The notes under the pieces: generated by a model
What the model was told of the DNA's origin: nothing
Databases searched by the model: none
The model's input: the letters and a program-made list of their open reading frames with translations, nothing else
In this document: in pieces, positions 1-28,312 of the stretch
Layout of the letters: each line of letters begins with the position of its first letter
Position numbering within the stretch: the first letter of the stretch is position 1
Made by a program: the position numbers and the translations under genes
DNA from: a virus
Virus record (IMG/VR): IMGVR_UViG_3300037010_004498
Coordinates: 1 to 28,312 of that record
Length of the DNA: 28,312 nt
Strand: one strand, 5' to 3'

Positions 1-122
1 GCGGGGCCGGAGCCCCACACCGCGGTGTCGGCGCCAAAGCCGGCCCCGGTGCTCTGTTCACCGATGTTGACGCGCGGGTCGCCGCTCTCGGTCGAGGCGT
101 GGAGGATGTCTGCGGCGTACAT
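1..122 (-). CDS. Partial gene, probable baseplate or spike-region protein (N-terminus only)
   Basis: An ATG at 122 lies one base after the stop of the upstream gene (TGA at 126-124) and opens a frame that stays open to the window edge. The first 40 residues begin MYAADILHAS and are polar and glycine/alanine-rich, with no motif I recognise. Its position just after the hub-type protein and a 152-residue tail protein suggests a baseplate or spike component, by gene order only. Most of the protein lies outside the window. Confidence 0.6.
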   Translation of the reverse strand, partial: MYAADILHASTESGDPRVNIGEQSTGAGFGADTAVWGSGP

Positions 123-123
123 G

Positions 124-582
124 TCAGATCACCGGGACCGGGTAGAGCGCGACCCACTGATAGGCCTTGTCGCTCCGGCGCTGGACGTAGAGAGCGACAT
201 GCTTGAAGAGCAGGGCCAGGGAGGCCGGCGTGACCAGCCCGGCGCCGGTGACGCCCGGGAGGAGCTTGGCGACGTTGATGGCGTTGAGGCCGACGACGAC
301 GCTGCCGCTTTTATTGGCCGCGAACGGCGTGAGCGTGAGCGCCTGGACGTCGTGATCGTCGGTGCGCTGGCTCAAGTACCAATCGAACCCGAAGCCGCCG
401 TCGACGGTGCTGCCGTTGACCGTGAGCGTGAAGGGGAAGGCGGTGATGACGGGCGCGACCAGCGTGGAGAAGCTCGCCGAGCGCAGCTTCGCGATCGGCA
501 TGGCCTCGAAGCCGTCGCTGTCCAAAGCCGCGCCGAAGAGCGCGAAGACGGCGCGAAAGTCGGTGTAGCGCTGGATGATCAC
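124..582 (-). CDS. Hypothetical tail/baseplate protein, 152 aa
   Basis: The frame starts with GTG at 582, inside the stop of the hub gene (GTGA overlap), which marks this start over the much longer frame reading back to 768. The protein begins MIIQRYTDFRAV and is mostly hydrophobic beta-type sequence with many Val, Leu and Thr residues (for example around FPFTLTVNGS and GFGFDWYLSQ). I see no transmembrane segment and recognise no family. Its place directly after the gpP-type hub suggests a baseplate part. This is inference from order, since in Mu-like phages the following genes encode the spike and wedge proteins. Confidence 0.75.
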   Translation of the reverse strand: MIIQRYTDFRAVFALFGAALDSDGFEAMPIAKLRSASFSTLVAPVITAFPFTLTVNGSTVDGGFGFDWYLSQRTDDHDVQALTLTPFAANKSGSVVVGLNAINVAKLLPGVTGAGLVTPASLALLFKHVALYVQRRSDKAYQWVALYPVPVI

Positions 583-1751
583 GAGGGAGCGTCGCCGAGG
601 AGAAGGGCGCCTTTGGGGAGCAGCTTGAGCGATGTCTTCTGCCCGCCGGAGCTGTCTTGGTGGAGGGTCCGCTCGAGGAGCCACATGCTCTCGTCGAGCT
701 GCTCGGCGTCGACGATCGCGTGGGCCATGGTGTCGACGGTCCACAGGCGCCCTGTCGTGGCGAACCACCCGTCGACCTCGCCGGTGAGGGCGTAGGCCGT
801 GGCGGCGCGCAGACCGAGCTCGAACTTGGCCACGGACAGAGCCCGGGCCGCGTCGCGCGCGCTCTTATCGCGGAAGATCTTCGGCTTGTAGGCCGCGGCG
901 AAAGACGTGTACGAGGGCCGGTCCGGGTGGAGCTCGGCCTCAGTTACGCGGGCGACGGGGCGGCCGGTCGAGGTCTGTCCGGCGGAGTCGCCGCGCGCGC
1001 CGCGCACCGTGCACTCGCTGTACTGACCGTCGTTGGAGTCGTGCACGTGCACGTCGCCGATGAAGTAGTTGCCCGGGCGCCCGCCGCCAGAGAACGTCTG
1101 AACCAGCGTGTAGGCCGGCTCTTGGTCGTAGTTCGGCGCGGAGAGCAGGAGCGTGCCGTCGGCGGCGCAGCGGAGGCAGACGCCGAGGCGCGTGAAGATG
1201 CGCGCGCAGAAGGCGTAGGCGGTCTCGCCCTCGTGGGCTTTGCAGTCCGCGTGCTTGAGGTTGGTGACGGTGATCTTCTTGCGATTGCCCTGGATGGGCG
1301 CGCCGGAGATCGCGTTGACGTTCGCCGAGGCGTCGGCCTGGAGGAGCTCGAAGCCGTAGGGCGCCAAGGCCTTGAGCACGGCCTCGGAGACAGGGACGTC
1401 GGTCGCGCTCTTGAAGCTGATATCCGGGTCGACGTCGCCCTGGTAGGGTGTGATCAGCGGCGTGTGGCAGACGACCTTGATCGTGGCCCCGTGCGCCTTG
1501 GAGATCGCGCGGTCGACGGTCTGGATGAGGAAGCCGCCCTGGGTGACGTCGTTGACGATGACCGTGACGAGCTCGCCCTTGGCCAGCCGGCGCCGGTAGT
1601 CGAGCCACTGTGCGCGCGGCGGAGCGACGTCGAAGGTGAGCTCCCCGAGCGGGTCGGTGAAGGTGTCGCGCATCGACAGGCTATTCCAGCTGTCGATGGT
1701 GGAGCCGTCGCCAAAGTGCATGACGACGCGCGCGCGGTTTCGCTCGCTCAT
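579..1751 (-). CDS. Baseplate hub protein, Mu gpP / late control gene D-like, 390 aa
   Basis: The start is ATG at 1751, overlapping the stop of a 28-codon gene (ATGA). The N-terminus (ARVVMHFGDGSTIDSWNSLS) is followed by a beta-rich region with GELVTVIVND and GGFLIQTVDR, a pattern typical of gpP/gpD hub proteins. These form the trimeric hub under the tail tube and carry the spike. The middle (about residues 100-200) has the usual section on limited solubility of motif: VPVSEAVLKALAPYGFEL followed by ITVTNLKHADCKAHEGETAY, resembling the segment before the second hub domain. The length fits the family (about 350-400 aa). The family call rests on recognised pattern and position after the circularisation-type protein. 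Confidence 0.8.
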   Translation of the reverse strand: MSERNRARVVMHFGDGSTIDSWNSLSMRDTFTDPLGELTFDVAPPRAQWLDYRRRLAKGELVTVIVNDVTQGGFLIQTVDRAISKAHGATIKVVCHTPLITPYQGDVDPDISFKSATDVPVSEAVLKALAPYGFELLQADASANVNAISGAPIQGNRKKITVTNLKHADCKAHEGETAYAFCARIFTRLGVCLRCAADGTLLLSAPNYDQEPAYTLVQTFSGGGRPGNYFIGDVHVHDSNDGQYSECTVRGARGDSAGQTSTGRPVARVTEAELHPDRPSYTSFAAAYKPKIFRDKSARDAARALSVAKFELGLRAATAYALTGEVDGWFATTGRLWTVDTMAHAIVDAEQLDESMWLLERTLHQDSSGGQKTSLKLLPKGALLLGDAPS

Positions 1752-1834
1752 TGGCCAGACTTGAGAACGAGGCCGCGCGCAAGGAGCCACGCGGCGACGT
1801 ATTCATAGACGGTCAACGGCTTGGTGGTGGTCAT
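1748..1834 (-). CDS. Very small coupled gene, 28 aa
   Basis: An ATG at 1834 overlaps the stop of the circularisation-type gene (ATGA), and its own TGA overlaps the start of the hub gene in the same way. The 28 residues begin MTTTKPLTVYEYVAAWLLAR. The middle could form one amphipathic or hydrophobic helix (VYEYVAAWLLA). Without this frame an 80-base gap would remain in an otherwise seamless operon, which is the main reason to accept it. Its function is unknown. It could be a minor baseplate peptide, or a leader that only keeps ribosomes moving between two large genes. Codon use is less GC-biased at the third position than in its neighbours. Confidence 0.55.
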   Translation of the reverse strand: MTTTKPLTVYEYVAAWLLARGLVLKSGQ

Positions 1835-2757
1835 ACGTAGTGCCGGAGCGTGGTGCCGCGCTTGGCGACGGGCAGCCGGATCGCCTGGACGTTGAGGCCC
1901 ATGATCTCGTTGAGCGTGTTGCCCGTGCGGGTGGCGAAGGCGTCGAGGGTGGTGTCCTGCGCGAGGACGATGGCCTTGGTGGCGCGCGCCACGCGGGCCA
2001 GGCGCTTGGCCATGTCCCTGAGCGACTTCCAGAGCTGCTTGAGCACGTCGACCAGCGGCCAGGCGCTGGCCGACTTGAGCCCCTCGGCGAGATCGACCAT
2101 CCCGCTCACGACGCCGGTGAGCTGCGCGAGCGCGCCGCTGATCCGCTTGGACGCCGAGAAGATGTCGCCGCGGATCTGGTTGTAGGCCTGGAGCAGCGTG
2201 GTGGGCTTGGTGCCGCCGCCAGGGGTCGGGAACGCGGCGCCCTGGACGACGATGCCGGTCACCGGGTAGCGCACGCCGAGCGGCGCGCCCATCGCGTCCG
2301 CCGTGGCCGCGAGCGTCGCCGGGTCGGTCTCGAGGATGAACTCGCGGACAGCACCCTCGGCGGGGTCCTCGACGGTCTCGATCCACGTGATATCAGCGAT
2401 GACGCCGCTGCGGCACGTGGCGCGGAGCTCGCCCTTGATGCTCTTCACCCGCGCGCGCATCGGCCCCAGGATGGGGTGCACGAAGTCGCCCGGGCGCCCG
2501 TCGAGGTTCTCCTTCCAGAGCTCCCAGCAGTCCGGGAACATGCGCGTGGGCTCGCCCAGCGTGTTGAGGAAGTAGAGCCGCGCCGTCATCGGGAACGAGC
2601 GGCGCCCGGTGTCGTCGTGGCCCTCGCCGTCGGTGTAGGCGACGGACCTCGACGCGAGCTCGTTCTCGACCTCGAAGGTGACGAGATCGTAGGGCGGCGT
2701 GTAGAGGCCACGCCAGCTCAGCACCGGCAGGCCGGCTACGATGTCCGCGTCGCTCAT
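1831..2757 (-). CDS. Tail/DNA circularisation protein, Mu gpN-like N-terminal domain, 308 aa
   Basis: ATG at 2757 overlaps the tape-measure stop (ATGA). Residues about 10-130 follow the 'DNA circularisation protein N-terminus' pattern seen in Mu gpN: a WRGLYTPPYDLVTFEVE start, a GRRSFPMTARLYFLNT segment, and HPILGPMRARVKSIKGEL leading to ITWIETVED. In this family the protein sits at the tail tip and baseplate. The C-terminal half is helical, with Ala/Leu/Arg-rich stretches, and ends in LPVAKRGTTLRHYV. Position between tape measure and hub matches Mu-like tail operons. The historical name concerns DNA circularisation; the likely role here is structural. Confidence 0.8.
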   Translation of the reverse strand: MSDADIVAGLPVLSWRGLYTPPYDLVTFEVENELASRSVAYTDGEGHDDTGRRSFPMTARLYFLNTLGEPTRMFPDCWELWKENLDGRPGDFVHPILGPMRARVKSIKGELRATCRSGVIADITWIETVEDPAEGAVREFILETDPATLAATADAMGAPLGVRYPVTGIVVQGAAFPTPGGGTKPTTLLQAYNQIRGDIFSASKRISGALAQLTGVVSGMVDLAEGLKSASAWPLVDVLKQLWKSLRDMAKRLARVARATKAIVLAQDTTLDAFATRTGNTLNEIMGLNVQAIRLPVAKRGTTLRHYV

Positions 2758-5030
2758 TGGTTGGTGCCGCCGGTGATGCTGGCCTGCTTGCCGGCCTTGA
2801 GCGCGTCGGCGGCGCTGGTGAGCGCTTTGGCCGCTTGGTTGAGGGCGATGGCGCCGCTGTCGCCGCCAGCGCCCTTGTCGGTCGGAGCGGGCGGCGACGC
2901 GGGATTGCCCTCGTCTTCGCCGCCATTGCCCAGGTAGTTCTCGCGGATCTTCCGCTGCGCCTGGTTCTCTTGCTCGTTGTACGCGGAAGGGTCGGTGACC
3001 AGCTTCTGCGCGAGCGCCTTGGCGCTGGCCTCCTCGGCCGCACGCATCTTGGCGGCCTGTTCGGGGCTGGCGTCCGGCGCGTAGTTGGTGGCCGCGCCGG
3101 CGTAGGCCTTCGCGAACTCCTCGGGATCGAGCTGGCGCCGGGACTTGCCGGCGCCGACGGCGACAGGCTTGGTCCACGCGGCCTCGTCGCCCGCCTTGAC
3201 GGCGGCCTCCAGCTTCGTCTTTTCGTCGAACTGAGCCGCGGTGAGCGGGCCGATCTTGCTCCCGGTGGAGGCGTTGAAGTCCTCGAGCGACTTCTTGTCC
3301 TTCTGCATCTGCTCGGCGGGCGTGACCACCTTGGGATGGATCAGCCCCAGGAACTTGAAGAGGTCGACGACGTCGCCAGCCGCCTCAACCAAAGCCTCGA
3401 AGACGGTGATGGCCGGGTCGATGGCACCTTCCATGCCGGCGAGCTTCGGCACGATCCGCGTGAGCGCGGGGACGACGCTCTCGGAGACCTGCGCCTTGAG
3501 GCGCTCCCAGGCGGAGTCGAGCTGCGCGGAGCTGCTCTTCTGCGCCTGCGCGGCGTCCTTGACCACCTCGGCCCAGTCGCCGGGGGCGTCGATGGCGTCG
3601 GCGAGGGCGGCGCGGAGGGCGGCAATGCCGGCGGCCGTCTTCTCGGCCTCGGTGCCCTTCGTGGCGGCCTTGGTCTCGTTGAAGGTGGAGATCAGCGGCG
3701 AGATGCCGCGGATGCCTTCTTCGCCGAAGATCTTCTGGAGCTTGGGAAGCGAGCCGCCCGACTTCGCGATGGCGTCGGTGATGACGTCGCGCACGTCGTT
3801 CGTCTGGGTGTTGTTGGTCCCCTTCTTGAAGACGTCGACGCCCATCGCCTTGAGCTTGCCGCTCTCGCCGACGAGCTGCCTGAACATGGCCTCGACGGCG
3901 GTGGCGGCCTGCTCCGGAGAGCCGGTGGCGGAGCGGGCGATCTGCGTGAGACCGCCCAGCGTCTTGAGGCCGGTGACGCCCTTGGAGAGGCCGAAGCGGC
4001 TGGCCGCGGCGCTCATCTTCGCGAACTGCGAGGCGGCGTCCTTGAGCTCGAACGCGCCCTTTTTGCCCTGGAAGGTGAGAGACGCCAAGGCGTCCTTCAT
4101 CTCCTCGACACCCTTGATGTCGAACTTCTGGGAGATGTCCGCGGCGGCGTTCGCGATATCGCCAACGTCGGAGCCCGTGGCGCTGGCCGCGGTGGCGAAC
4201 GTCGAGGCGAACTTGCGCCCGCTCTCGAGGTCGCCCGTCTTCGCGACGAAGCCCTGGACGCCCTCGGCGATGTCCGCGGCCTTCACGCCCGGCGCGTCGG
4301 CGGCCGCGGCCTCGAACTCCTTGCGGAGGGTGGTGGCGTCGACGCTCTTTTCGCCGGCGCCGCGCGCCGAGATGGAGAGACGATTGCTCGCCTCCTGGAG
4401 CTTCATGCCCTCTTGGGCAGCGGCGCCGACGAGGCCGAGCGCACCCGCGGCCGCGCCGATGGTGCCGACGGCGGATTCCTTGGCGATGGCGCCGACGGCC
4501 GCGGAGCGACGCGAGGACGTGCGCGCGCTGGCGCGCTGCTCGGCGGCGGCGCCGCGTGCAGCAAGGCGCTCTTGCTGTTGTTCGTGGCGCGAGCGTAGCT
4601 GGGCGACGTGGTCGAGGGCGCGTGAGTGCGCGTCGGCAGCCTTCTTGGCGGCCTTCTCCTCGGCGGCGGCAGCCTTGCTGGCGGCCTTCTCTTGCGCGCT
4701 GGCCGACTTCTGAGCGGCCTTGGTGGTCGCCGTGGCAGCGTGCTCGGCGGCCGCGCTGGCGCGCTTGTTGGCCTTCTCTGCGGCGGCGCCAGCCCGCGCT
4801 GCGGCGCGCTCCTGGTCTTTGGCGACGCGCTCGGCGAGCTTGGCCGTCTCGGAGATCGGCTTGGCCGCGGACCGGGCGCCGTCGCCGGCTGCCTTGGCGC
4901 TCGCGCCGGCTGCCTTGCCGCTCTTGTCGAAGCTCTTGGTGCTCTCGCGGGCCGCGGTGTCGATATCGCGGAAGGCGCCTTTGACGTCGCCTTGGCCGGA
5001 AGCGACGAAGTGGTAGCGGATGTCGGCCAT
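2754..5030 (-). CDS. Tail tape measure protein, 758 aa
   Basis: This is the longest gene in the window and lies in the tape-measure slot between small tail genes and the circularisation/hub pair. The first 170 residues are an Ala/Lys/Glu-rich heptad-like coiled coil. A Gly/Ala hydrophobic stretch follows (AVGTIGAAAGALGLVGAAAQ, about residues 188-207), then a long helical region with TMP-core features such as LKTLGGLTQI, QLVGESGKLKAMGVDVF and RGISPLISTF. The C-terminus is disordered (Pro, Gly, Asp, Asn-rich). The tape measure sets tail length; at the usual rule of about 0.15 nm per residue, a tail near 110 nm would be expected (inference). No lysozyme or peptidase motif was seen. There is no clear ribosome site, and only three bases separate it from the gene before. 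Confidence 0.9.
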   Translation of the reverse strand: MADIRYHFVASGQGDVKGAFRDIDTAARESTKSFDKSGKAAGASAKAAGDGARSAAKPISETAKLAERVAKDQERAAARAGAAAEKANKRASAAAEHAATATTKAAQKSASAQEKAASKAAAAEEKAAKKAADAHSRALDHVAQLRSRHEQQQERLAARGAAAEQRASARTSSRRSAAVGAIAKESAVGTIGAAAGALGLVGAAAQEGMKLQEASNRLSISARGAGEKSVDATTLRKEFEAAAADAPGVKAADIAEGVQGFVAKTGDLESGRKFASTFATAASATGSDVGDIANAAADISQKFDIKGVEEMKDALASLTFQGKKGAFELKDAASQFAKMSAAASRFGLSKGVTGLKTLGGLTQIARSATGSPEQAATAVEAMFRQLVGESGKLKAMGVDVFKKGTNNTQTNDVRDVITDAIAKSGGSLPKLQKIFGEEGIRGISPLISTFNETKAATKGTEAEKTAAGIAALRAALADAIDAPGDWAEVVKDAAQAQKSSSAQLDSAWERLKAQVSESVVPALTRIVPKLAGMEGAIDPAITVFEALVEAAGDVVDLFKFLGLIHPKVVTPAEQMQKDKKSLEDFNASTGSKIGPLTAAQFDEKTKLEAAVKAGDEAAWTKPVAVGAGKSRRQLDPEEFAKAYAGAATNYAPDASPEQAAKMRAAEEASAKALAQKLVTDPSAYNEQENQAQRKIRENYLGNGGEDEGNPASPPAPTDKGAGGDSGAIALNQAAKALTSAADALKAGKQASITGGTNQ

Positions 5031-5033
5031 GGT

Positions 5034-5372
5034 CTACAAGCGAGCGAGCTTTTCGGCCTCGCCGTCGAGGTAGTAGTCAATGTCGATGGCCGAGCGGAGC
5101 GCGATCTCGGTCACCCGAGAGAGCCCGCGGTTCTCGACGAAGGACGCGTAAGGCATGCGCGCGCCAAACTCGATGTCGACGTCCGCGCCGGAGAACGGGC
5201 CGAGTGCGAACGTCGAGCCTTGGAGGCGAAACGTGCGGTTGGTGTACTCGTGCGTGCGGCGCTCTTCCTGAGCTGCCTTGTCGAGGATCTTCTTCATCCC
5301 CGCGCCGGTGGCGTCCAGGCTCTTCTCCGCAGCGCGGGTGAGCGCGTAGACTTGGGAGAGATCGACAGGCAT
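5034..5372 (-). CDS. Small tail protein, possible HK97 gp10-like/tail completion, 112 aa
   Basis: The protein starts MPVDLSQVYALTRAAEKS at ATG 5372 and ends three bases before the tape measure. It has a helical N-terminal half and a beta segment containing GARMPYASFVENRG. The YA-x-FVE-x-G pattern resembles the conserved core of gp10-like head-tail completion proteins, but the location just before the tape measure is unusual for that family. I therefore call it only as a small tail protein. A short 6-bp inverted repeat, gcggcc-tcat-ggccgc (5374-5389), lies just upstream in the 30-base gap. Confidence 0.65.
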   Translation of the reverse strand: MPVDLSQVYALTRAAEKSLDATGAGMKKILDKAAQEERRTHEYTNRTFRLQGSTFALGPFSGADVDIEFGARMPYASFVENRGLSRVTEIALRSAIDIDYYLDGEAEKLARL

Positions 5373-5402
5373 GGCGGCCTCATGGCCGCTCGCCCGGGTG
5401 AG

Positions 5403-5675
5403 CTACGGCGTGTGTTGTGCGGCGCGCTGGCAGGTGCGCAGCCACTTCAAGATCTCGGCCTCGCGCGGGTTGTGCTTGAGCAGCCCCAGGAACGGTCCAA
5501 CCTTGGGACCCAAGATCAGCGACCCTTTGCCGTCGCGCGCGGCGATGGCGTAGTGCTGGCCCTTCGTGCCCTTGGGCGGCGGGTGGCGGATGCCCGCGCA
5601 GCGCCAGGTGCCGGAGGTGAGGACAGGGTCGCCGCCGACGATCTCGACGGTGACTGGCGGCAGCTCAGCGCTCAT
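5403..5675 (-). CDS. Hypothetical tail-region protein, 90 aa
   Basis: ATG at 5675 overlaps the stop of the 227-residue gene (ATGA). The product begins MSAELPPVTVEIVGGDPV and includes a Pro/Gly/Lys-rich turn (HPPPKGTKGQHYA) and a basic C-terminal helix (EAEILKWLRTCQRAAQHTP). I recognise no family. Because it lies between the chaperone-position genes and the tape measure, it is likely expressed with the tail proteins. Its small size makes a structural or assembly role more likely than an enzymatic one. Confidence 0.7.
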   Translation of the reverse strand: MSAELPPVTVEIVGGDPVLTSGTWRCAGIRHPPPKGTKGQHYAIAARDGKGSLILGPKVGPFLGLLKHNPREAEILKWLRTCQRAAQHTP

Positions 5676-6355
5676 GGCTCGAAGGGTACCGGCTCGACGT
5701 CCTCGCTGCCAGCCTGCGCCTCGCTCTGCGCGAGCAAGGTCTCCACGCTGGTGCGCGCCTCGGCGAGCTTGAGCGCGAGTTGCACGACGATCTCGGTGAG
5801 GATTTCGCGGGGGTAGTCGGCGAGGATGGCCGTGGGGACATCGTCGCCCGCGTGCGCCTGGCAGACCGTGGCCACCTTCTCGACGTGCTCGTCGGTGACC
5901 TCTCTTCGCCCTCGGCTCTCGCGCCGCTTGACCTCGATGTAGAGGTTGAGCAGCACGGCGATCTGGTCCGTCGTGAGCGTCTTGCGCATCCACGTCGGCG
6001 TCGCGAAGGCCGAGTAGATCGTCTCCTTGGCCTTGTCGAGGTCGGTGGGGTCGGCGGCGTCGAGGTCGACGCGCCTGCATACCCGATAGAGCGCCTCGAT
6101 CGTCTTCGCGTCGGTGAGCAGGTCGAGGTCTTTGCGCGCGGCCTCGGCGGCGTCGCCTGCGCTCTTGGACGCCTCGTGGGCGTACTTGTGCGCCTCGATG
6201 ATCGCGGCGTCGTCCTCGGCCTTGACCGCCACGCGGAAGCCGATGGCGAAGATCTGCTTTTGCCCCAGGTCGAAGAAGTCGTTGACCAGGAACGGGTAGA
6301 TCTTGCGCCCGCGCGCGGCGAGCGCGGCGGCGACGGGGGAGAGGTCGTCTGTCAT
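5672..6355 (-). CDS. Probable tail assembly chaperone-position protein, 227 aa
   Basis: ATG at 6355 overlaps the stop of the 195-residue gene (ATGA), which fixes the start. The sequence is helical and charged: KIYPFLVNDFFDLGQKQIFA near the N-terminus, then AIIEAHKYAHEASKS, and a Glu/Pro-rich acidic end (AGSEDVEPVPFEP). Between tube and tape measure, contractile-tail phages encode two assembly chaperones, often joined by a ribosomal frameshift. These two genes fill that slot, so a chaperone role is inferred by position. I see no slippery heptamer at the junction; the stop-start overlap would instead couple translation. Confidence 0.65.
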   Translation of the reverse strand: MTDDLSPVAAALAARGRKIYPFLVNDFFDLGQKQIFAIGFRVAVKAEDDAAIIEAHKYAHEASKSAGDAAEAARKDLDLLTDAKTIEALYRVCRRVDLDAADPTDLDKAKETIYSAFATPTWMRKTLTTDQIAVLLNLYIEVKRRESRGRREVTDEHVEKVATVCQAHAGDDVPTAILADYPREILTEIVVQLALKLAEARTSVETLLAQSEAQAGSEDVEPVPFEP

Positions 6356-6939
6356 TTGCTCTTCGTCGCGGCGAGGTAAACGGCTCTGGCGGCGCGCCAG
6401 AGCATCCAATGTCCGTCGAGCAGCTCAGCCGGCGAGCAGCCCCAATATCTATCCGGCCGCGGCGTGACGGCGCCGGTGCCGTGGTCGACACACAGCGCGA
6501 GGGCGAAGGCGTCGTGCAGGTTGCTTGGCTCGCGGGCGCCGGCCTCGAGCGCGCGGCCCCACGCCGTGGAGTCGCTCAAGCCGTACGTCGGGCAAATGCG
6601 GCCCAGCGCCCGCAGTGCCGCGTCCCAGAGCTCGCCGACGTCGTCGACGCCCATGGCGCCGAGCTCGTCCGCCGAGCGGAAGGTCAACGCATCGCCGGTC
6701 CAGAGCACCTTGGCGAGCAACGCCGTGGAGACGCGCGAGCCGCGCAGCTCTTCCACGCCTTGCTCGGCGTCGTCGAGGAGGATGCCTATCTCAGCAGCCC
6801 GCACCGCACGCACGCGAAGCGCGAAGGCGTCCGCGCCGGGGATGCGGTAGTCGAGCGGAAGCTCCGGGTGGCGGCGGAGCAGCGCGCGGAAGAGCCGCCC
6901 GGGGAGGATGTCGCCGGGCGGCTTCTCGAACGCGAGCAT
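6352..6939 (-). CDS. Probable tail assembly protein, 195 aa
   Basis: The frame begins MLAFEKPPGDILPGRLFRAL at ATG 6939, 12 bases after the tube gene. It is a soluble, mostly helical protein with several Trp residues toward the C-terminus (DRYWGCSPAELLDGHWMLWR). The order tube, this gene, the 227-residue gene, tape measure places it as the first of two chaperone-position genes. I do not recognise a named family from the sequence. The assignment is inference from gene order only. Confidence 0.65.
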   Translation of the reverse strand: MLAFEKPPGDILPGRLFRALLRRHPELPLDYRIPGADAFALRVRAVRAAEIGILLDDAEQGVEELRGSRVSTALLAKVLWTGDALTFRSADELGAMGVDDVGELWDAALRALGRICPTYGLSDSTAWGRALEAGAREPSNLHDAFALALCVDHGTGAVTPRPDRYWGCSPAELLDGHWMLWRAARAVYLAATKSK

Positions 6940-6951
6940 GCTGTGGTGAGA

Positions 6952-7323
6952 TCAGGCGAAGTCGGTGTAGTTGCCGACGAAGGTCCAGTTTTGCTCGGTC
7001 GGCTTTCCGAGCCCGGCCACCGTGTTGACGCCCTCGATGAGGTAGCCCTTGGAGATGCAGCTCTGGCCGCTGTCGTACTGGAGCATGATCTCGACCTCTT
7101 CGTGGCGCGCCAATGCGCTCTCCGCGTTGAACTCGAAGCCCGTGATGGGCACGACGTTCATGCACTTGATGCGGCGAATGGCCGCGTCGGTGGAGATGCC
7201 GGCCAGGCCTTTGACCAGCGTCTTGACGATCTGCGCGTCGCTGACGACGTCGGTCTCGACGCTCTGCGCCTCGGAGAGCAGAGCGCCGTTGACCTTGCAG
7301 TAGAGGACTCCGTAAAGCGACAT
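6952..7323 (-). CDS. Tail tube protein (Mu gpM-like position), 123 aa
   Basis: The gene sits directly after the sheath, separated by two bases, as tube genes do in contractile-tail phages. The 123 residues are beta-rich: MSLYGVLYCKVNGALLSEAQ, a central VPITGFEFNAES, then EEVEIMLQYDSGQSCISKGY and WTFVGNYTDFA. The size (about 115-125 aa) fits Mu/P2-type tube subunits, which stack as hexamers inside the sheath. The pattern with a basic IRRIKCMN strand before the VPITGFEF segment supports the call. No clear Shine-Dalgarno sequence was seen, so translation is probably coupled to the sheath. Confidence 0.85.
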   Translation of the reverse strand: MSLYGVLYCKVNGALLSEAQSVETDVVSDAQIVKTLVKGLAGISTDAAIRRIKCMNVVPITGFEFNAESALARHEEVEIMLQYDSGQSCISKGYLIEGVNTVAGLGKPTEQNWTFVGNYTDFA

Positions 7324-7325
7324 GG

Positions 7326-8879
7326 TCAGTACCCCGGGCCTTGCTGGGAGACTTGGAAGAAGGCCTTGTTGTTGTGGCGCACGACTTCCCAGGTGACTTT
7401 CACCCCGAAGCCGTCGGCGAGGAGCGTGACGTCGACGCTCGCCTTCATGCGCTCGACGGCGTCCGGCGACGGGTCGAGGACCGGAGCGCCGTTGATGAAG
7501 GGGCCCACGAGGTCGTCAATCACGTCGGTCACCAGGCGCTTCATCGCGCTCGGCGTCTCGACGTTGGCGACCGGCTTGGTGCCCTTCTTTGGATCCGCCG
7601 CCACGAAGGGCTGCTTGACCGCGGCGTAGCGGCGCGCGAGCTCGCCCCACGCGTAGTGGATGCCGCTCGGGATGTGGCCCTCGCGGCACCGCGTGTCCTT
7701 GGTCGCGCTCGTGCCGGTCCACGAGTACGTCGTGATCTGGCGGACGATGTACGTTTGCCCCGACGGCGTGAAGGCGATTGATGACACGCCGTTGTTGAGG
7801 TCGGCGGCCTCCTCGGTGGTCGTGGGCCGGTCCGCGATCGAGTACGGCGCGGGCAGTTGGAACGGCGTGCTGTCGCTGTTCGTGTAGCCGCTGAGGTTCG
7901 CGCAGGGGTGGATCATCTCCTGGCTGCGCTTCACAGCGGCGCAGTGGGCGGCGACCATGCCAGCGTGCCAGTCGCTATTCTGAGCGCGGAAGAGCACGCC
8001 GTAGACGGTGTTGGCGCCGCTCGACGTGGCCACCGTCGTGCCGTTGGCCTGCGAGCCCAGCGTGGCCGCGATGACGATCTGGTCTTTGCCGTTGTCGGGC
8101 AAAGCGCCCTGGCGAATCATCTCGACGTACTCGCCGAGCATGTTGTCCGTGGCGGTGAGCGCGATGATCGAGGTGGCGGAGACCGCGTGGTAGTAGATCT
8201 CGACCTTGGAGAGCGCGGCGATCGCTGCCATCCAGTCGTCGGTCTGCGTCGAGACGGTGACCGCGCCCTTGGCGATCGTCGTGGCGATGGTGGCCGAGAA
8301 CGTGAGGCGAAGCGCCGTGCAGATCTGGTCGCCGATGACACCGAGGTTGGCCGCCGCGAAAGTGACCTTGTTGGTGTTGCCGCCGGTGCCTTGCGTCGCG
8401 ACGAAGGGGACAAACGGGTCCGAGGCCACCTTGGCGACGATAGCCGCGGCGATGGTCGCCGGGAGATCGCCCGTGGCCACGGGTACCGCCAAGCGCTCGC
8501 CGGCCCAGTCCACGAAGACGATCGAGTCGGCGTCGGCCGTGGTGGTGAGCGTAAAGACGACGGTGGCCGCGGCGCCGCTCTGCTCGGCGGGCGCGCAGAC
8601 GTAGAGCCTCACCGACGGGTCCACCGCGACATACTTCTTGTACATCCAGTAAAGCGTGGAGCGCTTGCCGCAGCGGACCTGCGCGTCCGCATCGTCGCGG
8701 ATGGGGCGCGCCATGTCGATGGTGTCGGTGGGCTCCGAGCCGGCGCTCGTCTTGAAGCCGACGAGGACGACGGGCCGTTGCGGCGAGCCGCCGGTGGAGG
8801 CGCCCTGAGCCCAGCGGAATTCACGCGCGATGCGCGGGATGGGGCTGCTCGACGGCAGCCCGGTGAGGTTGAATTCCAT
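7326..8879 (-). CDS. Contractile tail sheath protein, Mu gpL-like, 517 aa
   Basis: Start ATG at 8879 gives MEFNLTGLPSSSPIPRIARE, the typical opening of Mu-like sheath proteins (short strand, IPSS-type turn, proline-rich arm). The N-terminal domain continues with QRPVVLVGFKTSAG. The C-terminal part has the recognised sheath ending: a conserved segment RLVTDVIDDLVGPFINGAPVLD followed by VDVTLLADGFGVKVTWEV. About 500 residues is normal for the family. The sheath contracts around the tube during DNA injection, so its presence makes this phage a myovirus. It is followed immediately by the tube gene. Confidence 0.9.
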   Translation of the reverse strand: MEFNLTGLPSSSPIPRIAREFRWAQGASTGGSPQRPVVLVGFKTSAGSEPTDTIDMARPIRDDADAQVRCGKRSTLYWMYKKYVAVDPSVRLYVCAPAEQSGAAATVVFTLTTTADADSIVFVDWAGERLAVPVATGDLPATIAAAIVAKVASDPFVPFVATQGTGGNTNKVTFAAANLGVIGDQICTALRLTFSATIATTIAKGAVTVSTQTDDWMAAIAALSKVEIYYHAVSATSIIALTATDNMLGEYVEMIRQGALPDNGKDQIVIAATLGSQANGTTVATSSGANTVYGVLFRAQNSDWHAGMVAAHCAAVKRSQEMIHPCANLSGYTNSDSTPFQLPAPYSIADRPTTTEEAADLNNGVSSIAFTPSGQTYIVRQITTYSWTGTSATKDTRCREGHIPSGIHYAWGELARRYAAVKQPFVAADPKKGTKPVANVETPSAMKRLVTDVIDDLVGPFINGAPVLDPSPDAVERMKASVDVTLLADGFGVKVTWEVVRHNNKAFFQVSQQGPGY

Positions 8880-8882
8880 GGA

Positions 8883-9218
8883 TCAGCTCTCCGCGGCGGG
8901 GCGCGTGGTGGAGGAGGTGGGCTTGGCGACCGACTTGGCCGCGAAGATGACGCGCGCGGCGTCGTGGTTGAGCGCGACGCACTCGGCGACGAGGGTGAGC
9001 TGGCCGCGCTTGATCGCGCCGCGCAGGTCCGCGTGGTCGGCGATCACCTGCTTTTGCGGCTCGTAGTGGTCGAGCAGGTGCTCCGCGTCGGGGAGCGGAT
9101 CGCCGGTGCGGGGCGTCCAGCCGGCGAAGCGCGCGGGGTTGGCGCTGGGGTTGTGAGGATCGGTGACGGGGTGTCCCGCGATCCCCTCGACGTGGAGGAA
9201 GCGTTTCTTGGCGGCCAT
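8883..9218 (-). CDS. Small pre-sheath protein, possibly DUF2635/Mu gp38-like, 111 aa
   Basis: The gene ends three bases before the sheath gene. The product starts MAAKKRFLHVEGIAGHPVTD and contains HPVTDPHNP, a gap, and then DHADLRGAIKRGQLTLVAE. In Mu-like phages a small DUF2635 protein (gp38) precedes the sheath and has a comparable run of 'VxDP... V... Y/W-R-R... GdV'. The match here is loose, so the family is only a suggestion. Upstream is a GGAG-type ribosome site five bases before the ATG, and a short hairpin (9234-9253) in the 46-base gap. Confidence 0.7.
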   Translation of the reverse strand: MAAKKRFLHVEGIAGHPVTDPHNPSANPARFAGWTPRTGDPLPDAEHLLDHYEPQKQVIADHADLRGAIKRGQLTLVAECVALNHDAARVIFAAKSVAKPTSSTTRPAAES

Positions 9219-9233
9219 GGTGTCTCCGAGAGG

Positions 9234-9253
9234 CAGCGCCGAGAGGGGCGCTG
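9234..9253 (-). repeat. Hairpin in intergenic gap before the pre-sheath gene
   Basis: Perfect 7-bp inverted repeat cagcgcc / ggcgctg with a 6-base loop, in the 46-base gap before the 111-residue gene. There is no T-run after the stem on the minus strand, so it may be a weak terminator, a processing site or an RNA-stabilising stem. The sequence ccgagagg also occurs twice here. Confidence 0.4.
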
Positions 9254-9264
9254 GGGCGAACGAG

Positions 9265-9774
9265 CTACAGCAGGAGTCCTGAGCGCCGAGGCTCCCAGTC
9301 GATGCCGTTGAAGTAGAAGCGGGCGAACGACCGCACCGAGATCGGCAGCGTCGTCAGCAGTCCACCGCCGGTGCCACCGTTGGTGAGCGGCACCGTGAAC
9401 GCGCCAACGTCGAGGCGCACCACCTCGAGCGTGGCGCCAGCGCGGGCGTTGGTGGTCGACAGCGTGAGCGGCAGGTTGGCGACCAGCGTGGCCGCTGGGA
9501 TGGCCCGCCAGGCGCCATCGCCGACGGCCAATGTCGTTGTGGCTGCGGTGATGTCGGCGCCCTTGTCGGCGTCGTACACGCGCAGCCACGCGCCGCTGGA
9601 GTCGCTGCAGCTCAGGACCGTGCGGCCGTCGTCGACCAGCGTGGAGCCGACTGCAAAACGGAACGCCCACGGGAGATCGAGCGGCAGCGCGTACTCTTCG
9701 CCCACCGGCCCGGGCGACGAGCGGATGTTCGCCACGCTCGAGCGGACGGTGAGAGCTCGACGGGGAGTGGCCAT
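9265..9774 (-). CDS. Structural protein, possibly fibre- or neck-associated, 169 aa
   Basis: Start ATG at 9774 gives MATPRRALTVRSSVANIRSS. The protein is beta-rich, with hydrophobic strands, small residues and a D-x-G-x-T-V-L turn (DDGRTVLSCSDSSGAWLRVY). This resembles the small beta domains, ending in 'G-x-W-x-R-V', found in phage fibre and other virion proteins. The end is FYFNGIDWEPRRSGLLL. It lies between the neck genes and the sheath. I infer a virion role but cannot name the family. Confidence 0.65.
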   Translation of the reverse strand: MATPRRALTVRSSVANIRSSPGPVGEEYALPLDLPWAFRFAVGSTLVDDGRTVLSCSDSSGAWLRVYDADKGADITAATTTLAVGDGAWRAIPAATLVANLPLTLSTTNARAGATLEVVRLDVGAFTVPLTNGGTGGGLLTTLPISVRSFARFYFNGIDWEPRRSGLLL

Positions 9775-9780
9775 GGTGCT

Positions 9781-10590
9781 TTACGTGCCGGGCTGCTCGG
9801 AGCCGTCGGGCGCCGAGAGGATGCGCGTCATGAGGGGCAGCGCGTCGGGGAGGTCGCCGTCGCCGGGGACCGAGATGGTGGCGGTGAAGCCCTGGGTGAC
9901 GTCCTCGGGGTCCCGCAGTTGGCGCTGGCCGATGGCCTCCCACGCGGAGAACCCACCAAGGAGCGTCGGGTAGGCGTGGAGGACGTGGCCCTCGGAGCCG
10001 CGGCCGAGCGCCTCGGACTGCCCGGGGATCGGGGCCATCATGCCCTCTTCGCCGCCGTCGTACAGCAGGCCAAAGCCGGCCAGCCCAAGCGAGATGTCGA
10101 TTGGCGTGCCCAGCGGCGCGCCGTTGTAGCCGTAGGCCGGGTGATAGCCGTTGCTCGCGGCGTCGTGGAACGCGGCGTCGACCGTGGTGCGGAGGCCGAA
10201 TCGGTCCTCGAGCGCGCCGGGGAGGACGAGCTCGTCGAAGACGTAGAGGACGCCCACGTCGACGCGCCGAGCGTCGGTGAGCATCGAGAGCTGCTCGCGT
10301 CGGCCCTTGCCGCGGCGCCAGACGTAGAGGGCGGGGAAGGGCGGCCCCGCGCCGTCCTGGTGGCCGCGGACGAAGTAGGCGGCCGGGTCCCAGGGGAAGC
10401 GGTTCTTGACCGGCACCGCGACGGGGCTCGTGCCGTGGAGATTGGCTAGCTTCGCGCTCAGCGCGTCGTTGAGGCAGAAGGCCAGGTAGTCGAGCAGGCC
10501 GGTGACCAGCGGATCGGGGATCGCGGTGTTCGTCGTGCCGGCGTTGGCCGGGAGGACGATCGAGCCGACGTTGACGGTGGCCGTGGTCAT
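9781..10590 (-). CDS. Neck or tail terminator-region protein, 269 aa
   Basis: ATG at 10590 shares its A with the stop of the previous gene (TGATG overlap). The protein begins MTTATVNVGSIVLPANAGTT. It contains a hydrophobic segment with ALYVWRRGKGRREQLSMLTD, then DVGVLYVFDELVLPG, and ends in a beta segment TATISVPGDGDLPDALPLMT. The 'D-A-R-R-V-D-V-G-V-L-Y-V' type strand and its place just before the sheath module resemble tail-terminator proteins that cap the tail at the neck. The family call is inference; a structural comparison would settle it. Confidence 0.65.
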   Translation of the reverse strand: MTTATVNVGSIVLPANAGTTNTAIPDPLVTGLLDYLAFCLNDALSAKLANLHGTSPVAVPVKNRFPWDPAAYFVRGHQDGAGPPFPALYVWRRGKGRREQLSMLTDARRVDVGVLYVFDELVLPGALEDRFGLRTTVDAAFHDAASNGYHPAYGYNGAPLGTPIDISLGLAGFGLLYDGGEEGMMAPIPGQSEALGRGSEGHVLHAYPTLLGGFSAWEAIGQRQLRDPEDVTQGFTATISVPGDGDLPDALPLMTRILSAPDGSEQPGT

Positions 10591-11018
10591 CAGAAGGGCA
10601 CGAGGCGGTTGAGGGCCTGGAGCTCGAGCGTGTAGTGGAGCGCAGAGGTGTTGGAGATCTTGAGCAGCTTGTAGGGCCGCTCGATGCCGTCGGGACCGAG
10701 GAGGATATGCACCGACTCGACGCCGGCTGAGTCAGCGGGGTTGAGCTGCGCCAGCGTGTAGCCGCCTGCGGGCGGGCCGGGGTACGCTGGGGTGATGGGG
10801 CCGACGGTCATCGACGCGTCGCCGGCGGTGGCACGCACGTGGGGGACCGGGAGGATCTCGAGGTCCGTGACGATGGCCGTGCCGGTCTGGATCCGGCCCG
10901 TCGACCAGGTGCGCGTGCGGATGATGACGCGGGTGGGGCGCACGTCGATCGTCACGTCGGACGGCATGGCCCGGAGTTCGTCGGCGAGCTGCCGGAAGTC
11001 ATCTCTCCAGCTGCTCAC
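10590..11018 (-). CDS. Head-tail connector/neck protein, 142 aa
   Basis: The start is GTG at 11018, inside the previous stop (GTGA). The first residues are MSSWRDDFRQLADELRAMPS, a helix followed by an all-beta region (DVTIDVRPTRVIIRTRTWST, then TAIVTDLEILPVPHV) and a final strand pair YTLELQALNRLVPF. Helix plus beta-barrel in a roughly 140-residue protein between the head and tail modules fits a neck or stopper protein. No family is recognised by sequence alone. Confidence 0.65.
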   Translation of the reverse strand: MSSWRDDFRQLADELRAMPSDVTIDVRPTRVIIRTRTWSTGRIQTGTAIVTDLEILPVPHVRATAGDASMTVGPITPAYPGPPAGGYTLAQLNPADSAGVESVHILLGPDGIERPYKLLKISNTSALHYTLELQALNRLVPF

Positions 11019-11425
11019 AGGAAGTAGTCGCCGCAGACGGACATGCCGCGCACGTTCGGCGGCGAGGACGAATAGACGTCGTGGACCGGGCCGCGCATGC
11101 CCAGCGTGGAGCAAAGGCGGCCCACGAGGATGCGCCCCTCTTGCCGCAGCGCAGCCGTGCCGCGGACGGCGTCGACGGTGAGCTCGTCGACCTTCACCGC
11201 GTGGAACTTGGTGAGCAGGTTGACGCGCGCGGCGTCGATTTGTTGGAGCGTGGTGAGGATGCTTTTCACCAGCGTCTCGGTGCTGGAGTCGGGCCGCGAG
11301 CCTCCGTCGGCGACCGACTGCGAGGCCGAGATCGCGTTCTCCAGCGCGGGCCAGAGCGAGGCGAAAATCGCCGACGCGCCCACGTAGAGACGGATCTGGA
11401 CGCGGTCGGCTTCGACGAAGGCCAT
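11015..11425 (-). CDS. Head-tail connector-like helical protein, 136 aa
   Basis: ATG 11425 gives MAFVEADRVQIRLYVGASAI. The sequence is mostly helical with a repeated pattern typical of small phage adaptor-like proteins: an N-terminal 'EADRVQIRLYVG' helix, a middle VKSILTTLQQIDAARVNLL helix, then LRQEGRILVGRLCSTLGM near the end. Proteins of this type, about 130-150 aa, are common between the capsid gene and the tail genes in GC-rich phages, but their exact role is not known to me. Its neighbours support a neck or connector function. Confidence 0.7.
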   Translation of the reverse strand: MAFVEADRVQIRLYVGASAIFASLWPALENAISASQSVADGGSRPDSSTETLVKSILTTLQQIDAARVNLLTKFHAVKVDELTVDAVRGTAALRQEGRILVGRLCSTLGMRGPVHDVYSSSPPNVRGMSVCGDYFL

Positions 11426-11431
11426 GGTGCT

Positions 11432-11962
11432 CTACTTCTTCGGCTTGGCGTCGGCGGCGGGCGCCGGTGCGTCGGGGGCGCCCTGGATGCTGGCGCGCAG
11501 CTTGGTGAGCTCGGCCTCGAGGTCGGCGGCCCTCGCCTTGGCGGCGGCGAGATCGTCGGCGTTCTTCTTGGCGATCGCCTCCGCGTTTTCGATGCGGGTG
11601 AGCAGGCGATCGCGCCGCTCGTCGTGGTCGCGCTCGAGGCTCTCCATCTCGCGCCGCATCTCCTCCATCTCGTTGCCGCGCTGAGCCGCGGCCTCGCGCG
11701 CCTCGGCGAGGCCAAGCGTGGAGGTGACCGGCAACGCCTCCTTGCCGACCTTGACCAGCTGCGGAGCCATGCCGCCAACGACGACGTCGTTGTGCACTTG
11801 GTGGATAGCGCTGTCGTACTCGCCGGAAAGGATGACCTCTTCCCCGGGCTCGATGGTCACCTTGTGGCGCTTCACGCCGCGGTCGCGGTGGAAGCTGAGG
11901 GTGACCGCCTTGTCCGTCGGGTTCTTCCAGCGGGTGGTGTGTTCGTTGTCGTCGTCGCGCAT
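11432..11962 (-). CDS. Coiled-coil protein of unknown function, 176 aa
   Basis: Start ATG 11962 has an AGGA ribosome site five bases upstream. Residues 1-65 look like a small beta domain (NPTDKAVTLSFHRDRGVKRH, TIEPGEEVILSGEYDSAIHQ). Residues about 85-155 form a strong coiled coil rich in Glu, Arg and Ala (EMEEMRREMESLERDHDERR). The tail is Ala/Pro/Lys-rich and disordered. The position after the capsid genes suggests a virion component, such as a head fibre or a connector-associated protein. This is inference; no family is recognised. Confidence 0.7.
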   Translation of the reverse strand: MRDDDNEHTTRWKNPTDKAVTLSFHRDRGVKRHKVTIEPGEEVILSGEYDSAIHQVHNDVVVGGMAPQLVKVGKEALPVTSTLGLAEAREAAAQRGNEMEEMRREMESLERDHDERRDRLLTRIENAEAIAKKNADDLAAAKARAADLEAELTKLRASIQGAPDAPAPAADAKPKK

Positions 11963-11990
11963 GGGATCCTTGAAGCTGTGGAGGGAAGCG

Positions 11991-12010
11991 CGGGGCGCTT
12001 CGGCGCCCCG
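11991..12010 (-). repeat. 8-bp-stem hairpin between head genes
   Basis: Perfect inverted repeat cggggcgc-ttcg-gcgccccg (plus strand) lies in the 55-base gap before the coiled-coil gene. On the transcribed minus strand the loop is CGAA. The stem is followed by CTTCCCTCC and no uracil run. It could attenuate transcription after the abundant capsid proteins, or stabilise the RNA. Confidence 0.5.
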
Positions 12011-12017
12011 GCTGGTG

Positions 12018-12566
12018 TCAGGCCGCGACGAGCGAGATCCCGAAGCCCGCCGGCGCGCTGGCCATGTGGGCGACGATCTTCGGCTTCGCCGCGTTGGCGA
12101 GGGTGATCAGCGTCGGCAGGTCGCTCGCGTTCGTGGTCGCGAACGTGTTGGTGCCGTCGTTGTTGAAGTGCACGCCGCTCTGCGCACAGTGCGTATTGTA
12201 GACGCTCTTGCACAGGTTCATCAGCGTGATGCCCGTCGCGAGGTCCGTGGCCACGACGCCAGCCGCGAGGGCCGCCACCGCGGTGGGGTCGGCCGCGAGG
12301 TGCACGCTGGTCGACTCCGCGAAGTGCTGCGTGAGCACCGCGAAGATCTGGTTGACCATCGCGAGCGACGTGGGGAGGTCCGCGGCCGTGGCGGCCGTGA
12401 TCGTCGTCGAGGTCACCGTCGGCAGCGACGGGTCATTCGCGTTCGTCGTCTGCACCTGGCCCGAGTGGAACCGAGCGCCGACGACGGTGAGGTCGCGTCG
12501 GAGCGCGTTGATGGCGAGGGCGGCCGCCGCTGCGACGCGGTTGCCGTCCTTTCGAATGGTCATCAT
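12018..12566 (-). CDS. Probable capsid decoration/accessory protein with internal repeats, 182 aa
   Basis: The gene directly follows the major capsid gene, where decoration proteins usually lie. Two ATGs occur in tandem (12566 and 12563); the first is closer to the GGAG ribosome site. Three similar units are visible: about 58-90 (A-A-D-L-P-T-S-L-A-M-V-N ... S-V-H-L), 104-133 (A-T-D-L-A-T-G-I-T-L-M-N ... G-V-H-F) and 142-168 (A-S-D-L-P-T-L-I-T-L-A-N ... V-A-H-M). Each looks like a helix with a conserved Asp-Leu and a histidine near the end. The ribosome site pairs with the end of the capsid gene, suggesting translation coupled to it. Decoration is inferred. Confidence 0.65.
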   Translation of the reverse strand: MMTIRKDGNRVAAAAALAINALRRDLTVVGARFHSGQVQTTNANDPSLPTVTSTTITAATAADLPTSLAMVNQIFAVLTQHFAESTSVHLAADPTAVAALAAGVVATDLATGITLMNLCKSVYNTHCAQSGVHFNNDGTNTFATTNASDLPTLITLANAAKPKIVAHMASAPAGFGISLVAA

Positions 12567-12573
12567 AGAGGGG

Positions 12574-12609
12574 TGATCTCCTGGGGGCTTTGAGGCGGTG
12601 GGGAGATCA
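12574..12609 (-). promoter_or_regulatory. Inverted repeat pairing capsid stop codon with next gene's ribosome site
   Basis: On the minus strand TGATCTCC (12609-12602, starting with the capsid TGA stop) is perfectly complementary to GGAGATCA (12581-12574), which contains the GGAG site for the next gene. The loop is 20 bases. Ribosomes ending capsid translation would melt the stem and free the site. This is a likely translational coupling element (inference). Confidence 0.5.
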
Positions 12610-13647
12610 GCTCTCGTCGATGTCGTTGAGCTGGCCGAAGGCATTGGCCCGGCGCACGCGCAGCTGGAGCTTGATGCTCACCTGCATGAGGACGGCGTCG
12701 CCGACCTTGGGCAGGGGCGTCACGACGGCGACCAGCGGCAGGGGCGTCGAGGTGCCGCCGTCGCTGCTCTTGAGCGCCATGTCCATCTGGCGGATGTAGT
12801 TCGCCATCGAGCGGTGCGGCAGCTGCACGAGGTCGAGGTAACCCGTGTTGAGCCAGAGCATCTTGCCGGCGACGGCGTCGGCGTCGCGCACGACGGGCGC
12901 GGTGCCGTAGTCGAACTCGCTCGTGCCACCGCTGTAGGTGAGCGGCGCGCGGCCGTCGGTGACGACGCGGCGGCTCTGCTCGAAGAGCCCCTTGTACTTC
13001 CGGCGCGTGGCCGGCGTGCACACGATGGCGTTCGGCTTGAGCCGCGAGGCCGTGTAGATGTTGGCCTCCATCTGGTCCATCAGGTCGGCCGTGATCGCGC
13101 GCGAGACGGCGCCATTGGCGAGGACGTTGCCCTTCCACTCGGTGTACGTGCTGCGCGAGATACCGGCGTAGGTGCCGGTGTTGTCCGTCGCGCCGCCGAG
13201 CAGGCCGATGATGTTCGGGTTGCCGCTGCCGTCGGTGCCCGTGCCCGAGATGACGTCCTGGTTGATGAGCTGGGCGAGCTTGGTGAACGCGCCCTCCATG
13301 CGCTCACCGAAGATATCCATCACCGCTTCTTCGACGCCGATGGTCGACGCGGCCGCGTCGATCTCCGTATCGGAGATCGAGAACGCAGCGCGGTAGAGAC
13401 CCCAGGGGATCGTCGCGCCCGTCATCGGGTCGTACGAGTATTCGCCCGCGCCGACCGCGGCGCCGTCGGCGTGCGCGGCGGCGGTCTGGCCCGAGAACTC
13501 GACGTCCCAGGAGAGGTTCTTGCCGTTCCCGCGGGTGACGGGGATCAGCTTGAGGGTTTCGGTCGTGCGCGCGTACTGGCGCGCGAATCCGGTGGCGTAC
13601 GTCTGCGAGAGTGCGCCCGCGAGGTTGGTGAGAAGCTCGGCTGCCAT
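12607..13647 (-). CDS. Major capsid protein, HK97 fold likely, 346 aa
   Basis: The 346-residue product follows the scaffold gene. It begins MAAELLTNLAGALSQTYATG, then has a segment rich in strands and glycine (GKNLSWDVEFSGQTAAAHAD) and AIPWG-type turns. Next come an E-loop-like and spine-helix-like region (FGERMEGAFTKLAQLINQDV), NPNIIGLLGG, and a P-domain-like stretch (MEANIYTASRLKPNAIVCTP). The ending VSIKLQLRVRRANAFGQLND resembles the last strands of HK97-type capsids. The call rests on this pattern plus position. A GAGG site lies five bases before the start. A 5-bp hairpin and a ctcgcgag palindrome sit in the upstream gap. Confidence 0.85.
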   Translation of the reverse strand: MAAELLTNLAGALSQTYATGFARQYARTTETLKLIPVTRGNGKNLSWDVEFSGQTAAAHADGAAVGAGEYSYDPMTGATIPWGLYRAAFSISDTEIDAAASTIGVEEAVMDIFGERMEGAFTKLAQLINQDVISGTGTDGSGNPNIIGLLGGATDNTGTYAGISRSTYTEWKGNVLANGAVSRAITADLMDQMEANIYTASRLKPNAIVCTPATRRKYKGLFEQSRRVVTDGRAPLTYSGGTSEFDYGTAPVVRDADAVAGKMLWLNTGYLDLVQLPHRSMANYIRQMDMALKSSDGGTSTPLPLVAVVTPLPKVGDAVLMQVSIKLQLRVRRANAFGQLNDIDES

Positions 13648-13698
13648 GATGGCCTCGTATGTGAGTGGTTGCGGTCAACCTCGCGAGCGCGGGAGGCG

Positions 13699-14472
13699 CT
13701 ACTCGCTATCGCCGTTGAGGAGATTCCGGACGGCGGCGCGGAGTGGAGCGCGAGGATCATTCTTGTCCGGGGGAGCGGCGCCGCGGCCGTTGGGGCCGCC
13801 GCCGGATCCACCGGGGTTCTGCGCAGGCAGGAAGACTTTGCCGTCTCCGGTGCGCAGGAAGCTTTTCAGGCCGGCGTCGAGGGAGACCTCGTTGACGTCG
13901 CCGTCGCGGTACACGATGGCGTCGCCCTTACCGTCGTCGGAGTAGCCGACGAGTTGCTCGGCGGAGATGAGGTGTCCGACGGCCAGCTTGATGCGGTCGG
14001 CGGGGACACCATGCTTGGCGAGCTGCTCGCTGAGCGTCGCGCGGAGCGAGGCTGCGCGGTTCTTCGCGCGCTCTTGCGCGGTGGAGGCCTCAGCGTCGGC
14101 CGTCTTCTTCTTGAGCGCGGAGATCTCCGCCTGGCTCGCCTTCCACTCGGGGCTGTCCTCGAGCTTGAAGGTGGGCTGAGCGGGGTCTTTGCCCTTGTCC
14201 GGGGCGGACGGCTTGAGCCCTTCGAGGAGCTTACCGAACTCGTCGAACTTCGAACCGAATGCGGTGGTGAGCCCGTTCTGGAGCTCGCCGAAGCGGCCGT
14301 CGATCTTGACGCCGAACTCCTTGAGCCGGCCTCCGATGGCCGCGTTGAGACGCTGATTGAACTGCTCTTCGCTGTCGAAAGAGAAGCCTTTGGCTCCGCC
14401 CTCGCTCGACGCTCCGGATGCGCCGCCCTGTCCGGTCTGAGGAGCCGGATTACCCTGCGACTCGGTGGACAT
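13699..14472 (-). CDS. Capsid scaffold protein, 257 aa
   Basis: The true start is ATG 14472, four bases after a perfect AAGGAGG; the frame open further upstream is not needed. The N-terminus is Gly/Ser/Gln-rich (residues 1-30). A central region of charged heptads follows, from EEQFNQRLNAAIGGRLKEFG to EISALKKKTADAEASTAQER, then an acidic-basic C-terminal part. Residues about 195-215 contain a conserved-looking 'DGKGDAIVYRDGDVNEVSLD' segment, and the end is PLRAAVRNLLNGDSE. Helical composition, no cysteine, and position before the capsid fit a scaffolding protein that templates prohead assembly. No protease motif was seen. Confidence 0.8.
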   Translation of the reverse strand: MSTESQGNPAPQTGQGGASGASSEGGAKGFSFDSEEQFNQRLNAAIGGRLKEFGVKIDGRFGELQNGLTTAFGSKFDEFGKLLEGLKPSAPDKGKDPAQPTFKLEDSPEWKASQAEISALKKKTADAEASTAQERAKNRAASLRATLSEQLAKHGVPADRIKLAVGHLISAEQLVGYSDDGKGDAIVYRDGDVNEVSLDAGLKSFLRTGDGKVFLPAQNPGGSGGGPNGRGAAPPDKNDPRAPLRAAVRNLLNGDSE

Positions 14473-14476
14473 ACGT

Positions 14477-14483
14477 CCTCCTT
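14477..14483 (-). promoter_or_regulatory. Strong ribosome binding site for the scaffold gene
   Basis: AAGGAGG on the minus strand, four bases before ATG 14472. It is the best Shine-Dalgarno match in the window and decides the scaffold start. It suggests high expression, as expected for scaffold. Confidence 0.85.
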
Positions 14484-14524
14484 GCTCGCCGTCACCGAGA
14501 GTCGTGCCCGGTGTGGCGTTGTGG

Positions 14525-14543
14525 GGCCGGTAAAGGCCGGTAA
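14525..14543 (-). repeat. 9-bp direct repeat, 10-bp period, upstream of the scaffold gene
   Basis: ggccggtaa occurs at 14525-14533 and 14535-14543, so the copies recur at one helical turn. They lie in the 110-base gap between the minor head gene and scaffold, the largest gap in the late operon. A protein-binding site or part of a late promoter is possible; I cannot identify -10/-35 boxes. Confidence 0.35.
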
Positions 14544-14552
14544 TGCGAGAGG

Positions 14553-14574
14553 CGCTCTGCGGTGAGGCAGAGCG
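14553..14574 (-). terminator. Hairpin after the minor head gene (weak terminator-like)
   Basis: Perfect 8-bp stem cgctctgc-ggtgag-gcagagcg lies 9 bases after the stop of the minor head gene. It lacks a uracil run, so it may slow transcription or protect the downstream scaffold/capsid message rather than terminate fully. Confidence 0.4.
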
Positions 14575-14582
14575 AGGTAGTT

Positions 14583-15434
14583 TTACGCCGCGACGCGATG
14601 GCCAGCGGTGGCGCCGAGGTAGGCGGAGCCGGGGATCATCACCCCAGGCTTCATCACCAAGAGCGAGCTCTGGCAGCGGCAGTGCGCGTGGACGGAACCA
14701 GGGAGTAAGCCGCCATTGAACTTGAGGCCGACGACAGCCCAGCGGCCGTTCATCCCGGCGCACACGGCGCACACCTTCCTGTCGAGCGTCGCGTCCCAGA
14801 CCTTGACCAGCAGGACCAGCCATTTGGCGTCGGCGTGCTGCTCGGCGATCTGGTCGGCGCGCGCGGCGTGCTCCTCGGAGTAGGCCTGCGGCACCTCCGT
14901 CGCGGCGAGGCGGCGGAGGCGGTGATCTTGTTGCGCGGTCGCCGTGCCGAGCGCCGTGGCCAGCGAGGGGCGCTCGGTTGAGCTGGCCCACTTGCTGAGC
15001 GCGGCTGCTACGCCTGCGCGCCAGGCAGCCACGTAGCTGTCGGCGGCCGCTGCAGCACGGTGCTCGTCGTCAGCGCGGTCGGCGGGGCCGGGCGTGGCGA
15101 TAGCGACCTTGAGCGTCTGAGCGGCCGCGGCGAGCTCGGCGGTGAGCTGCTTGCCAGCGTCAGCGCGCGCGCCGTGGCGGCCGGCGAGGATGACGCGGGC
15201 CACGTCGGCGCGCAGCCGCTCGCTCGCGGAGCGAAGAGCCATGAGGGCGCGGAGGCGGGCCCGCTGTGGGTCCTGCTCGTGTTGTGCGGCCTGGACGACG
15301 TCGTCGAGCGCACGCTGCGCGGCGGCCTGGAGGTCGCCGAGCGCCATGGCCTCGGTCGCCAGCATCGCCCGTTGGCCTTGGCGCGCGAGGCGGCGCTGGG
15401 CGGGCGAGGGGGTGAGGCGAAGGGGCGGAGTCAC
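14583..15434 (-). CDS. Minor head/head morphogenesis protein, SPP1 gp7 / Mu F-type, 283 aa
   Basis: GTG at 15434 overlaps the previous stop (GTGA). Residues 1-175 are helical and Ala/Arg-rich. The C-terminal part carries the signature of this family: ATEVPQAYSEEHAARA (about 178-193), KVWDATLDRKVCAVCAGMNG (211-230), then a W-x-V-V-G segment and PGSVHAHCRCQSSLL. The C222-x2-C225 pair with H249, H251, C252 and C254 is a probable zinc site. Proteins of this type enter the procapsid with the portal and aid DNA packaging or ejection. Its place right after portal and the HExxH gene is standard. Confidence 0.85.
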   Translation of the reverse strand: MTPPLRLTPSPAQRRLARQGQRAMLATEAMALGDLQAAAQRALDDVVQAAQHEQDPQRARLRALMALRSASERLRADVARVILAGRHGARADAGKQLTAELAAAAQTLKVAIATPGPADRADDEHRAAAAADSYVAAWRAGVAAALSKWASSTERPSLATALGTATAQQDHRLRRLAATEVPQAYSEEHAARADQIAEQHADAKWLVLLVKVWDATLDRKVCAVCAGMNGRWAVVGLKFNGGLLPGSVHAHCRCQSSLLVMKPGVMIPGSAYLGATAGHRVAA

Positions 15435-15814
15435 GTCAGCGGGGCGTACTTCGCGGCGTATAGCGCCTTCGCGTACGCCTCCACGATCTGCTCCTCGTGC
15501 ACGTTGCTTGGCGCGTCGGCTGCGATGTTGAGGCGCGCCATCTGGACGTGCCCCATCTCGTGCAAGAACACCTGTTCGACGGGGCGTTTGAACGAGCTAT
15601 CCGGCCAGCTCGCCGGCTCGTGGATCTGGATCAGCGCCCGCTTGCTCTTGAGCCACACCGTGCACAGCCCAGCGCTATCGAGCCAGGGCACGTACCTGAC
15701 GATGATTTCCCAGTCGCCGAGCTTCATCCGCGGCTGCCACTCCGTGAGAAGCGCGTCGAGGTCGGGGCGATCGGGCTGCGTGGCCGGGGCGGTGCGGATC
15801 TTCTTGGCGGTCAT
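15431..15814 (-). CDS. Small zincin-like metallopeptidase (HExxH) protein, 127 aa
   Basis: ATG 15814 overlaps the portal stop (ATGA). The protein has a beta-strand N-terminal half (DWEIIVRYVPWLDSAGLCTV, with IQIHEP) and a helix with HEMGH at residues 85-89. A downstream helix containing EEQIVEAYA (107-115) could give a third metal ligand or the gluzincin Glu. This is the minimal layout of small zincin-fold phage and bacterial proteins. Whether it is active, and on what, is unknown. Its place between portal and minor head protein suggests head maturation, but the fold is also found in non-maturation proteins. Confidence 0.7.
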   Translation of the reverse strand: MTAKKIRTAPATQPDRPDLDALLTEWQPRMKLGDWEIIVRYVPWLDSAGLCTVWLKSKRALIQIHEPASWPDSSFKRPVEQVFLHEMGHVQMARLNIAADAPSNVHEEQIVEAYAKALYAAKYAPLT

Positions 15815-17538
15815 GTCGGCTCCTTGGTGGCCACGTCGGTGGGCTCGCGCTGGCTGCCCGGCGGCTCGTCGACGTTGTCCTCGTCAGGTACCGTCGGCAG
15901 CTTGCCGTCGTCCTCGTCGGGGATGGCCGCGGCGATCTCCTTGCTCACCTGCGCGCGCGTCGCCGGGTCCATGCCCGGCTGCAGCTTGAGCGCGAGCGAG
16001 ATGGTCTGTTCGACGCGCCACGTCCGCGAGGGGATCTCGATGGCGCTGAGCTGCAACGCCTCCTCGATCAGCGCCGCGCGGTCCACGTCGCCCTCGAAGG
16101 CGTCGAGGCCGTGCACCGTCCAGGCGACGTCCTCGTTGCGGGCGCCGGCGATCACCTCGTAGATGCGCCGGGCGCCGTCGCGAAAGATGGCGCCAAGGGC
16201 CATGAGGACCGTGGTGAAGTCGGCGCGGTCGATCGCCTTGCTGGCCCCGCTGCGCCCGACGGCGTTCGCGGTGCTGGAGATGCTGGCGGCCATGCGGCCC
16301 GACACGCGGTGGATCTCGTCCACCAAGCCCTCGAGCTGCTTGTCGACGATCGTGAAGGCCTCGGTGGGTGGGGCTGCGAAGTCGAGCGTGTCCTTGTCGC
16401 CGAGGACGACGTAGCCCTGCGCGGTGTAGCGCGCGACGGGGTCATCGCCGCGGCTCGGGTCCTGCGCGCGCTCGGCGGGCATCGCCTCGTGGACGCCGCC
16501 GATCTCGGGGCCCAGCTTAACGACCGGAATGACCAGCAAGCTGCGCTGTTGCGCGGCCAGCAGGGCACTTCGGCGCTGCCAGTGCTCCTTGTTGAGCGGC
16601 CCGATGACGTTGCCGAGCCAGAGGGCGTCGGGGATGGTGATCTCGACGATCGGGATCTCGCAGAACCTTGTGGCGCCCTCGTCGACCTTGGCGACCGGGT
16701 CCTCGTCGCGGAGCGGCTTGCCGTCGACCTGCGGCGGCGTGCGGTAGACCGCCCACCGGACGACACCGTCGTCGCCGCGCGACCAGATCTTGAACTCCTC
16801 GACCGGCGCCGGTCTGCTCTCCGTCGGCGAAGGACGACGAGCGACGATACGGCGAAGGACCGCCCACGCGAACCGGCCCACCTCGAACTCGACCGAGCCA
16901 CCGCCGTCGAGCTCCACGCGGCGGCGGACCACCTCGTCGTGCTCCCAGTCGATGAGCTCTTCGGGCTCGAGGAGGAAGGCGTAGGGCCTGGCCAAGCCGA
17001 GCCGGTCGCTGTCCGCCTTGGTGACGACGTCGAAACCGGCGGGGGCCGCGGGGAAGTCGATGCCGACGAGGGCCTTGCCCTTCACCAGCCCAGAATTGGC
17101 GACGCGCCGCAGAAGCTCGACGAACGAGCCGCCGCGGAGGTCCGCGTTGCGGGCGAAGTCCTCGTAGACGCCGGGGTCGGGGAGCTCGCCGGGCGTGTTC
17201 GGATCGTCAGCGTCGCCGGCGGGCGTGATGCTCACCGGCTGCGCGAACAGCGAGGCGCTGTAGACGCCCGCGATCTGGCCGAAGTAGCCGATGTACGCCG
17301 CGAGGCTGAGGCGTTCTTTGTGGCGCGCCTGGCTCTCGCCGACGGCCTTGGGGAGGAACTGCGCGGCGGCCGCCTGAATGGCGTAGCCCCCGCGGTGGAG
17401 GAGGTCGAGCTCGCGCCAGAGCGCCGGGGTATACCCGCGCTCGTTGGCGCCCGCGGGGTGTTCGGCGCTGAGCAGGCCGTAAGGCAGCGACGCCGGGAGG
17501 CCGGAGGAGGGCGTGGCGTCGGAGGTGGACGTGTTCAT
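15811..17538 (-). CDS. Portal protein, DUF4055-like, 575 aa
   Basis: Start ATG 17538 overlaps the terminase stop (ATGA); the frame open upstream is inside the terminase gene. Residues 50-110 follow the DUF4055 portal pattern: QFLPKAVGESQARHKERL followed by YFGQIAGVYSASLFAQPVS. Later segments fit a portal: EFVELLRRVANSGLVKGKAL, DFPAAPAGF, RPYAFLLEPEELIDWEHDEV and a long helix around KEHWQRRSALLAAQQRSLLV. The C-terminus is acidic. Portals are dodecamers at one capsid vertex through which DNA enters. The 575-residue length fits this family, and the gene lies next to the terminase as expected. Confidence 0.85.
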   Translation of the reverse strand: MNTSTSDATPSSGLPASLPYGLLSAEHPAGANERGYTPALWRELDLLHRGGYAIQAAAAQFLPKAVGESQARHKERLSLAAYIGYFGQIAGVYSASLFAQPVSITPAGDADDPNTPGELPDPGVYEDFARNADLRGGSFVELLRRVANSGLVKGKALVGIDFPAAPAGFDVVTKADSDRLGLARPYAFLLEPEELIDWEHDEVVRRRVELDGGGSVEFEVGRFAWAVLRRIVARRPSPTESRPAPVEEFKIWSRGDDGVVRWAVYRTPPQVDGKPLRDEDPVAKVDEGATRFCEIPIVEITIPDALWLGNVIGPLNKEHWQRRSALLAAQQRSLLVIPVVKLGPEIGGVHEAMPAERAQDPSRGDDPVARYTAQGYVVLGDKDTLDFAAPPTEAFTIVDKQLEGLVDEIHRVSGRMAASISSTANAVGRSGASKAIDRADFTTVLMALGAIFRDGARRIYEVIAGARNEDVAWTVHGLDAFEGDVDRAALIEEALQLSAIEIPSRTWRVEQTISLALKLQPGMDPATRAQVSKEIAAAIPDEDDGKLPTVPDEDNVDEPPGSQREPTDVATKEPT

Positions 17539-18983
17539 GCGGGCGGGAGGACGCGCGAGCGATAGACGGCGGGCTGCGCCTTCCCGAACCTGTTGAAGAT
17601 CGGGTAGCGCACGCTGTCCATCGCGTGATTGTTCTTGTCGACGATGTCGTCGAGGAAGCGGTCCGTGTCGTTCGGGTCGCGCCTCCTGCGGTAGTTCACG
17701 AACTCCCAGCGCGTCTTCGCGCATGAGGGGTCGATGTAGAGCCGGGCGATCTGGCGCTCGTCGCTGTCGTCGCGCGGGTCCTCGTTCGGCACCTTGCGGA
17801 TCGCGAGGAGCTCGCACACCGCTGAGACGCCGTCTTCGATGGCGTTGTCGACGTCCGACCAGGCGACGCCAGCCCCGCGAGCTATCGCGGTGAGGCGGGC
17901 CGGCTGCGAGGGGTCGCCGTACCAGCGTTGCAGCGCGGAGCTGTATTTGGCGCGGAGGCGCTTGGCCTGCGCGACCCACCAGCTCTCGAGTTGGTGCGAC
18001 TCGTAGACCTCCTCGAGGAGGTAGACGGTGGCGTCGGCGCCGGCTCCGGCGACGCCCATCACGAGCATCACGCCGGCGTCCTCCCAGCCGTGGTCCACGC
18101 CGAAGAGGAATTCGTTGAACTTGGTGCCCGGCGGCGCCTTCTTGACGTGGACCTTCTCGCTGTAGGCTGGGTAAACCAGCCCCTCGGCAGAGTCAAAGTT
18201 GCACTCCCACTCACGCTCGTACACGGCGAGCTGGCCGGCGGCGACAAGGCGGGCGCGCTCGCGAGCGACGTGCGCAGCGTCGACGTTCTTGGGGGCGTCG
18301 CGCCAGGTGCTGTGGAAGCTGTACGTGCGGCGCAGCTCGTCGAGCCGGATGTTCTCCGCGGGGTCGAGCGAGAATTCCCCCGACGCGTTCGGCGTGAGCA
18401 GGCGGGCGGCATCGCCGTCGAGCCCGCGCCTGTGCTCGCGATGGAGCAGGCCGTAGCGGCCACGCCGAGGCGTGCCGCCGAGGAGCAGAATCTTGAGCGA
18501 CCAGTTCTCGGAGAACCACGGGCCGACGATGGCGTCGAGGACCGCGGGGTCGATGTCGTCGGCCTCGTCGACGGTGACGATGTCGCAGCGGATGCCGCGA
18601 GCTGCGTTGGCGTGCCGCGCGCCGAACCACTGGATCGTCGAGCCGCCGGGGAAGGCGAACGAGAACGAGGTGTGGTCGACCTTGGCGCCGAGGAAGCGCC
18701 AGGTGGCGTAGGGGCCTTCCAGCTCCTCGAGGACCGCGTTGCGGTGGACGTCTTTGCAGGACTTGAACGTCGGCTGCAGGTGAACGATGCGGACGCCGCG
18801 GATCGAGCCGCCGTCCATCGTCGGTCGCTCTCGACCATCCCAGCGGGCGATCGGGAGGTACCAGCCGGCGTTGCGCTGGAACCAGCTCTTGCCGACGCCG
18901 CGGCCCCACGGAAGCGTGAGGCTACGGCGTGGAACGAGGACTTGGTGCGCCCGTGCCTGGGGAAGGTTGAGGTGGAGATCCAT
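17535..18983 (-). CDS. Terminase large subunit, 482 aa
   Basis: This is the DNA-packaging motor. Visible motifs are Walker A GRGVGKS (27-33), Walker B IVTVDE (135-140), a coupling motif around GGTP (169-172), and an RNase H-like nuclease with D297 (GVDHGWEDAG), D357 (YGDPSQPARL) and the C-terminal acidic motif DIVDKNNHAMDSVRY (D448 and D456). All the main motifs of a TerL are present. Start ATG 18983 lies 62 bases inside the small subunit gene, a longer overlap than elsewhere; no later start keeps Walker A. The stop overlaps the portal start. Substrate is the phage concatemer; it needs the small subunit for DNA recognition. Confidence 0.95.
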   Translation of the reverse strand: MDLHLNLPQARAHQVLVPRRSLTLPWGRGVGKSWFQRNAGWYLPIARWDGRERPTMDGGSIRGVRIVHLQPTFKSCKDVHRNAVLEELEGPYATWRFLGAKVDHTSFSFAFPGGSTIQWFGARHANAARGIRCDIVTVDEADDIDPAVLDAIVGPWFSENWSLKILLLGGTPRRGRYGLLHREHRRGLDGDAARLLTPNASGEFSLDPAENIRLDELRRTYSFHSTWRDAPKNVDAAHVARERARLVAAGQLAVYEREWECNFDSAEGLVYPAYSEKVHVKKAPPGTKFNEFLFGVDHGWEDAGVMLVMGVAGAGADATVYLLEEVYESHQLESWWVAQAKRLRAKYSSALQRWYGDPSQPARLTAIARGAGVAWSDVDNAIEDGVSAVCELLAIRKVPNEDPRDDSDERQIARLYIDPSCAKTRWEFVNYRRRRDPNDTDRFLDDIVDKNNHAMDSVRYPIFNRFGKAQPAVYRSRVLPPA

Positions 18984-19713
18984 CGTGGGCGGGGACGCCC
19001 TCGGGGTAGTGGACGGTGATCTCGCGCTCGTTCGTGGCGAGCGCTGGGCCGCGCACCGGCGCCGGCGCGAACACCGCCATGCTCTTGGCGAGCAGCGCGA
19101 TGCTATTGAGCGCCTTGGGGTCGCCCTCGCGGGTGCGGCCGTCGATGACCTTGGTGCGCGCGAAGTCGAGGCCGAGGCCGAGCGCCTCGTGGAGTGCGGC
19201 CATCACCGTGGCCTGGACGGCGCCGGGGTCGACCTGGCGCTGGACAGCGCGGCTGGCTTCGCAGGCGTCGTGCTCGACGGTGCCGGGGTGGATACCCCAC
19301 AGTTCGGCGAGCTCGCCGCCTGTTTGGCCGCTGACCCACTCGAGGCGGGCCATCAGGTTGATGATGTGGACGACGCGCTGTTCTTTCGTCGGCGCGCCGG
19401 GCGGCAGCTCGCCGATGCGGCGCTTGCGCGGGGGCGGCGTGGACAGCGGGACAGCGTCGTCCTGTCCAAGGACGTCCGGGTCCGTGGACGCGTGGACGCT
19501 GGCTGTTGTCCCGCTGGACGCCTGGACGGTGTCCTTGGCCCCGATGCCGAGGCAGCGGAGCCGGTGCGTGCCGAGGCCGGACCGCGAGAACCCGGTGGGC
19601 CACCGCGCGCAGATGACGTTGAGGCTGTCGCCGCTGGCCAGCGCCGCGTCGATGTCGGCTGCGGCGGTGTGGCGGCCGACGGCGCAGCGGCAGGGACGGG
19701 TGGGGTGCGGCAT
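18922..19713 (-). CDS. Terminase small subunit, 263 aa
   Basis: The gene directly precedes and overlaps the large subunit. The N-terminal 55 residues have Cys-x-Cys (PCRCAVGRHTAAADIDAALA), then ASGDSLNVICARWPTGFSRS and a HRLRCLG end. This is the common phage 'C... ID-x-A-L-x-x-G' helix-turn-helix-like unit with possible metal ligands. A second helix-turn-helix is seen near GELAELWGIHPGTVEHDACE. The middle is Thr/Ser/Pro-rich. Small terminase subunits bind the packaging start site as rings. Start ATG 19713 is just seven bases after a long hairpin, with no clear ribosome site. Confidence 0.8.
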   Translation of the reverse strand: MPHPTRPCRCAVGRHTAAADIDAALASGDSLNVICARWPTGFSRSGLGTHRLRCLGIGAKDTVQASSGTTASVHASTDPDVLGQDDAVPLSTPPPRKRRIGELPPGAPTKEQRVVHIINLMARLEWVSGQTGGELAELWGIHPGTVEHDACEASRAVQRQVDPGAVQATVMAALHEALGLGLDFARTKVIDGRTREGDPKALNSIALLAKSMAVFAPAPVRGPALATNEREITVHYPEGVPAHDGSPPQPSPGTGAPSPRSTP

Positions 19714-19719
19714 GGCGGG

Positions 19720-19761
19720 CGCCTGCGCGCCGGTGGGCCATGACCCACCGGCGCGCAGGCG
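19720..19761 (-). repeat. Perfect 18-bp-stem hairpin before terminase genes
   Basis: Arms cgcctgcgcgccggtggg (19720-19737) and its exact complement (19744-19761) are separated by six bases. It lies between the 71-residue gene (stop at 19771) and the terminase start (19713). No uracil run follows. It may be a terminator or attenuator separating early and late genes, a translation block on the terminase start, or a recognition site for packaging. Confidence 0.7.
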
Positions 19762-19770
19762 GCGAGCGCG

Positions 19771-19986
19771 TCAGCTCGCGGGCTCGATGGTGAGCATGTA
19801 GCTCTTGCCCGGCTCGAACTTGCCGCGGGCGGCGGGATTGGAGATGGTGATCTGGAGCTGGCCGCCGGGGGTGGCGCTCGACCAGCTTTCGTTGCCCAGC
19901 CCCACGGCGGCAGCGAACTCGACTCGATCGGAGCCGCCGTAGTTGGTGACCGAGGTGCACGTGAACTTCGCGATGATCTGGGACAT
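19771..19986 (-). CDS. Small conserved phage protein, 71 aa
   Basis: ATG 19986 gives MSQIIAKFTCTSVTNYGGSD; the longer frame back to 20025 runs into the JAB gene and is rejected. The protein is a small beta domain. Its ending, ITISNPAARGKFEPGKSYML, matches a phage family I recognise by the pattern 'TISNP-A-x-G-x-FEPGK-x-Y'. The family has no established function that I know of. It is likely soluble. Eight bases upstream lies the TAG that I take as the true end of the JAB gene. Confidence 0.8.
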   Translation of the reverse strand: MSQIIAKFTCTSVTNYGGSDRVEFAAAVGLGNESWSSATPGGQLQITISNPAARGKFEPGKSYMLTIEPAS

Positions 19987-19993
19987 GGATGCT

Positions 19994-20411
19994 CTATCCT
20001 CGCGTCCGCTTGCCGGCGACGCCACGGGCCGCGCTCAGCACGGTGAAAATCAGGCCCGCTCAGCGTGTGGGCGCGCATCGTCGCGTGGTCGGTCGGGCTC
20101 GCGATGGGCGGCGATTCGCCCGGGTGGGTGTGCCAGTCGCCGAGATGATGGCGCGCGGGCCAGATCGCGGCGAAGTACTCGGCGAGGCCGTCGGCGCCGA
20201 GGACCAGCGCGCGCGGACCGTGAACGGTGTCCGCGGGCGGGCCGAGGACCTCGGTCACCACAGCGAGCTTGTCGCCGTCGTAGTAGCCGACGAGCGCGCC
20301 ACCTGTCTCCAGGGGATGAGCGGCGGCAGCGAAGATGTGGAGCGCATCGACGGCGGCGGGATCGAGGCGAACGGCGAAGCGGTTGGTGGGCTCGGCGAAG
20401 AGCGCGCTCAC
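19994..20411 (-). CDS. JAB/JAMM (MPN) metallopeptidase-like protein, apparent +1 frameshift near the end
   Basis: GTG 20411 overlaps the preceding stop (GTGA). Residues 1-122 form a JAB domain: E35 (PLETGGALVGY), then DWHTHPGESPPIASPTD with H94, H96 and D108. The spacing after the second His is eight residues rather than the usual seven before Ser. The frame then stays open as Arg/Pro/Ser-rich nonsense through the next two genes. If one T of a TTTT run (20046-20049) is skipped, the protein reads DFTVLSAARGVAGKRTRG and stops at TAG 19994-19996, eight bases before the next ATG. The total span is not a multiple of three. JAB domains cleave isopeptide or C-terminal bonds; here the substrate is unknown. 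Confidence 0.75.
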
Positions 20412-20842
20412 GCCTGGGCCCCCTGCAGCTCGGCGCGCCGCAGCTTGCGCAGCTCGGGGGCGTTGAGGTGGCGTCCGCCAGGGATCGCCCTGCGGCTGCG
20501 CGCCACGTGTGCCACGGCCACGTTCTTCGCGGCCCGCGACTCGCCTTCCCACTCGACCGTCATGCCGACGGCCCGCAGGCTGGCGACCCAGGTCCGCGTC
20601 GAGCCGTCCGCGTCGGGGCCGGCGGGCACGTGGACCGGCGGGGCGACGTAGTCGTTGCCCCGGGCGTAGCGCAGGCCGGGCGCCTGCTCGAAGGCCACGA
20701 AGGCCTCCTTGGCCACCGCGAGCCACGTGGCGCGGACGACCGGGCCGGCGTCGCGCCAGCTCACGGTGGGGCTGGACGCGGCGTAGAGGCGGCGCGCGAG
20801 CGCGGACTCCTGCTCGGCGACGGTGGGCGGGGCGGGGGGCAT
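20408..20842 (-). CDS. Hypothetical protein with a Trp-rich helical pattern, 144 aa
   Basis: Start ATG 20842 lies five bases after the RyR-gene stop. The first half is helical with VSWRDAGPVVRATWLAVAKE, a pattern ('W... W-x-x-V/A') seen in small phage proteins of unknown function. A conserved-looking charged section (YARGNDYVAPPVHVPAG) follows, and the C-terminus is basic (HVARSRRAIPGGRHLNA). It overlaps the JAB start and may share its role. DNA or RNA contact is possible from the basic end (inference). Confidence 0.65.
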   Translation of the reverse strand: MPPAPPTVAEQESALARRLYAASSPTVSWRDAGPVVRATWLAVAKEAFVAFEQAPGLRYARGNDYVAPPVHVPAGPDADGSTRTWVASLRAVGMTVEWEGESRAAKNVAVAHVARSRRAIPGGRHLNAPELRKLRRAELQGAQA

Positions 20843-20847
20843 GGAGA

Positions 20848-21201
20848 TCAGGACAGCGCGGCGGCCATGGCGCGAACGGTCGCGAGGAAGAGCGTGTCCT
20901 TCGCGCGCTGCGCCGTCGGCAGCTCGGCGTAGGGCACGAGGCAGGGGTGCGTCTTCACCTCGGGGGCCTTCACGGCGCCGAACGTCCAGCCGGCGGCGAT
21001 CTTCTCCGTCGTCCAGCTCGTGTGGCTCTGCTCAGGCGTGTTGCCGGCGAGAGCGCCGCGGACGCCGTTGCGCAGGCTCGCGCGGTGCTCGGGAGCGGCG
21101 ATGTCCCACGCGGGCTCGACGTACTGGCCGCGAGCGGCGCAGTAGACGCGGTTGATCTCGTGGGCGGCCTCGGCGCAGGCGTCGATGATGGCAGGGGTCA
21201 T
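20848..21201 (-). CDS. RyR-domain protein, 117 aa
   Basis: The product matches the RyR repeat almost end to end: MTPAIIDACAEAAHEINRVY, then WDIAAPEHRASLRNGV, HTSWTTEKIAAGWTFGAVKA, and the signature ending HPCLVPYAELPTAQRAKDTL. RyR domains occur in ryanodine receptors and as single-domain proteins in bacteria and phages. In prokaryotes they are suspected to bind small nucleotide-like ligands, a proposal rather than established fact here. The start at ATG 21201 begins exactly at the domain; a longer frame to 21306 has no support. Neighbours are the 105-residue gene and a Trp-pattern gene. Confidence 0.9.
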   Translation of the reverse strand: MTPAIIDACAEAAHEINRVYCAARGQYVEPAWDIAAPEHRASLRNGVRGALAGNTPEQSHTSWTTEKIAAGWTFGAVKAPEVKTHPCLVPYAELPTAQRAKDTLFLATVRAMAAALS

Positions 21202-21208
21202 GGGGGAA

Positions 21209-21526
21209 TCAGGCTGCGCGCCGGACGAACGTGCTCTCTCGGACGTAGCGCGCGAGGGGCAGCCAGCCGTGGGTCGCTTCTTTCTCGGGCACGAGGTCAA
21301 AGCCACCGCCGGGCAGCGGCGTCGCCTTGGCGATGCGGGCCTCGCCGCGGTGGATGTCGCGGATCACGCTGTGATTGCCGCTAGCGTCGCGCCGGATGTC
21401 GCCGATTTGGTGTGCGCGAGGCATGGTGATGTCCTTGTGCGCCTTGTCGGCGCTGACGAGCGTGCCGTCGTGCGCGAGCTTGACCCGCTTCGCTCCGCAC
21501 GCGGAGTCCGGACGCCGAGACGGCAT
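21209..21526 (-). CDS. Hypothetical protein, 105 aa (71 aa if the later start is used)
   Basis: Two starts are possible. ATG 21424 has AAGGA seven bases upstream and gives MPRAHQIGDIRRDASGNHSV. The 22 codons just before it (from AKRVKLAHDG to SADKAHKDIT) all end in G or C, as coding sequence does here, so I prefer ATG 21526. The protein contains DGTLVSADKA, GNHSVIRDIHRGEARIAKAT and GGFDLVPEKEATHGW, with no known motif. The end is ARYVRESTFVRRAA. It lies before the RyR gene, so they may be expressed together. Start choice is the main uncertainty. Confidence 0.6.
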   Translation of the reverse strand: MPSRRPDSACGAKRVKLAHDGTLVSADKAHKDITMPRAHQIGDIRRDASGNHSVIRDIHRGEARIAKATPLPGGGFDLVPEKEATHGWLPLARYVRESTFVRRAA

Positions 21527-21719
21527 CGCCCGATGAGAGAAAACCGCCTGAGCGCCTCGATCAAAGGCGCTCTTCGTGCCGCGCGATGGCGGATGGGCCG
21601 GACGGTCGGCCCCGGGGTGACCGGCCGCGGGGGATGCGCGGGCCCGTCGTGCGCGGTGCCTCGGATGGGAGGCGATGCGCAGCGTAGTAAGAATGCCCGA
21701 TTCTCCGCGAAGTGACGGC
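21527..21719 (-). promoter_or_regulatory. 193-base gap with dyad and hairpin
   Basis: This gap between the HTH gene and the 105-residue gene holds the hairpin 21550-21572 and a dyad agaat-gcccg-attct at 21690-21704, which could be an operator. I find no convincing -35/-10 pair on the minus strand. Together they suggest that a new transcript may start or be adjusted here. Confidence 0.35.
21550..21572 (-). terminator. Possible terminator hairpin with short T run
   Basis: gagcgcct-cgatcaa-aggcgctc is a perfect 8-bp stem with a 7-base loop. On the minus strand it is followed by AGGCGGTTTTCTCTC, a short pyrimidine/T-rich run. It lies 147 bases after the stop of the HTH gene and 24 bases before the ATG at 21526. 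Intrinsic terminator of moderate quality or 5' leader structure. Confidence 0.45.
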
Positions 21720-21791
21720 CTATTCGACCGCGCAAGATGTGGCTTGATTTCGTGCTGATTTCGCACGCTCGACCAGGCGACGGCCTATTCG
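21714..21791 (-). repeat. 13-bp direct repeat, 65-bp spacing, over the end of the HTH gene
   Basis: gacggcctattcg occurs at 21714-21726 and 21779-21791. The first copy includes the HTH gene's stop codon. Between them, cgaaatca occurs twice on the minus strand at an 11-base interval. The region is AT-richer than its surroundings. Possible operator sites for the encoded DNA-binding protein, or a leftover of duplication. Confidence 0.5.
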
Positions 21792-22202
21792 CCCCTCGGC
21801 GGCTGCCGCAACGGGGAAGCGCTGGACGGCATCGTGCCGAAAGCACCAGTCCCGCAGCGCGCTCTCGAAGGCGACGACGTCGCCGCTCACCGTGAACAGG
21901 GGCAGCGGGTCGCGCTCGCGCTTCGACCAGCCGAGGAGCTGCGCGGGGGTGACGCCGCGGCCGACGAACTCGCCGATCTGGCGCAAGCCGGTGAGGCGTG
22001 GGAGCTTCGCGGCCGGGCCGTCGACATGGCGGATGCGCCACTCGTCGAGGTGCTGGCCGCGCTGCCATACCTTGCGGAGAAAGCGGTGAAGAGTGAGCGG
22101 GTCGCGCGGGAGCAGCGTGTACAGGCGGACCGTGTTGCGGCTGCCGACGCGCAGGCGCGCGGTGATGGCGGCGAGGCCGATGACGTCGGGGGTGGTGCTC
22201 AC
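21720..22202 (-). CDS. DNA-binding protein with two possible helix-turn-helix units, 160 aa
   Basis: GTG 22202 overlaps the previous stop (GTGA). Two segments look like MerR/excisionase-type winged units: about residues 7-60 (VIGLAAITARLRVGSRNTVR with a DEWRIRHV end) and 70-125. The latter is LRQIGEFVGRGVTPAQLLGW followed by LFTVSGDVVAFESALRDW, with the order helix-turn-helix, short wing, then a helix. The C-terminus is basic. This suggests a DNA-binding regulator or excisionase-like protein; which one is unclear. Repeats at the gene end and in the gap after it could be its sites. Confidence 0.65.
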   Translation of the reverse strand: MSTTPDVIGLAAITARLRVGSRNTVRLYTLLPRDPLTLHRFLRKVWQRGQHLDEWRIRHVDGPAAKLPRLTGLRQIGEFVGRGVTPAQLLGWSKRERDPLPLFTVSGDVVAFESALRDWCFRHDAVQRFPVAAAAEGRIGRRLVERAKSARNQATSCAVE

Positions 22203-22621
22203 GAGCACGGGGCCACCACGCGGCGCACGTTCGGGTTGTTGATCCAGCTCATCGGCCAGCGCGTGCCGGTATCGCTGAGGAAGCACTCGCCCGCGACGCT
22301 GGCCACGGTGACGCGCAGGAAGCCGGCCCGCGCCGCCGTCTCGGGGTTCTCGGCCTCCTCCCACGTTGCCGATGCGTTGCGGGCCTCGAAGGTGTCGCCG
22401 CTCGCGACGATGGGCAACGGCCACGCGCCGGGCGAGCGCGCCTGCCACTGCATCCAGCTGTTCAGGTCCCAGCGCTCGACGGCGATCGCGGCCTCGCCGG
22501 ACATCGGCGGGAGGCAGTCGGGCCACGCCCGAGCCGCGCGGGCGTACCGGCGCGAGTCGAAGGTGATGACCGCGCCGCATTCCTCGAGGATGTCGATCAG
22601 CTCGTCGATGGCGGCGGTCAT
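22199..22621 (-). CDS. Hypothetical protein, 140 aa
   Basis: ATG 22621 overlaps the 65-residue gene's stop (ATGA). The N-terminus is helical and acidic (MTAAIDELIDILEECGAVIT). Many Trp residues follow (WPDCLPPMSG, RWDLNSWMQWQARSPGAWPL), and a FLRVTVASVAGECFL strand pair lies toward the C-terminus. It contains five cysteines without a clear metal-binding spacing. No family is recognised. A soluble protein is likely. Confidence 0.65.
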   Translation of the reverse strand: MTAAIDELIDILEECGAVITFDSRRYARAARAWPDCLPPMSGEAAIAVERWDLNSWMQWQARSPGAWPLPIVASGDTFEARNASATWEEAENPETAARAGFLRVTVASVAGECFLSDTGTRWPMSWINNPNVRRVVAPCS

Positions 22622-22815
22622 ACGGCGAGCCCCATGATGTTGACGGCGGGGAAGGGCGCGAGCGCGGACAGCGACGTGGCGGTGATCCGCCGCATCCGAC
22701 CGGGTCCGCTCGCGTACGGCGGCACGATCGGCTCGTCGTGCCCGGCGCTGTTGAGGTGGTCGGCGAAGGCGACCGCCAATAAGGACGCCATGCGTGTCGC
22801 GCTCCCCAGCGTCAC
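22618..22815 (-). CDS. Small hypothetical protein, 65 aa
   Basis: Two adjacent GTG codons could start it (22818 and 22815). The second gives the GTGA overlap seen at many junctions here, so I chose it. The residues TLGSATRMASLLAVAFADHL suggest a short hydrophobic helix, and the rest is Pro/Arg/Ala-rich with no motif. The start and stop both overlap neighbours perfectly, which supports the frame, but independent coding evidence is weak. Confidence 0.55.
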   Translation of the reverse strand: MTLGSATRMASLLAVAFADHLNSAGHDEPIVPPYASGPGRMRRITATSLSALAPFPAVNIMGLAV

Positions 22816-23408
22816 CACGTCGCCCCCATTTCCGTCGCCGTCCTCGCCTTTGCGCGCCCGCTCGGCTGGTAGGCGGCGAGCTCGTCGCGCACCTCGGCCA
22901 CCGCGGCCTGGTACGCGGCCAGCGCCTTGTTCAGCAGCGCCACCGCGAGCGCGAGGATCTCACCGACGTTCCCGACGGACGCGCCCTTGGCACCCGACGG
23001 ACGCGCCACGTGCCGCGCCTCCGGCCACGACGCCACCACGCCGAGGTACTCGCCGAAGGCCTGCCGCAAGCGGTCGCGCGCCTGGAAATCGCCCGGGTAC
23101 GCGTTGAGCACGAGCTGGCCCAGGTCCTCGCCGCCGTACGCGCGGCCGAGTACTTCGACCTGCTCGCGGGTGAGCTTTTGCAGCGCGAGGTAGATGCAGC
23201 GCGCGCGCTCGGCGTCCGACGGAGCCCCGCCGCGCTGGTCGAACCGCGTCCCCAGCTTGGTCTCCGCGCTCTGCGGCGCCGGCATGTTCGAGGGGCCGAT
23301 GGCGACCATCGAGGCGAACGACTCGTGCTGGGAGATGAGGCCGCCCGCGCGGGACTCGGCGCTGGCGAAGTACCACAGGAGATCGGAGCAGCGCGGGACG
23401 TCGTGCAT
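22812..23408 (-). CDS. Hypothetical protein, 198 aa
   Basis: ATG 23408 lies after a GAGAGG ribosome site (seven-base spacing), preferred over the 34-codon extension in the track frame. The protein is helical: RCSDLLWYFASAESRAGGLI at the N-terminus, ARCIYLALQKLTREQVEVLG with AYGGEDLGQLVLNAYPGDFQ in the middle, and GEILALAVALLNKALAAYQA near the end. The 'L-x-x-E-x-x-V-L-G-R-A-Y' segment resembles a sigma-region or HTH-like helix pair, but not enough to name. Its function is unknown. Confidence 0.65.
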   Translation of the reverse strand: MHDVPRCSDLLWYFASAESRAGGLISQHESFASMVAIGPSNMPAPQSAETKLGTRFDQRGGAPSDAERARCIYLALQKLTREQVEVLGRAYGGEDLGQLVLNAYPGDFQARDRLRQAFGEYLGVVASWPEARHVARPSGAKGASVGNVGEILALAVALLNKALAAYQAAVAEVRDELAAYQPSGRAKARTATEMGATW

Positions 23409-23418
23409 GGCGGACCTC

Positions 23419-23592
23419 TCAGCGGGTGGTGGGCGGCGGCAGCAGGGCAGGGCGATCGTTGTCGTGGGGGCCGACGCGGCGACGGTGAGCGCGTGCTGCA
23501 TGCCGCGCATCCGCGGCGCGCACGCGGCGCAGCTCGAGGACCGGCGCGGCCGTGAGAAGCGCGATACCGAGGACGGCGCCGAGGATCAACAT
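23419..23592 (-). CDS. Small membrane protein, 57 aa
   Basis: ATG 23592 overlaps the stop of the Cys-rich gene by seven bases. The protein starts MLILGAVLGIALLTAAPVLE, a single N-terminal transmembrane segment, followed by a basic segment (LRRVRAADARHAARAHRRRV) and a Pro-rich tail. One membrane segment with a positive cytoplasmic tail is compatible with a pinholin or antiholin, a small regulator, or a superinfection factor. No lysis gene is next to it, so its job is unclear. It was too short for ordinary gene callers. Confidence 0.6.
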   Translation of the reverse strand: MLILGAVLGIALLTAAPVLELRRVRAADARHAARAHRRRVGPHDNDRPALLPPPTTR

Positions 23593-23855
23593 GTGGCCTC
23601 CGCCCGGACTTGGGCCACCGCGCCCAGGATCGCCGCGTGTGTCGGTCCGAGGTTGGGCGCGTTGTGCGGGACCGTGAAGTGGTCGAACCCGTGCAGCTCG
23701 TAGCTGCCGCAGGAGCACCGCCACCCGGGCAGACCGCCCGGGATGTTCGCCGTCTTCTCGCAGGCCGAGCAGCTCGCCGCGGTGAACCCCTCGTTGCGCG
23801 GGTTGCGAAAGTGCTCGAGCAGCGCGTCGGGCGTCCAGGCGTGGTGGCGGCTCAC
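23586..23855 (-). CDS. Cys-rich, possible zinc-binding protein, 89 aa
   Basis: GTG 23855 overlaps the previous stop (GTGA). After a helical start (MSRHHAWTPDALLEHFRNPR) it contains CSACEKTANIPGGLPGWRCS: a Cys-x2-Cys pair and, after a spacer, Cys-x-Cys. This fits a small zinc ribbon or treble-clef-like fold, although the second pair is closer than usual. The remainder is a short helix pair (HAAILGAVAQVRAEATC). It may bind DNA or protein. Assignment of metal binding is inference. Confidence 0.65.
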   Translation of the reverse strand: MSRHHAWTPDALLEHFRNPRNEGFTAASCSACEKTANIPGGLPGWRCSCGSYELHGFDHFTVPHNAPNLGPTHAAILGAVAQVRAEATC

Positions 23856-24088
23856 GCGATCCGCCCCTTCATCCCCAGCGCCGTGGCGAAGTCGACGACG
23901 AACGTCTCCGCGGTGGGCGCGCGGAACAGCAGCTCCGCCAGGCGCAAGCCATCGCCGTCGGTGGTCGGTGCGACGATCTCCACCGCGCCGCTCATCGTCG
24001 AGCACACCACGCTGGCCTCCCTGGACACCTCGCCGCGCGCGTGGGCGGCCAAGAAGTCGGCGAGGGTGGGGAAGCGGGGCGCCTTCAC
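23852..24088 (-). CDS. Small hypothetical protein, 78 aa
   Basis: GTG 24088 overlaps the previous stop (GTGA), and its stop overlaps the next start. It starts MKAPRFPTLADFLAAHARGE and has a beta-hairpin-like middle (GAVEIVAPTTDGDGLRLAEL) and a final strand AETFVVDFATALG. The compact alpha/beta composition looks like a real folded domain. No family recognised. Confidence 0.65.
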   Translation of the reverse strand: MKAPRFPTLADFLAAHARGEVSREASVVCSTMSGAVEIVAPTTDGDGLRLAELLFRAPTAETFVVDFATALGMKGRIA

Positions 24089-24684
24089 GCGGGCTCCAAC
24101 GTCGGCCCGTTGGCCGTGTCGGCGTCGTCCGCCGCAGCGATGAGCGCCCGGCCGATCGCGCGAGCCTGAGCCGGCGGCAGCACGACCACCGCGTGGGAGA
24201 TCGTCGCCGTCCAGTCGAAGGCGACCTGCGCTCGACCGTCGCGCGCGAAGCTGTGGTTGACGCTAGCGAGAGGCGTGGGGAGAGCGGCAAGGGCGTCAAC
24301 TGGCGCGCCGTCGATCTCCCTCAGCGCCTCAGCGATGCGCTCTGCGGGCTCGACGCCTTCGCTATCGGCGACCTCCCGGGCGTGGAGCCACTCCTCGCGG
24401 GCGAGAGCGCGGAGCCGTTCGACCTCGGCATGGGCAGCCACCAGCGAGTCCGGCGGAGGCTCGCCGCGCAGGATGGCGGCCACCGCAGCGTCGATATCGG
24501 CGGGGGCGAGATCGAGCATCGCCAGGATCGCGCGGTATTCCGCCTCGGCGGGGTGGCCGCCCATCATCCGACCGACCGCGGAGTGCGCGTGACCGAAGAC
24601 GGGGAACGTGTCGCCGCGGCGCACGAGCACGGCCGCGCGCTCCAGCAGGTCCGCCACCATCGCCAATCGTTGCTGGCCGCTCAC
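24085..24684 (-). CDS. Hypothetical protein, 199 aa
   Basis: The start is GTG 24684, overlapping the preceding stop (GTGA). The track's longer frame to 24765 overlaps the 45-residue gene and is rejected. The N-terminal 60 residues include QQRLAMVADLLERAAVLVRR and a His/Gly-rich FGHAHSAVGRMMGGHPAEAE segment. Next is a helical middle with AEVERLRALAREEWLHAREV, then a beta region RAQVAFDWTATISHAVVVLP and a final helix. Its function is unknown. The GGHP segment with the Glu after it might bind metal, but this is weak. Confidence 0.65.
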   Translation of the reverse strand: MSGQQRLAMVADLLERAAVLVRRGDTFPVFGHAHSAVGRMMGGHPAEAEYRAILAMLDLAPADIDAAVAAILRGEPPPDSLVAAHAEVERLRALAREEWLHAREVADSEGVEPAERIAEALREIDGAPVDALAALPTPLASVNHSFARDGRAQVAFDWTATISHAVVVLPPAQARAIGRALIAAADDADTANGPTLEPA

Positions 24685-24818
24685 GTCGTCGCTCCCCGGG
24701 CGCGGATGGTCGCTGCCATGCGCGAGCCGATGGGGCTCCGCGTGGCGTCGCAGATCGCCGCGCACGCCTCGCGCTCGCCGACCACGTCGTGGCCGAGGAC
24801 GTAGGCCGGGGCGGTCAC
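24681..24818 (-). CDS. Very small hypothetical protein, 45 aa
   Basis: GTG 24818 overlaps the previous stop (GTGA) and its TGA overlaps the next start in the same way. The sequence starts MTAPAYVLGHDVVGEREACA and continues with CDATRSPIGSRMAATIRA. Forty-three of 45 codons end in G or C, as in real genes here, which supports translation. No motif is recognised. Confidence 0.7.
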   Translation of the reverse strand: MTAPAYVLGHDVVGEREACAAICDATRSPIGSRMAATIRARGATT

Positions 24819-24982
24819 GTGCTCGGCTGCTCGGCGGTGGAGGCCTTGGGGGTGCGCGGCGCGCGGGGCTTGGCCGACGCTTTGACCTTGTCGGCGGGGG
24901 CGGCGCTCGCCTTGCCGGACTTGGCGGCGGCCTTCTTGGCGGCGGGCTTGGTGGTCGTCTTCGCGGCGGTGCTCTTCGGCAT
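24815..24982 (-). CDS. Lys/Ala/Pro-rich basic protein, histone H1-like, 55 aa
   Basis: ATG 24982 follows GAGGA at a short distance, so this is the first gene after the large regulatory gap. The protein is MPKSTAAKTTTKPAAKKAAA and onward: almost only Lys, Ala, Pro, Ser and Thr, with KPAAKKAAAK-type units and no acidic residues except near the end. It resembles histone H1/Hc1-type low-complexity tails that bind DNA nonspecifically. Possible roles are DNA compaction or interference with host nucleoid proteins (inference). It is strongly basic, and the DNA codon pattern is fully GC-biased. No clear promoter was identified upstream, but the AT-rich dyad at 25055-25069 is close. Confidence 0.7.
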   Translation of the reverse strand: MPKSTAAKTTTKPAAKKAAAKSGKASAAPADKVKASAKPRAPRTPKASTAEQPST

Positions 24983-25054
24983 GGTGTCCTCGTCGGCGGT
25001 TCGCGTCGTGGGCGGCTCAGCGCCCGTACACCGTGAACCCTGCGCTATTGGATT

Positions 25055-25069
25055 CGCTTATGACAAGCG
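25055..25069. promoter_or_regulatory. AT-rich dyad upstream of the Lys-rich gene
   Basis: cgctt-atgac-aagcg is a 5-bp inverted repeat with five-base spacer, about 75 bases before the 55-residue gene start. It lies in an AT-richer patch, a likely spot for a promoter or operator. Its function is not proven by sequence. Confidence 0.35.
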
Positions 25070-25286
25070 CGATCGTTCATTCACGAAACCAATGATTGTC
25101 GGTGGAGGTGGGAGCCGTGAGCCGGCGGGTGAGGCGCCGTGGCGATCGGCAGCCGGGAGCGGTGACCCGAGGCGTGGCGCCGGCTGCGACGGTGCTCGAG
25201 CGAGAGCGGAGGCGGCGAGGTGGAAGAGCTCGGGCCGGGTCTCCCCCTGCCTTGAAGCTCTCGCTCTGCTCCGGCCCTGCTCCACC

Positions 25287-25330
25287 GCCTCGCCAGATCA
25301 GCCCCCGGACGCCTCGCCACGCCTTGCCAC
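25287..25330. repeat. Three 10-bp iteron-like repeats
   Basis: gcctcgccag (25287-25296), gcctcgccac (25311-25320) and gccttgccac (25321-25330). The last two are in direct tandem, and the first is 24 bases before the second. Repeats of this type in front of replication genes can bind an initiator, but three short GC-rich copies may also be chance. Confidence 0.35.
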
Positions 25331-25520
25331 CTTCCCGGGCCTGGCAGCGCCAGCACCTCCGTTGGCGCATCGGGCGAGTCGCGAGGGCAGGGCGGCCCGG
25401 CCACGGGGCACGACGTGGCAGCGCAGGCGGGTGGGGCGCCAGGGGATCCTATGCGACCGATCGCAACGTCGACGCCGTGGAGGAGCTGCTGCGACGCCGA
25501 CGGATGGCGCCGCTCTGGGG

Positions 25521-25594
25521 GTGGGTGCAAAAGCGCTAAAGGAAAACGTCTGGATCTGGTCCCTCTCTCTTATTCTTAGGGCTTTTGCACCCAC
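25521..25594. repeat. Imperfect 19-bp inverted repeat
   Basis: Left arm gtgggtgcaaaagcgctaa (25521-25539) and right arm ttagggcttttgcacccac (25576-25594) pair at 18 of 19 positions, separated by 36 bases rich in purines on one strand. It is too long for chance in this region. Possible uses are a paired protein-binding site, a replication or recombination structure, or a large RNA hairpin downstream of the helicase. Confidence 0.75.
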
Positions 25595-25686
25595 GTCGGC
25601 GACATCACATTGCGGGCGCAACCAGCCCGCCGTCGACGGCTTCTCGCCATTGCCTCGGTTGACAATTCCGGCACCTCCAGCCCGAT

Positions 25687-25715
25687 AGGTTGTCGGTGGC
25701 ACCCGCTGACAACCT
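25687..25715 (-). terminator. Hairpin just after the helicase gene
   Basis: aggttgtc / gacaacct with a 13-base loop, four bases after the helicase stop (25722-25720). There is no uracil run, so termination may be weak. The arm word ttgtc recurs elsewhere in this gap and could also be an operator core. Confidence 0.45.
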
Positions 25716-25719
25716 TCGC

Positions 25720-27783
25720 TCACGCGCCTGGGCCGCCGAGCTGCTCCAGCGCCTCGCGCTCGCGCACCATCACGGCCCGCTCGTTGAGGACGGCCCCGCG
25801 AACGCTCGCCGCCCAGCGGAGCATCGTCATGGCGGTGGCTGGGGGCGCGGTGCGGCCGCTCATGTACGTGCGCAGCGTCTCGCGGTTGAGGCTCGCGGCC
25901 GCGGCGGCTCCGCGCTGCCCGCCGAGCTGGGCCACGAGGTCGCGCAGCTCCTGGAGCTCGGCGCTGACGACCTCCGGTGCGGCCTTGGCCTGGTTTTTCG
26001 GGCGGCCCTTCTCCGGCTCGTCGCGCACGTGGCGACCCTCCCACCCGCGCGGGACGACGCGGCCAACGTGGAGCTGGCGGCCCGGCTTTTGCCGGTGGAT
26101 GGTCCGGAGCCGGCCGTGGGCCTGCTCGAGCTCGGCGCCGGCGTACGCGACGGCGCGCTCGCTCTCCAGCTTGGCCAGCGCCTGGAGATCGTGGGCGTTG
26201 CCGTGGAGGAACACGGCCTCGAGCTTTACGTGGGCGACGTCGATCCACGGGTCGCCGAGCGTGATGGTCGCGTCGAAGTCCGCCCAGACGTCGAGGCCGC
26301 GCGTGGCGCCGAAGTGGGCGTAGCCGAGCGGTGTGGCGGCGAGCGGCGCGAGGAGCGGGCTCAGCTGGGCGATGGCGGCGGCGAGCGCCTCGGGCTCCTG
26401 CTTGATGTCGTGGGCCCAGAGGTGGGCGATCTCCAGGCGGCGCACCGCGGTGGTGGCGGGAGCCGCGGCCTCGAGGGCGAAGCGGAAGGGGCGCCGGGTG
26501 ACGAAGAGCACGCCGTCGCCGGCAGTGGGGCTCTCCAGCGCCCAGCTCACGGCCCACTCGACGGCGCGGAGCGCGGCGGGGCTCAGGCAGAATTTTTTGC
26601 CGTCGAAGATGCTCGAGGCGGGGCCGGCGGCGCGCAGGTGCATGAGGCGCCTCGAAATGGGCGCGCCGTCGGGGGCCTTGATCTCGAAGTAGATCGGCGG
26701 GTCGGCGAGCAACTTGCAGAGGATCGGGTAGTGCAGGTCAGCGTCCGCGGCGAGGAGGATGCCGGTGCCCTGAAAATGCACGATGACGCGCTCGAACCAC
26801 TCCAAAATGCCGAAGGTGCGCAGCACGGGCACGCCGGCGCGGAGCTCGACGGTGGCGTTGAGCATTTTGCGGCGGAGGGCGTCGCCGAGGACACGCGCCA
26901 TCTGCATCGCGGCACCAAGGGGAGCGCCGCGGTGGCTCACCTGGCGGAGCAGGATCAGCTCTTGTGATTTGAGGATCGCCTCGATGCGGCGGCCGGCGTA
27001 GAGGTCCTCGAGCTGCTCGAGCATCTCTTGGGGCACGAGCTCGGCGAGGACGAAGAGCGTGCCGGGCGGCGGCGACGTGCGGAGCCAGGCGGCGAGGTGC
27101 TTCAGGATGGGCGCGAGGCCGACGCCGAAAGCGGTCTCGAAGGGCGGGTGGGTGCGCTCGTCGAGCTGGGCGGCTTGCTCGAGCTCGTCGGCGGTGAAGG
27201 CGTGCGTGTCGAGGACCGTGGGCGGAGGATCGTCGACGCCGAGGAGACCTGTCCCGGCGTGGCCGGCGAGCTGCGGGCCCATCGACTGCGGGCCGATGGC
27301 AAATCTTGAGGCGGGATCGCCGTCGACACCATCGCTCTTGTACGTGTCGCAGGAGGCACGGTGTTCGCATGGCGCGCCGCGGCGCTTGTCCGAGCCACCG
27401 TCGCAGAGGGTGCGTCGGGCCGACTGGCCGGCTGCGGAGAACAGCGTGAGGCTCTGCGGCCAGCGGCAGCCGCGCCCGGGGGCGTAGGGGGCGGAGGTCA
27501 TGCCGAAGCGGCGCTGGACGTCGCCGCCGCGGGCGCGGACCTGGTGGGTTTTCTCGACGGCGAGCGCGCTCGTGGGGAGGAGCAGAGCCGACTTCGAGCC
27601 TGCGGGCGCACGCGTCGTGGTGGCGTTGGGGCTGGGCTGCTTTTGCGCGCGCTCGAGGGCGAGGTTGCAGAACTCGACGGTTTTGCCGGCGCCGGGTGGA
27701 ATCTTGCCGATCGCCCAGCCCTCACGACAGGCGCGCAGGCGCGCGGCGATCTGGTCGGAGACGCTGGGGGCAGGGGCTGTCAC
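25720..27783 (-). CDS. Superfamily 2 helicase-like protein with C-terminal HTH, 687 aa
   Basis: Residues 29-35 are PPGAGKT, a Walker A motif, and motif Ia follows (ALLLPTSALAVEKTH). A four-cysteine cluster (C106, C127, C139, C145) resembles those in helicase/primase proteins of mobile elements and could bind zinc or Fe-S. The position of a DExx motif has GVDDPPP (183-189), with Asp in place of the usual Glu. Motif V-like HFGATRGLDVW and LGDPW are at 490-513. Motif VI-like QAHGRLRTIH lies at 554-563, with Q554, G557, R558 and R560. Residues 617-660 form an XRE-like helix-turn-helix (AAAASLNRETLRTYMSGRTA). Probable role: phage DNA replication or repair. Start ATG 27783 is nine bases after the nuclease gene. 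Confidence 0.8.
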   Translation of the reverse strand: MTAPAPSVSDQIAARLRACREGWAIGKIPPGAGKTVEFCNLALERAQKQPSPNATTTRAPAGSKSALLLPTSALAVEKTHQVRARGGDVQRRFGMTSAPYAPGRGCRWPQSLTLFSAAGQSARRTLCDGGSDKRRGAPCEHRASCDTYKSDGVDGDPASRFAIGPQSMGPQLAGHAGTGLLGVDDPPPTVLDTHAFTADELEQAAQLDERTHPPFETAFGVGLAPILKHLAAWLRTSPPPGTLFVLAELVPQEMLEQLEDLYAGRRIEAILKSQELILLRQVSHRGAPLGAAMQMARVLGDALRRKMLNATVELRAGVPVLRTFGILEWFERVIVHFQGTGILLAADADLHYPILCKLLADPPIYFEIKAPDGAPISRRLMHLRAAGPASSIFDGKKFCLSPAALRAVEWAVSWALESPTAGDGVLFVTRRPFRFALEAAAPATTAVRRLEIAHLWAHDIKQEPEALAAAIAQLSPLLAPLAATPLGYAHFGATRGLDVWADFDATITLGDPWIDVAHVKLEAVFLHGNAHDLQALAKLESERAVAYAGAELEQAHGRLRTIHRQKPGRQLHVGRVVPRGWEGRHVRDEPEKGRPKNQAKAAPEVVSAELQELRDLVAQLGGQRGAAAAASLNRETLRTYMSGRTAPPATAMTMLRWAASVRGAVLNERAVMVREREALEQLGGPGA

Positions 27784-27792
27784 GCGCTGGGG

Positions 27793-28224
27793 TCAGGGGC
27801 GGAGACGGCGGGCCGCAATGGCATCGTCGACGAGCTGCACGCCGCGTGCGACATTCGCCTCGACGAGGAGGCCAGGCACCCACCGCACGAGCACGTAGAT
27901 GCCGCCGAACATGCGGATGAAGTTCTGCCAGGAGATCTGTTCGGCCTTGTGCGGCTCCTGGACTTTGACTTCCACCTCGAGGCGCCAGCCCTCCGGGGCG
28001 ACGAGGCCGCTGAGATCCGCGGCGCCGACGGGCGCGAGGTCGATCCAGCCTCCGGAGGCGCCGCCACGCTGGCGCACCTCGACCTTGCCTGCGTTCTGGC
28101 GGTTGAGGCGGGTGAAGCGTCCAGGGGCGTTGAGCGCCGCGGAGAGCTGGTTTTGAAAAAACGTCTCGTCGGGCAGCTCGCCGAGCGCGAGGAGTGGCGT
28201 TGTCGGGGCTTTGCGGGTGGTCAT
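27793..28224 (-). CDS. VRR-NUC domain nuclease, 143 aa
   Basis: ATG 28224 overlaps the upstream stop (ATGA). The core is VGAADLSGLVAPEGWRLEVE followed by VKVQEPHKAEQISWQNFIRM and FGGIYVLVRW. This fits the VRR-NUC pattern: D70, then E85-V-K87, and an E/Q-rich helix ending in a Gly-Gly before a hydrophobic strand. VRR-NUC proteins are metal-dependent, structure-selective DNA nucleases of the PD-(D/E)xK type, and are common beside phage helicases and replication genes. Here it is paired with the helicase and probably acts in replication or recombination. The length of 143 aa is usual. Confidence 0.85.
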   Translation of the reverse strand: MTTRKAPTTPLLALGELPDETFFQNQLSAALNAPGRFTRLNRQNAGKVEVRQRGGASGGWIDLAPVGAADLSGLVAPEGWRLEVEVKVQEPHKAEQISWQNFIRMFGGIYVLVRWVPGLLVEANVARGVQLVDDAIAARRLRP

Positions 28225-28312
28225 GACTTGACCTCGTTCTTCGCCTTCTCGGCTTCGCGTTCGGCTTTTTTTGTTGCGCGGTACTTCTTTACGGCATCCC
28301 GCGCGGCATCGG
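28221..28312 (-). CDS. Partial gene, Lys-rich C-terminal helix
   Basis: The frame runs from the window edge to TGA at 28223-28221 and overlaps the nuclease start (ATGA). The last 30 residues are highly charged (DAVKKYRATKKAEREAEKAK), likely a basic helix. The rest of the gene lies outside the window, so its product is unknown. A replication-associated protein is plausible by position. Confidence 0.6.
   Translation of the reverse strand, partial: DAARDAVKKYRATKKAEREAEKAKNEVKS

Follow-up and report, generated by a model that had tools for sequence, protein, structure and literature searches.

The window, a 28,312-base linear IMG/VR virus record of 70% G+C, carries a JAB/JAMM-type gene with an intact catalytic core, and its reading frame is probably broken just past that core by an ordinary small insertion or deletion. 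We propose that a stand-alone Cap3/Rpn11-like JAMM metallo-isopeptidase gene heads the packaging module of a myophage, and that a small lesion would have broken its frame immediately after the catalytic core, either as a real recent mutation in the phage or as an error in the metagenome contig, the two being about equally likely. As assembled, the product would be a JAMM core followed by a junk tail. A frame-broken gene, the most likely case here, is a true but ordinary observation; the gene context is moderately interesting.

The JAMM core and its genomic setting

Genes for a sheath, tape measure, baseplate hub, SU10-type capsid, scaffold, portal, and large terminase mark the window as contractile-tailed phage DNA, and nearly all of its coding signal lies on the minus strand. 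In the order of transcription, the region runs through an RyR-domain gene, a 144-residue gene, the JAB gene, a 71-residue gene, a putative small terminase (TerS), the large terminase (TerL), and the portal. The features are as follows.

20848..21201, minus strand: gene for an RyR-domain protein, second upstream from JAB (PF02026, 1.7e-12)
20408..20842, minus strand: upstream gene, 144 aa, with a stop codon that overlaps the GTG start of JAB (GTGA)
20043..20411, minus strand: intact JAMM/JAB core, GTG start, zero-frame codons 1-123 (PF14464, alignment, Foldseek, codon score)
19771..19986, minus strand: next gene, 71-aa phage protein (phrog_6978, 2.2e-7)
18922..19713, minus strand: putative small terminase, overlapping TerL (resembles genes that directly precede TerL in related contigs)
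17535..18983, minus strand: large terminase (phrog_2, 5e-26)
15811..17565, minus strand: portal (phrog_145, 5e-26)

A previous sequence-only reading had named the gene a JAB/JAMM peptidase with its JAMM residues in place, and both statements hold. The Prok-JAB family (PF14464) matches residues 20-115 at 36.6 bits (cut-off 25; E 4.5e-9). Residues E35, G38, G42, G91, W93, H94, H96, S105, and D108 are all kept, filling every column that is invariant among 68 homologues, and the JAMM set E35/H94/H96/S105/D108 is therefore intact. Codons 1-115 score +101 bits, and the coding signal remains strong until codon ~119. The gene failed a test for the complete JAB fold, the last strands after the SxxD motif being missing in both the zero and the +1 frames. 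We therefore claim for the gene an intact JAMM core and not a full, functional enzyme. Its predicted activity would be that of a zinc enzyme cutting ubiquitin-like or CD-NTase conjugates off proteins.

The JAB GTG overlaps the TGA that ends the preceding gene (20842..20408), which suggests that the translation of the two may be coupled; homologue searches with the 144-residue upstream protein returned none. The 71-residue protein (19986..19771) has homologues in 8 phage records, 4 of which match from residue 4 onward, and its conserved start (ATG 19986) sets a bound on the end of the JAB gene. Proteins of this phrog_6978 type occupy unrelated positions in diverse phages (lysis, tail, and genome end). 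Elsewhere on the minus strand, positions 25720-27783 encode a 687-residue protein with a strong coding signal, a sub-threshold DEAD-helicase match only, and no PHROG, and positions 14583-15434, downstream of the portal, give a weak Mu-F-like match under the Pfam cut-off.

The frame break and the +1 tail

Three further features describe the end of the JAB gene.

20046..20066, minus strand: most plausible break interval, from the +1-frame TGA to the TTTT run at 20049-20046 (sequence, codon scores, frameshift scan)
19994..20045, minus strand: putative +1-frame C-terminal tail, closed by TAG (codon usage, weak family match, low pLDDT)
19353..20045, minus strand: zero-frame continuation, Arg/Pro-rich, out-of-frame noise (stop position, pLDDT, non-coding codon usage)

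The TTT at 20048-20046 is JAB codon 122. Past it, the zero frame has no stop for 690 nt; the first one, at 19355-19353, closes an ORF of 352 codons counted from the GTG, which crosses the 71-residue gene and enters the putative TerS gene. The -1 frame stops immediately. The sequence-only reading had placed a frame break after residue 122, with Arg/Pro-rich noise running on into the terminase gene, and this description is confirmed by codon usage: after the break, the zero frame scores -4.9 bits (non-coding) and the +1 frame +3.2 bits, a preference of ~8 bits for the +1 tail. With one base skipped, the protein ends in ...SGPDFTVLSAARGVAGKRTRG at a TAG (19996-19994), and the +1-frame end of the gene reads ...FTVLSAARGVAGKRTRG. 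This TAG, which the same reading had placed near the next start codon, lies seven bases before ATG 19986, and the gene spacing with the +1 tail is normal. A TAG in some other frame within ~18 codons is in itself unremarkable.

The position of the break is confined to an interval. One base can be skipped anywhere between the +1-frame TGA (about 20065) and the T run with hardly any change to the resulting end, and in the frameshift scan skips placed anywhere from GGGCC to TTTT differ by at most 2 bits. Dropping one T of the TTTT run, as had been proposed, is thus a possible event but one of many equivalent ones. Two codons at the break are rare in this phage (TTT, 1.4 per thousand; GAT, 5.8 per thousand), and phage codon counts make GGC-CTG-ATT-TTC ~10 times likelier than GGG-CCT-GAT-TTC, which favors a slip in GGGCC over one in the T run. 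On the other hand, A/T runs of at least 4 occur in just 1.8% of 19-nt stretches, which mildly favors the T run. These cues conflict, and we therefore name no single base.

We infer that the gene originally ended in the +1 frame, and the restored tail is a weakly supported JAB C-terminus. Its hydrophobic FTVLSA stands where the PLMLILG strand of the homologues is expected. In the strand profile it scores -0.65 versus at least 6.5 in true homologues. The family HMM, run over all shift variants, lost homology at residue 114 whichever tail was attached and did not discriminate among them. The best forward-skip score was reached by 31/400 and 20/400 null tails (5-8%), rising to 9-15% when backward shifts were allowed. 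An apparent significance of the tail from a short-loop homologue profile (2/200 shuffles) was rejected, as the fairer null gave 5-15%. The last JAB strand is absent from the tail, 30 residues follow D108 versus at least 33 in every intact homologue, and AlphaFold assigns the tail a pLDDT around 50, then 32, with no confident strand. The earlier description of a sensible restored C-terminus is accordingly upheld in codon usage and left borderline in family match. Because the tail is not significantly JAB-like, lacks the last strand, and is shorter after D108 than in any intact homologue, a simple single-base change may not account for everything.

Comparison with homologues by alignment, which the sequence-only reading had suggested, showed that nearly all homologues lack the break and that the restored end is not significantly family-like. 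An unbroken single frame was found in 111 of 113 homologues, the closest relative having only ~42% identity. The two exceptions, from a Rubrobacteraceae MAG (L128) and a Nocardioides genome (L150), show clear homology that continues in another frame. Applied to these two, the same scan gained 18.5 bits and 39 bits, respectively, versus 2.1 in the window, and it has the power to find true shifted tails. Both are cellular JAB homologues, and their frames break close to the catalytic motif or a short way past it (L128:6147 onward and L150:6193 onward). No homologue above ~42% identity was found in phages, plasmids, or IMG/VR and GTDB contigs, no other IMG/VR contig matched a DNA pattern spanning the break with the T-run length left free, and the JAB gene was absent from TerL-related contigs in which it was sought.

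Explanations for the break

A sequencing error or an inactivating mutation, both raised by the sequence-only reading, remains the best class of explanation, with the break isolated and nearly all homologues unshifted. The remaining minus-strand genes tile cleanly, with no second break in the window, which marks the event as an isolated one. If the lesion is real, it would be recent, since the JAMM core shows no other decay. The alternative that deserves the most weight, although we consider it unlikely, is that the gene is naturally truncated or rearranged at its C terminus, a larger deletion having taken the last strand and the +1 TAG being coincidental. Family homology stops at residue 114, ahead of the supposed shift, the restored tail scores near chance and yields no confident strand in AlphaFold, and the distance from D108 to the next gene is only ~33 codons, the homologue median being 53 residues. 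Against truncation stand the coding-like codon usage of the +1 tail (+3.2 bits) and the FTVLSA segment at the expected strand position.

The same reading had also allowed for programmed frameshifting, in which tRNA-Phe on the rare UUU would slip to UUC and yield a 138-residue JAB protein. The genes prfB and antizyme are programmed +1 frameshift genes, and the JAB gene resembles them in its +1 frame and slip-prone UUU-C; unlike them, it lacks a stop or stall codon, shows no conservation, and has no functional zero-frame product. UUU-C is a plausible P-site slip at a codon rare in the phage, a +1 shift exchanges CAC (17.7 per thousand) in the A site for the more frequent ACC (29.7), and the site passes PRFect's minimal criteria for a forward shift (PMC10885494). 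However, PRFect ranks sites close to the zero-frame stop as more probable (PMC10885494), and here that stop is 690 nt off. The A-site codon CAC is neither a stop nor rare, leaving no stalling codon, and there is no stable structure, the RNA around the site being less stable than its shuffles (z = +1.6). Without a shift, translation would yield junk, the frame is unshifted in all but two of the homologues (the nearest at ~42% identity), and the T-run stretch, with run length free, is unmatched in other IMG/VR contigs. Programmed shifting is thus very improbable. We give even less credence to the reading of the long zero-frame ORF (352 aa) as a real protein. It is open over all 352 codons, but after the break its codon usage is non-coding, its sequence is low-complexity and Arg/Pro-rich, it overlaps two real genes, and AlphaFold returns a pLDDT of <50 from residue 122 on. 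Such openness is expected, because at 70% GC only about 1.9% of random codons are stops, and chance frames of this length are normal.

Stand-alone JAB genes in phages and comparison with Cap3

As such, the broken frame is nothing unusual and may be an artifact; of broader significance is the recurrence, beside phage packaging genes, of Cap3-like JAMM genes that lack conjugation partners. Among the loci fetched, 13 of Corallococcus type have a JAB gene followed downstream by a portal homologous to that of the window, with no E1/E2 detected.

L056, L058, L059, L061, L063, L065, L066: Cap3-like JAB and DUF4055-type portal, Corallococcus-type proviruses
L067, L069, L071, L073, L074, L103: Cap3-like JAB and DUF4055-type portal, Corallococcus-type proviruses, continued

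The gene order in L073 is terminase, JAB, portal. In three other phage types (L045, L052, and L060), a stand-alone JAB lies near terminase, portal, or connector genes, with Mu-F genes beside it in L045 and L052 and a protease in L060. The JAB genes of the Corallococcus proviruses (L073, L065, and L103, placed between TerL and portal) and of these three head modules are like that of the window in adjoining packaging genes, with no E1/E2 found. They are unlike it in their intact frames, complete last strand, and different position relative to TerL. A literature search found no paper on a packaging-module JAB.

Cellular JAB relatives nearly all adjoin ThiF/E2 genes, and together with the recurrence of stand-alone JABs in phage packaging modules this suggests that Cap3-like deconjugases have repeatedly been taken up by phages. 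A counter-defence role for the phage JABs is a reasonable guess by analogy, and alternatively they may act in head assembly. The fuller proposal, that stand-alone Cap3-like JAMMs in the terminase-portal modules of several unrelated phages would strip conjugated CD-NTase or ubiquitin-like tags as counter-defence and that the window copy has lost or is losing its C terminus, is offered tentatively and is rather less likely to be correct than not, by a wide measure. The recurrence of these genes makes it testable whether phages turn deconjugating enzymes on CBASS-like or ubiquitin-like defences or use them in capsid assembly.

Cap3, the JAMM isopeptidase of CBASS, frees CD-NTase that has been conjugated (PMC10097602) and removes conjugated cGAS (PMC10097602). 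The window JAB failed the Cap3 NCBIfam equivalog test (21.7 bits versus a cut-off of 200) and also the CBASS Cap3 neighbor test for E1/E2 (Cap2) and CD-NTase, its flanks being RyR, the 144-residue gene, TerS, TerL, and portal; a tblastn search of the window with four E1/E2 proteins from homologues gave no match. Its top NCBIfam match is NF058523, the JAB end of a Cap2-Cap3 fusion (2.1e-20, residues 7-116). Compared with that fusion, which belongs to an anti-phage 6A-MBL system, the window has the JAB part only, without the E1/E2 portion (72.9 of 320 bits). The top Foldseek PDB match of the JAB core is Cap3 in complex with CD-NTase (9ild_A, E 2.7e-7). Unlike Cap3, the window JAB has a broken C terminus, but the two have in common the JAMM fold and the WHTHP and SxxD motifs, and the nearest sequences to the window JAB are Cap3-like JABs beside ThiF/E2 genes.
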